A DNA stretch of 64,000 nucleotides from Treponema sp. (GTDB taxonomy: Bacteria > Spirochaetota > Spirochaetia > Treponematales > Breznakiellaceae), in contig WQWU01000001.1 of assembly GCA_009785215.1 (NCBI GenBank), positions 26,046-90,045 on the forward strand, in the 5' to 3' direction. Within the stretch, counting starts at the first letter, position 1. The number at the start of each line of letters is the position of its first letter. Below, one piece after another: positions 1 to 64,000 of the stretch. The position numbers and the translations under genes are program-made. The notes beneath the pieces were generated by a model. The model saw only the letters and a list, made by a program, of their open reading frames with translations. It was not told where the DNA came from and searched no databases.

Positions 1-49
1 ATATCCGTTACTTAAAATACAATACAACAAAAAGAAAGGCGGTAATGTA

Positions 50-625
50 ATGGAATATTTTTTCATTCTGATTGGCGCCATTTTTATCAATAATTATGTA
101 CTTGTTCAATTCTTGGGAATGTGCCCGTTTTTCGGAGTTTCAAAAAAAACAGAAACGGCTATTGGAATGGGTCTGGCTGTTACGTTTGTAATGACGCTTT
201 CATCGGCTATTACATTTCTTTTTTACGAATTTGTTCTGCTTCCGTTTAACATTGTTTACCTGCGTACAGTTGTATTTATTCTGATAATCGCTTCCATTGT
301 ACAGTTTGTAGAAGTATTTATGAAAAAAATGCTAAAAAGCCTTTATGCTATGCTCGGCGTTTATCTTCCATTAATTACTACTAACTGTGTAATATTCGGC
401 GCTGCTCTTATTAATACAAAAAGCGGTTTTACATTTGTCGGAGCAATTGTAAACAGTATTGGAGCAGGAGCAGGTTTTACTCTTGCATTGTTTTTACTTG
501 CAGGTATTCGTGAAAAATACGAAAACAATCCTGATATTCCGGAAGTGTTTAACGGATTTCCGCTGGCATTGTTTTCTGCAGGACTTATGAGTATTGCATT
601 TATGGGATTCCTGGGGTTAATATAA
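50..625 (+). CDS. rnfA: Electron transport complex subunit RnfA
   Basis: ORF translation matches the RnfA/NqrE family pattern (NNYVLVQFLGMCPFFGVSKK, GVYLPLITTNCVIFG); overlaps rnfB. Confidence 0.95.
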   Translation: MEYFFILIGAIFINNYVLVQFLGMCPFFGVSKKTETAIGMGLAVTFVMTLSSAITFLFYEFVLLPFNIVYLRTVVFILIIASIVQFVEVFMKKMLKSLYAMLGVYLPLITTNCVIFGAALINTKSGFTFVGAIVNSIGAGAGFTLALFLLAGIREKYENNPDIPEVFNGFPLALFSAGLMSIAFMGFLGLI

Positions 626-1452
626 TGGAAAATTTAATTATGTTAGAAAATATAATGCTGCAGAATATATTATTCCCTGTTTTATGCGTTGGAGGACTCG
701 CTCTTATTTTTGGAGTGATTCTTGGTTTATCTGCAAAAAAATTTGCAGTTGAATCTGATCCAAAGGTTGATAAAATAATCAATGTGCTTCCCGGCGCCAA
801 CTGCGGCGGATGCGGATATCCGGGCTGTACTGTGTTTGCAGAACGTGTAGTAACCGGCGAAGCAGATTACCGGGGTTGTCCTCCGGGCGGTATATCTGCC
901 GCCAAAGAAATAGCAAAGGAAATGGGGCTTAATGCGGCTCCAACAAGCAGGAAGGTTGCATTTATTAAATGCAATGGTTCAAATGACAATATAAAAAGAA
1001 ATTATATTTATGACGGTCCAAAAAGCTGTGTATCTGCATCCCAGCTTGCAACAGGCGGAAATAAAACATGCACATACAGCTGCATAGGATTGGAAAGCTG
1101 CAAGAATGCATGCGCCTACAATGCAATTAAAATGGTAGATAGTATTGCTGTTGTTATAAGCGAAAGATGCACTGCCTGCGGAAAATGCATTAAAGTATGC
1201 CCAATGGAACTAATTGAAATAGTACCAGATGTAAGTAAAGTCCGCGTTTTGTGCAACTCAAGAGACAAAGCAAAGGCTGTTAAAGAGAACTGCCGCGCCG
1301 GCTGTTTCGGCTGCATGCTCTGTCAAAAAGCCTGCAAAGAAAACGCGATTACAGTTGCAGATAACATAGCGCATATAGATTACAAAAAATGCAATTTATG
1401 CATGGAATGTATCGATAAATGCCCGTCTAAAGCAATTAAGGTGATGCGTTAA
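625..1452 (+). CDS. rnfB: Electron transport complex subunit RnfB, ferredoxin-type
   Basis: N-terminal TM, GANCGGCGYPGC motif, multiple CxxCxxCxxxCP clusters. Confidence 0.95.
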   Translation: MENLIMLENIMLQNILFPVLCVGGLALIFGVILGLSAKKFAVESDPKVDKIINVLPGANCGGCGYPGCTVFAERVVTGEADYRGCPPGGISAAKEIAKEMGLNAAPTSRKVAFIKCNGSNDNIKRNYIYDGPKSCVSASQLATGGNKTCTYSCIGLESCKNACAYNAIKMVDSIAVVISERCTACGKCIKVCPMELIEIVPDVSKVRVLCNSRDKAKAVKENCRAGCFGCMLCQKACKENAITVADNIAHIDYKKCNLCMECIDKCPSKAIKVMR

Positions 1453-2701
1453 TCTCTTCATCTTTTCTTATTGTTGCCGCAAAAATACTGCTTATAAGCC
1501 CAAGTACCGCAGACATGGTAAACAGAACTTCGATACCTGCAACTTTCCATATCCATCCGCCCAAAAGAGCGATAGAAACGCTGAAAATATGATTTACAGA
1601 AATACCTGTCGATAAAGTTGCGGTAATTTCTTCCCTGTCCGTAGAAATACGCTGAACATATACGTTATTCGCCATGCTTGCAACGGAAATAACCTGATCC
1701 AATACAAAGTTGCAGCAAATTACAATAAAAGCAACAGCGGGTAAAAATAATCTGTGCGAAAAGCCGTATAACAGGCAGACAACAACCAGAATTAGTGTGT
1801 CGGCTATCATCACTTTTTTATATCCAATTTTATCGATTAATTTACCGATTAATGGGCTGCATAACATTATAAATACTGAGCAAATTGCTAAAAGTAAAGA
1901 CATCATGGAAGGATCAGCTCTGTATTCACGAACAAGCACATACGGCGCAAATGTTAAAAAAATCTGTTTTCGTGATCCATAAAAAACTTCCATCATATAG
2001 TACTTGGTAAATTTCTTTGCAAAATAAAACCGCTGTCTTGGAGCTTTTAATGTTGTTTCTTTAAGCGCAGCTGCAACAAGCGCTGCTGTTATCATAAGCG
2101 CAGCGGCAACAGCAAATACAATTCTATATCCGATAATATCGATTCTGGAAAATCCCGATTTATCCAAAAAGAAAAATATTCCCGTAACAAGAAGAAGTCC
2201 TGTGATTGTTCCTAATTGGCCAATCGATGTTGATATTCCCAAAGAAGCGCCTGATTTTTCCCGCTTTGCAAGATCCATCGCAATCGTACTGCGTACAGGC
2301 ATGATGATATGTTCGCCTGTGCTGAATAGAATCATAAAAACAACTACGATAATTTTTAACAGAAACATTTCCGAAGAACTTGAATAAATCGCAGTAGTAA
2401 ATAAAAGCCCTGCCATCCCGCCTGCCATTAATGCCAAACCTATTTTAAAAACTTTGCTGTCTGCAAATCTGTACATTAAAGCAAGAATAAAAATTAATAA
2501 AAGGCCGGGAAGTTCTCTGAATGCATCTACGATACCTCGTTCAAATTCGTCTATGTTTATAATTTCCGACAAATAATTGTTCTGAACACCATGCTTCATT
2601 CCGATAGCAATTCCAAAAATAACAAGGACGCTTAAAAACCTCCCAATTCTCGCCTCAGGTTGATATATGTCTGCGAGAAATCGTGGTCTTTTTAAAACCA
2701 T
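1436..2701 (-). CDS. MFS transporter
   Basis: 421 aa, about 12 hydrophobic segments, MFS-like loops (GKLIDKIGYKK). Confidence 0.8.
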   Translation of the reverse strand: MVLKRPRFLADIYQPEARIGRFLSVLVIFGIAIGMKHGVQNNYLSEIINIDEFERGIVDAFRELPGLLLIFILALMYRFADSKVFKIGLALMAGGMAGLLFTTAIYSSSSEMFLLKIIVVVFMILFSTGEHIIMPVRSTIAMDLAKREKSGASLGISTSIGQLGTITGLLLVTGIFFFLDKSGFSRIDIIGYRIVFAVAAALMITAALVAAALKETTLKAPRQRFYFAKKFTKYYMMEVFYGSRKQIFLTFAPYVLVREYRADPSMMSLLLAICSVFIMLCSPLIGKLIDKIGYKKVMIADTLILVVVCLLYGFSHRLFLPAVAFIVICCNFVLDQVISVASMANNVYVQRISTDREEITATLSTGISVNHIFSVSIALLGGWIWKVAGIEVLFTMSAVLGLISSIFAATIRKDEEINASP

Positions 2702-3720
2702 GTCTTCTCCTCTGCGATCTCTGCGTCTCTACATTCCGAAGGAATGTTACGTCTCTGCGAGAGCTCTTCTTGGATTAATCGTATGGTTTCCGTTTTATTA
2801 ATCTCTATCCATCTTACATCCGGCATGTTCTTAAAAAAAGTAATCTGCCGTTTTGCATAACGTCTGCTGTTTTGTGCGATTAATGCCTGTACGCCGTCCA
2901 AATCCTGTGAAAGCCGCCATTTCTTGACGCCATCCGCAGTATCTAAATCTTCTGTAAAAAATTCCCGGTACCCGATTGCACGTAAACCCGGGTCATTGGG
3001 AGTGTAACCTTTTTCAAAAAGCGAACGCACTTCGTTTGCCAGCCCCTGTTCAAACATTTGTTTACAGCGTAAATTTATCCGGCTGTAAAGTTCTTCCCTT
3101 GGGCGTGATAACCCAATAGTAATAAATTTAAAATTGTTTTGCCTATTTTCTCCGCTGTTGGAAGATGGGTTAACTGCAAACGAAGAAAGCGGTTTGCCGC
3201 AGGATCGATATACTTCCAAAGCACGCAGAAGCCGGTATTCATCATTAATATGAATGCGATCTGCGCTTATAGGATCGCAATTTTCTAATTCGTTCATTAA
3301 AGCTGCAGGGCCATTTTCGTTTAGTTCTTTTTTTAATTGTTCACGAATTGTTAAATCGGAAGGAGGAGCTTCGCTTAAACCTAAAATAAAGTTTTTTAAA
3401 TAGAAACCTGTTCCGCCCGAAACAACAGGAAGTTTTCCGCGCGAAGCAATTTCTGCGCAGGCTTCATTTGCATGGCGGACAAAATCTCCAACGTTAAATT
3501 GCTCTGCCGGATCGCAAACATCAATTAAATGATGAGGAAGCCGCTCCCTTTCCTGTAATGAAGGTTTTGCCGTGCCAATATCCATGCCTCGGTAAACCTG
3601 CATGGAATCTGCTGATACAACTTCGATTTGCAGGTTATTGGAAAGTTCAAAGAGAATGCTGGTCTTGCCCGATGCTGTCGCTCCAAAGATGATTAAAACC
3701 GGGATAGAGACGTTTTTCAC
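2692..3720 (-). CDS. miaA: tRNA dimethylallyltransferase MiaA
   Basis: IIFGATASGKTSILFEL P-loop, SADSMQVYRGMDIGTAKPS, DVCDPAEQFNVGDF; C-terminal tail encoded by a dispersed repeat. Confidence 0.95.
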   Translation of the reverse strand: MKNVSIPVLIIFGATASGKTSILFELSNNLQIEVVSADSMQVYRGMDIGTAKPSLQERERLPHHLIDVCDPAEQFNVGDFVRHANEACAEIASRGKLPVVSGGTGFYLKNFILGLSEAPPSDLTIREQLKKELNENGPAALMNELENCDPISADRIHINDEYRLLRALEVYRSCGKPLSSFAVNPSSNSGENRQNNFKFITIGLSRPREELYSRINLRCKQMFEQGLANEVRSLFEKGYTPNDPGLRAIGYREFFTEDLDTADGVKKWRLSQDLDGVQALIAQNSRRYAKRQITFFKNMPDVRWIEINKTETIRLIQEELSQRRNIPSECRDAEIAEEKTWF

Positions 3721-3735
3721 AGGATATAAATGGAA

Positions 3736-3948
3736 TTATTCAACTTCCAGACGGAATTGGACTTCCTGGGTAAAAACCTGCAATGCTGCCAAGGCAACCA
3801 TTTTCCCATCCCAGTCGTCTTTTTCGTCTTTTTCCATGACCGAAGAAAGCTGGTAAGCCCTGCGAGATGCCGCTGTGGTTACTTCGTACATATTGTCACC
3901 GTATTCGATGAGGTCTTTTAAAGGAAATATCATATTTATTTCTATCAT
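3736..3948 (-). CDS. rpoZ: DNA-directed RNA polymerase omega subunit (start re-assigned inside the 113-aa track ORF)
   Basis: MIFPLKDLIEYGDNMYEVTTAASRRAYQLS is RpoZ-like; start codon at 3948 or 3933, upstream part overlaps the HAD gene. Confidence 0.8.
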   Translation of the reverse strand: MIEINMIFPLKDLIEYGDNMYEVTTAASRRAYQLSSVMEKDEKDDWDGKMVALAALQVFTQEVQFRLEVE

Positions 3949-3964
3949 ATTCGTTAATCCTTGT

Positions 3965-4840
3965 CTAGTGGCTAAAAAACACTTTTTCCAGATAAACCGC
4001 AAGCCCTTCCTCGGTATGCGGCCCGTAAATATAATCTGCGGCGTTTCGGATTTTTTCCCTTGCATTTTCCGGGGCACAGGCGTAACCTGCTACCGTAAAC
4101 ATCGGTAAATCGTTTTCTTCATCGCCAAAGGCAATAACTTCATGCGGTTTTAATCCCCTGTGTTCCATGGCAATCCGCAGGCCTTCACCCTTTGAAACGC
4201 CGTTATTAATAACTTCTAAAAATGTTGGGTAACTTCGCATAATAGTAATTGAATCGCCGAAACGATCAAACATCTTTTTTCTGATTTCGTCATGAAACGA
4301 GGGGTCTGCAATAAACATCCCTTTTATGCAGCCTTCCAGCGGAAGGGCAGCGATACTTTTTAAATCTCTTACAACAGGAACAATGCCGGTGTGGTTATAA
4401 TAATATTCCGCTTCTGACCCGTACTTTTCTATTAAAAGAGCGCCCCACATTTGGTTTGGATCTTCTTTGCCTGTATCGGGCGAAATACCTGCGGGTAAAT
4501 AAACCTGATAATGTATACCAAGTTCACGTGCAATTTCGGCGCCAAAATCGACAACATCCATACCGATGCAATTTGTGTGCAAAATTTTCCCTGATGGAAC
4601 ATCCGCAACTTCTGCGCCGTTAAAAAATACCATTGGGCCTTCTGCGCCGATTGCGCTTCGGTATTTTTCCGCCGCTTCAATCGCCCTGCCTGTCGAGATT
4701 ATTATCTGCATTCCTCTATCAACCAGTTTTCTTAAACAATCACGTGTTCGTTTGCCAAGAATGCCATCTGGCATCAGTGTAGTTCCATCAAGATCGATGG
4801 CAAGCCCTTTTATCAATTTTGGTTCGTATGTTCTGCTCAT
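3965..4840 (-). CDS. Cof-type HAD-IIB family hydrolase
   Basis: DLDGTTLMPDG motif, GVSKGEGLRIAMEHRGL, AFGDEENDLPMF. Confidence 0.9.
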   Translation of the reverse strand: MSRTYEPKLIKGLAIDLDGTTLMPDGILGKRTRDCLRKLVDRGMQIIISTGRAIEAAEKYRSAIGAEGPMVFFNGAEVADVPSGKILHTNCIGMDVVDFGAEIARELGIHYQVYLPAGISPDTGKEDPNQMWGALLIEKYGSEAEYYYNHTGIVPVVRDLKSIAALPLEGCIKGMFIADPSFHDEIRKKMFDRFGDSITIMRSYPTFLEVINNGVSKGEGLRIAMEHRGLKPHEVIAFGDEENDLPMFTVAGYACAPENAREKIRNAADYIYGPHTEEGLAVYLEKVFFSH

Positions 4841-4952
4841 AATTTGAGTATACTGTTAGTATGATGAGTATTCAACATATACAAATTGCCTTTCTTTCTA
4901 GTTTAATGTAGAATGTAAAAGAGATATTTTTAATTCATTTTTAGGAGTTTTT

Positions 4953-5972
4953 ATGAAAGTTATTACCCTTGGCGAAATCATGCTGCGTTTAGCGCCGGAA
5001 GGTTATTATCGGTTTGTTCAGGCTATTTCGTACGGCGCAACTTACGGCGGCGGCGAAGCTAATGTCGCTGTTTCTCTTGCAGGTTTTGGTATCGATGCGG
5101 CTTTTGTAACAAAACTTCCTAAACACGAAATCGGGCAAGGCGCTGTAAATAAATTAAGAGAGTTTGGAGTTGATACTTCGCTTATTGTCCGCGGCGGCGA
5201 CAGGGTAGGAATTTACTATCTGGAAAAAGGCGCATCGCAGCGCCCTTCTAAAGTAATTTACGACAGAGCACATTCTGCAATTGCAGAAGCAGCGGAATCT
5301 GATTTTGACTGGAATAAAATTTTTAATGGTGTTGATTGGTTTCACTTTACAGGAATTACTCCTGCGCTTTCAGAAAACGCCGCCGCAATTTGTATGGCTG
5401 CCTGTAAAGCGGCAAAATCAAAAGGTGTAAAAATTTCCTGCGATTTAAACTACCGTGTAAATTTATGGACACGCGAAAAAGCAGGCGAGGTTATGAGCAA
5501 ACTAATGGAATATGTCGATCTCTGCATCGCTAACGAAGAAGATGCCGCCGATGTTTTTGGCATTAAAGCATCGGGAAGCGATGTAACAACAGGGAAAATT
5601 GATCCTGACGGCTACAAAGAAGTTGCCGCCGCAATTATAAAAAGGTTCGGCACAAAACAGGTTGCAATTACATTAAGAGAATCAATAACTGCTAACGATA
5701 ATAATTGGGGCGCTATGTTAAACATAGATAACAATTATTATTTTTCTAAAAAATACGCTGTTCATATTGTAGACAGGGTAGGCGGCGGTGATAGTTTCGG
5801 CGCAGGACTTATTTATGCAACGCTTAACAAAATGTCTCCGCAGGACAGTATCGAATTTGCAGTTGCTGCAAGCTGCTTAAAGCACACAATAGAAGGCGAT
5901 TTTAATTTAGTCTCTGCAGATGAAGTTAAAAAACTTGCTGCAGGCAATGCGTCTGGAAGAGTACAGCGGTAA
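4953..5972 (+). CDS. PfkB-family sugar kinase (2-keto-3-deoxygluconate kinase-like)
   Basis: LGEIMLRLAPEG, GGGEANVAVSLAGFG, DRVGGGDSFGAGLIY. Confidence 0.88.
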   Translation: MKVITLGEIMLRLAPEGYYRFVQAISYGATYGGGEANVAVSLAGFGIDAAFVTKLPKHEIGQGAVNKLREFGVDTSLIVRGGDRVGIYYLEKGASQRPSKVIYDRAHSAIAEAAESDFDWNKIFNGVDWFHFTGITPALSENAAAICMAACKAAKSKGVKISCDLNYRVNLWTREKAGEVMSKLMEYVDLCIANEEDAADVFGIKASGSDVTTGKIDPDGYKEVAAAIIKRFGTKQVAITLRESITANDNNWGAMLNIDNNYYFSKKYAVHIVDRVGGGDSFGAGLIYATLNKMSPQDSIEFAVAASCLKHTIEGDFNLVSADEVKKLAAGNASGRVQR

Positions 5973-5976
5973 TCAG

Positions 5977-6747
5977 ATGGATATAATTAAAGATCAAAGA
6001 ACAAAAGTAAAAAATGAACAACGGCTTTTTCATGCAGTAAATGCAACGGTAAGAATTCTTCTTGCAGCAATGGAAGAAGAAACATTCGAAGCTTCTATAC
6101 TTGAGGGCATGAGCATTGTTGCGCACTGCCTGGACTTTGATCGCGGTTATGTTTGGCAAAACGAAGTTAGAAACGGCGTTCTTCATTATGGAATGCGTTT
6201 TGAATGGCAGAATGATACGGGCCGTCAAACCAATCCTGTCGGGAATAAAGCTGTTTATCCTTATACAGACATTCCAACATGGGAAAAAATATTTTTGGCA
6301 GGTGAATGCGTTAATGGCCCTTTAACTGATATGTCAGAAGATGAGCAGAAGCGCCTGTTAACTCATGGCATGAAATCTGTTTTTGCCATTCCCGTTTATA
6401 TCCAGGAATCATTTTGGGGTTATGTCAGTTTTGATGATTGCATACAGGAACGCGTTCTCGGCGATGATGAACTTAATATTCTGCGTTCTGTAAGTCTTTT
6501 AATTGTTCATGCAATACTGCGAAAAGATCTAACTCTAAACATTCATTCTGCTTCGAATAAATTATTAATCAGTAAATCCATGGAAATGCGCTCTCATATA
6601 GATATGATAAAAGAGGCAGCGCAAATTGGCATAACCGAAAAGTTTGCAGATAATAAAGATAAAACATTTGAAAAAATCGAAAATACATCAAATCTTTTAT
6701 TGGGCATTATAAACGAAATTCAGGATATGATAGAAAAAGAAACTTAA
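5977..6747 (+). CDS. GAF-domain protein with degenerate HisKA-like tail
   Basis: GAF-like core (DFDRGYVWQNE..., SVFAIPVYIQESFWGYVSFDD); start MDIIKDQ chosen after the upstream stop; no HATPase domain. Confidence 0.7.
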   Translation: MDIIKDQRTKVKNEQRLFHAVNATVRILLAAMEEETFEASILEGMSIVAHCLDFDRGYVWQNEVRNGVLHYGMRFEWQNDTGRQTNPVGNKAVYPYTDIPTWEKIFLAGECVNGPLTDMSEDEQKRLLTHGMKSVFAIPVYIQESFWGYVSFDDCIQERVLGDDELNILRSVSLLIVHAILRKDLTLNIHSASNKLLISKSMEMRSHIDMIKEAAQIGITEKFADNKDKTFEKIENTSNLLLGIINEIQDMIEKET

Positions 6748-6824
6748 AAGTTTACATTTAGTTTTTTGCCTGCAGTATTGATCTTTTTTTACATAATAGA
6801 TAAAATGTATTTAGATTGACGTTA

Positions 6825-6907
6825 GCCCGGATGGTGGAATTGGTAGACACGCTAGTTTCAGGTACTAGTGCCTTCAGTGGTATGGAAGTTCGAGTCTTCT
6901 TCCGGGC
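6825..6907 (+). tRNA. tRNA-Leu(CAG)
   Basis: GCCCGGA/TCCGGGC acceptor, anticodon loop TTCAGGT, long variable arm, GGAAGTTCGAGTCTTC T-arm. Confidence 0.93.
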
Positions 6908-6910
6908 AGA

Positions 6911-7954
6911 TTATTTATTCATAACAAACATTTGGTATATACCTCTGTAAGTTCTGTCATCAAAGCGGAACTGCAGATTGGAAAAATTAAACAGACGCAC
7001 TGCCATCCATGCCTGATTCCCAAACTGAAACTGCACAAGACCTGAATCTGTAATAGTATAACCTGAGTACGAAGCGCTGTTCATTATTCTGCGCGGTTGT
7101 TCTCCAAGTTTGAATTCAAAAATATCAAAATTATTAAAATCTATAAAGCGAACACCCATTAATGCATCGTTATGATCAAAAAAATAGCGCGTATACCTGT
7201 CTTCTCCGTAATGAATGACACCGCCGCTTGGATATATTTCCTGCTGTTGGTTTGTTACAAGGTCGTAGATAATATAAGTCTTCGTAAAATCGATAAAACG
7301 TTCTATAATTAAATATCTATTATCTATAATTAACCTGGGAGAACAAAAATCCGTATTATAAGTGTCTGCGTTCGGATCACCCGGGGTGAAAAATCTAATA
7401 CTTGTCAGTGTCAGAAACTGCCTGGTTGTTGTATTGTATAACGGACTTCTTGTTCCATCGGGAGAACCGCCAAAAAAAATAAAATTGCCGATGTATCTTA
7501 TAAAATTATTCGGCGGTCGGTTTACCTGGTGATTCGTTTTTTCGCCTGTTATTAAATTAACTTCTATTCCAGTTCCGTTTTTTTCATAGTATAATCTGGA
7601 AAAATCATAAACAAAAAAGCGCCTAACTCCTGTTAAAGTACCTTCGCGGCTGTCACGTCTGATTGTTGAAGTATCGAGCCAGTTAAAAACAAGAACTCTG
7701 CCGTTTTCTGACATTTTAACATTATCAAAAATTTCTATGGTTTTATTTTCCCAGTGCAGAACAAGTTTTTCCCACAAGCCAAGATAACCCAGAACATTTG
7801 CAGAGGTAAACGGATTATCCCTTAACCTTAATCCCGTTGTATAGGGAACTGCAGTACTGTTTACAGATAACGCGGATATATTGATGCCTAAAAAAATAAA
7901 TAAACAGCAGAACAGAAACAGAACTTTTTTTATAAACCTGGCTTTAATAAGCAT
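6911..7954 (-). CDS. Secreted protein of unknown function (SH3-like N-terminus, beta-rich)
   Basis: Signal peptide, TGLRLRDNPFTSANVLGYL SH3-like stretch; start codon lies in the TTAGC array. Confidence 0.6.
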   Translation of the reverse strand: MLIKARFIKKVLFLFCCLFIFLGINISALSVNSTAVPYTTGLRLRDNPFTSANVLGYLGLWEKLVLHWENKTIEIFDNVKMSENGRVLVFNWLDTSTIRRDSREGTLTGVRRFFVYDFSRLYYEKNGTGIEVNLITGEKTNHQVNRPPNNFIRYIGNFIFFGGSPDGTRSPLYNTTTRQFLTLTSIRFFTPGDPNADTYNTDFCSPRLIIDNRYLIIERFIDFTKTYIIYDLVTNQQQEIYPSGGVIHYGEDRYTRYFFDHNDALMGVRFIDFNNFDIFEFKLGEQPRRIMNSASYSGYTITDSGLVQFQFGNQAWMAVRLFNFSNLQFRFDDRTYRGIYQMFVMNK

Positions 7955-7992
7955 AGCTTAGTTTAGCTTAGCTTAGCTTAGCTTAGCTTAGC
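7951..7992. repeat. Pentanucleotide tandem repeat (GCTTA)n, about 8 units
   Basis: gcata gctta gttta gctta gctta gctta gctta gctta gc read directly. Confidence 0.97.
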
Positions 7993-9920
7993 GGAAAAGT
8001 AAACTTGAATACTAAACCTGAATCAGTTGAATTAACATTGATAGAACCGTTATTTTCTTTTACTAAATCCCTAACAAGGCTAAGTCCAACGCCTCTTCCG
8101 GCAGCGGTACTGGTTCCAGCAGCAGTAGAAAATTCCGGCGCAAAAATAGATCCTAAAAGCGCTTTTTTATCGGCAGATTTTCCGGGATTCATTTCCAGGT
8201 ATTTTTTCTTAATCTTCTGCCAGTTTAGGCCGCTGCCGTCATCAGAAAAAGTAATTTCTGCTTTGTTATCTGTCTTTTTTACGCTGAATGATAAAATACC
8301 CTGCGGGTTTTTATTCTTTTTTATTCTTTCTTCAACAGTTTCAATGCCGTGGTAAAGTGAATTCCTTACACATTGATACAAAATGTCCTTAATGGGTTTA
8401 CGCAGTTTGGATTCAAGAATGGTTAAATCAATATAACCTGCCTGCAGTTTTGCCTTCTTCTGGAGTTCACCTGCTAATCTTTCTACAGCTTTGGTTAAAG
8501 AGTTTATTAGGATTGTATCCATCTGGTTCGAAGTTTTGTAAGCAGTAATTTTTTTGGTAATGGCAATATAAGAGTCCATTTCCTGCATGAATGTTTCAAT
8601 TTTTATTGCCAGCCCAAGAACATCATTTACTGCAACATTATCCTTATTGGATACAATTTTTATTTCATCTTCCAGAACATGAAGTTTATTTGCAAGGCTT
8701 TCCAAATCCAGAATTACTGCGTTCGATTTTATTGCATGTACATACTGGAATATTTTTACAGCAACCTCTTTTTCCGATAAATTTTTATCTTTAAGAATAT
8801 TGTTAATGTTATTAAAATTAGTTTCTGTATCCTCGATAAAGTTCTGAAAAACCATCGGGTCAACTTTTATGACATCGAACATGTTTTTCATTTCAATTTC
8901 CTGGATATCTTTTTGCGCCTTAAGTTCCAGTTCAATTTCTTTTTCTCTGGTAATATCCTGAATAAGACCGATAATAACAGGGTCAGATGCAGCCTGTTCA
9001 ATTAACTGAAACCTTGTTTTTAAATATTTTACATCATCATCTATTTTATATTCAAATTCGGAAATTGGATTGGCCGCATCCAGCACCTTTGCTGTTTTTG
9101 TTTTAGAAAAAACCATAACAAAATAACCCTTCATTATCTGAAGCTGTTTAGTGTCAAAAGATGCGCTTATTATATCCAAAAAGCCTTTTCCGGCAAGGTC
9201 TGAATCGTAATACGAAAGAATGGAAATAAGCGTGCGTGAATACTGCGGAAGGATATTCAGGTCTTTATCCATAAGAAAGATACCCTGATCAATATTATCT
9301 TTCATGGTCTGAACCATGTCTCTTTCCTGCGCAAGTTCCGCTTTAAGTTCGTCTTCTTTGCGATCCTTCAGGATACTGATCCATTCATAAATTATTGATA
9401 AACTTGATATAAGAATGTATGCTCCGATAATTCTCATCTTTATTTCATCTGCAGCTGCAACATTTCCCAAAGGAGTATACATCAATACTACAATTGCAAT
9501 AAGAACAATAAATGATTCAATGACTCCTACAGTCATCTGACAAAGGAAGATGACGATAGGCGGAAAAGCAAAAATCCAGATTGCAGCCCAAAAGTTAAGA
9601 TCGCCCAGGAATAATAAATAACAGCAATAAGCGCCGAAGACCGTTACAGGAAAAACAGGTACAAACTTTAAAGGTATTTTGGAACGGATCATTATAAGGG
9701 CGGTAAAACACAAAAATGCAATAGCAAAGTCCATGATCGTTCTGGAAATATCAACTTCTATTAACGTTATACCAAGAATAACCAGCGGGAAAATAGCAAC
9801 CATAAAAATCCAGTTCATGGTCATGTATCTTACCTGGTCTTTTACATTTGTCAGTCCAAAGTAACGTTTACCCAGAAATATAGAAAGTAGTACAGATCTA
9901 ACTTTGCTTTCTTTTTTCAT
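7983..9920 (-). CDS. Membrane sensor kinase with PAS, HPt and CheA-like HATPase domains
   Basis: N-terminal TM segments, HPt-like motif YVHAIKSNAVIL, VRNSLYHGIE N-box, DDGSGLN, GRGVGLSLVRDLV. Confidence 0.85.
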   Translation of the reverse strand: MKKESKVRSVLLSIFLGKRYFGLTNVKDQVRYMTMNWIFMVAIFPLVILGITLIEVDISRTIMDFAIAFLCFTALIMIRSKIPLKFVPVFPVTVFGAYCCYLLFLGDLNFWAAIWIFAFPPIVIFLCQMTVGVIESFIVLIAIVVLMYTPLGNVAAADEIKMRIIGAYILISSLSIIYEWISILKDRKEDELKAELAQERDMVQTMKDNIDQGIFLMDKDLNILPQYSRTLISILSYYDSDLAGKGFLDIISASFDTKQLQIMKGYFVMVFSKTKTAKVLDAANPISEFEYKIDDDVKYLKTRFQLIEQAASDPVIIGLIQDITREKEIELELKAQKDIQEIEMKNMFDVIKVDPMVFQNFIEDTETNFNNINNILKDKNLSEKEVAVKIFQYVHAIKSNAVILDLESLANKLHVLEDEIKIVSNKDNVAVNDVLGLAIKIETFMQEMDSYIAITKKITAYKTSNQMDTILINSLTKAVERLAGELQKKAKLQAGYIDLTILESKLRKPIKDILYQCVRNSLYHGIETVEERIKKNKNPQGILSFSVKKTDNKAEITFSDDGSGLNWQKIKKKYLEMNPGKSADKKALLGSIFAPEFSTAAGTSTAAGRGVGLSLVRDLVKENNGSINVNSTDSGLVFKFTFPLS

Positions 9921-10390
9921 TTTGCTTGTTCCACTGCTACAGACAGGCAGAATTCCTGATCTCCGAAAATGGTAAAGGGAATGCAGATAATTCTTGCTTT
10001 TTCCGAAGGCCAGACAATAGAATGCGCCTTTCCTTTAATTATTGAAGGCATTGTAATTTTAATACGATGTTTTTTTTCGTAAATATTTTTTACGTTCCCT
10101 GCAATTATATTGATGATCTCGCCCATTGCGTCTGTCACAAATCTGTCGATAGAGTTATGCTCATCGCCTGTTAATAATTTAGTAAGCTTAAAAGCTGTAT
10201 TTTCCCTGAGCGAAATTGCTACAGCTCCGTTTGCATCTCCGGAAAGCCCGATAATTCCCGAAATATCCCAAATTGATTCAAACTCATCTTTTGAAACAAA
10301 AAAAGCTCTGCCTGCTTTTACTTCGGTATTACAAAGATCGCGAAAAACCTCTCCGCATCCGTCTATAAACGGCTGAATATACTGTTCCAT
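9917..10390 (-). CDS. cheX: Chemotaxis protein CheX-like phosphatase
   Basis: CheX/CheC fold signature: AMGEIINIIAGNVKN; adjacent to CheY and the kinase. Confidence 0.85.
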   Translation of the reverse strand: MEQYIQPFIDGCGEVFRDLCNTEVKAGRAFFVSKDEFESIWDISGIIGLSGDANGAVAISLRENTAFKLTKLLTGDEHNSIDRFVTDAMGEIINIIAGNVKNIYEKKHRIKITMPSIIKGKAHSIVWPSEKARIICIPFTIFGDQEFCLSVAVEQAK

Positions 10391-10394
10391 AAAT

Positions 10395-10772
10395 TTACCT
10401 CGTTAATACCAATATTTCCTGTACCTTTTCCTTAAAGGTTTTTTCCTGGACAGGTTTTACGATATAATCAGTTGCGCCGTTTTGAAGGGCTTCGATTACG
10501 CTGAATTTGCCTCTTTCCGAAGTAACCATAATAATGGGCAAATCTTTATATTGAGGCATGGCTCTTACAATTTTTAAGAACTCCATACCATCCATTCCCG
10601 GCATATTCCAGTCCAGAAAAACAATCGTTATCTGATTGCTTTCCAGCAGGCGCAAGGCCTGTTTCCCGTTTTCTGCTTCCAGACAATCATAAGGCACTTT
10701 CATTGTTGAAAAAGTATTTTTAACAATATTCCTCATAATTATACTGTCATCAACAACAAGTATTCTTACCAT
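10395..10772 (-). CDS. cheY: CheY-like response regulator
   Basis: LVVDDSIIMRNIV, FLDWNMPGMDG, MVTSERGK, DYIVKP. Confidence 0.92.
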   Translation of the reverse strand: MVRILVVDDSIIMRNIVKNTFSTMKVPYDCLEAENGKQALRLLESNQITIVFLDWNMPGMDGMEFLKIVRAMPQYKDLPIIMVTSERGKFSVIEALQNGATDYIVKPVQEKTFKEKVQEILVLTR

Positions 10773-10876
10773 AAATCCGCTACCTTCATTTCTATTCGTA
10801 TATTTACCATATTAATTGGTATATTATACGATAGTCAAGAAAATAATATAAAACTTAAGAAATATTCTGCTAATTG

Positions 10877-11581
10877 TCAGCTAATGGCTGTTTCCAGCGC
10901 TATTTCCATCATACGGGTGAATGTTGTCTGACGTTCTTCGGATGAAGTTGACTCTCCGGTTATCATGCTGTCAGAAACAGTCAAAATCCCAAGAGCTTCG
11001 CGGCCGTATTTTGCAGCAAGAGTATAAAGCTCGGCGCATTCCATTTCCAGCGCTAAACAGCCGAATTTTGCCCAAAGCTTCCATTCTTCCGGGTCTTCTG
11101 TATAAAACATATCAGAAGAAACTACAGAACCAACCTTTGGCTCCCATCCCTTGGAAACCGCAATATCCCAGGCGGTTTTTAACAGTGAAAATGATGCTGT
11201 AGGAGCAAAATTTCTGCCGCCAAACCGGACATTATTGGCTCCGGAATCGGTACAGGCAGACATGGCAAGAACCATATCCCGCAAAAACACGCTTTTATGA
11301 AGCGAACCTGCTGTTCCTATACGAATAGCGCGTTTTACCCCATATTCTCTGAATAATTCATTTACATATATTGATATTGATGGGATTCCCATGCCAGTTC
11401 CCTGAACAGAAACCCTTTTTCCTTTATAAATACCTGTATATCCCAGGATATTTCGTATTCCTGTGTATTGTACCGGGTTTTCCAGGAAATTTTCCGCTAC
11501 AAATTTGGCGCGCAGGGGGTCTCCCGGCAGTAAAATTGATTCAGCAATTTCTCCGTTTTTAGCTGCAATATGTATCGACAT
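10877..11581 (-). CDS. deoD: Purine-nucleoside phosphorylase, DeoD type
   Basis: [33 protein letters not shown]; start re-assigned from track 11731 to 11581. Confidence 0.95.
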
Positions 11582-11666
11582 TATTTCTCCTTTATTTTTT
11601 AAAATCAATAATATAGTATAAAGTCTAAGGATATATGATATAATACTGCAAAGCAAGGAGATTGTT

Positions 11667-12968
11667 ATAAAAAACACGATTTTTTCTTTTTTTGTATTAT
11701 TTTTCGGTATATTTATACTTGTTTCCTGCACTTCTATTCCGGTTCACCATGTTCCTGAGGGCAGGTTTATCTCTTCGGATTTTGCAGGAATTGCTCATGC
11801 CGGCATAGCCGAAACAGAGACAGAATTTCCGCTGCTTGATTATTTAAATGTTTCATGGACGCTTCATACTTTTGGCTGGCACCGGATAGAACCGGCACAA
11901 GGTCAATGGGATTTTAGCTATTATGATACACTTGTCGATGCTTGTATATCTGCAGGTATAAAAATAATCGGCATTTTAGCTTATGACTCCAGATGGATAC
12001 ATGAAGATCGTAAACGTCATTATTACATTCCTCCTGAAAACCTTCCTGATTATCTTGTTTATGTAAGAAAAACAGTTGAACATTTCCGCGGAAGGGTTGA
12101 TGCATGGTGTATCTGGAATGAACCGAATTTTTATTTCTGGACAGGGCCGCAGGATGAATTTATTGAATTGTCTCTTCAAGCGGCAGACGCTGTAAGAGAA
12201 GTAGATGAAGAAGTTACTCTTCTTGCCGGCGCTTTTAACCGCATGCCTTTTCGTTTACCTGCCGGATTTATAAGAGAGCTTTTTGAATCAGGCGCAATGG
12301 AAAAAGTTGATTATATTGCTTTTCATCCGTATGATACAAATCCAGCCAGAGTTGTACGGCTTTACGAACAGTTTAGAAAAGTTGTAGATGAATACGGTTA
12401 TGGAGATAAAATCTGGATTACAGAAATGGGATTTCCGACAGGCGGCTGGTATCCTTCAAGGATTTCTTTAAAAAAATTTCCGGAAGCAGTAGTTAAAACC
12501 TATGCCCATCTTGCCTATGCAGGAGCCATGAATCTTTTATGGTATCAATTATATGATCCCGAAATTCGAACACGCACAGGTATGCGGAAATCGGAAGATT
12601 ATTTCGGCCTTATCCGCAGCGCAAGCGATCCAACATCTAAAGGTTCAGAAGCTTTTCGATTATGCGCTTTATATATGCCGAATACTACATGTTATGCATT
12701 AACACGTAAACAAGACGGAATACCAGGCTCGATACAGGCATTCTGGTTTAAAGGGGAAGAAAATAGCTCTTTGGTACTTTGGAAAGATGGTATTGGAAAG
12801 AAACGGTTAAATATTCAGTTACCCGGAACAGGACATAAACGCCTCGACATTGTTACCGGAAGCGAAGTCTCTATACCGGCAGAAATTAGAATTCGAGTTG
12901 GGCGGCAGCCTGTATTTATTACCTGGGAAGGTGCAGAAGAAGACAGGCCGTCATTCTCCAGAAATTGA
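11667..12968 (+). CDS. Glycoside-hydrolase-like lipoprotein (TIM barrel, GH39/cellulase-like), apparent ATA start codon
   Basis: Continuous stop-free frame from 11667 joins the track ORF at 12168; N-terminus (I)[20 protein letters not shown] lipobox; [12 protein letters not shown] and [12 protein letters not shown] motifs; AAGGAG 6 nt upstream of ATA. Confidence 0.8.
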
Positions 12969-13691
12969 TGGAGGGGGCGGAAACCTTTCTTCTAAAGCCC
13001 GAATCATCTGCGGCGGTTCATGCTGAGCAGGTAAAACCCGATACCATTTTCCAACAGTAATAGTGTGACCATAGCGGAAAAACCCAATTAAATGCATCCA
13101 TGTAATTGGATCCCAATGAGTTCTGACAAATACTGTACGTTGTTTTAATTCTCTTTGGTAGCTCTTTGGCAGTCTCCGCCATGGGTTTGCCGGCGCATAA
13201 AAAATTGCCAGAACATCCCTGTCCGGCCAATGCTGAATAACATCAAGGAGAAAAAGCTGCGTCCATGTTCCGCCAAGAGAAAAACCGCTTACTCGAATTG
13301 CATAATCAGGATATTCAAACGCTGTGTCCAAAAGCAGCTTTCGCACTGATTCATATCTTCTTAGAAATCCTGAATGAACCTTAACTCTTCCTTTCAGGCC
13401 GGGAAACCATTCCTCGGCAGGTTCTCTAATGCGGAAATCAAGGTTATCTTTTGCGTCATCGTCATTGCTGCCCCTGCCTCTGACATTGATTTCTTTTTCT
13501 TCATGATTCACAGAAAGGCGGAATTGGGTATTACCCATGGTTTCCCAGGGGCCCCTTCTGGTTTCCCTAAAATGCTCGGAACTTACATTGAATGAATCGG
13601 TATAAGTGAAGGGCTGAGTTGAAGCACAAGCGGCGAAAAACATGCTAAAAGCCATAATTTTTGCTGCAAATACGATTTTTGATGTACTCAT
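12951..13691 (-). CDS. Lipase (class 3)-like lipoprotein
   Basis: Lipobox-like FFAACAS, VSGFSLGGTWTQL GxSxG motif. Confidence 0.75.
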   Translation of the reverse strand: MSTSKIVFAAKIMAFSMFFAACASTQPFTYTDSFNVSSEHFRETRRGPWETMGNTQFRLSVNHEEKEINVRGRGSNDDDAKDNLDFRIREPAEEWFPGLKGRVKVHSGFLRRYESVRKLLLDTAFEYPDYAIRVSGFSLGGTWTQLFLLDVIQHWPDRDVLAIFYAPANPWRRLPKSYQRELKQRTVFVRTHWDPITWMHLIGFFRYGHTITVGKWYRVLPAQHEPPQMIRALEERFPPPPSISGE

Positions 13692-13848
13692 AAGTCAATA
13701 TAGCCCCTTTATGGGGTATAGTAAAGGTAGTTTATCACCTCTAAAATGAGGTTAAATTTACAAAAAAAATATCAAAATTCTCTTACCCTATTGATCAAAA
13801 ATTCATTTTTTGCTATCCTCTTATGACGGCGAAGAGTGCCCTGAGCAC

Positions 13849-13920
13849 GCCCTTATAGCTCAGTTGGCAGAGCACATCCATGGTAAGGATGAGGTCATCA
13901 GTTCGATTCTGATTGAGGGC
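13849..13920 (+). tRNA. tRNA-Thr(GGT)
   Basis: GCCCTTA/TGAGGGC acceptor, anticodon loop ATGGTAA, GTTCGATTC T-loop. Confidence 0.93.
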
Positions 13921-14019
13921 TATCTTCTTGCCAGAGGCAAGACAGAGTTTCTAGTCAGCGGCGCTTCGCTTGTCTGATTGAGGGCTGGAATAAATCCCAG
14001 GGTATAAAAGAGGTTTTTT

Positions 14020-14193
14020 ATGGCAAGTAAAAAGACAGTTGTTGAATTAATAGCTCTTCAGTGCAGTGAGTGCAAAAGGCGTAATTATACAACCAGCAAA
14101 AATAGGCGCAATATCCAGGAAAAACTGGAATTTAATAAATATTGCCCACACGACCGGAAGCATACACTCCACAAGGAGACCAAGATAAAATAA
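14020..14193 (+). CDS. rpmG: 50S ribosomal protein L33 (57 aa, below the ORF-track size cutoff)
   Basis: Hand translation [57 protein letters not shown]. Confidence 0.95.
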
Positions 14194-14200
14194 GGAACTT

Positions 14201-14273
14201 AGGCGTATAGCTCAGCTGGTAGAGCGGCGGTCTCCAAAACCGCAGGTCGCGGGTTCGAAGCCTGCTGCGCCTG
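14201..14273 (+). tRNA. tRNA-Trp(CCA)
   Basis: AGGCGTA/TGCGCCT acceptor, anticodon loop CTCCAAA, between rpmG and secE. Confidence 0.95.
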
Positions 14274-14338
14274 GAACGGAAGGCGAACCCTGCTGCACTT
14301 ACTGCAGTAAAACCGCCATAGATTTAGAGAGGAGAGAC

Positions 14339-14518
14339 ATGAGAAAGATAATTCAGTTTTTCAAAGAGTCCTATGCAGAACTTAAAAAGGTAGTTTGGCC
14401 GGGCAGAGATGATGTCGTCAGTTCTGTAAAGGTTGTAATAATTTCTACCATTATTGTTGCTGCCATTTTGGGAGTAATTGACTTAGTGCTGTTCAGAGGT
14501 ATAACAGCTTTATTCTAG
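14339..14518 (+). CDS. secE: Preprotein translocase subunit SecE (59 aa, not in track)
   Basis: Hand translation MRKIIQFFKESYAELKKVVWPGRDDVVSSVKVVIISTIIVAAILGVIDLVLFRGITALF. Confidence 0.95.
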   Translation: MRKIIQFFKESYAELKKVVWPGRDDVVSSVKVVIISTIIVAAILGVIDLVLFRGITALF

Positions 14519-14534
14519 ACTAGTAAGGTAATAA

Positions 14535-15098
14535 ATGGCTACGGGTTGGTATGTCCTGCATACGTATTCAGGATACGAGAATAAAATAGAAAAAACCATT
14601 CGCATGATGACCGAGAGCGGAGATCTGGACAGAAATATCGTCCGCGATGTTAAAGTTCCGTGCGAAGAAGTTGTCGAGGTAAAAGACGGAAAAAAACGGA
14701 CTCAGACCAGAAAATTCCTTCCAGGATATATCCTTATAGAAATGGATTTACCCGATGCTGATATGGGCTGGAAAATGCCGTGTACTAAAATTAAAAAAAT
14801 TCAGGGAGTAACAGGTTTTGTAGGAACACCTGCAGATCGAAAACCTCAGCCCCTTTCCGGTGATGAAGCAAGGGCGATTTTACAAAAATCGGGCGAAATC
14901 AAGGGAGAAAGAGTTGTCAGAACAAGGCAGACATTTGCTGCCGGAGAACAGGTTAAAATTATCGATGGCCCATTTGAATCATTTGTTGGAACCATCGAAG
15001 AAGTCAATCAGGAAAAAAATAAATTAAAAGTTATGGTAGGTATATTCGGCAGAAATGCGCCTGTAGAGGTTGATCTTTTACAGGTAGAAAAAGTGTAA
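14535..15098 (+). CDS. nusG: Transcription termination/antitermination protein NusG
   Basis: WYVLHTYSGYENKIE, FLPGYILIEMD, KOW GPFESFVGTIEEVN. Confidence 0.97.
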   Translation: MATGWYVLHTYSGYENKIEKTIRMMTESGDLDRNIVRDVKVPCEEVVEVKDGKKRTQTRKFLPGYILIEMDLPDADMGWKMPCTKIKKIQGVTGFVGTPADRKPQPLSGDEARAILQKSGEIKGERVVRTRQTFAAGEQVKIIDGPFESFVGTIEEVNQEKNKLKVMVGIFGRNAPVEVDLLQVEKV

Positions 15099-15176
15099 TT
15101 AATTTAGTGGAAGAGACTGCAAAATAGCAGTTTCGCTAGTCTGGTTTGCCGCCAGTCACACCACAAAGGAGCTAAA

Positions 15177-15608
15177 ATGGCAAAGAAGAAAGTCACAGCT
15201 TATATTAAGCTGCAATGTCCTGCTGGAAAGGCAACGCCTGCTCCGCCTGTTGGGCCTGCATTGGGTCCTCATGGCGTTAGTGCGCCGCAATTTGTTCAGC
15301 AATTCAACGACAAGACAAAAAGCATGGAACCGGGTCTTATTATTCCGGTTGTAATTACGGTTTATGCAGATAAATCATTTACATTTATCTTAAAAACCCC
15401 GCCAGCTTCGGTTTTGATCAAAAAAGCCATTGGGCTCGAAAAAGGATCAAAAGAACCCCACAAATTAAAAGTTGCCAAGATTTCCAGGGCGCAGCTCGAA
15501 GAAATCGGCAAGACAAAAATGGCAGATCTTTCAGCAAACGACCTTGATGCAGCTGTAAAGATTATTGCAGGAACTGCCAGGTCAATGGGTGTTGAGGTGG
15601 AAAAATGA
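15177..15608 (+). CDS. rplK: 50S ribosomal protein L11
   Basis: [22 protein letters not shown]. Confidence 0.98.
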
Positions 15609-16285
15609 AACGCGGAAAAAAATATAACGAAAGCGCAAAAAAATACAATCCTGCCAATGTATACGATTTAGTAGAAGCCGTAACACTGGTAAAATCGATG
15701 GCTTATGCAAAATTCGATGAAACAATAGATTTGTCGGTGAAACTTAACCTTAAAAAAAGCCAGTCAGTGCGTGATACTGTTGTTCTTCCCAATCAATTCC
15801 GGGGCGAAAAGAAAGTTCTTGTTTTCTGCAAACCGGAAAAAGAAAAAGAAGCTCAGGAAGCAGGCGCAGCATTTGTTGGTGCAGATGATTTAATAGAAAA
15901 GGTAAAGGGAGGCTGGACAGATTTTGATGTTGCTGTAGCTACTCCCGACATGATGAAAGATGTTGGTAAACTTGGTATGGTGCTTGGACGCAAAGGGCTT
16001 ATGCCTAATCCAAAAACCGGAACAGTAACATTTGATCTTAAAGGCACATTAGCCGAATTAAAAAAAGGCCGTGTCGAGTTCAGAGCCGATAAAACCGGCG
16101 TAATGCATCTCGCAGTAGGCAAAGTTTCCATGGAACCTGCAAAAGTTTCAGAAAACATAACCGTTGTTATGGCAGAAGTAAAAAGAAAACGCCCTGTAGA
16201 TGTAAAAGGCGAGTTTATTCAAACTGTTTCTGTAGCAAGCACAATGGGACCCGGCGTTTGGGTTGCCATGAAAGATGCGGATTAA
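15605..16285 (+). CDS. rplA: 50S ribosomal protein L1
   Basis: [27 protein letters not shown]. Confidence 0.98.
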
Positions 16286-16295
16286 GGAGTGACAA

Positions 16296-16835
16296 ATGGC
16301 TATTATTGCTAAAAAAATACAAGACAATAAAACCAAGGCTATTGGTGAGCTTAAGGAATCTTTCAGCGCTGCAAAAGATTTTATCTTTACAGAATACCGC
16401 GGTCTTACAGTAGAACAGATTACCGCTTTAAGAAAACAATTGCGTACAAAAGATGTTGAGTACAAAGTTGTAAAAAACAATTTTGCCAAGATAGCTTTTA
16501 ACCAATTATCAACACCGGATGTTTCCAGTTACCTGGTTGGACCTACTGCAGTAGCGATTACTCCGAAGGATCCTAACGAAGTAGCAAAAATATTCTTTGA
16601 ATTTTTAAAAGAAGCTCCGGCTCTTAAGGTAAAAGGCGCGTTAATAAGCGACGTAGTTTATGATGCAGCCAAAACAGAAGCATTCTCAAAACTGCCGGGC
16701 AGGCTGGAACTTATTTCCATGCTTATGTCTGTAATGAATGGACCTGCAAGAAATCTTGTTACTGCACTTAACGATGTACCGGCAAGACTTGTACGTACGG
16801 TTAAAGCAGTTGCTGACCAGAAGGGTGCCCAATAA
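16296..16835 (+). CDS. rplJ: 50S ribosomal protein L10
   Basis: Family pattern (FTEYRGLTVEQITALRKQLR) and operon position. Confidence 0.97.
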   Translation: MAIIAKKIQDNKTKAIGELKESFSAAKDFIFTEYRGLTVEQITALRKQLRTKDVEYKVVKNNFAKIAFNQLSTPDVSSYLVGPTAVAITPKDPNEVAKIFFEFLKEAPALKVKGALISDVVYDAAKTEAFSKLPGRLELISMLMSVMNGPARNLVTALNDVPARLVRTVKAVADQKGAQ

Positions 16836-17046
16836 TGCACGCGAATGCGTGAGGATGAATTATTTAGCACGGCATGGCGCTAGATAATTGTAAACGAGAT
16901 GGGTAATGTGCGAGGGATTTATCCCGAGCTGTGCGCCCGGAGCATAAAAAGTGAACGAACCGTCAGGCTTCAAATGCCGTTCCTGTCGGTTTAAATAAAA
17001 TGACGCTTCGTATGAGGCGTTAAAAACAATTTTAGGAGAAGATAAT

Positions 17047-17430
17047 ATGGCAGCCACAAAAGAAGACATTTTAGAATCAATTGCATCAATGACAGTTCTG
17101 GAAGTTTCAGAACTTGTAAAAATGATGGAAGAAAAATTCGGCGTTAGCGCAGCAGCTCCGGTAGCGGTAGCAGCAGCAGGCGGTGGCGGAGCAGCAGCTC
17201 CTGCAGCAGAAGAAAAGTCCGAATTTAACGTTATCCTTAAGGGATTTGACGAAGCCAAGAAAATTGCAGTTATTAAAGAAGTTCGCGGCGTAACAGGTCT
17301 TGGACTTAAAGAAGCAAAAGACCTTGTAGAAGGCGCTCCGAAGCCGCTTAAAGAAGGCGTTTCAAAAGACGAAGCAGCAAAGATCAAAGAAGTTATTACT
17401 GCTGCAGGCGGAACTGTAGAAGTTCAATAA
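17047..17430 (+). CDS. rplL: 50S ribosomal protein L7/L12
   Basis: [39 protein letters not shown]. Confidence 0.98.
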
Positions 17431-17436
17431 GTTTGT

Positions 17437-17482
17437 TTATGTCTGCCGCTAATAACGGTGCCGTTATTAGCGGCAGACATAA
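17437..17482. other. Perfect 22-bp inverted repeat (46-nt palindrome) between rplL and rpoB
   Basis: TTATGTCTGCCGCTAATAACGG TG CCGTTATTAGCGGCAGACATAA; not followed by a clear U tract. Confidence 0.95.
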
Positions 17483-17530
17483 CATTTATTTAAAAAAAGC
17501 TGACTATTGCAGAACAGGAAGGGGAAAACG

Positions 17531-20500
17531 ATGACGAAGATGAAGACGACCGACAAGCGTACATATATTGGAAAAGAAAGTCAAGATGTAATGGATTTGC
17601 CGGACTTAATCGATATTCAGCTCAATTCCTACGAGCGTTTTTTACAAAGAGAAAAAGTAAATAAAGGCGAAAAGCTTAATCTTCAGGGACTTCAGGAAGT
17701 TTTTGAAACCACATTCCCCATAAAAAGCCCCAACGAAGATATGAGGCTTGAATTTGAATATTACACCTTCGATGAAGGGAATATAAAAGTAACCGAACTT
17801 GAATGTAAGCAAAAAGGGCTTACCTATTCAGTGCCGCTTAAAGCGCGTGTTAATCTGGCTTTTACTCAAACAGGTGAAATCCGCCAGAAAGATATTTATA
17901 TGGGCGATGTTCCTCTTATGACAGAAAGGGGTACATTTATAATTAATGGTGCAGAAAGAGTAGTTGTTTCTCAGATACACCGTTCGCCCGGCGTAATTTT
18001 CAGCCATGAAAAAGGCGTTTTTTCTTCCAGAATAATTCCCTATAGGGGCAGCTGGCTGGAATTTGAAATTGATCAAAAACGTGAACTGATATATGCAAAA
18101 ATTGACAGAAAAAAAAGAATCCTTGGAACAATTTTTCTGCGTACCCTCGGCTTAAGCACAAGAGAAGAAATAATTAACGCTTTTTATAAAGTCGAAAACC
18201 TGAAAATTAAAGACGACAGAGAAACAAAAGAAAAAATTTCCGGCAAAGTTCTTGCAAAATCCGTTATGGGAAAAGACGAAAACGGAAACGAAAGGCTTAT
18301 TTACCGTGCAGGAGAAAAACTGCATCCGCACAATGTTGATGAACTTGTTGTAAACGATATTAAATCAATATGTTATATCGATTTTGAAGCAGAAGGCTCG
18401 CTTAATTCAAACATGATTCTTCAGTGTTTTGAACGCGAAGATATTAAATTCGTAAAAGAAGCGGGAACAGAACCTTCTAAAGAAGAATCGTTAATGGCGG
18501 TTTATTCAGTATTAATGCCAGGCGAATCCATTACTGTGGAACAGGCAGAAAAAGATCTTCAGGGAATGTTCTTTTCAGACCGCCGTTATGATCTTGGCAA
18601 AGTCGGACGTTACAAACTTAATAAAAAGTTCAATTTGGATCTTCCAGATAATAAATTTACTCTTGCAAGCGATGATATTATCGCAACCATGAAATATCTT
18701 ATAAAGATATATGCGGGAAATGAATCTTCCGATGATATCGATCATCTTGGAAACAGGCGTATACGTTCTGTAGGCGAACTTATGGCAAATCAAATGAAAA
18801 CTGCATTCAGCCGCATGGAACGCATTGCAAAAGAAAGAATGAGTCTTAAAGAAACAGACACAATAAAACCGCAGGAATTAATTTCCATAAAACCAATTGT
18901 TGCCGCTATCAAAGAATTTTTTGGATCAAGCCAGTTGTCTCAGTTTATGGATCAAGTTAATCCGCTTGCAGAACTAACCCATAAAAGACGTCTTAACGCG
19001 CTTGGTCCCGGCGGTCTTTCGCGTGACAGAGCCGGTTTTGAAGTACGCGAAATTCACTATACGCACTACGGCAGAATGTGCCCTATCGAAACACCGGAAG
19101 GACCAAACATCGGTCTTATTGTTTCATTGGCAAATTATACCCGCGTAAATGAATACGGCTTTTTAGAAACACCTTACCGTAAAGTAGCTAAAGGTATAGC
19201 ATCAAAAGATATTGAATATTTATCTGCAATGGACGAAGACAGATATTTTATCGCTCAGGCTTCTGCAAAAGTAAGCGGTAACGGTTCGCTTACAGAAGAT
19301 CAGGTTTCATGCCGCCGTCAGGGTGATTATATTACCAGAGCGCCGGAAGAGATTCAATACATGGACGTTTCTCCAAAGCAGATCATTTCAGTGTCTGCTT
19401 CGCTGATTCCCTTCCTTGAACATGATGATGCGAACCGCGCACTCATGGGTTCTAACATGCAGCGTCAGGCAGTGCCGCTTGTTTTCCCTGAAGCGCCGCG
19501 TGTAGGAACCGGAATGGAAAGTAAATGTGCTTATGACTCAGGCGTACTGGTTAAATCGCGCAGAGCAGGAACTGTTCTTCGTGTAACATCGCAGGAAATT
19601 GTAATAAAGCCGGAAAGATCCGGGAATGCAAAACCCGCGGCGCAGGTAACAATCGATGAAAGCGGAAACGATGTTTACCAGTTAATAAAGTTCCAGAGAA
19701 CAAATCAGGACACATGTTATAATCAGCGTCCAATAGTAAGACCTGGAGAAAAAATAGCTTCCGGTCAGGTAATTGCAGACGGGCCTGCTACTCAGAACGG
19801 CGAACTCGCCCTTGGACGCAATATTCTTGTAGGTTTTATGCCCTGGAACGGATATAATTATGAAGACTCAATTCTTATCTCCCAGCGGGTTGTAAAAGAT
19901 GATATGTTTACTTCCATACATATAAAAGAATTTATTGTAGAAGTAAGAGAAACAAAACTGGGTCCTGAAAAAATTACCCGCGACATTCCGAATACTTCGG
20001 AAAAAAGCCTTGATAATCTTGACGGCGAAGGTATTATCCGTATCGGCGCAAAAGTACGCTCCGGCGATATTTTGGTTGGTAAGGTTACGCCAAAAAGTGA
20101 AACAGAAACAACGCCTGAATTTAAACTTTTAAATTCAATCTTCGGCGAAAAGGCAAAAGAAGTACGCGACTCATCGTTAAAAGTGCCGCATGGAATTGAC
20201 GGAACAATTATCGATATTCAGCGGTTAAAAAGAACAGAACATGACAGTTTAAGCCCCGGCGTTGATGAAGTTGTAAAAGTATTAATCGCTACCAAGCGCA
20301 AACTTCGCGAAGGCGATAAAATGGCAGGCCGTCACGGCAATAAAGGCGTAGTTGCAAAAATTCTTCCGGAAGAAGATATGCCTTTCATGGAAGACGGAAC
20401 GCCTTTAGACATTTGTTTAACGCCGCTTGGTGTTCCTTCCCGTATGAATATCGGACAGCTTCTGGAAACAGAACTTGGCTGGGCGGGTTCTACGCTTAAT

Positions 20501-21058
20501 GAATGGTATTCAACGCCTGTTTTCCAGTCTCCTTCGACAGAAAAAATAGAAGAAAAACTGCGTGAAGCAGGGCTTCCTGTTACAAGTAAGACCATTTTAA
20601 AAGACGGCAAGACAGGTGAAGAATTTGTAAATCCTATTTTCTGCGGAATTATTTATTTCCTAAAACTGCATCACCTTGTTGATGATAAAATGCATGCTCG
20701 TTCTACAGGGCCGTACTCGCTTGTTACTCAGCAGCCATTGGGCGGTAAGGCGCAGTTTGGCGGTCAGCGATTGGGCGAAATGGAAGTTTGGGCGCTTGAA
20801 GCATACGGCGCTGCAAATACATTGCAGGAACTTTTAACTATTAAATCCGATGACATGACAGGGCGTTCAAAGATTTACGAAGCTATCGTAAAAGGAGAGC
20901 CCTCTACAACAGCTGGCGTGCCTGAATCGTTTAACGTACTTGTTCAGGAATTAAGGGGTCTTGCATTGGATTTATCAATCTTTGATGTTAAGGGAAAACA
21001 AATACCACTCACCGAAAAGGATGAGGAACTGATAACCAAATCTGGAAGTAACTTCTAA
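17531..21058 (+). CDS. rpoB: RNA polymerase beta subunit
   Basis: RpoB family sequence; ATG at 17531 preferred over TTG at 17507 (SD AGGAAGGGG). Confidence 0.98.
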
Positions 21059-21072
21059 GAGGGGAAAAAAGC

Positions 21073-24000
21073 ATGCGCGATATTCAGGATTTTGATTCGA
21101 TAATGATACGGCTGGCTTCGCCGGATATGATCCGGTCGTGGTCTTATGGCGAAGTAAAAAAACCGGAAACAATTAATTACCGTACTCTCAGGCCGGAAAA
21201 GGAAGGTCTTTTCTGCGAACGTATTTTTGGTACAACAAAAGAATGGGAATGTTACTGCGGAAAATTTAAATCGATACGTTACAAGGGAGTAATTTGCGAC
21301 AGATGCGGAGTTGAAGTAACTCACTTTAAAGTCCGCCGCGAAAGAATGGGTCATATCGAACTTGCTGCTCCAGTATCTCATATTTGGTATTACCGCTCTG
21401 TTCCAAGCCGGATGGGTCTTCTTCTTGATCTTCCTACAAGCCAGCTTCGTTCTGTTCTTTATTATGAAAAATATATTGTAAAAGATTCCGGCGATACAGC
21501 CTTAAAAAAAGGTCAGCTTCTTTCTGAAGAAGAATTCTATGAAGCGCAGGAACGCTTTGGCGGCGGCTTTACCGCAGGCATGGGTGCAGAAGCAATCAGC
21601 GAGCTTTTGGAAAATCTTGATCTTGATCAGATGGCTGCCGAATTACGCCAAAAAATGATCGATAAAGGCGCAAAAAGCGATAAACGTCTTTTAAAGCGCA
21701 TCGAAATTGTAGAAAATTTCCGTAACTCAAATAATAAACCTCAATGGATGATTCTTAATACGATTCCTGTAATTCCGCCCGAACTGCGCCCAATGGTACA
21801 ATTAGACGGCGGCCGCTTTGCAACAAGCGATCTTAACGATCTTTACCGCAGAGTAATTAACCGCAATAACCGTCTTAAAAGACTGCAGGCTCTTAATGCT
21901 CCAGATATTATTATCCGCAACGAAAAGCGAATGCTTCAGGAAGCTGTTGATGCTTTATTTGACAACTCCAAGAAAAAGAAAGTTGTTAAAGGTTCATCAA
22001 ACAGGCCGCTTAAATCGATTTCCGATATGCTTAAAGGAAAGCAGGGGCGTTTCCGCCAAAACCTGCTTGGAAAGCGCGTAGACTATTCCGGCCGTTCAGT
22101 TATTACTGTAGGACCTGATCTTAAAATGTGGCAGTGCGGAATCCCGACAAAGATGGCGCTTGAATTATTCAAGCCTTTTATAATGAAAAAACTTGTCGAC
22201 AAAGATGTTGTTTTTAACATTAAAAAAGCAAAAATGCTTGTAGAACAGGAAACGCCGGAAGTATTTGCAATTCTTGACGAAGTTGTAAAAGAACATCCTG
22301 TGCTTCTTAACCGTGCACCGACACTGCACCGCCTTGGCATTCAGGCTTTTGAACCTGTACTTGTAGAAGGAAAAGCGATTAGGCTTCATCCGCTTGTTTG
22401 TCATGCGTTTAATGCCGACTTTGACGGCGACCAAATGGCAGTCCATGTTCCTTTAACACAGGCTGCGCAAATGGAATGCTGGACATTGATGCTCTCTGCG
22501 CGAAACCTTTTAAATCCTGCAAACGGAAAAACTATTGTATTCCCATCTCAGGATATGGTACTGGGAATCAACTTCCTTACTAGACTTAAAAGAAATGCAA
22601 AACGTCCGGGTTCAGATAAACCAGAGACAAAAGATAAAATCCCCTATTATTCATCGCCGGAAGAAGTTCTTATGGCAGTTGACAGTAAATCCCTAGACTG
22701 GGAAGCTGCTGTCCGTTTAAAACCGCCCAAATTCCCAATTTGGGATAAAGTTGGAGGAATTGCTGAAACTGATAAAAACGGAACGATTGTCACTTCTGCG
22801 GGAAGACTTGTTTTTAATGAAGAAATGCCTGATAACATTCCGTTTATCAACTATGAATTAAAAGATAAAGAATTACGTGCGCTTATTGAGTATGTTTTTA
22901 AAGAAAAAGGCTCATGGACTACAGTTCAGATGCTGGATGCGATAAAATCTACAGGATACCGTTATGCGACAGTTTTCGGCGCAACAATAGGTATGGATGA
23001 CATCATTATTCCAAAGGAAAAAACAGAAATTATCGAAAAGGCGAATAAAGAAGTAGAAGAGATTCAGAAACAATGGCACAGACAGCTTCTTACAAATGAT
23101 GAGCGCAAAAACCGCGTTATCGATATTTGGACAAAAATTAACGAAGAACTTACCAATAAAACAATGCAGACACTTGAATCTGACAGAGACGGCTTTAACT
23201 CAATTTATATGATGGCAAACTCCGGCGCCCGCGGAAGCCGCAACCAGATTCGTCAGCTTGCCGGTATGCGCGGTCTTATGGCAAAACCATCAGGTGATAT
23301 TATTGAACTTCCCATCAGGTCAAACTTTAAAGAAGGTCTTTCTGTTATCGAATTCTTTATTTCAACTAACGGCGCCCGCAAAGGTCTTGCTGATACTGCG
23401 TTAAAAACAGCAGAAGCAGGTTATCTTACACGGCGTCTTGTAGATATTGCGCAGGACATGGTTGTAAATGAAGACGACTGCGGAACCATTAACGGTATTT
23501 CTTATTCGGCGATAAAGCAGGGAGAAGAAGTAATTGAAGCGTTAAAGGATCGTATTATCGGCAGGTTCACTCTTGAACGCGTAAAACATCCCATAACCGG
23601 CGAATTAATTGTCGATGTTAATGATGAAATTACAGAAGAAATTGCACAGAGTATAGATATTGCCGGAGTAGAAACCGTGCGTATCAGAACTGTTCTTACA
23701 TGCGAAGCAAAATACGGCGTTTGCCGCAAATGTTACGGACGTAATCTTGCTACAAATCGTACCGTTGATATTGGCGAAGCTGTCGGAACAATTGCCGCTC
23801 AATCGATTGGCCAGCCTGGCACGCAGCTTACAATGCGTACGTTCCATATCGGAGGCGCCGCAACAAAGATAAGCGAAGAAAGCCGCATTACGTTAAAGTA
23901 CCCTGTATACATAAGGGATGTAATTGGAACGCCTGCGCCTATTCAGCTTGAAAGCGGACATTTACTGTTTACACGGCGAGGTTATGCTGTTGTAAATAAA

Positions 24001-25416
24001 ATAATGAAAGAATTTAAGCTTGAACGCGGCGATAAATTAATGGTATCCGACGGAAAGCGCATAAATCACGGCGATGTTATTATTAAACGCGGCTCTGAAG
24101 AAATTACTTCTCCGGAAATTGCATACGCTTTAGTTTTAAAAGATAAAGACGGAGAAGTGCTTTACCTTATTGGACAGGATCAAAAAATAGAAATAAGGAA
24201 CGGCTCTGATTTTGAAGTACAGAAAGGATCTATCGTTGAAGCGGAAAAAACAATTGCAACATTCGATCCGTTCTCTGATCCAATTATCGCAGAAGCAAGC
24301 GGAACAGTTAAATATGAAGATATTATTCTTGGCTCCACCCTTGAAGAAATTGACGATGATACAGGCAATACTGAAAAGCGCATAACGGAAAATCAGCATG
24401 AGAGCAAACAGCCGCGTATATTTATTGTCGATGATAAGGGTATAGAAGTTGCATCATGTCCTCTTCCAGCCGGAGCGATTCTTCTTGTTGATGAAGACGA
24501 TCAGATTAAAGCCGGCCGTACAATTGCAAAGACACTTAAAGAAACTGCAAAGGCTATGGATATAACTTCCGGTCTTCCGCGAATCAGCGAACTTTTCGAA
24601 GCGCGTAAGCCAAAGAGTCCTGCAGTTCTTGCAGAAGTTTCCGGAACAGTATATTTCCGCGGAATTGTAAAGAACAAAAGAAAAGTTTCTGTTATTGACA
24701 AATACGGAAGGGAATGTTCTCACTTAATTCCGATGAGTAAAAGATTAAATGTTCGTCATGGTGATACTGTAGAAGCCGGTGAACTGCTTTGTCAGGGCGC
24801 GATTAATCCGCATGATGTTCTCAGGATTCAGGGAGAAGGCAAGCTTCAGCGTTATTTAATGGATGAAATACAGCATGTTTACCGCCTGCAGGGTGTTTCG
24901 ATTAATGACAAACATATTGGTGTAATCATCAGGCAAATGATGCGCAAAGTAGAAATCCGTTTTGTAGGTGATACTAAATTTATTTATGGATCATCTGAAG
25001 ATAAATACTCTTTCCATGAAGAAAATGCCCGTGTAATTGCAGAAGGCGGACAGCCGGCAATTGCTCAGCCTATGTTCCAGGGAATAACCAAAGCTGCTCT
25101 TAATATTGATTCATTCCTTTCTGCAGCCAGTTTTCAGGAGACTACAAGGGTTCTTACAAATGCGGCAATCGAAGGAAAAACAGATTATCTGCGCGGCTTA
25201 AAAGAAAATATTATTATTGGTCATCCAATCCCTGCGGGAACAGGCATGAAACGTTACCGCAACATCAAATTATTCGATGATGAAAGCCAGGATTTAGACG
25301 AATACATGCAGGAAATTCTTGACAGACGTAAACTGGAAAACGAAGCTTCGCTTGAAGTGACCGCTGTAGAAACTGTACAGCAGGAAGAGCCGGTTATGGA
25401 TGAAGTTGAGAGCTGA
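21073..25416 (+). CDS. rpoC: RNA polymerase beta' subunit
   Basis: [15 protein letters not shown] catalytic motif. Confidence 0.99.
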
Positions 25417-25418
25417 TT

Positions 25419-26651
25419 TTGCAGTATCGTTTGGACAGGAAAACCGGTAATAAAATATCTAACCTAAGTTTAGGCTGTATGCGTTTTCCCAAAACACTCG
25501 GTATTACTGATATGCAGAAAACCGAAGAGCTGATTATGCGTTCCATAGAAAGGGGCGTAAACTATTTTGATACCGCCTGGATTTATCCGGGCAGTGAAGA
25601 AGCGCTTGGTTCTGTTTTATTCAGGAATAATGTCCGTTACAAGGTTTTTATTGCGACAAAATTGCCGATTATTCTGCTGAAAGATAAATTTGATACCCAG
25701 GATTTTGATAATTATTTTAATCAATCGCTTAAAAGGCTTAAAACCGATTACATTGATTATTACCTATTGCATATGATGACTGACATGGAACAATGGACAA
25801 AATTAAAAAATGCAGGTATTGAAAACTGGATAGCTAAGAAAAAAAGTTCAGGACAGATAAAACAGATTGGTTTTTCTTTTCATGGTTCGGGAAATGAATT
25901 TTTAAAAATACTTAATGATTACAATTGGGAATTGGCGCTGATTCAATACAATTATTTTGACGAAAATTATCAAGCGGGTGTTACGGGGCTAAAAGCTGCC
26001 GCTGTAAAAATGCCTGTTGTTGTTATGGAACCGCTTCTTGGCGGAAAACTTGCAACAGGGCTTCCGAAAGAAGCAGTTAACATCTTTAAAAAGGCCAATT
26101 CAAATCTGCCGGCAGGCGGATGGACACCGGCAGGATGGGCATTAAACTGGTTGTGGAATCAGAGCGAAGTAACATCGGTTCTTTCCGGCATGAGTACAAT
26201 GGAACAGCTTGACGAAAACCTGGGTCTTGCAGAAAAAGCAGAAGCGAATAGTTTGAATGATTCACAGAAAGATGTTTATAAAGCCGTGCTTGAATCGATA
26301 AAAAAAACTACAAAAGTTAATTGTACAGGATGTAATTATTGCATGCCCTGTCCTGTAGGAGTAAATATTTCCGGTTGTTTTTCTGCTTACAATGCCATGT
26401 ATTCTATGGGATATATCGAGGGCATGAAACAATTTGCAACCAGCACAGGATTTACTTCTGCAAAAAGCGGCAGCCCGGGTTTATGTATTAAGTGCGGAGT
26501 ATGCGAACCAAATTGCCCGCAGGGTATATCTATTATGAAAGAATTAAAAATTGTTTATAAAAAAATGGAACCGTGGTTTATAAAATTTGTGGGTTCCTGT
26601 GTCCGTGCCGCCCTCGGCAAGCCCCGCAAAAAAAATGAAACTTCAATATAA
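25419..26651 (+). CDS. Aldo/keto reductase with C-terminal 4Fe-4S clusters
   Basis: SLGCMRFPKT, RGVNYFDTAWIY, NCTGCNYCMPCPVGV, CIKCGVCEPNCPQ. Confidence 0.9.
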   Translation: MQYRLDRKTGNKISNLSLGCMRFPKTLGITDMQKTEELIMRSIERGVNYFDTAWIYPGSEEALGSVLFRNNVRYKVFIATKLPIILLKDKFDTQDFDNYFNQSLKRLKTDYIDYYLLHMMTDMEQWTKLKNAGIENWIAKKKSSGQIKQIGFSFHGSGNEFLKILNDYNWELALIQYNYFDENYQAGVTGLKAAAVKMPVVVMEPLLGGKLATGLPKEAVNIFKKANSNLPAGGWTPAGWALNWLWNQSEVTSVLSGMSTMEQLDENLGLAEKAEANSLNDSQKDVYKAVLESIKKTTKVNCTGCNYCMPCPVGVNISGCFSAYNAMYSMGYIEGMKQFATSTGFTSAKSGSPGLCIKCGVCEPNCPQGISIMKELKIVYKKMEPWFIKFVGSCVRAALGKPRKKNETSI

Positions 26652-26667
26652 AAAATATATAAAGAAG

Positions 26668-26748
26668 ACCTCTCGCGGAGACGCGGAGACGCAGAGTTTT
26701 AATTCGAAAGCTCTCTTTTCTTCCTCTGCGCCACTGCGCCTCTGCGAG
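26668..26748. repeat. Dispersed CTCTGCG-type repeat, two copies in inverted orientation
   Basis: CTCTCGCGGAGACGCGGAGACGCAGAG ... CTCTGCGCCACTGCGCCTCTGCGAG immediately before the znuA ATG. Confidence 0.85.
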
Positions 26749-27618
26749 ATGGTATTTTTGATTATTTTTTTATTATTTATTTTTTCTTGCTCTCGCTCAG
26801 CTTTGAATGATAAACTTTTAATCGTTGTAAGTATTCCGCCCCAGGCCTGGTTTGTTTCGCAGATTGCAGGAGATAATACAGAAGTAATAGTTCTTGTTCC
26901 TCCAGGGCAGAATCCTCATAACTACGAACCAACGCCAAGGCAGATAAGAACGTTAACTTCGGCAAAAACGTGGATTTTATCAGGTACTGAATTTGAAATA
27001 AGCCTTCGCCCCAAAATTGAAGCGCTTTTTCCCGATTTATTAATTGTGGATGGAACTGAACATGTAGATTTTAGATTATTAACGCATCATGAGTTACATG
27101 ATTGTGACCATGATCATGATCACTCTTCTTTGGAGATAGACAGACATACATGGCTTGGAAGAATACCTGCAATAAAACTTATTAATACTGTAACACAAAC
27201 GCTTTATCGATTTGATCAGGAAAATGGAGATATTTATTTCGAAAGAATGAATAATACAATTTGGGATATTAATAATGTTTTTGATGAATTAAAAATACTT
27301 CTTGCTCCATTGTACGGAAAAAGCGTTTTTGTTTATCATCCCAGTTTCGGCTATTTCTTTGATGAATTTAATATTTATCAGGAAGCTGTAGAGACAGGCG
27401 GCAAAGAACCAACTCCTCGTCAGCTTAATTTATTGATAGAAAAAATGATAGAAGAAAAACCCGCAGCAATTTTTGTTCAAACACAATTCCCGGTAAATGC
27501 GGCAAGAACAATTGCAAATACTGCTGGCGCTCAGGTACTTGAAATGGATCCGCTGGCTGCAGATTGGCTTGAAAATATCCGGCGAATGGGTGAAACGCTG
27601 CAGAAGGCAATTCCATGA
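26749..27618 (+). CDS. znuA: Zinc ABC transporter substrate-binding lipoprotein (ZnuA-like)
   Basis: MVFLIIFLLFIFSCSRS lipobox; PPGQNPHNYEPTPRQIRTL; His-rich HHELHDCDHDHDHSS; upstream N-terminal extension in track is repeat-derived. Confidence 0.85.
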   Translation: MVFLIIFLLFIFSCSRSALNDKLLIVVSIPPQAWFVSQIAGDNTEVIVLVPPGQNPHNYEPTPRQIRTLTSAKTWILSGTEFEISLRPKIEALFPDLLIVDGTEHVDFRLLTHHELHDCDHDHDHSSLEIDRHTWLGRIPAIKLINTVTQTLYRFDQENGDIYFERMNNTIWDINNVFDELKILLAPLYGKSVFVYHPSFGYFFDEFNIYQEAVETGGKEPTPRQLNLLIEKMIEEKPAAIFVQTQFPVNAARTIANTAGAQVLEMDPLAADWLENIRRMGETLQKAIP

Positions 27619-28343
27619 AAAATTATAACGAAAGCGGAATAATTGTCAGTTTTGAATCTGTTTCTTTTTCGTACGGCAATGTAAAAATTCTTGAAAATGC
27701 ATCGTTTCATATACACAACGGAGAATTCGTTGCCATGGTTGGCGCAAATGGTTCGGGAAAAACTACAGTATTAAAACTGCTTCTTGGTTTTGAAACACCA
27801 ACTGCCGGTTGTATAAATATTTTTGAAAATAATTTTGCATATGTTTCACAATATATGCCTTCCGATAACTTGTTTCCCATTACTGTGCGTGATATTGTCA
27901 GAATGGGTCTTTTGCTTCCATCCAAAAGGTATCCCAGGAAAAGTTTAAATGATTCAGTCTGCGAAGCAATGGAAAAAACCGGAGTTTCAGATATAATATC
28001 CAGGTCTTATATGTCGCTTTCCGGCGGACAAAAGCGAAGAACACTTGTTGCCCGTGCGTTAGCTGCAAAACCCAAGTTCCTTGTATTGGACGAACCTGCA
28101 GCAAATATGGACATGGAAAGTGAAGCCAGTCTTTATGAAACACTTGGCGCTTACAAAGGGAAAACAACAATTCTTATTGTTACGCATAATACAGAGTTTG
28201 TTACGCCGCTTACAGACAGAGTTTTATGCCTTGGAAACGGATATAATATTCTTCAGCATCAAACTGAAAAAATACAGATGCGCAGCTGCAGAAAAAATCA
28301 GGATGTGCGCGTGCTTCACAATGAAAATATTTCATGCTGCTAG
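27615..28343 (+). CDS. znuC: Zinc ABC transporter ATP-binding protein
   Basis: GANGSGKTTVLKLL Walker A, LSGGQKRRTLVARALA signature, LVLDEPAANMD. Confidence 0.9.
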   Translation: MKNYNESGIIVSFESVSFSYGNVKILENASFHIHNGEFVAMVGANGSGKTTVLKLLLGFETPTAGCINIFENNFAYVSQYMPSDNLFPITVRDIVRMGLLLPSKRYPRKSLNDSVCEAMEKTGVSDIISRSYMSLSGGQKRRTLVARALAAKPKFLVLDEPAANMDMESEASLYETLGAYKGKTTILIVTHNTEFVTPLTDRVLCLGNGYNILQHQTEKIQMRSCRKNQDVRVLHNENISCC

Positions 28344-28351
28344 GGAATTAT

Positions 28352-29191
28352 ATGTTGGATTTTTTTGAAGCATTAATAAATGTAAATTTTCCCTTTTTGC
28401 GGAATGCTTTTATAGCTGGTTTGTTATCATCTGTGCTTTTTGGAATACTGGGTTCAATTGTAACAGTGCGAAGGATTGGCAGTCTGGCAGGCGCAATATC
28501 CCATGCTGTGCTTGGCGGTATTGGAATGGCATTGTATATTTCTGCAAGATTTATTCCCGGTTTTCCGCCAATTGCAGGCGCATTTATCTTTGCTGTTTTA
28601 AGCGCGTTAATTATAGGATTTGTTTCTTTAAAAGCCAAACAACGCGAGGATACTGTAATTAATGCGATCTGGGTTATTGGAATGAGTCTTGGTCTTTTAT
28701 TTATGGCGAAAACACCCGGATATGCAGATCCGGCAGCATGGTTATTTGGAAATATCCTGTTAATTTCCAATATTGATATTATTCTGCTTGTTATTCTTGA
28801 TATTGTTGTCATTTTTTTAACATGGCGTTTTTATGCGCAGATAGAATCTTCATCTTTTGATGCAGATTTTGCAAGAACCCGGGGTGTTCCTGTGGATTTA
28901 ATCTTTTTTTTGATTCTTGGTTTAACTGCAATTGCCATTGTTCTATTGCAAACATTCGTTGGCATTGTTATGGTTATTGCTATGCTGACTCTTCCATCGG
29001 GCTGTGCTGCAGTTTTTTCCCGGAGTCTTGGAGGAATGATGTTTTTTAGCTGTTTATTTGCAGTGATTTTTTCTGCAGCGGGGCTTATTTCCGGCTGGAT
29101 TTTTGATCTGCCAGTCGGCGCTATGACAGTTATTATTGCAGGTATTGTATTTCTGGGTATTTCGTTAATTCGTGTCTTGCGTAAAAATTAA
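28352..29191 (+). CDS. znuB: Zinc ABC transporter permease
   Basis: ABC-3 family permease (AISHAVLGGIG), operon position. Confidence 0.9.
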   Translation: MLDFFEALINVNFPFLRNAFIAGLLSSVLFGILGSIVTVRRIGSLAGAISHAVLGGIGMALYISARFIPGFPPIAGAFIFAVLSALIIGFVSLKAKQREDTVINAIWVIGMSLGLLFMAKTPGYADPAAWLFGNILLISNIDIILLVILDIVVIFLTWRFYAQIESSSFDADFARTRGVPVDLIFFLILGLTAIAIVLLQTFVGIVMVIAMLTLPSGCAAVFSRSLGGMMFFSCLFAVIFSAAGLISGWIFDLPVGAMTVIIAGIVFLGISLIRVLRKN

Positions 29192-29212
29192 AACGAATGT
29201 TATAATAAAAAA

Positions 29213-29572
29213 ATGAGCAGCTGCCTGTTTTGTAAAATAATCGCAGGAGAAATTCCAAGTAAGAAACTCTTTGAATCAGATGATATATTGGCTTTTTACG
29301 ATATAAAACCAATGGCTCCTGTGCATTTTTTAGTTGTTCCTAAAAAACACATTGCAAATTTACTGGAACTGGAAGCGGAAGATTCTGCATTAGTTGGAAA
29401 ATTATTTTTTAAGGCTCAGGAACTTGCAAAAGAGCTTGGATGCGGAGAAAAAGGCGGCCGTTTTATCATTAATGCAAAAAAAGACGGCGGACAGACAGTA
29501 GATCATTTACATATTCATTTTCTTGGCGGACGCGCATTGCGCCCGAAACTAACATCATGGTTTCTTGGGTAA
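29213..29572 (+). CDS. HIT family protein
   Basis: CLFCKIIAGEIPSKKLFE ... HLHIHFLGG. Confidence 0.95.
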   Translation: MSSCLFCKIIAGEIPSKKLFESDDILAFYDIKPMAPVHFLVVPKKHIANLLELEAEDSALVGKLFFKAQELAKELGCGEKGGRFIINAKKDGGQTVDHLHIHFLGGRALRPKLTSWFLG

Positions 29573-29583
29573 AGGAAAAATAA

Positions 29584-30255
29584 ATGGCAATAGAAAAACA
29601 TATTAATTTTTTTGAAATGCAAAAAGCATGTCAAAAACCCGGCTGTCCTCTTTGTACAATTGTAAGGGAACGTGCATTTAAATACATAGACAACACATTG
29701 TTTGAAAACATTACAAACCGGGGTTTTAGAGCTCAATACCGCGCTGCCGGGGGATTTTGTTCGTTTCATTCAAGAGGTTTAGTTTCATTCCGTGACGGTC
29801 TTGCTGTTGCCATACTTGCAAAAGATATTCTGGAAGACAGGATTAAATGTTTCGAAAAAAGACTGCCGTGGAAACCCAAAGGAAAATGCCCAGTTTGTAT
29901 TGAACGTGAAAAAATTGAACAGGAATATCTGGATTTTTTAAGTAACTCTGGCGGCAATACGCCGGAAGAACAGGAACTGCGCATATTTTTTACAAATTCC
30001 GATGGTTTATGCGCTCCTCATTATGCCGGTCTTCTTTTTACGCCAAAAGGATCAAAAAGAACAGTTCCTATTTGGATAAAAAATTTTCAGGAACGCAAAT
30101 TTACCGAATTATTTAAAAGGCTGGAAGTTTTTACAGAGTTATCCGCATACGGCAGACAAAAAGAATTTGCGCAATTAAGCGAAAAAGACCAGGTTGTTTG
30201 GAAAGAAGCTGCAGCCTGCTTAACAGAGGATATAGACAGCTCATTACCGGCTTAA
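29584..30255 (+). CDS. Cys-pair-rich protein, DUF6062-like
   Basis: CQKPGCPLC, CPVCIEREK, CAPHY; family name from recall, not searched. Confidence 0.55.
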   Translation: MAIEKHINFFEMQKACQKPGCPLCTIVRERAFKYIDNTLFENITNRGFRAQYRAAGGFCSFHSRGLVSFRDGLAVAILAKDILEDRIKCFEKRLPWKPKGKCPVCIEREKIEQEYLDFLSNSGGNTPEEQELRIFFTNSDGLCAPHYAGLLFTPKGSKRTVPIWIKNFQERKFTELFKRLEVFTELSAYGRQKEFAQLSEKDQVVWKEAAACLTEDIDSSLPA

Positions 30256-31326
30256 TCTTTCTACTACAGGAACCAAAACACGCATGCGGACAACTCTGCC
30301 GCCTCCGTTTGCCCTATGGCGGTAAATCTCGCCGTCATTTGTAAACGGCACTTCTTCTCCGGAAAACGGAGGCGCTCTTCTTTGCGTCCAATGAAGAGCC
30401 GGGTCTTTTAAAGAAACAGCAGGGTTAGAAGGGTTAAAATAAATAAACGAGTCATGCGCTCCCCGCTCGTCCTGCGGCGCAACATTTGTGCATTGCAGAT
30501 AACGGATAACACCCCTAGAAAAATCTATTGATTGAATAATTGCAGAATGAACAACAGTACCTTCCATATCCCTGAAAAGAATAATATCGGCTGGACGTAA
30601 ATTGCGGATTTCGTCGTTTACAGGAATTATCTGAGCGCTTCTTGAATTAAAAAAAGCAGTGCCGATAAACCGCGCAGGGTCGGCGCCGCGGGGAGCGCCA
30701 AGAGAGGGGTCTAATACCCTGCTAAGATCTACACCGCCCTGTCTTGCAACATAGGAAAGAATGTGCCAGACAAATCCTGAACAATCTACGCCAATACGGC
30801 CTATGCAGTAAAGGTAATTATATACATCGCTTTCCTGCACACCCCTTCCAGATGTTAAAACAAAAGGGCGGTGCGGAAGCCCTCTGTATGTTCCGGCTTT
30901 TATCCGCGCGATTATAAAAAGGTCAGAAGACATACTCCACCTTGCTTCATTCATATCAAAAATTATTACTTTTTCGCGCCCTGATGAAAGCGCTTTAACA
31001 TATTCATCAAACTCTCTGGAATTCAGAATATCTTCAATAACCGGCCACAAGGCCTGCGGGTTTCCTTTACCGCCTAAATAAATTTCCCAGCCTCTTTCCA
31101 GAAGCGTGTCTCTCTCGTTATTCATGGCAAAAGGGAGGCGGATATTCATTATCCTGTCACCTATTATTCTTGTTCTGAAAAACTGCCGGTATGCTTCTTC
31201 TATTATCCGTTCAATTGGTTTTTCCCAAAGATGCGCCGGATCAGAAAAAGAAACAAGCGGATCATTCAAAGCAAAAGAGAATGGGGCAGAAATTACCAGT
31301 AAGATAATAACAAGGCTAAATTTCAA
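30244..31326 (-). CDS. Secreted NlpC/P60-like (CHAP-type) protein
   Basis: Signal peptide; VDCSGFVWHIL Cys motif; DIILFRDMEGTVVHSAIIQ His motif. Confidence 0.6.
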   Translation of the reverse strand: MKFSLVIILLVISAPFSFALNDPLVSFSDPAHLWEKPIERIIEEAYRQFFRTRIIGDRIMNIRLPFAMNNERDTLLERGWEIYLGGKGNPQALWPVIEDILNSREFDEYVKALSSGREKVIIFDMNEARWSMSSDLFIIARIKAGTYRGLPHRPFVLTSGRGVQESDVYNYLYCIGRIGVDCSGFVWHILSYVARQGGVDLSRVLDPSLGAPRGADPARFIGTAFFNSRSAQIIPVNDEIRNLRPADIILFRDMEGTVVHSAIIQSIDFSRGVIRYLQCTNVAPQDERGAHDSFIYFNPSNPAVSLKDPALHWTQRRAPPFSGEEVPFTNDGEIYRHRANGGGRVVRMRVLVPVVERLSR

Positions 31327-32107
31327 GATTATCTTTTTCTATATCCTTAAAATAATTGACAGTTCCAACTTTTAATTCTTCTGTAGCTTCATCATCGCAG
31401 ACAATGATTGCTTTCTGATGCATCTGTAAACAGGAAACAGTCCACATATGATTTACGCCTTCTTCTATGACTGCTCTAAGCGCTTTTGCTTTTGCGCGTC
31501 CGCTTACAATAATTATAACTTCGCGGGCATCCATTACAGTACCCACACCCACGGTTAGGGCAGTAGTCGGCATTTTAGATAAATCTCCGTCAAAGAAACG
31601 TGCATTTGAAGCTTTTGATTCCGCTGTAAGAGTTTTTACTCTTGTGCGGGAGATTAAAGATGAACCCGGTTCATTAAATGCAATATGCCCGTCATTTCCC
31701 ATGCCGCCGAGAAAAAGGTCTATACCTCCTTCTGCTGCAATTGCTTCTTCGTAAAGGCGGCATTCATTCTCCGGATCTTTAGTTTTGCCGTCTAAAAGGT
31801 GCACATGTTTGCGATCAATATCAATATGATTAAAAAGATTCTGCATCATAAAGTAATGATAGCTTTGCGGATGGCTGGAATCGAGGCCGATATACTCATC
31901 CATATTAAAGGTTCGCACATTTTTAAATGTGAGCTTGCCTTCTTTGTACATTTTGATAAATTCACGGTAAATTCCCAAAGGACTGGATCCTGTCGGAAGC
32001 CCAAGAACAAAAGGTTTGCCCTGTAAATGAGAATTAATTTTATTCATTATATAATTTGCAGCCCATTTACTGGCTTTTTCATAGTTGGGAAGGATAATTA
32101 AACGCAT
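31316..32107 (-). CDS. nagB: Glucosamine-6-phosphate deaminase
   Basis: LGLPTGSSPLGIYREF, NMDEYIGL, GGMGNDGHIAFNEPGSS. Confidence 0.96.
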   Translation of the reverse strand: MRLIILPNYEKASKWAANYIMNKINSHLQGKPFVLGLPTGSSPLGIYREFIKMYKEGKLTFKNVRTFNMDEYIGLDSSHPQSYHYFMMQNLFNHIDIDRKHVHLLDGKTKDPENECRLYEEAIAAEGGIDLFLGGMGNDGHIAFNEPGSSLISRTRVKTLTAESKASNARFFDGDLSKMPTTALTVGVGTVMDAREVIIIVSGRAKAKALRAVIEEGVNHMWTVSCLQMHQKAIIVCDDEATEELKVGTVNYFKDIEKDNLEI

Positions 32108-32186
32108 GAAGAACCCCCAAACACAGAATGTGAAGCCAGCTCCGCCGCATAACCGAAATGAGATTTATTTTTTAATTATGCTGAGA

Positions 32187-32624
32187 CTACCGCTTAAGTA
32201 CGGAAACAACCCTTTCCAGAACTTTTTTTCTATCCAATGGTTTCACAATGTAGCTCTTGGCTCCCATAAGGAGACATTTTTTTACAACATCTTCTTTACC
32301 CAGGGCGCTTACCATTATTATATTGGCCTGCTTGTCAAATTCAAGAATTTTTTCCAATGCAGAAACACCATCCATAACCGGCATTGTAATGTCCATGGTA
32401 ACCAAATCAATGTTTGGATGCAAAGCTTTGTACTTTTCGACACCTTGTGCACCATCGGCAGCTGTATCCGCTACATCAAAACCTTCAGAGGTGAAGATCT
32501 GCCCCAGCTGTTTTGCGATGAACATTGAGTCGTCAACAACCAGAACCCGATATGGTACTCCCTCCGGTTTTATTCCTTCTGCGGTTTTTTCATTGATATT
32601 AGGCATATCAGTCTTTGCTATCAT
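32187..32624 (-). CDS. CheY-like response regulator
   Basis: LVVDDSMFIAKQL, TMDITMPVMDG, KSYIVKPL. Confidence 0.9.
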   Translation of the reverse strand: MIAKTDMPNINEKTAEGIKPEGVPYRVLVVDDSMFIAKQLGQIFTSEGFDVADTAADGAQGVEKYKALHPNIDLVTMDITMPVMDGVSALEKILEFDKQANIIMVSALGKEDVVKKCLLMGAKSYIVKPLDRKKVLERVVSVLKR

Positions 32625-32787
32625 CCTGTACGCTCCTCTGTCTTGAATATATGATATAATTCAAAAATAGTCAAGTACTTGTATAGTATCTTAAGTGTAT
32701 TATCGACATATATGTAAAAATATTTCAAGTAATATGGTGTTTTTATTTTTCAGAATATTGATTTTTGGGGATATAGAGGAGATGTTG

Positions 32788-33747
32788 ATGGATAAGCCAT
32801 TTTATCTGGCGCCAATGGCCGAATTAAGTCATAGAGCTTTAAGGGAGCTAATTGAGGGTTTTGGGGGGTGTGATGCCTATTTTTCTGAAATGATCAGCGC
32901 AGGCGCCCTATTGGCAGGCGGTCAATTCGAAAAATGGTATATAGATTCTGCTCCAAAGCCCGAAAAATGCATTTTTCAGCTGGTTGGCTCTGATTCCGGG
33001 GTTATTTCCAAAGCTGCCGCTGTTTTGGACGAATTGGAATGCGCAGGAATCGATATTAATATGGGCTGCAGCGCTCCATTAATTAGAAAAACCGGTGCAG
33101 GAGTAACCTGGATGAGTTCTATCGATAACGCTGCAGAATTGATTTATCGTGTCAGGCCTCAGGTAAAACGCAGGTTAAGCGTTAAGCTTAGAATTGGATT
33201 AAAAGATGATTTTGATTACCTTGTTAGATTCTGCCGGAAACTGGAAGAGGAGGGAGTAGAGCTGATTACGCTTCATCCGCGTACGGCTGCGGAAAAGTTT
33301 AAACGTCTAGCCCGCTGGGATTATGTAGGGAAACTTAAAGCCGAGCTTAAAATACCTGTAGCAGGAAACGGCGATATTTTAAACGCCGATGAGCTGGTTC
33401 GCCGGGCAGAAAGCTCCTGCGATGCTGTTATGGTTGGAAGAGCGGCGGTAAGGCATCCCTGGATTTTTGCACAGGCACAGGAATTATCAAAAGAGCCTCA
33501 CGCAGAGACGCAGAGGCGCAGAGAGGAGGAAGGTTTTAATATAGAGAGAATTGGACTTCGGTTTATTGAGCTTTTGGCAGAATATCAGCCGGTGGAGTTT
33601 CATATTTCACGCGCCAGGCGTTTTTTTGGTTTTTTTTGCGATAACTTAAAGTGGGGGAATTATCTTAAAAATAAGCTGAACCGGGAAGAAACCCTCTCCG
33701 GCATCGAAAATATATGGTGTGAATATTTTAGGGAGAATGATGAGTAA
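32788..33747 (+). CDS. tRNA-dihydrouridine synthase (Dus)
   Basis: LAPMAELSHRALREL, NMGCSAPLIRKTGAG, KLRIGL, VAGNGDI; contains in-frame repeat peptide HAETQRRREEEG. Confidence 0.9.
   Translation: MDKPFYLAPMAELSHRALRELIEGFGGCDAYFSEMISAGALLAGGQFEKWYIDSAPKPEKCIFQLVGSDSGVISKAAAVLDELECAGIDINMGCSAPLIRKTGAGVTWMSSIDNAAELIYRVRPQVKRRLSVKLRIGLKDDFDYLVRFCRKLEEEGVELITLHPRTAAEKFKRLARWDYVGKLKAELKIPVAGNGDILNADELVRRAESSCDAVMVGRAAVRHPWIFAQAQELSKEPHAETQRRREEEGFNIERIGLRFIELLAEYQPVEFHISRARRFFGFFCDNLKWGNYLKNKLNREETLSGIENIWCEYFRENDE
33493..33531. repeat. Dispersed CTCTGCG-type repeat inside the dus gene
   Basis: cctcacgcagagacgcagaggcgcagagaggaggaa. Confidence 0.85.
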
Positions 33748-33756
33748 TTTCCGGTT

Positions 33757-35532
33757 TTACTTATTTAGCAATTCTTTTTGTTTGCGCCGTTCTTTATCGC
33801 CTTTGGCGGTATAAATAGGTTTCATTGTTCTGGGATCTAACCCTGTGTAGTACATCACTGCAGACATTGTGCCCGGGGTCGGATAAAACTCCTGTGTTTG
33901 TTCCGGTGCAAACCCTGTTTTTTTACAGTAGTTTTTTAGCTCTTCCGCTTCTTTAAGACCTGCGCCCGGGTGAGCAGAGATAAAATACGGCAGTAGAAAT
34001 TGTTTTAAACCTAATTTTTTATTTACTGCAGTAAAGTCATTTCTGAATTTTTCATAATAGGAATGCGGACATTTACCCATTGCTTCAAGTACATTTTCTG
34101 AAACATGTTCCGGGGCAACTTTTAATTGGCCGCTTACATGAAATTGACACAGGGTTTCCAGAAATTTGACGCCGTGTTTTTTATCGTGTTGTATAAAATC
34201 GAATCTTATACCAGAACGAATAAATACTTTTTTTATTCCTTGAATTTTCCGCAGCGCTTCCAGTGTTTTTAAATATTCACTGTGATCGGCTTTTAATTTT
34301 GGACATGGTGTTGGATATAAACATTCACGTTCTGTGCAAAAGCCGCCTTGTTTTTGTTTATCGCAAACAGGGCGGAAAAAATTTGCAGTAGGGCCGCCTA
34401 CATCATGAATATATCCTTTAAAGCCATCACTGCCTTTACCAGGAAAATTCTTAACAAGTGAACGTGCTTCACGAACAAGGCTTTCTTTACTGCGCCCTGT
34501 TATCGCCCGTCCCTGATGATTTGTTATCGCACAGAAAGAACAGCCGCCAAAACAACCACGGCTGGAAATTAAAGAAAACGACACTTCCTTAAGTGCATTA
34601 ATGCCTTCTTTGCCGTACATCGGGTGCGCTTTTTTTGTAAATGGAAGTTCGTATAATTTATCCATTTCTTCTGTAGTTAAAGGAAGCGATGGCGGATTTT
34701 GTATTACCCAGCGTTCGCTGTCGTTTTCTTCGGCAAGCGGTTTAGCTGTTAAAGGATCGGCATTTCGCTTTTGCAGCATATAGTGTTCAGCATAAACACG
34801 TTTGGATTCATCATCTTTTTCTTTTATACAATTGTAAGAAGGCAGCAAAACAGCATTTTTCCATTTCTTTATGTTTTCTTTGACGTGAACACGAACACAG
34901 GTTCCCCTTTCATTTTGAATGCTGCCAATTTCCTCTCCTGCGGCAAGGCGCCGAGCAATCTGCAAAAGCGGTTTTTCTCCCATTCCGTAAATTAAAATGT
35001 CAGCTTTAGAATCCAGCAGTATCGAGCGGCGTACAGTGTCTGACCAATAATCGTAGTGGGCAAAACGGCGTAAACTAACTTCGATTCCGCCGATTATCAC
35101 TGCAACTTTTGATTGTGTTGTATCTTTAAAAGCACGCCTTATCCCCTCGACATAAACCAGCGTTGCTCTGTCGGGACGTTTACCGCTTTTGTTGTTAGGT
35201 GTGTATGCATCATCTGAACGTTTTCGTTTTGCGGCAGTATAGTGCGCAACCATGGAATCCATGTTGCCTGCTCCAACTAAAAAGCCAAGGCGAGGCCGTC
35301 CAAGTACTGTGTATGATAACGGGTTTTTCCAGTCTGGCTGCGGAATGATGCCGACACGAAAGCCGTTGGCTTCCAGCATACGGCAGATAAGCGCTGCCGC
35401 AAAGGACGGGTGATCCACATAGGCATCACCCGAAACAAAAATAAAATCCAGTTCATCCCAGCCTCGCTTTTCCATGTCACGCTGCGAAACTGGCAGAAAA
35501 TCATTTAAAAAGAAGTTACTGTACTCGGACAA
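33757..35532 (-). CDS. YgiQ family radical SAM protein
   Basis: SSRGCFGGCSFCAITNHQGR, DVGGPTANFF, FYPTPGTMSAVMYYTG. Confidence 0.95.
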   Translation of the reverse strand: MSEYSNFFLNDFLPVSQRDMEKRGWDELDFIFVSGDAYVDHPSFAAALICRMLEANGFRVGIIPQPDWKNPLSYTVLGRPRLGFLVGAGNMDSMVAHYTAAKRKRSDDAYTPNNKSGKRPDRATLVYVEGIRRAFKDTTQSKVAVIIGGIEVSLRRFAHYDYWSDTVRRSILLDSKADILIYGMGEKPLLQIARRLAAGEEIGSIQNERGTCVRVHVKENIKKWKNAVLLPSYNCIKEKDDESKRVYAEHYMLQKRNADPLTAKPLAEENDSERWVIQNPPSLPLTTEEMDKLYELPFTKKAHPMYGKEGINALKEVSFSLISSRGCFGGCSFCAITNHQGRAITGRSKESLVREARSLVKNFPGKGSDGFKGYIHDVGGPTANFFRPVCDKQKQGGFCTERECLYPTPCPKLKADHSEYLKTLEALRKIQGIKKVFIRSGIRFDFIQHDKKHGVKFLETLCQFHVSGQLKVAPEHVSENVLEAMGKCPHSYYEKFRNDFTAVNKKLGLKQFLLPYFISAHPGAGLKEAEELKNYCKKTGFAPEQTQEFYPTPGTMSAVMYYTGLDPRTMKPIYTAKGDKERRKQKELLNK

Positions 35533-35740
35533 CTTCTTTAACCTGAGGTATTTCCTTTTTTAGATAGTTTTCGATTCCCATTTTAAGAGTCATCTGAGAC
35601 ATTGGGCAGTGTCCGCAGGCGCCTGTAAGACGTACAGAAACAACTCCTTCTGCATCTACAGAAACAAATTCGACATCGCCGCCGTCTGCCTGTAATGAGG
35701 GGCGGACATTTTCTAAAGCAGCTTTTACTTGTTCTTCCAT
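35516..35740 (-). CDS. NifU C-terminal domain (Nfu-type) Fe-S protein
   Basis: NVRPSLQADGGDVEFV ... GACGHCPMSQMTLK. Confidence 0.95.
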   Translation of the reverse strand: MEEQVKAALENVRPSLQADGGDVEFVSVDAEGVVSVRLTGACGHCPMSQMTLKMGIENYLKKEIPQVKEVVRVQ

Positions 35741-35769
35741 AATAACTCCTTGGTAGATTTAATTTTTAC

Positions 35770-35854
35770 GGAGAGAGAGGGATTTGAACCCTCGGTACCT
35801 TTTGGGCACATACGCTTTCCAAGCGTACACCTTCGACCACTCGGACATCTCTCC
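35770..35854 (-). tRNA. tRNA-Ser(GGA)
   Basis: Reverse complement GGAGAG.../CTCTCC acceptor, anticodon loop TTGGAAA, long variable arm. Confidence 0.93.
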
Positions 35855-35960
35855 TAATGCTGAATGTAACCTTATCATAATTATCGAATCATTACAATAG
35901 CCATTATTATTCAGGGTAAAAATGTTGTTAAAACATTGATTTGATGTTATCTTTATCTAT

Positions 35961-36608
35961 ATGGAGATAAAAATGATTACTTTTAGAAAAACCTTGTATG
36001 TTAAAACTGGATTTTATGCTTTTATTTCATTTTATATATTAATTACTGCAGGATGCGCAGTAGTTAAACCTATGAATCTGGAAACAATAGATAAATTTGG
36101 GCTTAATCATAATATAGAAATGTATAAACATTTCCAATATTTTATATCAAGGGATATTGTTTTATCAACTACAAATATTCAAACAGACAGAAGTGTTGCA
36201 GGTCAGGCAATGGTGAATACAAGAATTAATCGTAATGTAAAACAATTTCTTGCATCAACACCCGGTGTTTGTCTGGAAGTTGATTCTTCCGGCAGTGTGT
36301 TAAGGCTGGGTATTGCATTCGAAAATGATAATAATAATCTTTTGTGGTTTTTTTATCATGAAGCAACGGGTTTATATTTTTTAGAATATACTAATAATTC
36401 AGGAAGAGAAATTGATTATGGCGGAGTAACATATAAAGTTACCTTTGAATATGGAAGAGGTTTTGGAGCTTTTGTAAAACGCATGTTTACCAAAGACAGA
36501 ACAAAAGGCGCTAATTTTAGAAGACTCGAACCATTGCTTTTATTCGAGGAAAATACCAGAAATAAAGAGAAAATTAAAAGATCAACAGCAAGAGGGAGAA
36601 GACTTTAA
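35961..36608 (+). CDS. Hypothetical lipoprotein
   Basis: Hydrophobic N-terminus with ITAGC lipobox. Confidence 0.55.
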   Translation: MEIKMITFRKTLYVKTGFYAFISFYILITAGCAVVKPMNLETIDKFGLNHNIEMYKHFQYFISRDIVLSTTNIQTDRSVAGQAMVNTRINRNVKQFLASTPGVCLEVDSSGSVLRLGIAFENDNNNLLWFFYHEATGLYFLEYTNNSGREIDYGGVTYKVTFEYGRGFGAFVKRMFTKDRTKGANFRRLEPLLLFEENTRNKEKIKRSTARGRRL

Positions 36609-36632
36609 TTATTCTGCATTTTAATTATCTCG

Positions 36633-36659
36633 TAACCCTTTGTGAGGTACAAAGGGTTA
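36633..36659. terminator. Intrinsic terminator-like hairpin
   Basis: TAACCCTTTGT GAGGT ACAAAGGGTTA 11-bp stem between convergent genes, T-rich 3' flank. Confidence 0.75.
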
Positions 36660-36683
36660 TTAATATTTTTTAACGCAGGCGTT

Positions 36684-38543
36684 TCAACGCCAAAATTCCC
36701 ATGTTAATAAAAGAACAGCATAAATTAAAGAAAAAACCATAGCTATTATACAAAATACTTTATATTTTTTTGATGGTTCATTTTTCCAGTTTCTTATTAT
36801 AAAACTAATACATACCGGCACAGAAATCATAAAAATAATGTTGATAATAAAATGTACAAGTAATGACGCATAATTCGCAAAAGATAATGCCCTGCCTGCT
36901 AAAATGATATTATTAATAGTAACCGCTGCCATAGAAGAGCAAAGTATAATATTTAATTTTTTCATTATATTATACGGGATTTGTTTTTTTCTGTTTTTAA
37001 TAAATCCAATAACCATGATAAATAGTGCAATAACAGAAAACAAAATGCATAAATTAAATAAAATTACACTCCCTATTATCGTGATAAAATAACCTGTGTT
37101 TACTTGATGCAAATCAAAGTATAAAATCGAGGCGCGCGAAACTTTAGACATTTCTGTGTAATATGATGTTTCAAAAAACACATATTCAATTATGTCTAAA
37201 GCATCTAAACCGCCTGTGTTTTTTAACATATAAGGGTGTATTTGTACAAATTTGGCGCCAGATACATCTAATATATGTTCTTCTTCTGTTGTTTTTAATG
37301 GAAGAAATGTCATAGACATTGGTAATCTTGTAAAACCCGTTTGCGGTTTTCTAACAAATGTATATGTTCCTGCAAACTGGCTGACATCAGGAAAATCTTC
37401 AGTTAATAAAGATGGTTCATATTCGCCGAACAGCGCATTCGTTAATCCAAAACACATCGAAGATTCGCCAGCTTGATTTGTTAATACTACTAAAGCAAAT
37501 CGTTCGTTTGGAGCAATTGTAAAAAGACTGGAAAAAGCGGCAGTGTTTCCGCCGTGTCCTAAAGCTCTAACCGAGCTGTAGTGTTCCATGAAGCCGTGCG
37601 AAAAACGGGGAAAGCCGTTCGAGAATGATAATGTGACAGATAACATTGTACTTAGTGTTTCATTATTGTTAAAAAGTTTGCTTGTTTCATTTTCTGCAGG
37701 CATAAGTGCAGATAAAAATTTTACTGCATCACTTGCAGTGCCTATTGCGCTTCCTGCAGGATATAACCCGATATATATTCTCTCGGCAGGAGAAGGAACT
37801 AGTGTATTGCCGCTTAATACATGTCCTTTAATTAAAGTTCGTCTTTCCGCTACAGAAGGGTTGTCTGCCTGCAAAGGATGAACACTGGTATCATTAATAT
37901 TTAAAGGTCTAAAAATATTTTCCCAAACATATTCATAAAACGGAAGCCCAGATATTAATTCTACAATATAACCTGCAAGGGCAGTGCCGTAATTTGAGTA
38001 AGATACGATAGTTCCTGGTCTGAAAACTTGCCTTGGCTCGTTTTCTTGTAACAATGATCTTTCAAGACTCGGTACGATTTTAGGCGAACTGTAAAAAAGA
38101 TTAAAAACAACATCTTCCCATCCTGCATTGTGATGCATGAGATTATACATGGTTATTGGTGTGTCATATTTTATTTTTCTTAAAAAATTATTAGGAAGGT
38201 ATTCACGTATATCTGTGTTTAAATTGATCTTTCCTTGTTCAACAAGCTGCATAACGCTTGTCCAGACAAGCAGTTTTGTGGCAGAGCCCCATTCAAAAAC
38301 TGAATCGATACTTGTTTCTGTTTCGCCCTGTACTGCATAACCGTAAGATTTGTTAAAAACCACTTCGCCGTTTTTGACAACTGCAATAGCCGTACCTGCT
38401 GTTTTTACGCCTATTCGTTCAGCAGCGAATCCATCGATGAACTGTTCCAGTTCAACAAGCGGTACACCAGATGGTGTTTCCATGGCTGCTGCGAACTGCA
38501 TTGTTAAAATCACTAAAATTGTGAGTAATATTTTGTTTTTCAT
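36684..38543 (-). CDS. Serine hydrolase, beta-lactamase family, membrane-anchored
   Basis: Class C-like SATKLLVW (SxxK), YSNYG (YxN), GHGGNTAAF; start MKNKILLTIL at 38543 preferred over track start 38702. Confidence 0.85.
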   Translation of the reverse strand: MKNKILLTILVILTMQFAAAMETPSGVPLVELEQFIDGFAAERIGVKTAGTAIAVVKNGEVVFNKSYGYAVQGETETSIDSVFEWGSATKLLVWTSVMQLVEQGKINLNTDIREYLPNNFLRKIKYDTPITMYNLMHHNAGWEDVVFNLFYSSPKIVPSLERSLLQENEPRQVFRPGTIVSYSNYGTALAGYIVELISGLPFYEYVWENIFRPLNINDTSVHPLQADNPSVAERRTLIKGHVLSGNTLVPSPAERIYIGLYPAGSAIGTASDAVKFLSALMPAENETSKLFNNNETLSTMLSVTLSFSNGFPRFSHGFMEHYSSVRALGHGGNTAAFSSLFTIAPNERFALVVLTNQAGESSMCFGLTNALFGEYEPSLLTEDFPDVSQFAGTYTFVRKPQTGFTRLPMSMTFLPLKTTEEEHILDVSGAKFVQIHPYMLKNTGGLDALDIIEYVFFETSYYTEMSKVSRASILYFDLHQVNTGYFITIIGSVILFNLCILFSVIALFIMVIGFIKNRKKQIPYNIMKKLNIILCSSMAAVTINNIILAGRALSFANYASLLVHFIINIIFMISVPVCISFIIRNWKNEPSKKYKVFCIIAMVFSLIYAVLLLTWEFWR

Positions 38544-38544
38544 A

Positions 38545-38700
38545 CGGAGAGAGAGAGATTCGCCTTCCAGCCCTCGGCATCGTGCCTCGGGCTTACAGGC
38601 CGTCTGCGCATTGCCCAGCGCCTCCTGCGCTGAATGTTTACTAAAATAAGGCTTTCGCCTTAAATACTTACAGCAATGCTCCGTTTCGAATCCCTCAATC
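38545..38700. other. Structured tRNA-Ser-derived intergenic segment (tRNA 3'-end remnant, three hairpins, inverted remnant)
   Basis: CGGAGAGAGAGAGATTCG at 38545 matches the tRNA-Ser 3' end at 38759 in 17/18 positions; hairpins 38569-38593, 38616-38632, 38647-38662; inverted CGAATCCCTC at 38687. Confidence 0.65.
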
Positions 38701-38759
38701 ATCGGCTTTTCTCCAAAATTGATTTATTTGTTAATTAAATCACTGCTCATTAATTTTTC

Positions 38760-38845
38760 GGAGAGAGAGGGATTCGAACCCTCGGAGCCCGTGAGGGCTC
38801 AACGGTTTTCGAGACCGCCCGATTCAACCACTCTCGCATCTCTCC
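38760..38845 (-). tRNA. tRNA-Ser(CGA)
   Basis: Reverse complement anticodon loop CTCGAAA, long variable arm, GGTTCGAATCC T-arm. Confidence 0.92.
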
Positions 38846-38907
38846 AAGAGTTATCGTTATTAATACAGTAGCTTTTTAAGGGGTCTGTGTCAATGATTGC
38901 AAAACCG

Positions 38908-39039
38908 TTGTTTTTTACCCTTATATTTTGATTAAATCAACGTATTATTACCCTTATATATTTACCATAATTGCCTATTATTACCCTTATAAATAGTTGA
39001 CATTTGCCTATTATTACCCTTATAATATTGTATCTGACA
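38908..39039 (+). promoter_or_regulatory. Four iterons with exact 33-bp period; promoter TTGACA (38997) - N18 - TATAAT (39021)
   Basis: ACCCTTAT at 38917, 38950, 38983, 39016; units 2-4 share TATTATTACCCTTATA; last iteron lies in the spacer/-10. Confidence 0.88.
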
Positions 39040-39154
39040 TTATAACGTCAGATACAATCACGATAGCCGACATTAAAACGTCGTCTATCGTAGCGGTTTA
39101 CGGAGCGGGTTTCCCGCTCTTACATTCCGCTTTTAGCGTAACTTCGTAAACCGC
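39028..39154 (+). promoter_or_regulatory. Structured 5' leader of the ATPase gene: two sister hairpins plus a branched stem
   Basis: TTGTATCTGAC-ATTATAAC-GTCAGATACAA; CGATAGcCGAC-ATTAAAAC-GTCGtCTATCG; GCGGTTTACG ... CGTAAACCGC enclosing GAGCGGG-TTT-CCCGCTC. Confidence 0.8.
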
Positions 39155-39168
39155 CATAGGGAGTGCTA

Positions 39169-40488
39169 ATGAATCGCTATTTTAACAGGAATATTGACTC
39201 GATACTTTTGGCTTGGTCTAAAGAAAAAGGGAGAAAGCCGCTTTTACTTAGGGGAGCAAGGCAGATTGGCAAGACATCAGCTGTACGTGAATTAGGTAAG
39301 CATTTTCAGCATTATGTAGAAATTAACTTTGATGATGACGATGAAGTAGGTAATCTATTTTCCCAGAATATCGATCCTGCAGAATTGTGCAGTCGTCTTT
39401 CTTTATATTATAAAACCCCGATTGAAGCAGGAAAAACACTTCTTTTTTTTGACGAGATCCAAAGCTGTACAATGGCAATGAAAACCCTGCGGTATTTTTA
39501 TGAAAGACACCCAGAGCAGCACCTTATCGCCGCAGGATCATTACTGGAGTTTGCTTTGGAAGAGATGCCTTCTTTTGGAGTTGGGAGAATCCATTCAGTA
39601 TTTATGTATCCGTTTTCATTCTACGAATTTCTAAATGCAATGGATGAAGAAGTGCTGGCAGAAGCCTGTCGTAATGCAAGTCCAAAAAAACCATTATTGG
39701 AACCAATTCATAATCAATTAATTAATAGGTTAAAAATATTTATGCTGATTGGCGGTATGCCCGAAGCTGTCGTTCGTTATGTGAAAACAAAAGATTTATT
39801 GCATAGTCATGAAGTTTTGGAAGATCTTCTTGTTACATTCAGAGATGATTTTTCTAAATACCGCACAAAAATGCCTTCTCTTATTTTAAACGAAGTGTTT
39901 GAATCTGTAATGCATCAGGTAGAAGGAAAATTTATTTACGAGCGGGCGGCAGTGGAAACTGGAAATGCAAGAGTAAAGCAAGCATTGGACTTACTTTTAA
40001 AAGCAGGGTTAGTTCATACTGTTACACACACTGCTGCAAATGGAATTCCTTTAGGTGCAGAAATTAATCCTAAAAACAGGCGTATTATTCCCTGTGATAT
40101 AGGTATTTTTCTTCATGTTCTTGGTATTGAAAGATCAGAAATTCTTTTTGCAGATAATTTTAATGCAATCAATAAAGGAGCGTTAGCTGAAATATTTGTC
40201 GGTCTTGAATTATTAAAAAATGCCGCTTCTCACGCTCAGAGGCAATTGTATTCTTGGCACAGAGAGAAAGCTCAAAGCAGCGCTCAAATTGATTATTTGA
40301 TACAAAAAGGCTCATCGATTATTCCTATCGAGGTAAAATCTGGAACACAAGGCGGCATGAAAAGCCTGCAAATTTTTATGAAAGAAAAAGATATAAAACG
40401 GGGAGTGCGGACATCGCTGGAAAACTTTGCTGTAAGGGAAAGTTTTGATATTTATCCATTGTATGCTATTTCTAATTTATATAGATAA
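39169..40488 (+). CDS. AAA ATPase with DUF4143-type C-terminus
   Basis: LLLRGARQIGKTSAVREL Walker A, LLFFDEIQ Walker B, C-terminal AQIDYLIQKGSSIIPIEVKSG; ATG at 39169 or GTG at 39163. Confidence 0.88.
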   Translation: MNRYFNRNIDSILLAWSKEKGRKPLLLRGARQIGKTSAVRELGKHFQHYVEINFDDDDEVGNLFSQNIDPAELCSRLSLYYKTPIEAGKTLLFFDEIQSCTMAMKTLRYFYERHPEQHLIAAGSLLEFALEEMPSFGVGRIHSVFMYPFSFYEFLNAMDEEVLAEACRNASPKKPLLEPIHNQLINRLKIFMLIGGMPEAVVRYVKTKDLLHSHEVLEDLLVTFRDDFSKYRTKMPSLILNEVFESVMHQVEGKFIYERAAVETGNARVKQALDLLLKAGLVHTVTHTAANGIPLGAEINPKNRRIIPCDIGIFLHVLGIERSEILFADNFNAINKGALAEIFVGLELLKNAASHAQRQLYSWHREKAQSSAQIDYLIQKGSSIIPIEVKSGTQGGMKSLQIFMKEKDIKRGVRTSLENFAVRESFDIYPLYAISNLYR

Positions 40489-40500
40489 AAATTTATGTTT

Positions 40501-41997
40501 TTACTCGTTGAACTGCCATGCATCAAGAATGAAATCGCCGTTAAAAATAAAATATATATCCTGTATACCGGTAATTGTTTTTGTTAAATTAATAGTATGC
40601 TCTTCTATTGTGGAATTTCTTATTGTGATGTTTCCGATGATTTCGCTAGGTGGTGAGTTTCTGCTTTCAAATGGTGAGCCTGTTCGTATCTCGATAGAAT
40701 TTCTGTTTCCTCGTTCTGCCCGCTGTGCATAGGCAGAAACAGTAATACTTTTTGCGCCTGTGTCTCCAAAATCTGCGCCAACAATTCCCAGCCATGCTCC
40801 GTCTGTATTTGCAGATAGCTGTTCATTGTTAAACGATATTTCTGCAGAAATTGCGTTTGTAGCACCCTGATGCCAGATATACGGATTTAATCTTCCAACC
40901 TGCTGTACGCCTCTTCGTGTTCCTGTTGCAGATTCAAACATTCCGTTGTTCATTCTGATAACATCAATATGTGTTACACGATACCCCTTGCCTCGTATCC
41001 CCATAGCTTCTTCCAGAATTTGCGAATGATACGCCAGATACCACTGTCCTTTAAATTGAAATATATCATGATGATTATTTCCCCAGACGCCGAAAAAAGT
41101 TCCCGGGTTTCTGAATAAAGTTCTTTCAAGTTTAAAAGGTCCCATGGGATTATCACCTGACATTATTGCGATAACAGCTCTATCGATTCTTAAAGAATTT
41201 CTAGCCTGTTCTGTTACACTCCAGTTTGTGCAATACGATAAAATATATTTTCCGTTTATTTTATTCATAACAAGAGCTTCAAAAAAATAAGGCACATCGA
41301 TTCTTACAGGATCACCTGCAAGAGAAATCATATCGCTGTTTAATTCAACAACACGAGCCGATCCCGGATCTGCTTCTCTGCCTTGCGGAACGCCGCCGCC
41401 GAAGTATAAATAAACTCTTCCGTCATCATCGATTAAAATTGCAGGATCAAACACCCATGGAACATCGGAACAATTGGGAGTCTGCCTTGATACAAGAGCT
41501 CTTCCAATTGGGTCTGTCCATGGCCCTAAAGGAGAATCGGCTGTTAAAACACCTACACCGTTTGCGTTATTCGAAAAATACAGAAAAAATTTATCCTGCC
41601 CGTTTACATTTTTGTAAGTGATGGCAGGCGCCCACGAGCGCTGCGCCCATCTGGCAACACCTTCGCTGCCTGCAACTTTTATCGGTTCGTGATAAACCCA
41701 ATTTGTTAGATCGGCGCTTGATACAACTCTTAGTGTATTAATATTATTGTAGGAATTTGTTTTTATTTCTAAATAGTGGTCGTATTCAAGGACATCGCCT
41801 GTCATATAAATGTAAACACGATCGTTATAAACAAGTATAGTTGGGTCAGCGCCGAAATTGTGAGTCATGATTGGGTTACGATCGGTTAGAGCTTTGTAGG
41901 CTTCGATAGTTGCGGGTGTCTTGCTGCCGCCTAATGTTACACAAGTTGTGAGAACAGCAACCGCCAGAATTAGAACAAATAAAAGTTTTTTTATCAT
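40501..41997 (-). CDS. Glycoside hydrolase family 43-like lipoprotein with C-terminal CBM-like domain
   Basis: HNFGADPTILVYNDRVYIYMTGD, WVFDPAILIDDDGRVYLYFGG; lipobox LTTC. Confidence 0.88.
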   Translation of the reverse strand: MIKKLLFVLILAVAVLTTCVTLGGSKTPATIEAYKALTDRNPIMTHNFGADPTILVYNDRVYIYMTGDVLEYDHYLEIKTNSYNNINTLRVVSSADLTNWVYHEPIKVAGSEGVARWAQRSWAPAITYKNVNGQDKFFLYFSNNANGVGVLTADSPLGPWTDPIGRALVSRQTPNCSDVPWVFDPAILIDDDGRVYLYFGGGVPQGREADPGSARVVELNSDMISLAGDPVRIDVPYFFEALVMNKINGKYILSYCTNWSVTEQARNSLRIDRAVIAIMSGDNPMGPFKLERTLFRNPGTFFGVWGNNHHDIFQFKGQWYLAYHSQILEEAMGIRGKGYRVTHIDVIRMNNGMFESATGTRRGVQQVGRLNPYIWHQGATNAISAEISFNNEQLSANTDGAWLGIVGADFGDTGAKSITVSAYAQRAERGNRNSIEIRTGSPFESRNSPPSEIIGNITIRNSTIEEHTINLTKTITGIQDIYFIFNGDFILDAWQFNE

Positions 41998-43052
41998 TTT
42001 TCCTGCTCCATAATAGGTTCCAGGATAATATCAGAGGAATGTGAAGTTCTGTTCATTTCAATTAAATTACGGGAAGCATTCACTTCATCCTGCCATTCGT
42101 TTCTGCTGGAAACTGCTCCGTATTCAGATAACAAATATTGAATTTGCCGGAAATTATTATTTGGTCGATCGCGTATTGTTAAGTCCATTACTGTTTGATT
42201 ATATTTATCTCTTAAATTAACATTGGCATTTCTCATTAAAATACTTTGTATAATATTACTTTCATATGCCGAATGTTTAACTGCAAAGTGCAAAGGAGTC
42301 AGCCCTGCTGAACTCTGCAAAGAAAGATCTGCTCCATGTTCAATTAAAAAAAGAGCAATTTCTTCTTTATTCCGTTCAATTGCGTACATTAAAGGTGTAT
42401 AATTAAATGTCATTCTTTCGTTTATATTTCCATCTTGCTGCAAGTAAAATTTTAAATTTTCCAGATTACCATCATTTATAATTCCCATAAGTACCGTGTA
42501 ACCTCTGGAAAACTCGTTTGTCCATTCTGGTGTTTTAATAATTATATGATTTGCATTTATAACTTCTATTTCCCATTCTATTTCTTCTTCATGTATGGAT
42601 ATTTCTTCATACGAATTAACAGATTCCCTTAAATGCAATAAAAACTTTTCATTGCCGCCGCTGTTTGCCGGAACGCTTATAACTCTTGCCCATCTTATAT
42701 TTCTCCAATGTGTATTTCGCTGGAAAGCTTCAGTATTAGTGCCGTATCTAAGTCTGGAAAAATTTTCAAAACTTACAAATTCACTGAGTACAAAATCATT
42801 ATAAATTTCTATAACGCCCCTGTTATTTTCTTTTTCATTGTATTGATTTGTTTTAAACCAGGTTGCGATAAAAAACTCTTCAATGTTTTCTGTAGTTAGG
42901 TTTTCGAGCTCGCTTCTGGCAGCTCTTTCTCTTCTCTCTGATCTCGCAGACAAATATAGATGGGTTGTTTTTTCCAGAGATTCATGCCGTTTTTCACAGG
43001 AAAAAAGTGTTAAAGAAACAAGAGTTAAAAAAAATATACTCTTCAAAAACAT
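41994..43052 (-). CDS. Ankyrin-repeat lipoprotein
   Basis: FNYTPLMYAIERNKEEIALFLIEHGADLSLQSSAGLTPLHFAVKH; lipobox LFSC. Confidence 0.75.
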   Translation of the reverse strand: MFLKSIFFLTLVSLTLFSCEKRHESLEKTTHLYLSARSERRERAARSELENLTTENIEEFFIATWFKTNQYNEKENNRGVIEIYNDFVLSEFVSFENFSRLRYGTNTEAFQRNTHWRNIRWARVISVPANSGGNEKFLLHLRESVNSYEEISIHEEEIEWEIEVINANHIIIKTPEWTNEFSRGYTVLMGIINDGNLENLKFYLQQDGNINERMTFNYTPLMYAIERNKEEIALFLIEHGADLSLQSSAGLTPLHFAVKHSAYESNIIQSILMRNANVNLRDKYNQTVMDLTIRDRPNNNFRQIQYLLSEYGAVSSRNEWQDEVNASRNLIEMNRTSHSSDIILEPIMEQEK

Positions 43053-43126
43053 TGAAGCTGAGACGATTCGAACGTCCGACCTTCAGATCCGCAATCTGAT
43101 GCTATATCCAGCTTAGCTACAGCTTC
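43053..43126 (-). tRNA. tRNA-Arg, anticodon read as GCG
   Basis: GAAGCTG/CAGCTTC acceptor, GCTA/TAGC D-stem, TCAGA-TTGCGGA-TCTGA anticodon arm, GGACG-TTCGAAT-CGTCT T-arm. Confidence 0.88.
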
Positions 43127-43137
43127 AAGTGAAACAT

Positions 43138-43174
43138 GAGGGATTCGCCTTTTGGTTCGAATCCCTCCGTAACG
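43138..43174. other. Inverted partial copy of a tRNA-Ser 3' end forming a 10-bp hairpin
   Basis: GAGGGATTCG-CCTTTTGGTT-CGAATCCCTC then CGTAACG, the reverse complement of the CGTTACGGAG flank of the neighbouring tRNA-Ser. Confidence 0.75.
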
Positions 43175-43235
43175 CAATTGTAAATTCATTTCCTAATTAG
43201 GAAATTTTATTAACGGTAATAAAGTAAACCGTTAC

Positions 43236-43322
43236 GGAGCAGGAGGGATTCGAACCCTCGGTACCCTTGCGGGGCACAACTCCTTAGCAGGGAGCCCGAT
43301 TCGGCCTCTCTCGCACCGCTCC
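43236..43322 (-). tRNA. tRNA-Ser(GCT)
   Basis: Reverse complement anticodon loop CTGCTAA, long variable arm. Confidence 0.92.
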
Positions 43323-43373
43323 AAGGATGTTAACAGGAAAGATTCTGCTCGAATCTCTTCCCAATCAATGTGT

Positions 43374-43423
43374 GAAGTTTTTCGCAGAAAAACTTCTAAA
43401 CAAAAACGCATAGCGTTTTTGTT
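43374..43423 (-). terminator. Two tandem perfect hairpins 3' of tRNA-Ser(TGA)
   Basis: GAAGTTTTTC-GCA-GAAAAACTTC (43374-43396) and AACAAAAACGC-ATA-GCGTTTTTGTT (43399-43423). Confidence 0.75.
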
Positions 43424-43425
43424 AC

Positions 43426-43509
43426 GGAGCAGGTGGGATTCGAACCCACGGAACCTTTCAGCTCAACGGTTTTCAAGACCGCCTCCTTCAACCACTCGGA
43501 CACCGCTCC
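43426..43509 (-). tRNA. tRNA-Ser(TGA)
   Basis: Reverse complement anticodon loop CTTGAAA, long variable arm. Confidence 0.92.
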
Positions 43510-43611
43510 AATGATGTCAATTATATAGAAAATTAGCGCTCTTTGTCCAGTCAGTAGATGATAACTGATAAAAAAAAGCGAGTCAAGGCAAATTATCAAT
43601 TTATCTGCGGT

Positions 43612-43722
43612 GCTAGTGTCCTGTAATATTCAAATGACACAGTATAAGTTAAGGTAATTCCTTGTGCAATAAGGAATTACCGCATTTTTTATTTTAAAAA
43701 CCGAATATTACTGGACACTAGC
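43612..43722. mobile_element. MITE-like element, 20-bp terminal inverted repeats, internal hairpin
   Basis: GCTAGTGTCCTGTAATATTC (43612-43631) vs GAATATTACTGGACACTAGC (43703-43722), 19/20 inverted match; inner GGTAATTCCTT-GTGCAAT-AAGGAATTACC (43653-43681). Confidence 0.75.
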
Positions 43723-44932
43723 GATTTAAAATATCCAGGTTTTGCCTGGCTTCTGTATCATTCGGATTAATTCGCAGAACAGCCTCAAAATCATCAATTG
43801 CCTGGTTATAGTTTCGGTTTTCTGCATGGGCAAGGGCGCGGTTGAAATAGGCATCTGCAAAATCGGGATTAATCTGTATTGCTCTGTTAAAATCTATTAT
43901 CGCTCTGTTATTATCGCGCTTTAAAGAATAGGCATTGCCGCGGTTGTTATAAGCTGCCGCAAAATTGGGGTTTAAACGTATTGCCGTATCATAATCGGTT
44001 ATGGCGCGATCATAATCGCCTTTTTGCGCAAATGTACGGCCTCTTTCGCGGTAAGCCGGAGCATTAAACGGGTCTAGTTCAATGGCGCGGGAAAAGTCAT
44101 CTATAGCCAGGTCATATAACCTTGCCTGATCTGCAGAAGTTCTTCCCATTGTTGATGCTACTCTAACATCGCTGAAATTGCCGCTTATACTAACACCCAT
44201 GGATACACTTGTAAATATTGCTCTGCCTCGTAAAACATATGCTGCTGTTAAGTTTGGGTTTAAACGTAAAGCATCGGTAAAATCAGAAATTGCCATTCCA
44301 AAATCACTGCGCCTTGCAAAGAGTATGCCGCGATCCAAAAAAGCTCCTGCAGTACGCGGTGCTGCCTCATTACCCCTGTAACTGGTTTTTCTTTCTGCGG
44401 ATGTTTGCTCAGCTAACGCTATTATTAAAGTTTGCATCTCACTATCGTTATATACATTAAAATTTGAAATACTGGCACGTGAAACGCGTTCCATATGAGT
44501 TACATTGATTCTTAACCGGTATATACTGCCGGTATTTGTCAGATTCCCTGTAATTACAAACTGAGCTCCAAGGAATCCTCCGATAGCTGCAGCCGATTCG
44601 CTGTTTACATATCCGGACGTTTGAAAATTTAATTCCTGATAAACATATTCCAGATTATCTCTGTCTACAACCTCGATATTAAATGAAATTAATGAGCTGA
44701 TAAGTTCTTCTATAACATATTGAGAAAGCCCTTCATTTTCTGATTCAAAGGCTGTTATTACAACACGGCTGCCGGAAGGAAGATCAGATGCTATTTTTTC
44801 TGCAGATTTTTCTATGGCTTCCATTAATGAAAGTCCGTCTGCACCGCTTCCAGATGAAAGACATGAGTTAAATAACAAGACTAAAGAAAAAATAACAAAT
44901 ATGATAATTGCTATTTTTTTATTAAACATCAT
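43718..44932 (-). CDS. TPR lipoprotein with CsgG/LpoB-like N-terminal domain
   Basis: LLFNSCLSSG lipobox; RVVITAFESENEGLSQYVIEEL; repeated AIxDYDxAIRLNPNFAAAYNNRGNAY TPR units; stop codon in MITE terminus. Confidence 0.85.
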   Translation of the reverse strand: MMFNKKIAIIIFVIFSLVLLFNSCLSSGSGADGLSLMEAIEKSAEKIASDLPSGSRVVITAFESENEGLSQYVIEELISSLISFNIEVVDRDNLEYVYQELNFQTSGYVNSESAAAIGGFLGAQFVITGNLTNTGSIYRLRINVTHMERVSRASISNFNVYNDSEMQTLIIALAEQTSAERKTSYRGNEAAPRTAGAFLDRGILFARRSDFGMAISDFTDALRLNPNLTAAYVLRGRAIFTSVSMGVSISGNFSDVRVASTMGRTSADQARLYDLAIDDFSRAIELDPFNAPAYRERGRTFAQKGDYDRAITDYDTAIRLNPNFAAAYNNRGNAYSLKRDNNRAIIDFNRAIQINPDFADAYFNRALAHAENRNYNQAIDDFEAVLRINPNDTEARQNLDILNR

Positions 44933-45690
44933 CTGGTTGTCTGGCGTACCTGGCTTTCGCTGAATCCGTCTATCAATTTAACTATATCAAGCCAGTGTTT
45001 AGCTTCGTTTTCCGATGTATATGGGCCAAGACGTACACGATAAAAGTTTTGCCCGTTAACAATACGGGTTTCTATGATCGAGGTAAGCCCTTTAGTTGAA
45101 AGCATCTCTTTTGCATCTTCTGCTCTAACCATTGAGGTGAATGCGCCAGTTTGAACCCAGTAGTCATTTACCGCTCTGGATGCTGCAGGCCTAACGCTGG
45201 TAGTAGTAGTTGTGGTTCTAACCGATGCTGCGGCAGGTCTTGGCGCTGCCGGCTGAGCTGCTGCTGCAGGTCTAACTTGAGTTGTACTTTGATTTGCCGC
45301 AGGATCTGCCGGTCTCACAGTTGGAGCTATCGTGACTTCCATGGAAGTTGTGTTATCAGGAATTGCAGTTGAGGGCGGCATTGGTATTTGAATTGTTAAA
45401 CTGTCGCCGTTATTAATGTCTGTTATAGCGGCAGAATCCGATATATTATTTATCCCGTTAGTAATACTGATAGTTGTATCAGGCTGAGGGGGAAAGTTGT
45501 TCATAATATCAGGAAAAGGCTGTCCGTGAGAAGGCGGCATTCCGTGAGAATAAGGAATAGATGAGGAAAAAACATCATCCTGCGTATTAACCTTAGGTGC
45601 AGTTATTATAATTGCTACAGTTATTGTTACCAGTAAAAAAACGCCGACAGAGACTGCAACCAAAAGCAGTTTTTTCATTTCTTTTTCCAT
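44929..45690 (-). CDS. SPOR-domain protein
   Basis: N-terminal TM, low-complexity linker, C-terminal YWVQTGAFTSMVRAEDAKEMLSTKG...YRVRLGPYTSENEA. Confidence 0.9.
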   Translation of the reverse strand: MEKEMKKLLLVAVSVGVFLLVTITVAIIITAPKVNTQDDVFSSSIPYSHGMPPSHGQPFPDIMNNFPPQPDTTISITNGINNISDSAAITDINNGDSLTIQIPMPPSTAIPDNTTSMEVTIAPTVRPADPAANQSTTQVRPAAAAQPAAPRPAAASVRTTTTTTSVRPAASRAVNDYWVQTGAFTSMVRAEDAKEMLSTKGLTSIIETRIVNGQNFYRVRLGPYTSENEAKHWLDIVKLIDGFSESQVRQTTR

Positions 45691-45691
45691 A

Positions 45692-46315
45692 TTACTTTAT
45701 CCCCTCTAAAAACTTATCGATCCGGCTTTCTAGTTTTAAATTACGGGAGCCGGCCAAATCTGGTCTGCAATGCAAGCCAGGGTTCTCTATTCTATAAATT
45801 TCGGCTTTTTTTGTTAAATATTGAGAGTAGAAGTCTTTCTGACTCGAAAACCGCTTTATTAACTCCGGAAAGGTAAGTTTATCGCGCTTTTTTGCTCTTA
45901 TAAAACGGGTTAAAAGCGGAGCATTTACCAGAATGATTCGATCTAGTCTTTCAAAAACAAAAGATCGATGAAGAAGAGCGGCATTTATTACACAGGGTCT
46001 ATTTTGAGTTTCCAGCCATTCTTTGGTAAGACTGTCGGCTACAGGGTGTATTATGGCTTCCAGAATAGCCAGTTTTTCCGGATTTCCAAAAACGACAAGC
46101 CCGAGTAAACGCCTGTCCAGGTCTGCCTTTGGGTTCCATGATGAATTTATCTTTTTAAAATCTGCGCCAAACTGAGTGTAAATAGTCTCTTTTTCCAGTT
46201 CAAGCGCTTTGTAGCCAAATTTATCGACATCAAGGACAGGCAGTCCCCGCGCTTCCAAAAGGGAAGAAATATAATTTTTCCCGGCGCAATATGTTCCTGT
46301 AAGCCCTATTATCAT
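45692..46315 (-). CDS. coaE: Dephospho-CoA kinase
   Basis: MIIGLTGTYCAGKNYIS P-loop, VLDVDKFGYKALE, IIHPVADS. Confidence 0.88.
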   Translation of the reverse strand: MIIGLTGTYCAGKNYISSLLEARGLPVLDVDKFGYKALELEKETIYTQFGADFKKINSSWNPKADLDRRLLGLVVFGNPEKLAILEAIIHPVADSLTKEWLETQNRPCVINAALLHRSFVFERLDRIILVNAPLLTRFIRAKKRDKLTFPELIKRFSSQKDFYSQYLTKKAEIYRIENPGLHCRPDLAGSRNLKLESRIDKFLEGIK

Positions 46316-46443
46316 GCTTTTTTGCTCCTAAGATTTAAAAACCCGATTAGCGGGAATTAAATGACAGCTTTTTCTGTTTATTGAAACATCGGCATAAAAA
46401 GTGGCAAATTACTGTGTTTTATATTATAATTTAGATAGAAATT

Positions 46444-47346
46444 ATGACAAGACAGATTATTTTTACAGTTGTTTTAATTCTCATTGGCGGAGCCTCTTTC
46501 ACTTTTGGCTTAATTTCCTGCGGTTCTGTAAATAATGTTCAAACCGGCGCCGCGCCTGCTGCCCAAGGAGGAGCTGGAGCTGCTCAACCAGCGCAGGGTG
46601 GTGCGCCCGAGGTTAGGCAGAGTGTTCTTGGTTCAGTCGCGTCATTCCTTCTTCCTGAACTTGATGCAGATAAGGGGCTTCAAAAAGATTTAGCCGGTAA
46701 ATCAAAACAAATTATGGATATCTGGGCTGTTGTAAAAGTTACCAACGGTGTTATTAATATGCTGCAGTCTGTTCAGGGCGCAGGGAGCGAAAGTCTTTCT
46801 CCGCAGGATATTATTCTGCAGAAAAAATCCGGTTTTCTTTCTTTTGCTTACAGCGTTGTTGTATTTGGAAAGGTTCTCTTGATGCTTTCCGGTTATATTA
46901 TTTTTCTTGCTGTAATTCCATTATGCGCATTAATAACCATCATTGTAATATGGACATATAAAGACAGAAAAAGAGTGCATAAGATTGTAATAAGTACTGT
47001 GTTAATAAGCCTTGTAGTAATTTTTGCCGTACCGGTTGCGTTTCATTTATCGTCGCTTTTGGATAAACATGTATTATCCCATAATGTTGATTCTCTTGTG
47101 TCTTCCATAGAAGCGAAAGGGCGATCTGCCGAAAGTATGGACAGAAATGTCGCGGCAGCAAGAAGGCAGAACGGATCAATAGTAAGTTTTATTGGAAATG
47201 TAAAAACTTTAAGCAACGATTTAATAGAAGATGTAATAAATTATTTTATCATTTTTATTTTTGTTTTTGTTATTATTCCGGTTTTGTGTTTATTGGCGTT
47301 TTTCTTTTTTACAAGATATGCCGTTAGGATGATTTTAATAAGGTAA
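46444..47346 (+). CDS. Hypothetical membrane protein
   Basis: 300 aa, signal-like N-terminus and three or more TM segments. Confidence 0.55.
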   Translation: MTRQIIFTVVLILIGGASFTFGLISCGSVNNVQTGAAPAAQGGAGAAQPAQGGAPEVRQSVLGSVASFLLPELDADKGLQKDLAGKSKQIMDIWAVVKVTNGVINMLQSVQGAGSESLSPQDIILQKKSGFLSFAYSVVVFGKVLLMLSGYIIFLAVIPLCALITIIVIWTYKDRKRVHKIVISTVLISLVVIFAVPVAFHLSSLLDKHVLSHNVDSLVSSIEAKGRSAESMDRNVAAARRQNGSIVSFIGNVKTLSNDLIEDVINYFIIFIFVFVIIPVLCLLAFFFFTRYAVRMILIR

Positions 47347-47831
47347 AGCGTTGTTCCCGTTTTTGCAGCTTTCTTTGTACTGTTCAATAACTTCAGCGGA
47401 GAATCCTTCGCTTTTTAATAAAAACTTTAATCGCTGTGCGCCGTCTTCGCATTTTAGTATTTTTCGTGCGTATTTTTTTAGAAACCGCGTTAGAAGGGCA
47501 GCTTCTGTTTCATTTGTTAATACCTCATTCAGGGCAGATTCGGCATCGCTATGATCTAAACCCCGCGCGCAAAGGGAAGACAATAGCCGCTTTGGGGTGC
47601 GTGCAAAGCGAAGACGGCTTGTATCCAATAGCGGGCATAACGGCTGTCATTTAAAAGGTTTTTTTCTGTAAGATTGGAGATAACTTCATTTATACTATTG
47701 GCATCAAACCCGCGCTTTGTAAGTTTGCGTGTAAGACCTTTTGTGCATTGTTCCGCCCTGGCTATTAAACGCAGAGCGGTCTTTTCTGCACGAACAAACG
47801 CGGTGATGGTATCTTTTTCGCTTTCTTCCAA
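47335..47831 (-). pseudogene. recX: Regulatory protein RecX, frameshifted (two overlapping ORFs)
   Basis: N-part (LTRKLTKRGFDANSINEVISNLTEKNLLNDSRYARYWIQ) continues in another frame (SRLRFARTPKRLLSSLCARGLDHSDAESAL); lesion near 47619-47622. Confidence 0.75.
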
Positions 47832-47833
47832 AA

Positions 47834-48226
47834 TTAGCGTTTGGAGAACTGGAAGCGTCTGCGTGCTCCAGGTCTGCCGTATTTTTTACGTTCAACCATG
47901 CGCGGGTCACGGGTAAGATAACCGTTACTGCGAAGGCTTGCATAATTGGTATGATCTACCTGGCAAAGCGCTCTTGCAAGCCCGTGACGGCATGCTCCCG
48001 CCTGACCATTGTTTCCGCCGCCGTAAACATTGATTAAAATATCAAACTTGTTTTCGCTTGCGGTTACCATGAGGGGCTGGCGAACCATCTGAACATGTTC
48101 ACCCTGTGGAAAATATACGTTCAATTCCTTGCCGTTAATTATAATTTTACCGTTTCCGCTTCGGATATAAACCCTTGCTACTGATGTTTTTCTTCTTCCT
48201 GTACCTATTCCAAGATTCTTAATCAT
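47834..48226 (-). CDS. rpsI: 30S ribosomal protein S9
   Basis: GTGRRKTSVARVYIRSGNGKIIING ... KKYGRPGARRRFQFSKR. Confidence 0.98.
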   Translation of the reverse strand: MIKNLGIGTGRRKTSVARVYIRSGNGKIIINGKELNVYFPQGEHVQMVRQPLMVTASENKFDILINVYGGGNNGQAGACRHGLARALCQVDHTNYASLRSNGYLTRDPRMVERKKYGRPGARRRFQFSKR

Positions 48227-48241
48227 AATTTCCTATACCCC

Positions 48242-48670
48242 TTATGCCTCAATCGGCTCTGGTTTTTGGCTGCCATGCGGATGATCGGTTCCGGCATAGA
48301 GTTTTACGTTTTTTGCCATCTTTCTGCCTAACGGCCCCTTGGGAAGCATACCTTTAATGGCATGTTCAAGCGGCTGTGTTGGATGTTTGGCAATTAATTT
48401 TTCAAAATTGATAGTTTTAAGACCGCCGACATAACCTGTGTGCTTATAATATTGTTTGTTTTCGGCTTTTCTTCCGGTTACTACGATTTTATCCGCATTT
48501 ATAACTACCACAAAATCTCCAATTTCCTGGTTCGGCATAAAAAAGGCCTTGTTTTTTCCGCGAACAATGGATGCAACCTTGGCTGCCACCCTGCCCAAAA
48601 TCTTTCCTTCTGCGTTAATAACATACCATTTTCGTTCTACCGAGTCTGGTTTTGCAAATACTGTCTTCAT
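48242..48670 (-). CDS. rplM: 50S ribosomal protein L13
   Basis: RKWYVINAEGKILGRVAAKVAS, KGMLPKGPLGRKM. Confidence 0.98.
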   Translation of the reverse strand: MKTVFAKPDSVERKWYVINAEGKILGRVAAKVASIVRGKNKAFFMPNQEIGDFVVVINADKIVVTGRKAENKQYYKHTGYVGGLKTINFEKLIAKHPTQPLEHAIKGMLPKGPLGRKMAKNVKLYAGTDHPHGSQKPEPIEA

Positions 48671-48864
48671 ACAATAAACCTTCTAGCATTTGTCCTTTAA
48701 AAGCATCAATTTTAAAGGCACATAAAATATAGGAAAAATCGAACTTTGGGCGACTTTTCCAAAATCCTTTAAAAAACCAACCGGGTTTTTAGAGAATTTC
48801 GTAACGGGAAGTCCAGATTATCAAAAATGCCAAATAATGTCAATAGATTACGGCCTGTTAAAAC

Positions 48865-48963
48865 TTAAATTGTCCTGTTTTTTATTTCGATTATCTTCGT
48901 TATTATGCCGTAAACCGAGTATATAATAACAAATACTCCTAAAGCAGCCAAAGCTAAATTCAT
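48865..48963 (-). CDS. Tiny membrane protein (32 aa)
   Basis: Hand translation MNLALAALGVFVIIYSVYGIITKIIEIKNRTI; start overlaps the stop of the upstream 36-aa ORF. Confidence 0.5.
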   Translation of the reverse strand: MNLALAALGVFVIIYSVYGIITKIIEIKNRTI

Positions 48964-49070
48964 AATACCCCTCCCTGAAAACATTGGTAGATTGTGGCTA
49001 TAGCTAAAATGATTGTTGCTATCTTTGCAAATAGCTCAATCACATCTTTTATTCTTATTCTTTTGCCCAT
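48960..49070 (-). CDS. Tiny membrane protein (36 aa)
   Basis: Hand translation MGKRIRIKDVIELFAKIATIILAIATIYQCFQGGVL; its last codons carry GGAGGGG, the SD for the next ORF. Confidence 0.5.
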   Translation of the reverse strand: MGKRIRIKDVIELFAKIATIILAIATIYQCFQGGVL

Positions 49071-49192
49071 ACGTTAGTATCGTATTAAAAATTTGCTAAG
49101 TCAAGTTAAAAAACAGACAATAAATTTGCAATTTTTTCCCTTTTTCACTAAAGCGCTGTGCAGGTCTGCGCCATATATAAGCGGAGGCTGGT

Positions 49193-50254
49193 ATGAAAAA
49201 ATTATATGTTTCTGTTTTATTGATTTTCCTGCTTTTTGCCGGGTGTGATGTCCGCGAACCTGAAATTATTACCCTGATGACCTGGAATGTCCATAACCTG
49301 TTCGACGGAAAGGATGATGGTTTTGAATATCCCGATTTCAGGCAACAATCGGGCTGGTCGGCAGAAAAATACATGGGAAGGATTAATTCGATTTCTACAG
49401 CAATTCGTCAAATTGAACCTTTACCTGACATCATCGTTTTTCAGGAGATTGAGTCTCATCAAATTTTGGAAGATTTGGCAGATACAATGCCTCGCGGTTA
49501 CTTTTGGAGTCATTTTGCCAATAATTCCGGGTCGGCAATTGGCGTGGGTATTCTTAGCCGGTTTGAAATAGCGGAGTTTAGAACTCATTCCATTTCTATT
49601 GATAGTATTACTATTCCGCGCCCAATACTGGAGGTAAGGATAAACAGCGGATTTTCTGACAACAGCGAATTTATTGTTTTTGCATGCCACTGGAAGTCCA
49701 AGATAGGCGGTGAAGATGAGACAGAAAAAAACCGGAGAGCATCTGTTAGGGTGATTTTGCGCCGTATAAGGGAGATTTGGGAAGCTGAACCGGATTTAGG
49801 TATTGTTATAGCAGGCGATCTAAACGAAAACTATAATGAATTTTTCAGGCGCGGCAGCAATATGGTAACCGCTTTGCTTTTGGATGATCCTTTATGTACG
49901 TTAATTGCCGGCGCAAAGCAGACTGACTTTATCGTAATTACTGATAATAAACCGCCTGAGCCTGTTTATTTTCCCAAGGAGACAATTGTACTTTTTTCTC
50001 CCTGGATAAATGATTTACCTGCGGATACAGGCACTTATTTTTATAAAAATAACTGGGAAACGCTGGATCAGTTTTTAATTTCGCATCACTTTTTCGGCAG
50101 AAAAGGTTTGATTTATAAAACAGCATTTATTGGAGATTTTGCGCCTTTTATCAATATAAACGGAGTTCCGGTTCCTTATAATCCGCGGACAGGTTACGGC
50201 TTAAGCGATCATCTGCCTTTACTGATTATTTTTTCACTACAGCTGCAGCTCTAG
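49193..50254 (+). CDS. Endonuclease/exonuclease/phosphatase family lipoprotein
   Basis: LLFAGCD lipobox; LMTWNVHNLFDG, VFQEIES, VIAGDLNEN, LSDHLPLL. Confidence 0.88.
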   Translation: MKKLYVSVLLIFLLFAGCDVREPEIITLMTWNVHNLFDGKDDGFEYPDFRQQSGWSAEKYMGRINSISTAIRQIEPLPDIIVFQEIESHQILEDLADTMPRGYFWSHFANNSGSAIGVGILSRFEIAEFRTHSISIDSITIPRPILEVRINSGFSDNSEFIVFACHWKSKIGGEDETEKNRRASVRVILRRIREIWEAEPDLGIVIAGDLNENYNEFFRRGSNMVTALLLDDPLCTLIAGAKQTDFIVITDNKPPEPVYFPKETIVLFSPWINDLPADTGTYFYKNNWETLDQFLISHHFFGRKGLIYKTAFIGDFAPFININGVPVPYNPRTGYGLSDHLPLLIIFSLQLQL

Positions 50255-51602
50255 CATCAAGCGAGTTTAATATCTGCTGAAGCTTCTCTTTTTCTATCAG
50301 ATCGATAAGACGGGCTTCGGTATATCGTTTTGCTTCATCTGTGTATTGCCCAACCGTGATACATATTCCTTTTCCGGCTTTTACTTCTTTTAAGTGTGAA
50401 CCAAAGTCTCTTACTATCAATTCTCCGATAGAACCCTGAGTTCTTATGAATCTGAACATGATAAGGTCTGACCATTTTGATGTATCAATTTCTGCAAGTA
50501 TGTCAGCCCACTCAGCTTTATTAACAGTAATATTTGTAATTTTTACTTTTGCTCTTCCAAAATAGGTCATTACAATTTTACGGCAAAGCGCGATAAAATC
50601 CGCAGATGAACCCATAAGGAATGTCTGCAGGTTACGATTTGCGCTTAACTCAATATATTTGCCCAACAGAATGGCAACATCTTTGTATCCCGGGTTTTCT
50701 GCCTGTAATTGTTTTAAATGAGGAATAGCTTTGCCGATTTCATTTAATTTGATTAATGTTGTTGAAAGTCTGTAACGAAGTTCAGCCAGAATATCAACTT
50801 TAATGTTAGCGTGCTTTAATCCAATTTCAAAATCCTGAATTGCCGCTTCATACTGTCTTGTATCCAGATGTATGGTTCCTGCTACGAGACAGGAATTGGG
50901 GCCCATTACCGGGTCTGCGCGAAGATGATTAAAGATTCGTAATGCCTGCTCAGTTTGATTTGCTTCATGGTAACATTCTGCAAGAGTATATAAAGATTCC
51001 TTGTCATCCGGAGCAAGGTCGATTGCTTTGCGGATAAAACTCATGGCTTCTTTTGGTTTTTTTAATCTAAAGAGCGCATGTCCAAGATAGCGAAGTACTG
51101 CAGGGCTGTCCGGATCCTGAGTACGCGCTGCAGCCAAAAGCTGAACCGCTTTTTCATAATTTTTTCTGTCAAATTCTAGTGCGCCAAGCTCGTAATTTAC
51201 TTCGAAATTATCCTGTCTGAATGATCTTGCAGAAGAAAAAGCTTTGTATGCCTGATCCAGCATATTAAGCTTGCGTGCGGAAATACCGTATCTTAAAAAT
51301 ACTTCGAAATTATCAACACCTTTAACATGATGATTCATTGCAACCTGATCCGAGAGTGTCTCGTAGGTTTTCATAGCTTTATCCCATTTTTGTTCATCAA
51401 AGTATGCGCTGGCTATGACATTAAGGGCTTCCGGGTCATTTGGATTTTGAGCAAGTCTTTTGTTGGCTTCCTTTACCGCAGACTCACGATCTTTGGACAG
51501 TTTTCCGCCGCCTAAAGAAACACCGCGGGCTGCTCCTTTAATAAGGAATACAAAGCTGACAACCAGTATAATTGCAATAATGCCAATAAAAATAGGATAC
51601 AT
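50226..51602 (-). CDS. TPR protein with C-terminal Mrr-like restriction endonuclease-fold domain
   Basis: N-terminal TM, TPR units, C-term VRDFGSHLKEVKAGKGICITVGQYTDEAKRYTE. Confidence 0.65.
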   Translation of the reverse strand: MYPIFIGIIAIILVVSFVFLIKGAARGVSLGGGKLSKDRESAVKEANKRLAQNPNDPEALNVIASAYFDEQKWDKAMKTYETLSDQVAMNHHVKGVDNFEVFLRYGISARKLNMLDQAYKAFSSARSFRQDNFEVNYELGALEFDRKNYEKAVQLLAAARTQDPDSPAVLRYLGHALFRLKKPKEAMSFIRKAIDLAPDDKESLYTLAECYHEANQTEQALRIFNHLRADPVMGPNSCLVAGTIHLDTRQYEAAIQDFEIGLKHANIKVDILAELRYRLSTTLIKLNEIGKAIPHLKQLQAENPGYKDVAILLGKYIELSANRNLQTFLMGSSADFIALCRKIVMTYFGRAKVKITNITVNKAEWADILAEIDTSKWSDLIMFRFIRTQGSIGELIVRDFGSHLKEVKAGKGICITVGQYTDEAKRYTEARLIDLIEKEKLQQILNSLDARAAAVVKK

Positions 51603-51695
51603 ATTTTATATTATCGGATATTTTTTAACTTTTACATATATGTTTTACAGGTAAAGTACAGCAATTTTGTCAAAAAATGCTTAATTAAATGATAT

Positions 51696-52037
51696 TTAGC
51701 CTGCAGTTTGGTTCGATTTTTTTGTTATATACTGTTTACAGACCGTTTCCATTGCCATGTTTATATGCCTGGAAAAGTCTTCTGAAAACTCAAGTAATGT
51801 ATTTTGTTCATCTGATGTATTCTCGCCTTTGAAAAGTGAACAAACTTCGATACCAAGAGCTAAAGCAAGGCTGCACAGAGTTTTAGCCTGCGGAAAATTG
51901 TTTCCGCGTTCTATATCAGAAAGTGAAGTTATGGAAATTTGTGCTTTTTCTGCCAAATCTGCTTGTGACATTTGCCTGCGAAAGCGGAAAAATTTGATAT
52001 TTTTACCAACTTTTTCTTTTAATTCCTGCTCTTGCAT
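51696..52037 (-). CDS. XRE-family HTH regulator
   Basis: RRQMSQADLAEKAQISITSLSDIERGNNFPQAKTL. Confidence 0.92.
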   Translation of the reverse strand: MQEQELKEKVGKNIKFFRFRRQMSQADLAEKAQISITSLSDIERGNNFPQAKTLCSLALALGIEVCSLFKGENTSDEQNTLLEFSEDFSRHINMAMETVCKQYITKKSNQTAG

Positions 52038-52257
52038 TTATAAATACCTATCCTTGCCCCTTTTTTATTAAACCAAGCTTAAAAACTATTGACAAACAGC
52101 CATTGCCTGTATACTATAAAGGTAATAGCTTATGGTTCTGTAGACTAAAATAATGCAAAAACGCTGATTTTCGGCTTTTTGATAGGCTAGCCTGTATGGG
52201 CGAGCAATGTTTAAACAAAGGGAGAATTAATCTCCCAGATTTACTAAGGAAGGTTTT

Positions 52258-52560
52258 ATGAACAAGAAAGTAATTGGAATTGCATTTGTACTTTTGGTGT
52301 TGTTTACAGTAGCGGCTTTTGCGCAAACCAGAACTAGATTTAATTATACTGTAACATTTCAAATTATAAATGCTTCAACTTTTGAAGTAATAAATTCTGG
52401 GTCTCTAAATGCACGTAGAGGTGGAGATAGGATGACAGATGTACAAGTTAAAGCTGATATTAGGCGCCAACTTGGTTGGCCTGGTGGAACTGATCAGCGT
52501 TCTGTCAGTAATGTAACTCAACGTCTTATTTGGGTTAACATACAGGAGAATAGAGAGTAA
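52258..52560 (+). CDS. Small secreted protein of unknown function (100 aa)
   Basis: Signal peptide ending AFAQ; GGGAGA-ATTAAT-CTCCC-like hairpin and AAGGAAGG upstream of the ATG. Confidence 0.65.
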   Translation: MNKKVIGIAFVLLVLFTVAAFAQTRTRFNYTVTFQIINASTFEVINSGSLNARRGGDRMTDVQVKADIRRQLGWPGGTDQRSVSNVTQRLIWVNIQENRE

Positions 52561-52687
52561 ACATAAAATAATATAAGGCTCTACCAACTTATATTACTCT
52601 AGTATAAGGCACTGCACTGGTATTTGTTACCAGAATTTTGTAGCTAATTATCAAAAGGGTTGTCCTTGAAGTAATTCTTGGGCAGCC

Positions 52688-52765
52688 CTTTTTTTTGTCA
52701 TTGCGCTCTCTGTGTCTTAGTGCTCTTTGTGTGAACCTCTAAACTCTTCTCTGCGAAAATCTGCG
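52688..52765. repeat. Dispersed CTCTGCG-type repeat, copy d
   Basis: cgctctctgtgtcttagtgctctttgtgtgaacctctaaactcttctctgcg. Confidence 0.75.
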
Positions 52766-52816
52766 GACAGTTTTCTTTCTTTGAGTGAGTTTATCCCAAA
52801 CATCAATTGATGTATT

Positions 52817-53053
52817 TCATATAGCAACAGCTATTTTTTCTCGTACCATTTCTCCGATTATTTGGGAAGGAGTTTTTTGATCGGCAATGGCTTTAGTGTT
52901 TAAATAATTAGCAGTAACATTATCAATAGTTATCGTGTGAGCAGATTTCTTACATTGAGTAAAATATCCTGTTCCATTAGAACCTGGTTTAGGCGGATTC
53001 TTTGTCCATTTTTCGTCAAGTCTTTTTGCTTCTTCATCTGTCATATGTGCCAT
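52817..53053 (-). CDS. Putative antitoxin (BrnA/CopG-like)
   Basis: 78 aa acidic/basic protein with C-terminal RHH-like TPSQIIGEMVREKIAV; directly follows the small toxin-like ORF. Confidence 0.5.
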   Translation of the reverse strand: MAHMTDEEAKRLDEKWTKNPPKPGSNGTGYFTQCKKSAHTITIDNVTANYLNTKAIADQKTPSQIIGEMVREKIAVAI

Positions 53054-53063
53054 AACTACTCCT

Positions 53064-53336
53064 TCATTTTAATAGATGGTGATAAATATTCCTACACGGC
53101 ATTGCATGAAATACATTTACACGATGTTCACTTATAAAATTGTATAATATCTCTATAGGATTCGCATTGCGGTCAAAGCCAATCAGAAGATACTTGTCTC
53201 TTGCATCTTCATCATCAGGTTCATCTAATATACCATCATAAATTGCTGTATCAAAAACCCGATAAATATCTACCTCGCTTACATTATGTGTAAAAGCGGC
53301 AGGATTGAATTCAATGACAAAATCCATATATTCCAT
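53064..53336 (-). CDS. Putative toxin of a TA pair (BrnT-like)
   Basis: FVIEFNPAAFTHNVSEVDIYRVF...KYLLIGFDRNANPIEILYNFISEHRVNVFHAMPCR; BrnT-like length and layout. Confidence 0.5.
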   Translation of the reverse strand: MEYMDFVIEFNPAAFTHNVSEVDIYRVFDTAIYDGILDEPDDEDARDKYLLIGFDRNANPIEILYNFISEHRVNVFHAMPCRNIYHHLLK

Positions 53337-53432
53337 AATAAAACACTTTATAAATAAAGGCTAGCATATCTATCTGAATGACACATTTAATGACTTTCCT
53401 CTCTGTGCCTGCTAGAAGCTTTGCTTCAAGAC

Positions 53433-53528
53433 CCTTGCTCTCTGTGTCTTCGCGCCTTTGTGTGAGGTTCTTCTAAAAATCCTGACTAATCTTAACTGAT
53501 TAGGCAAGTAATCAATTAAGATTGGTTT
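53433..53528. repeat. 96-bp direct repeat, left copy
   Basis: ccttgctctctgtgtcttcgcgcctttgtgtgaggttcttct...aatcaattaagattggttt; 4 mismatches to 54196-54291. Confidence 0.93.
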
Positions 53529-53539
53529 CTAATAGATAA

Positions 53540-53908
53540 CTAAAGAGCAGCTTCTTTTAACTTTTCGCCTATTGCTTCATCAATAAATGCGTTTATGCTT
53601 TTTCCATACAATTTTGCTTGTTTTGCAAGCCTGTAATGACGCTCTTTGCTTGTACGGTAAGTTATGCTGCCTTTAAAATCATTAATTTTTAGCGGTTCTG
53701 GAATCTGCATATCATTATCAATGCTTGTTTTAACATATGAAGTTAATGCCTCTTTAAGATTGGATAACACTTCTTCGCGGGTTTTACCGCTTGTCATATT
53801 GCGTTCAAGTTCGATAATACTGCCTAAAAAACAACCATCAACATCAGACCATTCAATAATATACGTGTACGGCAAATTTAAATAATAATTTAAGTTTTTC
53901 TTACTCAT
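53540..53908 (-). CDS. hicB: HicB-family antitoxin
   Basis: YTYIIEWSDVDGCFLGSIIELER ... TSGKTREEVLSNLKEAL, RHH C-terminus. Confidence 0.85.
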   Translation of the reverse strand: MSKKNLNYYLNLPYTYIIEWSDVDGCFLGSIIELERNMTSGKTREEVLSNLKEALTSYVKTSIDNDMQIPEPLKINDFKGSITYRTSKERHYRLAKQAKLYGKSINAFIDEAIGEKLKEAAL

Positions 53909-54146
53909 TGTTATATCCCTCCTGTTTTAATGTCTCTTGTAATTTTTCTATTAAATATTGTTTTAATGGGTTTTGTGTAAGAACAATAGTAACTGACTGA
54001 CGATCAGGTTTCCTAAAAGTGCGATGAGAACCGCTGGTTGGAGTTGATTTAAAATCCAGCTTTTTTAGAATATTAACGGCTTCATCAGGTGTTATATCTG
54101 ATTTACCTTCAAATATTCGTTTTATCAGCTTCTCGTACTTGCCCAT
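53901..54146 (-). CDS. hicA: HicA-family mRNA interferase toxin
   Basis: LKKLDFKSTPTSGSHRTFRKPDRQSVTIVLTQNPLKQYLIEKLQ. Confidence 0.88.
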   Translation of the reverse strand: MGKYEKLIKRIFEGKSDITPDEAVNILKKLDFKSTPTSGSHRTFRKPDRQSVTIVLTQNPLKQYLIEKLQETLKQEGYNNE

Positions 54147-54195
54147 GATATTATGATAGCATATTTGCTATCATTTGTCAAGTACGAATTTTTCT

Positions 54196-54291
54196 CCTTG
54201 CTCTCTGCGTCTTCGCGCCTTTGTGTGAGGTTCTTCTATAAATCCTGGCTAATCTTAACTGATTAGACAAGTAATCAATTAAGATTGGTTT
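54196..54291. repeat. 96-bp direct repeat, right copy
   Basis: Matches 53433-53528 except 4 positions; contains imperfect inverted repeat AATCTTAACTGATT / AATCAATTAAGATT. Confidence 0.93.
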
Positions 54292-54432
54292 TGCAGGTGA
54301 ACGAAAAGACTGGTTTATCTTCCCCTTTTGGCTTACTTTTATAGACTATTTAAGACTTGACATTTGCTTTTTGAGCGCATAAACTTTAATAAAGGCAGTT
54401 TTTGTCTAGCCTGGGAGAAAGGAGTAAGTCCA

Positions 54433-55416
54433 ATGGCATCAAGTATTGGCATTAAAATCGCCAACGGAGAATTCTACCCCATAATGGAGGAGAATTCATT
54501 AATAAAGAAAAGACTGATTCTCACCACGGTTCATGATAATCAACCCAGTGTCCAGATTGATCTATACAGGAGTCCGCAGGGAACCATGCCGGATGCCCAG
54601 TATATCGGTACTGTTGTTGTAGAAAATATCAAACCAAAACAAAAAGGTGAACCTTCCATAGAGATGGTTATTTCTTCTGATAAAGACGGCAATATAGTTG
54701 CTGATGCTATTGACCTTGATACCGGCGCAAACGGTGAGCATTATGTTTTAACTGTTTCCTTAAAATCTCTTGATGAGACTTCCCGCGATATGGAAATTCC
54801 AGACTTTGAACTGGAAACCAACGAAGAACCTCCTTCCGGTTTATATAATCAGGCAAGTAAAGTGCGTAATGAAAAAACCGGTTCATCAAATAAATGGCTT
54901 ATTCCTTTACTTATTCTTCTTCTTTTACTTGGGCTTCTTGCAATATGGTTATTCTTCTTTAACGGCATGGATACTGTCCGCCCGCTTGTTGATAAATATA
55001 CTACTGATAAAACTACAGAAATAGTTAGTGAACCGGTAAGTGAACCGGTAAGGCAGCCTGAACCGGAACCAACCCCAGTGCAGGAAGAACCGCCTGTTAT
55101 GCAAACTGAACCTGTTCAGCAAGTAGTTGAGCCGCCGCCGGTTATTCAGGCTCCGCAGACTCCGCCTCCGCCGAGAGAGCAAACTGCAAGACCTGCAAGC
55201 GGACGTAATCCGCCGGTTGCATCCTATAATGTTCCTGCAACTATTCCCAGAGAAGGCGTAAATTACAGAATCCGCTGGGGAGATACATTATGGGATATTG
55301 CAGAAGCTTTTTACCGGGATCCGTGGCAGTATCCAAGAATTGCACGGCATAACAATATTCGTAATCCGGATTTAATTATTTCCGGCAGAACAATCCGTGT
55401 TCCGCCCAGAAATTAA
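54433..55416 (+). CDS. LysM-domain membrane protein
   Basis: Central TM, Pro-rich linker, C-term YRIRWGDTLWDIAEAFYRDPWQYPRIARHNNIRNPDLIISGRTIRVP. Confidence 0.88.
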   Translation: MASSIGIKIANGEFYPIMEENSLIKKRLILTTVHDNQPSVQIDLYRSPQGTMPDAQYIGTVVVENIKPKQKGEPSIEMVISSDKDGNIVADAIDLDTGANGEHYVLTVSLKSLDETSRDMEIPDFELETNEEPPSGLYNQASKVRNEKTGSSNKWLIPLLILLLLLGLLAIWLFFFNGMDTVRPLVDKYTTDKTTEIVSEPVSEPVRQPEPEPTPVQEEPPVMQTEPVQQVVEPPPVIQAPQTPPPPREQTARPASGRNPPVASYNVPATIPREGVNYRIRWGDTLWDIAEAFYRDPWQYPRIARHNNIRNPDLIISGRTIRVPPRN

Positions 55417-57389
55417 TGAAATTTGATTTTTTACGTATTTTCGTTTTTTTAATTTTCTCTGTACTGGTATTCTCGTGCGTGACTCCGCAGGTTCGGAATA
55501 ACGATTTTTATCTTGGTTTAATGAATGATTCAAAAACCGAAAAAATCAAGTTATTCGAAAGCGCTTTAGCCAGCCCCAATGAATATATCAGACGCGCTGC
55601 AGCGGAAGAACTTGCTGTGTTAATGATCCAGGGTACTGAACTTTCTGCAAAAACAGCCGAACTGGTGCGCAGGGAAGTACGCGGCTGGTGGGCTGCAGCT
55701 TTTGATATAACTCCTCCGGACAGGGATAAAGCGCTTTCTTTTCTGCTCGGCGTAGAAAGCAATACAGCTTCCTTTGATCTTGCACGAAGTTATGTTTTAA
55801 ATGAATGCGAAAAAAACGGATTAACATTTACAGATCAAGAAAATGCCGCAATAGAAGGGCACAATGCTGTTTTTCATTTGCGTTACAATGATGCATTGGG
55901 TTTTTTCCGTATTTTTCAGGAAGACGGGAAATGGCCGGACAAAATACCGGATTTATTTTTTGAGTATCCCATGTTGATAAATGACCTGGGCAGAACTTTT
56001 CAGTTTACTGCAACAGGCGGCGAGGGGTTAAATCTTTTTTTAAAATGGGAAACAGGCTTATCGGATCAGTTTGATGATATGCGCTTTAGATTGATTTTTT
56101 ATGCTGCGCGGATTGCGCGCCGTATGGGCGCTTCGCAGAATGCAAATGCTATTTCTTTATTTGAACGCGCCCTGGTTCTTGCTCCGGATTTTGAACAGCA
56201 GGATGCATGTATCTGGTATATATTAGATGCTTCAATAAGCGGGTCTACTGCTGTTTTTTATGACAGGCTTGAACGTCATGTTCCAAAATGGTACAGCGCA
56301 AGTTACTACAACGGGTTAATGGAAAGATACCTTGTAAGGCTTGTTACGGGGCGTGAGTGGAGAAGGGTTATAAGAACCTTCAATCTTATTAAAGATACAG
56401 AAGCAGTTATTCCCAAAGCCGGATTTGCATGGGTAATTGCCCGCACAATGGAAGAAAATTTTCTTAATGCAGAAGACAGGCGTTTAGCGGCACAGGTTTT
56501 AAATGTTTCATCTGTAACACCCGCTCACTTTTATCAAATTGCATATGATGCCGGTGAATCATTATTGATGCCTGCTCTTTATTACCGGATGCAAAGCGCA
56601 AAAGCTTTGAATCTGCCGCTTTTGGTTTTTTCTGAAAATAACGGTAATTCCGGGAATGAAAGTGACTTACCGGCTTATTCTGCCGCGCTTCAGTTTCTTC
56701 TTGGTTTTTTTGCAAATAACGCAGAGAGTTTATCTGTTCCTTATATAAGAGCGCTTGAAAGAACGCTTTCACCCGGTGAGCTGCGCGTAATGGCAGAAAC
56801 TCTGGAAATTGCAGAAATGTATCCTATGTCTATGAGGATGGTATCTCTTTACCTTTACAGGCAGGATCATAAGAAAACACGGCGGGATTTGGAACTTATG
56901 TATCCGCGCCCTTTTTTGGAACTGGTAGAGAAGAATGCAGGATATTTTGATATTGCGGCGCCGCTGCTTTTTGGCCTTATTCGTACAGAAAGCGCTTTTC
57001 AGAGCGCTGTTATTTCGCGCGCAGGAGCGGTTGGATTGTCACAGCTTATGCCGGGAACCGCAAGGGAACAGGCAGAACGTATAAGACGCGCCGGCGGCCC
57101 TGACTTTTTTTGTTCTGATGAAAAAATCGATTCTACAAATCCGGATATAAATGTTTATATTGGATCGCACTATTATAATTATTTATTAAGCCGGTTTAAC
57201 AATGACGCGCAGCTTGCTTTAATGTCGTATAATGGCGGGCAAACACGCGTACGCCGCTGGCGCAATGCAAGTAATCTGCCTGTAGATCTGTTTGTAGAGA
57301 CTGTATCTATTTATGAAACCAGGGATTACGGCAGAAGAGTTCCGGCTATCGGCAGAATATACGAAGAATTATATTACAGGGAAAATTAA
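55416..57389 (+). CDS. Lytic transglycosylase (SLT domain) lipoprotein
   Basis: FSCVTP lipobox; RTESAFQSAVISRAGAVGLSQLMPGTA, ALMSYNGG. Confidence 0.9.
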   Translation: MKFDFLRIFVFLIFSVLVFSCVTPQVRNNDFYLGLMNDSKTEKIKLFESALASPNEYIRRAAAEELAVLMIQGTELSAKTAELVRREVRGWWAAAFDITPPDRDKALSFLLGVESNTASFDLARSYVLNECEKNGLTFTDQENAAIEGHNAVFHLRYNDALGFFRIFQEDGKWPDKIPDLFFEYPMLINDLGRTFQFTATGGEGLNLFLKWETGLSDQFDDMRFRLIFYAARIARRMGASQNANAISLFERALVLAPDFEQQDACIWYILDASISGSTAVFYDRLERHVPKWYSASYYNGLMERYLVRLVTGREWRRVIRTFNLIKDTEAVIPKAGFAWVIARTMEENFLNAEDRRLAAQVLNVSSVTPAHFYQIAYDAGESLLMPALYYRMQSAKALNLPLLVFSENNGNSGNESDLPAYSAALQFLLGFFANNAESLSVPYIRALERTLSPGELRVMAETLEIAEMYPMSMRMVSLYLYRQDHKKTRRDLELMYPRPFLELVEKNAGYFDIAAPLLFGLIRTESAFQSAVISRAGAVGLSQLMPGTAREQAERIRRAGGPDFFCSDEKIDSTNPDINVYIGSHYYNYLLSRFNNDAQLALMSYNGGQTRVRRWRNASNLPVDLFVETVSIYETRDYGRRVPAIGRIYEELYYREN

Positions 57390-57394
57390 AAACA

Positions 57395-58447
57395 TTACGG
57401 AAAAAGCGCTCTTTCCAGCTGTTCACGCGGATTACCTCTCCGCGGTTTTATTGTTTTTGCAGCGTTTATAAATGCAGTAAGGTTACGTCCGGAACGTTCG
57501 TATAAATCCATGTAAAAGTTATCAGGTGAATAATACAATCTAAATAGTTCAAGATACGCATTGTTAATGTTCATTTCATAAAAACCGCGGTAATTATTGC
57601 TTGTAAAAAGAGTTTCGTATTCCGAGTTAAATCTTTCTTTTGCATTTTTTATTATCCGTTCTTTTTCGATTATTATTTCTTCGCTGTTTATAATGTTCCT
57701 GTCCGAAGAATATAGGATTTCAAGTTCTGCTATCAGAGATTGAATAAAAGTTAAAAAAGCACGGCTGTCTGCGGCAGATACAAGTTTTTCTTTGTACTCT
57801 TTGGAATCGATGCCGTAATGTGTTTCCATAAAAAGTCTTGCGCCTTCTGTGCCTATAAACTCCGCCAGTTCTTCGTTGAAATTCATGTGTCCTTTTAAAA
57901 ATACAGTTGAGTGCACAAGTTCGTGAATAATCAGGCTTGCCAGCCTGTCCGGCGGATAATTCCGCATATATGAGAAAAGCGGGTCTCTGAACCAGCCAAG
58001 TGTGCTGAATGCGTCAACACCGCGTATCCAGACATCAAGATTAAGTTTTTCCAGTCTTTCCCGTTCCTTTCGTGCATCATTAATATCAAAAAATCCTTTG
58101 TAGGGCATTCTGCCGACAATTGGGAAATTCCACTCGTAACGGAGGAAAGAATCTTTTGCCGATGCGGAGACTATTGCAGCAAGGTAATCCCTGCCGAGTT
58201 CTACATAATTTGTATAATTTTTGCTTTCGTTAAGACCCAGTTCATTCATCGCAAAGGCTCTTATTTTTATTACTAGGTTGATGAACTCTTCATCGCCTGC
58301 CTCTTCCAGAGGAACTGCGCGGTTCAGGTAACCTATCATGGTTGTACCCTGCTTAAGGGTGTAACAGCCAGAAAGAAAAAAGGAAGAAACAAGGAGTAGA
58401 ATTGCGGCAAATACCGGCGGCAGATGATATATTCTGGGATTAATCAT
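57395..58447 (-). CDS. Putative zinc aminopeptidase (COG4324-like) lipoprotein
   Basis: FFLSGCYTLKQG, IHELVHSTVFLKGHMNFNEELAEFIG (HExxH). Confidence 0.85.
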   Translation of the reverse strand: MINPRIYHLPPVFAAILLLVSSFFLSGCYTLKQGTTMIGYLNRAVPLEEAGDEEFINLVIKIRAFAMNELGLNESKNYTNYVELGRDYLAAIVSASAKDSFLRYEWNFPIVGRMPYKGFFDINDARKERERLEKLNLDVWIRGVDAFSTLGWFRDPLFSYMRNYPPDRLASLIIHELVHSTVFLKGHMNFNEELAEFIGTEGARLFMETHYGIDSKEYKEKLVSAADSRAFLTFIQSLIAELEILYSSDRNIINSEEIIIEKERIIKNAKERFNSEYETLFTSNNYRGFYEMNINNAYLELFRLYYSPDNFYMDLYERSGRNLTAFINAAKTIKPRRGNPREQLERALFP

Positions 58448-58552
58448 ATTTTCTAAATAAATTATATGATATTTTTATTCTGTGTACCAGCGCTACTTGC
58501 ATTTTGTTTATTTTTGTTCTATTATTGCCAGATAGTTTCCCAGGAGGAATGT

Positions 58553-59563
58553 ATGATAAGACCAATAACATTATTTTCAGGACAATGGACAGATTTACCT
58601 TTTGACAAATTTTGTGAAAAAGCAAAATCATTTGGTTATGATGGTATTGAAATAGCCTGTTGGGGGGATCATCTTGATTTAAAAAAAGCAGCTTCTGATC
58701 CCAAATATATAGAAGAACGCAAAAATATCTTAAAAACTTATAATCTTAAAGTATTGGCATTAGGAACACATTTAATTGGGCAATGCATTACAGACGGCGC
58801 AGATTCACGTTTTTGCAGTATTGTTCCTTCTAACCTTCACGGGAAACCTGAAGATGTTCGTAAGTGGGCAATTCAGGAAATGAAATATGCCGCCGTAGCT
58901 GCAAAAAATCTTGGTGTAAAAGTTATTACCGGTTTTATCGGTAATCCGCTTTGGTCTGCATGGTATTCTCTGCCAAGGCTGCCTTTGGGAGCGCAGGCTT
59001 CAGAGCCGGTACTGGCAGATGCTTATGCACATGTTCTTAAACATTGGACACCTGTCTTTGATGAGTTTGACAAAAACGGTGTAAAATTGGCTCTGGAAAT
59101 ACAGGCCGGAGGTATAACTTTTGATTACTACAGCGCTGAACGGTTTTTAAAAGAGTTAAAAAACCGCAAGACTGTTGGTTTTAATTTTGATCCTTCCGGT
59201 CTTTTATGGCAGGGTATTATTCCTCATCTTTTTATACGTGATTTTGCAAGACATATTATTCATGCCCGCATAAAAGATATAACAGTTACTTTGGACGGTA
59301 AAGCGGGGATACTTGGTTCTTTCCTTCCTTCCGGAGAAGTAAGGCGCGGCTGGAATTTCCGTTCACCAGGTCATGGAGATGTTGATTTTGAAAATATTAT
59401 CCGCGAATTTAACGCAGTAAATTATAAGGGGCCGCTTTCTGTAGAATGGGAAGATTCCAGTATGAACAGGGAACTAGGCGCAAAAGAAGCGTTTGAATTT
59501 ACAAAGAGTATCAATTTTTCTCCTTCTGACACAGTTTCTGACGATATTTCAAAGGCAGAATAA
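58553..59563 (+). CDS. Sugar phosphate isomerase/epimerase (AP-endonuclease-2-like TIM barrel)
   Basis: MIRPITLFSGQWTDLPFDKFCEKAKSFGYDGIEIACWGDHLD; VEWED; start re-assigned from 58466. Confidence 0.85.
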   Translation: MIRPITLFSGQWTDLPFDKFCEKAKSFGYDGIEIACWGDHLDLKKAASDPKYIEERKNILKTYNLKVLALGTHLIGQCITDGADSRFCSIVPSNLHGKPEDVRKWAIQEMKYAAVAAKNLGVKVITGFIGNPLWSAWYSLPRLPLGAQASEPVLADAYAHVLKHWTPVFDEFDKNGVKLALEIQAGGITFDYYSAERFLKELKNRKTVGFNFDPSGLLWQGIIPHLFIRDFARHIIHARIKDITVTLDGKAGILGSFLPSGEVRRGWNFRSPGHGDVDFENIIREFNAVNYKGPLSVEWEDSSMNRELGAKEAFEFTKSINFSPSDTVSDDISKAE

Positions 59564-59592
59564 CTTTTTCTATCCTTGGGAGGGGAGGGAAA

Positions 59593-60585
59593 ATGAAGAG
59601 TTCGATTCTTTTTTTCTTGTTTATCATTGGCGGAATATTATTTGCAGATGATTACAGATGGGATTTGGTTAATGCATTGGCCAGGAATGATTTCCAGGCT
59701 GCCGAAAGATTAATAAATCAAAATATCGGTTCTGCTTCCCCGCAGGAAAAAAGCCTTATGATGAATCTGGCTCTGCTATATTCACAGGGAGAAACCGCCT
59801 TAAGAGTTTTAGCATTATTGCAGAGTTTTAATGTCCGCCCTACAGCGTTTGATTTGTTCACGGCAATTAACAGGAATCAGCCGAATTCTGTTGTGTATTC
59901 CATTATGAATAACGGAGTACGCGCCAATGGAGAAATACTTCTTGTTGCAATGGAAAAGCAAAGATATGATCTTGCATCGCAGTTTATTCAGGCGGGAACA
60001 GATGTAAATTATTCTTATCCTTCTTCCAGCAGGCATGCCGACGGTATGACAGCGCTTTTACATGCTGCAAACAATAATAATTTTGATATGGTGCAAATGC
60101 TTGTTGAGCACGGAGCAAATGTTAATGTCAGAAATAGAGATGGTAATACTGCTTTATCCATGGCGCAGGCAAAAGGAAATAATCAAATGGCCGATTATCT
60201 TTTGGGGCGCGGAGCGGTTCAGGGAAACTTTAACGGCGCTCAGCAGTCTCAGCAGGCTACGCAAAGCGGTGCGCAAAGCGGTGCGCAAAGCGGTGCGCAA
60301 AGCGGTGCGCAAAGCGGCGGAATTGCAAATTTTTTAGAAACTCAAATTGTTGAGTTTACTCCCGGGAACTACCGTCTTTCCGGAGGAAACAGAGACCTAA
60401 GATTTACCGGCACTGAAAGTTTCGGCAATATCGGTTTTATCAGAAATGACAGAACATACAGCGGTTCGTATCAGGCATCCAACGGAAATTTAATATTGAT
60501 AATGGAAGGCCGCACATTTGTATATAAAATTGATTCTAACATGTCTTTTTCCGGGAACGGAGAAGTATGGGTTAGAACAAATTAA
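59593..60585 (+). CDS. Ankyrin-repeat secreted protein with GAQS tandem repeats
   Basis: Signal peptide; GMTALLHAANNNNFDMVQMLVEHGANVNVRNRDGNTALSMAQAKGN. Confidence 0.8.
   Translation: MKSSILFFLFIIGGILFADDYRWDLVNALARNDFQAAERLINQNIGSASPQEKSLMMNLALLYSQGETALRVLALLQSFNVRPTAFDLFTAINRNQPNSVVYSIMNNGVRANGEILLVAMEKQRYDLASQFIQAGTDVNYSYPSSSRHADGMTALLHAANNNNFDMVQMLVEHGANVNVRNRDGNTALSMAQAKGNNQMADYLLGRGAVQGNFNGAQQSQQATQSGAQSGAQSGAQSGAQSGGIANFLETQIVEFTPGNYRLSGGNRDLRFTGTESFGNIGFIRNDRTYSGSYQASNGNLILIMEGRTFVYKIDSNMSFSGNGEVWVRTN
60261..60320. repeat. 12-bp coding tandem repeat (GCAAAGCGGTGC)4 plus one degenerate unit
   Basis: Read directly; encodes AQSG repeats in frame. Confidence 0.97.
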
Positions 60586-60593
60586 TTTTTCTG

Positions 60594-61118
60594 TTAACCT
60601 TTTATGTCTACAAGTGATGCTGAACCCGAGTTATTATACGCGCTTCTTCCGCCTGTTGCATATGGATTATTCCGCAGTATTTTAATTTCCTGACGAAGTT
60701 CCACCATACGCTTGGAAAGCAGTTCCTTATTTTTAGTAGATCGTATAACAGCTTCACTTTTTAATTTTTCAAGGGATGCTTTAAGGCTTGGTACTTCTTC
60801 CTGGCTGGAAGCCGGGTTATCAGGAATGTTTTCGGCTCTGCTTGTGACAGAGTAGTACATTTCTTCCAGAGGATCTATTACTTTCTGAATTGAGAATATA
60901 TCAGCAACAATTTTTTCTTCTATCTCTACATAGGTTAAAAGGTCTTCTGCGCTGCCGGATTCAATTACCCCTTGCTGTTTGTCGAGTAAATCCAGATAAT
61001 TGCGGAATCTGTCTCTTTGCTGTGAAAGCAGTGTTTTAAAACGTTTTAAAATTGCAACTCTTTGTGCAAGCTCCGTTGAACCGATATTGGTTGTTTTTTC
61101 TTCTGTTACTGCAGCCAT
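60594..61118 (-). CDS. FlgN-like flagellar chaperone
   Basis: Coiled-coil, adjacent to fliS; start at 61118 after GGGAGGG. Confidence 0.6.
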   Translation of the reverse strand: MAAVTEEKTTNIGSTELAQRVAILKRFKTLLSQQRDRFRNYLDLLDKQQGVIESGSAEDLLTYVEIEEKIVADIFSIQKVIDPLEEMYYSVTSRAENIPDNPASSQEEVPSLKASLEKLKSEAVIRSTKNKELLSKRMVELRQEIKILRNNPYATGGRSAYNNSGSASLVDIKG

Positions 61119-61135
61119 ATTCCCTCCCATTTGGC

Positions 61136-61582
61136 TTAACCGGCAATATTTAGTCCTACTGCCTCGCGGTTTTGCTGTTCTGCCGGAGTCTGACTTGCGA
61201 CAGCACTCCATGTATTTCTAAGATCGGCAAGCATATCCTTTACCGTTAGCATTCTGTGTATATCCTGATTAATATTTGCTTCTACAAGTTCCCTGTTAAA
61301 CCAGGTATAAAGTGAAAAAAGGTTTTTTGATATTTCTCCGCCCTGATCAAAGTCCAAAGAGACCATCAATTCTGTGAGGATCTCTTCGGTTTTCATGATT
61401 GCTTTGTTAATATGTTCTATTCTGCCGGGTTCTTTTTTTCCGGTTTTATTCAAGTCCAGAAGCTCTATTGCTTTTGTCAGCTGTTTAACTGCTTCATCGT
61501 ATAGCATGACGATGAGCTGCCCCTGACCGGCAGTTCTAATAGTTGTTTCTTTATATGTGGAAGATGCATTTTTATATCCCAT
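61136..61582 (-). CDS. fliS: Flagellar export chaperone FliS
   Basis: MGYKNASSTYKETTIRTAGQGQLIVMLYDEAVKQL. Confidence 0.93.
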   Translation of the reverse strand: MGYKNASSTYKETTIRTAGQGQLIVMLYDEAVKQLTKAIELLDLNKTGKKEPGRIEHINKAIMKTEEILTELMVSLDFDQGGEISKNLFSLYTWFNRELVEANINQDIHRMLTVKDMLADLRNTWSAVASQTPAEQQNREAVGLNIAG

Positions 61583-61627
61583 GATTCCCCTCAACTGATT
61601 ATCGGCAAAATCAATATTTACTTTAAT

Positions 61628-61987
61628 TTATTTAGCTGATTTCCGCTTATTCTCTGTTTCGTTTGCTTTTCTTAGTAATTCTATTGTGCCTAAAACAACA
61701 TCCTGAAAATGCGGCGGTAAGTCCTTGTATAGGGAAAGAATCTTAATTGCTTTTTCATCAATTTTCTTTTTTGAAAACATTTCGCCTTTTCCATGACGCA
61801 GCCATTCTTCGTTAACGCCAAACTGGGAAATTATCAGCTTTATCAATCTGTCATTTACTTTTCGCAGGTTAACCTCTATACCTGCAATATATCCGCCGGA
61901 CAAGGAAAGAAGTTTAGAAAATTCTCTTTGATTAAGTCCAAGTTTTTCCCTTAATTCCTTTATACGCTGGTTTACTGAAAACTCCAT
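61628..61987 (-). CDS. XRE-family HTH regulator
   Basis: IKELREKLGLNQREFSKLLSLSGGYIAGIEVNLRKVNDRLIKLI. Confidence 0.9.
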   Translation of the reverse strand: MEFSVNQRIKELREKLGLNQREFSKLLSLSGGYIAGIEVNLRKVNDRLIKLIISQFGVNEEWLRHGKGEMFSKKKIDEKAIKILSLYKDLPPHFQDVVLGTIELLRKANETENKRKSAK

Positions 61988-62017
61988 AATAGTAAAAGTA
62001 TATTACTTTAGATTATT

Positions 62018-62362
62018 TTGCAAGAAGAAAAAGTAGAAATGAAAACTATTGATTGTTTTTGCGAAGAAAACAATATTAAAAGAATTGATTTTTTAAAACT
62101 GGATGTCGAAGGAAACGAATTAAAAGTTTTGGAAGGTGCAAAGGGAATAATAAAATCAGGAAATGTTGATTTTATTCAATTTGAATTTGGCGGCTGTAAT
62201 ATTGATTCCAGGACATACTTTCAGGATTTTTATTATTTATTATACAAGGATTATGACTTATACCGGATATTAAAAGACGGGTTATTCCATATTGATAAAT
62301 ACAAAGAAATATATGAATGTTTTATAACGACAAACTTTTTTGCCGTTAGGAAAGAAGCCTAA
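62018..62362 (+). pseudogene. FkbM-family methyltransferase, C-terminal fragment only
   Basis: KTIDCFCEENNIKRIDFLKLDVEGNELKVLEGA; in-frame TAG just upstream and no N-terminal half. Confidence 0.7.
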
Positions 62363-62414
62363 TTTAAATATTGCGTAAACCTCCAAAAATGTGTAGAATT
62401 AGACCATAATTAAC

Positions 62415-62840
62415 ATGGAGGGTATTGTGTCAAATAAGGTTGTCAGAGAAAAGGCAAAATTCCAAAAAAAAGAAAAAGCAGAAAAGAGAGCAAGGCAGAA
62501 AACGTTTGTTACAGCGGGAATCTGCGTTTCAATTGCTGCGATTTTAGGTGTATTGATATTTATTATGTTTAATATCAACGGGAACAAAGCAGCAGAAATA
62601 TATAGTTATCATGGTCAAACTGTTCAGCTGCTGGAAGACGGAACATTTACAGCCGCATTAGCGCATAATGTCCGGAAAAACGGAACATTTACCAAGACAA
62701 ATGAAGACGGTTTTATTTCTGTTGATTTTAATATTAATGGCAGAATAGAAACCGGATGGATCATCAATAATTCTCTGCATATACCAAGAGAATGGGATGA
62801 CGGGCATGGTCATGGGAATGTTTTCCCATTGATTGATTGA
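62415..62840 (+). CDS. Hypothetical single-TM protein
   Basis: Basic N-terminus, one TM segment, secreted C-terminal domain. Confidence 0.6.
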   Translation: MEGIVSNKVVREKAKFQKKEKAEKRARQKTFVTAGICVSIAAILGVLIFIMFNINGNKAAEIYSYHGQTVQLLEDGTFTAALAHNVRKNGTFTKTNEDGFISVDFNINGRIETGWIINNSLHIPREWDDGHGHGNVFPLID

Positions 62841-62890
62841 TTATCAGGCGCAGATGCCGCTTGTATCTACCTGAAAAAAGGAGAAATATC

Positions 62891-63433
62891 ATGGCAAATT
62901 TAAAAGGTACAAAAACAGAAAAAAACTTAATGGAAGCATTTGCAGGCGAAAGCCAGGCGCGCAACAAGTACACTTATTTTGCTTCCAGGGCAAAAAAAGA
63001 CGGCTACGAACAGGTTGCAGCTATCTTTGAAGAAACTGCAGGTAATGAAAAAGAACATGCAAAGATTTGGTTTAAACTTTTAAACGGCGGAGAGGTTCCG
63101 TCTACAATAGAAAACCTAAAAGCTGCTGCTGCAGGAGAAAACGGCGAATGGACAGAAATGTACAAGCGCATGGCTGCTGAAGCAAAAGAGGAAGGGTTTA
63201 ACGATATTGCTTTTCTTTTTGAAGCTGTAGGTAAAATTGAAAAAGAACATGAAGAACGCTATCTTAAACTGCTTGCTAATATAGAAACAAGCGCTGTTTT
63301 TGCCAAAAAAGAAAAATCTGTTTGGATTTGCCGTAATTGCGGATTTATTTTTGACGGGGAAAAAGCTCCGGTAAAATGCCCTGTTTGTACGCATCCGCAA
63401 AGCTACTTTGAATTAAAAGCAGTTAATTTTTAA
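62891..63433 (+). CDS. Rubrerythrin
   Basis: LMEAFAGESQARNKYTYFA ... WICRNCGFIFDGEKAPVKCPVCTHPQSYFE; start re-assigned from 62837. Confidence 0.96.
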   Translation: MANLKGTKTEKNLMEAFAGESQARNKYTYFASRAKKDGYEQVAAIFEETAGNEKEHAKIWFKLLNGGEVPSTIENLKAAAAGENGEWTEMYKRMAAEAKEEGFNDIAFLFEAVGKIEKEHEERYLKLLANIETSAVFAKKEKSVWICRNCGFIFDGEKAPVKCPVCTHPQSYFELKAVNF

Positions 63434-63549
63434 GAAATCTACACAGAAGCGCTGAACTTAACACATGATTAAACATCCTCAATTTTATATTTACGGATTA
63501 TCCGTTTTTCTATATCTTCAGCGGACGGTAAGTTTTAAAAGACCATGTC

Positions 63550-63577
63550 AAAAGTGCAGACACTGTCTGCACTTTTT
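63550..63577. terminator. Intrinsic terminator hairpin after rubrerythrin
   Basis: AAAAGTGCAGAC-ACT-GTCTGCACTTTTT. Confidence 0.9.
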
Positions 63578-63681
63578 CCATAAACGTCTTGCAATATTCC
63601 CCATAAAGTGATAATATAATTCCAATGACAGGAAAAACAGCCGTTTTAGGCAAAACTAGTGATAAACTCTGCATGAATTCA

Positions 63682-63743
<62 letters not shown>

Positions 63744-63830
63744 ATAGAAGAAACTTTAAAATATTGCCCCAAAACCATTTTTCAGGGGATACCTGTGCCC
63801 AAATGGTAACTTTCTCATATTTTCGGAAAG

Positions 63831-63862
63831 ACGCCGTTCATATGTTATATGACGGCTTTTTT
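63831..63862 (+). terminator. Terminator-like hairpin in the leader of the last lipoprotein gene
   Basis: GCCGTTCATAT / ATATGACGGC with a 6-7 T run. Confidence 0.7.
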
Positions 63863-63891
63863 ATATAAATAACAAATAAAAGGAGTTTTTT

Positions 63892-64000
63892 ATGAAAATT
63901 GTTTCTTTGGGAATTTTAGCTTTGGTTTTTGCGGTTTTTCTTACATCATGCCAGACTGCTCCTGCGCAGTCTTTGTCTAATGTAATTCATAACCCTGTTA
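63892..64000 (+). CDS. Lipoprotein, 3' end outside window
   Basis: AAAGGAG then ATG; MKIVSLGILALVFAVFLTSCQTAPAQSLSNVIHNPV, lipobox LTSC. Confidence 0.8.
   Translation, partial: MKIVSLGILALVFAVFLTSCQTAPAQSLSNVIHNPV

Follow-up and report, generated by a model that had tools for sequence, protein, structure and literature searches.

What is the role of a short repeat that occurs four times, at exact 33 bp intervals, across the promoter of an ATPase gene, and which protein would read it? This question is raised by positions 38910–39041 of the window, the whole 64,000-nucleotide stretch of Treponema sp. DNA analysed here. The repeat ACCCTTAT was found at 38917, 38950, 38983 and 39016, with spacing of exactly 33 bp, just where an earlier sequence-only reading had placed it, and the spacers between these cores differ in sequence. 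The 16-mer TATTATTACCCTTATA is common to units 2–4 (38943, 38976 and 39009), and unit 1 carries the version GTTTTTTACCCTTATA, which differs from it at three positions. The elements of the locus are listed below.

38758–38846, minus strand: tRNA-Ser (CGA), a divergent neighbour outside the system
38910–38942, plus strand: iteron unit 1, the divergent unit, GTTTTTTACCCTTATATTTTGATTAAATCAACG
38943–38975, plus strand: iteron unit 2, with its core TATTATTACCCTTATA at 38943–38958
38976–39008, plus strand: iteron unit 3, with its core at 38976–38991, containing TTGACA
38997–39002, plus strand: TTGACA, −35-like; five close relatives show none at the corresponding position
39009–39041, plus strand: iteron unit 4, with its core at 39009–39024 and the −10 box supplied by its end; in five relatives, the last unit lies just upstream of the ATG
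39021–39026, plus strand: TATAAT, −10-like; five close relatives keep it, in the form TATAAT or TATAAA
39158–39163, plus strand: AGGGAG, Shine–Dalgarno-like by sequence, right after the end of a hairpin element described below
39169–40488, plus strand: AAA_14-DUF4143 ATPase (COG1373; PADLOC PDC-S01) of 439 aa, starting at ATG 39169, with an in-frame GTG also present at 39163

With up to three mismatches allowed, the 16-mer had seven matches in the window against 1.36 expected, a number reached in none of 100 shuffles, and the self-match at a lag of 33 in the 200 bp upstream of the ATG was 22.0 (z about 14; 0/100 dinucleotide shuffles). In the uniform upstream test described below, the four-unit array gave p = 0/200 shuffles, and the ATPase gene was the only one of 58 window genes with a 31–34 bp array at p ≤ 5/500. 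Elsewhere in the genome, no copy of the iteron with fewer than two mismatches was found, and two-mismatch matches were not above a reversed-pattern control. Since the nearest other genomic copies thus have at least two mismatches and remain at control level, the window repeat appears to serve the ATPase promoter alone. Perfect or near-perfect short tandem repeats of other kinds are also present in the window, namely TC ×27.5 (63685–63739), CGCAAAGCGGTG ×4.8 (60260–60317) and AGCTT ×8.6 (7950–7992).

The promoter had been described as a consensus one, and its TTGACA and TATAAT elements, separated by 18 bp, indeed form the sole 12/12 match within 5 kb. The last unit of the array overlaps the −10 region, with TATAAT lying inside unit 4 as had been proposed. 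To compare the locus with its relatives, a 266-bp region was searched against 61 genomes, and it proved to consist of two unrelated repeats: iterons in the left half, and a dispersed hairpin element in the right half (39027–39158). In every case that was opened, matches to the left half were arrays upstream of close homologues of the same ATPase. Five close homologues (70–76% identity) have arrays of three to eight units with a −10 element at the end, followed by an ATG about 8–20 bases on. By inspection, TTGACA is absent from the matching place in all five, so that only the −10 element in the last unit is a shared promoter feature. The array accompanies the gene in five of five homologues with at least 70% identity and its 33-bp spacing is conserved among homologous loci, in support of the earlier proposal of a control region dedicated to the downstream ATPase.

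We then compared the upstream regions of ATPase homologues from 40 genomes of the genus, and tandem arrays were present in nearly all of them. A uniform test looked for a tandem array at a lag of 31–34 bp within 200 bp upstream of the start codon (p ≤ 0.01). The sample covers bacteria, with MAG data, mechanically chosen start codons and homologues that are not phylogenetically independent. Among homologues of at least 415 aa, 73 of 85 had such an array at this threshold. When lags of 12–80 bp were allowed, 72 of the 85 were significant: 19 at 32 bp, 39 at 33 bp, 1 at 34 bp, 11 at 65–66 bp and 2 elsewhere. Some of the 12 long-class genes that failed the 31–34 bp test show single palindromes, or copies located 66 bp apart or further upstream. 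In the short class of DUF4143 proteins (<415 aa), arrays were detected in only 8 of 32 genes, several of which are fragments. Four array-less short-class loci (L128, L130, L136 and L139) seem to carry a single promoter palindrome of the TTGTAC...GTACAA type, perhaps a one-site form of the same control. At three other loci (L151, L074 and L077), tandem arrays with a 23-bp period, distinct from the 33-bp class, lie upstream of other ORFs.

Array copy number across the family ranges from two to nine units, and some arrays reach far upstream of the −10 element (L055, L071 and L125). Many iterons are near-palindromic, and the array sequences are unrelated across the genus, as exemplified by GCCTTGTATTTTTGACAAA (L093), CATTTATTGGTTCCAAAAAGTGT (L113), ATATTCGCCGTAAAAATATGCA (L125) and CACCTTTTTCCCTGTAAAAAGGTG (L079). 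In addition, TANNNT ends 6–7 nt upstream of the ATG in 21 of 73 genes (these two distances being the ones counted), which suggests leaderless transcripts that would be directly blocked. The window array is therefore one case of a rule that holds for a large protein family and is not unique to this locus.

The controls bear on whether such arrays might be functionless products of chance or slippage. Arrays were detected for 1 of 58 window genes, which is the ATPase gene itself, and for 3 of 143 flanking genes, including one case that is an ATPase array read in antisense; these flanking genes superseded an earlier control set with 26/168 matches, in which many control ORFs lay antisense over the same arrays. 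Among homologues on IMG/VR viral contigs, collected after the test had been fixed, 19 of 21 were significant at p ≤ 5/500. Slippage can yield tandem repeats, and the spacers differ, but 58 of 72 significant loci share this spacing despite unrelated sequences, and with controls near zero this explanation is barely credible for the locus. For the family, chance or general tandem repeats are refuted by the near-zero controls.

The spacing rule spans eight phyla, including Spirochaetota. Plasmid carriers with an array belong to Bacteroidota, Fusobacteriota, Pseudomonadota, Bacillota, Actinomycetota and Chlamydiota, with arrays on plasmids of Segatella copri, Parabacteroides, Prevotella, Fusobacterium animalis, Glaesserella parasuis, Vibrio coralliilyticus, Acinetobacter, Agathobacter rectalis, Vescimonas, Collinsella and Criblamydia. 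Arrays were also detected on gut phage contigs and in one Neomarinimicrobiota MAG. Carriers that did not pass the 31–34 bp test are Fusobacterium vincentii and copy a of Segatella copri; Bacteroides fragilis did not pass at this lag either, its plasmid carrying two copies 66 bp apart. In the titles, abstracts and selected passages of the open-access literature, no title or passage on iterons of the AAA_14-DUF4143 family was found, and the passages on PDC-S01 mention no promoter array; an earlier report outside this material is possible. As far as these sources go, the PDC-S01 protein family is already known and the 32–33 bp operator arrays are the new part.

Which protein binds the arrays is suggested by the repeat sequence, which goes with the protein and not with the genome. 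For relatives with at least 60% identity in different genomes, the median motif similarity was 0.41, compared with 0.177 for same-genome paralogues with less than 40% identity and 0.175 for unrelated pairs (Mann–Whitney p = 2.8e-12; Mantel test, 0/2000). The window's own genome carries five full-length ATPase copies with arrays of differing sequence (L053, L093, L111, L113 and L118). Shared repeats in relatives are alone no proof of recognition by the ATPase, because the upstream DNA of close relatives is itself inherited in common; a spacing that stays constant while the sequence turns over, on the other hand, is not readily explained by descent. The encoded ATPase would be the simplest candidate binder of its array. 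Two or more copies of the half-site AAAAGTGT are present in 6 of 19 arrays from beyond the genus (0.0 expected) and in 3 of 57 within it. A scan by partial correlation for protein segments that predict motif similarity gave weak peaks at residues 211–235 and 96–115, and the predicted recognition helix was not among the peaks of this weak scan.

Binding by a host regulator or nucleoid protein that silences these genes, instead of by the ATPase, would fit arrays that are AT-rich and overlap the promoter, and the ATPase as binder is itself only a candidate. However, same-genome paralogues have unrelated repeats, no more similar than background (0.18), in contrast to the shared repeats of relatives in different genomes (0.41). 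The same spacing is found across eight phyla, and no factor other than the ATPase is known to occur at all of these loci. On this evidence, a host protein is distinctly unlikely as the binder. A host global regulator was rejected, since the motif does not track the genome.

The encoded protein offers the parts for such a role. It matches the PADLOC PDC-S01 model PDLC04786 over its full length (E = 5.7e-133, residues 5–437), and Pfam detected AAA_14 (6e-26) and DUF4143 (1e-23) and no other domain. Residues G29, R31, G34 and K35, D95 and E96 (Walker A/B), and E341, E388 and K390 are invariant in the family, and D375 of the PD-(D/E)XK motif is present in at least 90% of homologues. The AlphaFold model (pLDDT 90.8, pTM 0.90) confidently predicts an AAA+ core followed by a C-terminal nuclease-like domain with E341, D375, E388 and K390. 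Residues ~237–308 are predicted to form a winged helix, based on the helix–helix–strand–strand order of secondary-structure elements in the model. The best Foldseek matches in the PDB were a Pyrococcus Walker ATPase (2qen), Orc1/Cdc6 on origin DNA (2qby), ORC, NLR-type proteins and Avs3, and MuB was also among the fold matches. Because the TM-scores of the PDB matches are low (0.21–0.45 by query length), they support the AAA+ fold more than a function. According to PMC12988326, PDC-S01 is an ATPase fused to a PD-(D/E)XK member and ranks fourth in frequency among defences across prokaryotes, most candidates of this kind still awaiting validation; we regard PDC-S01 as an anti-phage candidate. 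About 39,000 PDC-S01 genes are reported from bacteria and archaea. The closest homologue in the genome-contig scan (L031, 59% identity) comes from a MAG contig bearing the title Tannerella sp., which reflects either horizontal transfer or misbinning.

The iteron-like geometry and the fold matches to Orc1/Cdc6 and MuB, as well as the presence of the gene on plasmids and viral contigs, might indicate a site of replication or transposition of the plasmid iteron type, with the ATPase as initiator or transposition helper. Against this, Pfam detected no Rep or transposase domain, the window gene is single, with a tRNA gene on one side and unrelated genes on the other in a 90-kb contig, and the arrays stand at the 5′ end of the gene with the last copy adjoining the start codon; we therefore consider such a site very improbable. 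A plasmid-type replicon was ruled out by the lack of a Rep domain (AAA_14 and DUF4143 being the only Pfam domains).

The reading that we favour, with a probability of about two in three, is that the array is a cognate operator to which the ATPase binds cooperatively, repressing its own gene. We infer binding by the ATPase, cooperativity and repression as follows. The ATPase, with its AAA+ core, predicted winged helix and nuclease-like PD-(D/E)XK C-terminus, would bind its own iterons cooperatively, and successive protomers would lie on nearly the same face of the DNA, since the sites are 32–33 bp, or about three helical turns, apart. Once occupied, the last unit would cover the −10 region and transcription of the gene would be repressed; it is this cover of the −10 element that points to autorepression. 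A private repeat for each paralogue would allow many such genes to coexist in one genome without cross-talk.

The same contacts could serve another end, with the ATPase bound as an activator or on a sensing platform, where cooperative occupancy would keep the ATPase-nuclease at rest until a phage factor or invading DNA sets it free. The two to nine copies, some of them far upstream of the −10 element (L055, L071 and L125), exceed the needs of simple repression, and PDC-S01 is a phage-defence candidate (PADLOC; PMC12988326). Nevertheless, in many genes the last unit covers or adjoins the −10 element and the start codon, an arrangement that agrees best with repression, and the activator or platform role appears unlikely. 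A further, tentative extension, also improbable though a little less so, takes the array as a ruler for an inactive, self-repressing PDC-S01 that infection would disassemble, so that the array would act as both promoter switch and sensor. Infection might do so by using up the protein, through a phage factor or by bringing in DNA with extra iteron copies, and the private repeat would mark self, distinguishing it from related, competing ATPase copies.

The window copy has one further feature, a predicted structured mRNA leader formed by the dispersed hairpin element between the −10 element and the ATG. This 132-bp triple-hairpin repeat is absent from the sequence-only reading. RNA folding of 39027–39154 gave three strong hairpins (z = −7.1), as follows.

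39027–39058, plus strand: hairpin 1 of the dispersed element (RNA fold)
39060–39091, plus strand: hairpin 2, with the GACATTAAAACGTC loop region (RNA fold)
39093–39154, plus strand: hairpin 3, branched, GCGGTTTACG...CGTAAACCGC with two inner hairpins (RNA fold)

The element is not related to ATPases: up to 17 matches, sometimes in tandem, were found in one genome, and among the genomes searched it is confined to this genus. It contains a GACATT...AACGTC motif with an A·C mismatch, and compensatory change was detected in 15 of 32 predicted pairs. At the gathering score, Rfam gave no match for 39027–39158 and only tRNA across the window, by which a known structured RNA family was ruled out for the hairpins; the 3′ end of the element had no exact match in IMG/VR. 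Because the element separates the −10 box from the ATG and displaces the start codon, the leader of the window gene is atypical, with a predicted structured mRNA leader of about 136 nt. In 9 of 30 copies of the element (L014, L036, L033, L015, L019, L022, L026, L030 and L028), the upstream ORF ends within hairpin 1, its stop codon lying in the 5′ arm and the 3′ arm being the reverse complement of that arm. At L014, where the upstream gene is dnaK-like, the twelve coding bases just before the stop codon are mirrored in hairpin 1. Such mirroring could mean that the flank was copied in inverted orientation when the element inserted, or that a hairpin at the end of a gene is selected for.

Taken as an operator, a near-universal element that is diverse in sequence and invariant in spacing would provide a direct handle on PDC-S01, which the consulted passages of PMC12988326 place among the most abundant candidate anti-phage genes. 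It predicts a DNA-binding specificity for each paralogue, a means of inducing the gene experimentally, an oligomer that repeats about every three helical turns and an easy test for annotation. Should the ATPase prove to bind its own array, the decoding of DNA recognition by AAA+ winged-helix proteins could draw on hundreds of protein–operator pairs. The arrays suggest that the ATPase reads its own address to control itself.

Among known systems, the window protein matches the models of PDC-S01 (PADLOC) and COG1373 over its full length, as well as both Pfam domains. Iterons at plasmid origins (RepA/RepE/pi) are tandem repeats bound by the protein of an adjacent gene, often with autoregulation, at a spacing of ~19–22 bp. 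The ATPase arrays resemble them as tandem repeats beside the gene of a candidate binder, but differ in the 32–33 bp spacing, the lack of a Rep and the location at the promoter of a chromosomal ATPase gene. Toxin–antitoxin and restriction–modification controller proteins belong to mobile defence-type genes with a private, autoregulated promoter operator. The ATPase loci are alike in having a private promoter operator for a mobile defence-type gene; in contrast, they encode no small antitoxin or controller as a protein of its own, the AAA+ ATPase would itself be the binder, and the arrays comprise 2–9 units at about three helical turns. Finally, Orc1/Cdc6 at origin recognition boxes, the second-best PDB match (2qby), is likewise an AAA+ protein with a winged helix on repeated DNA. 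With a TM-score of 0.30 by query length, the fold match is a partial one, and the setting differs, an origin in the one case and a promoter in the other, with a nuclease-like domain added in the ATPase.
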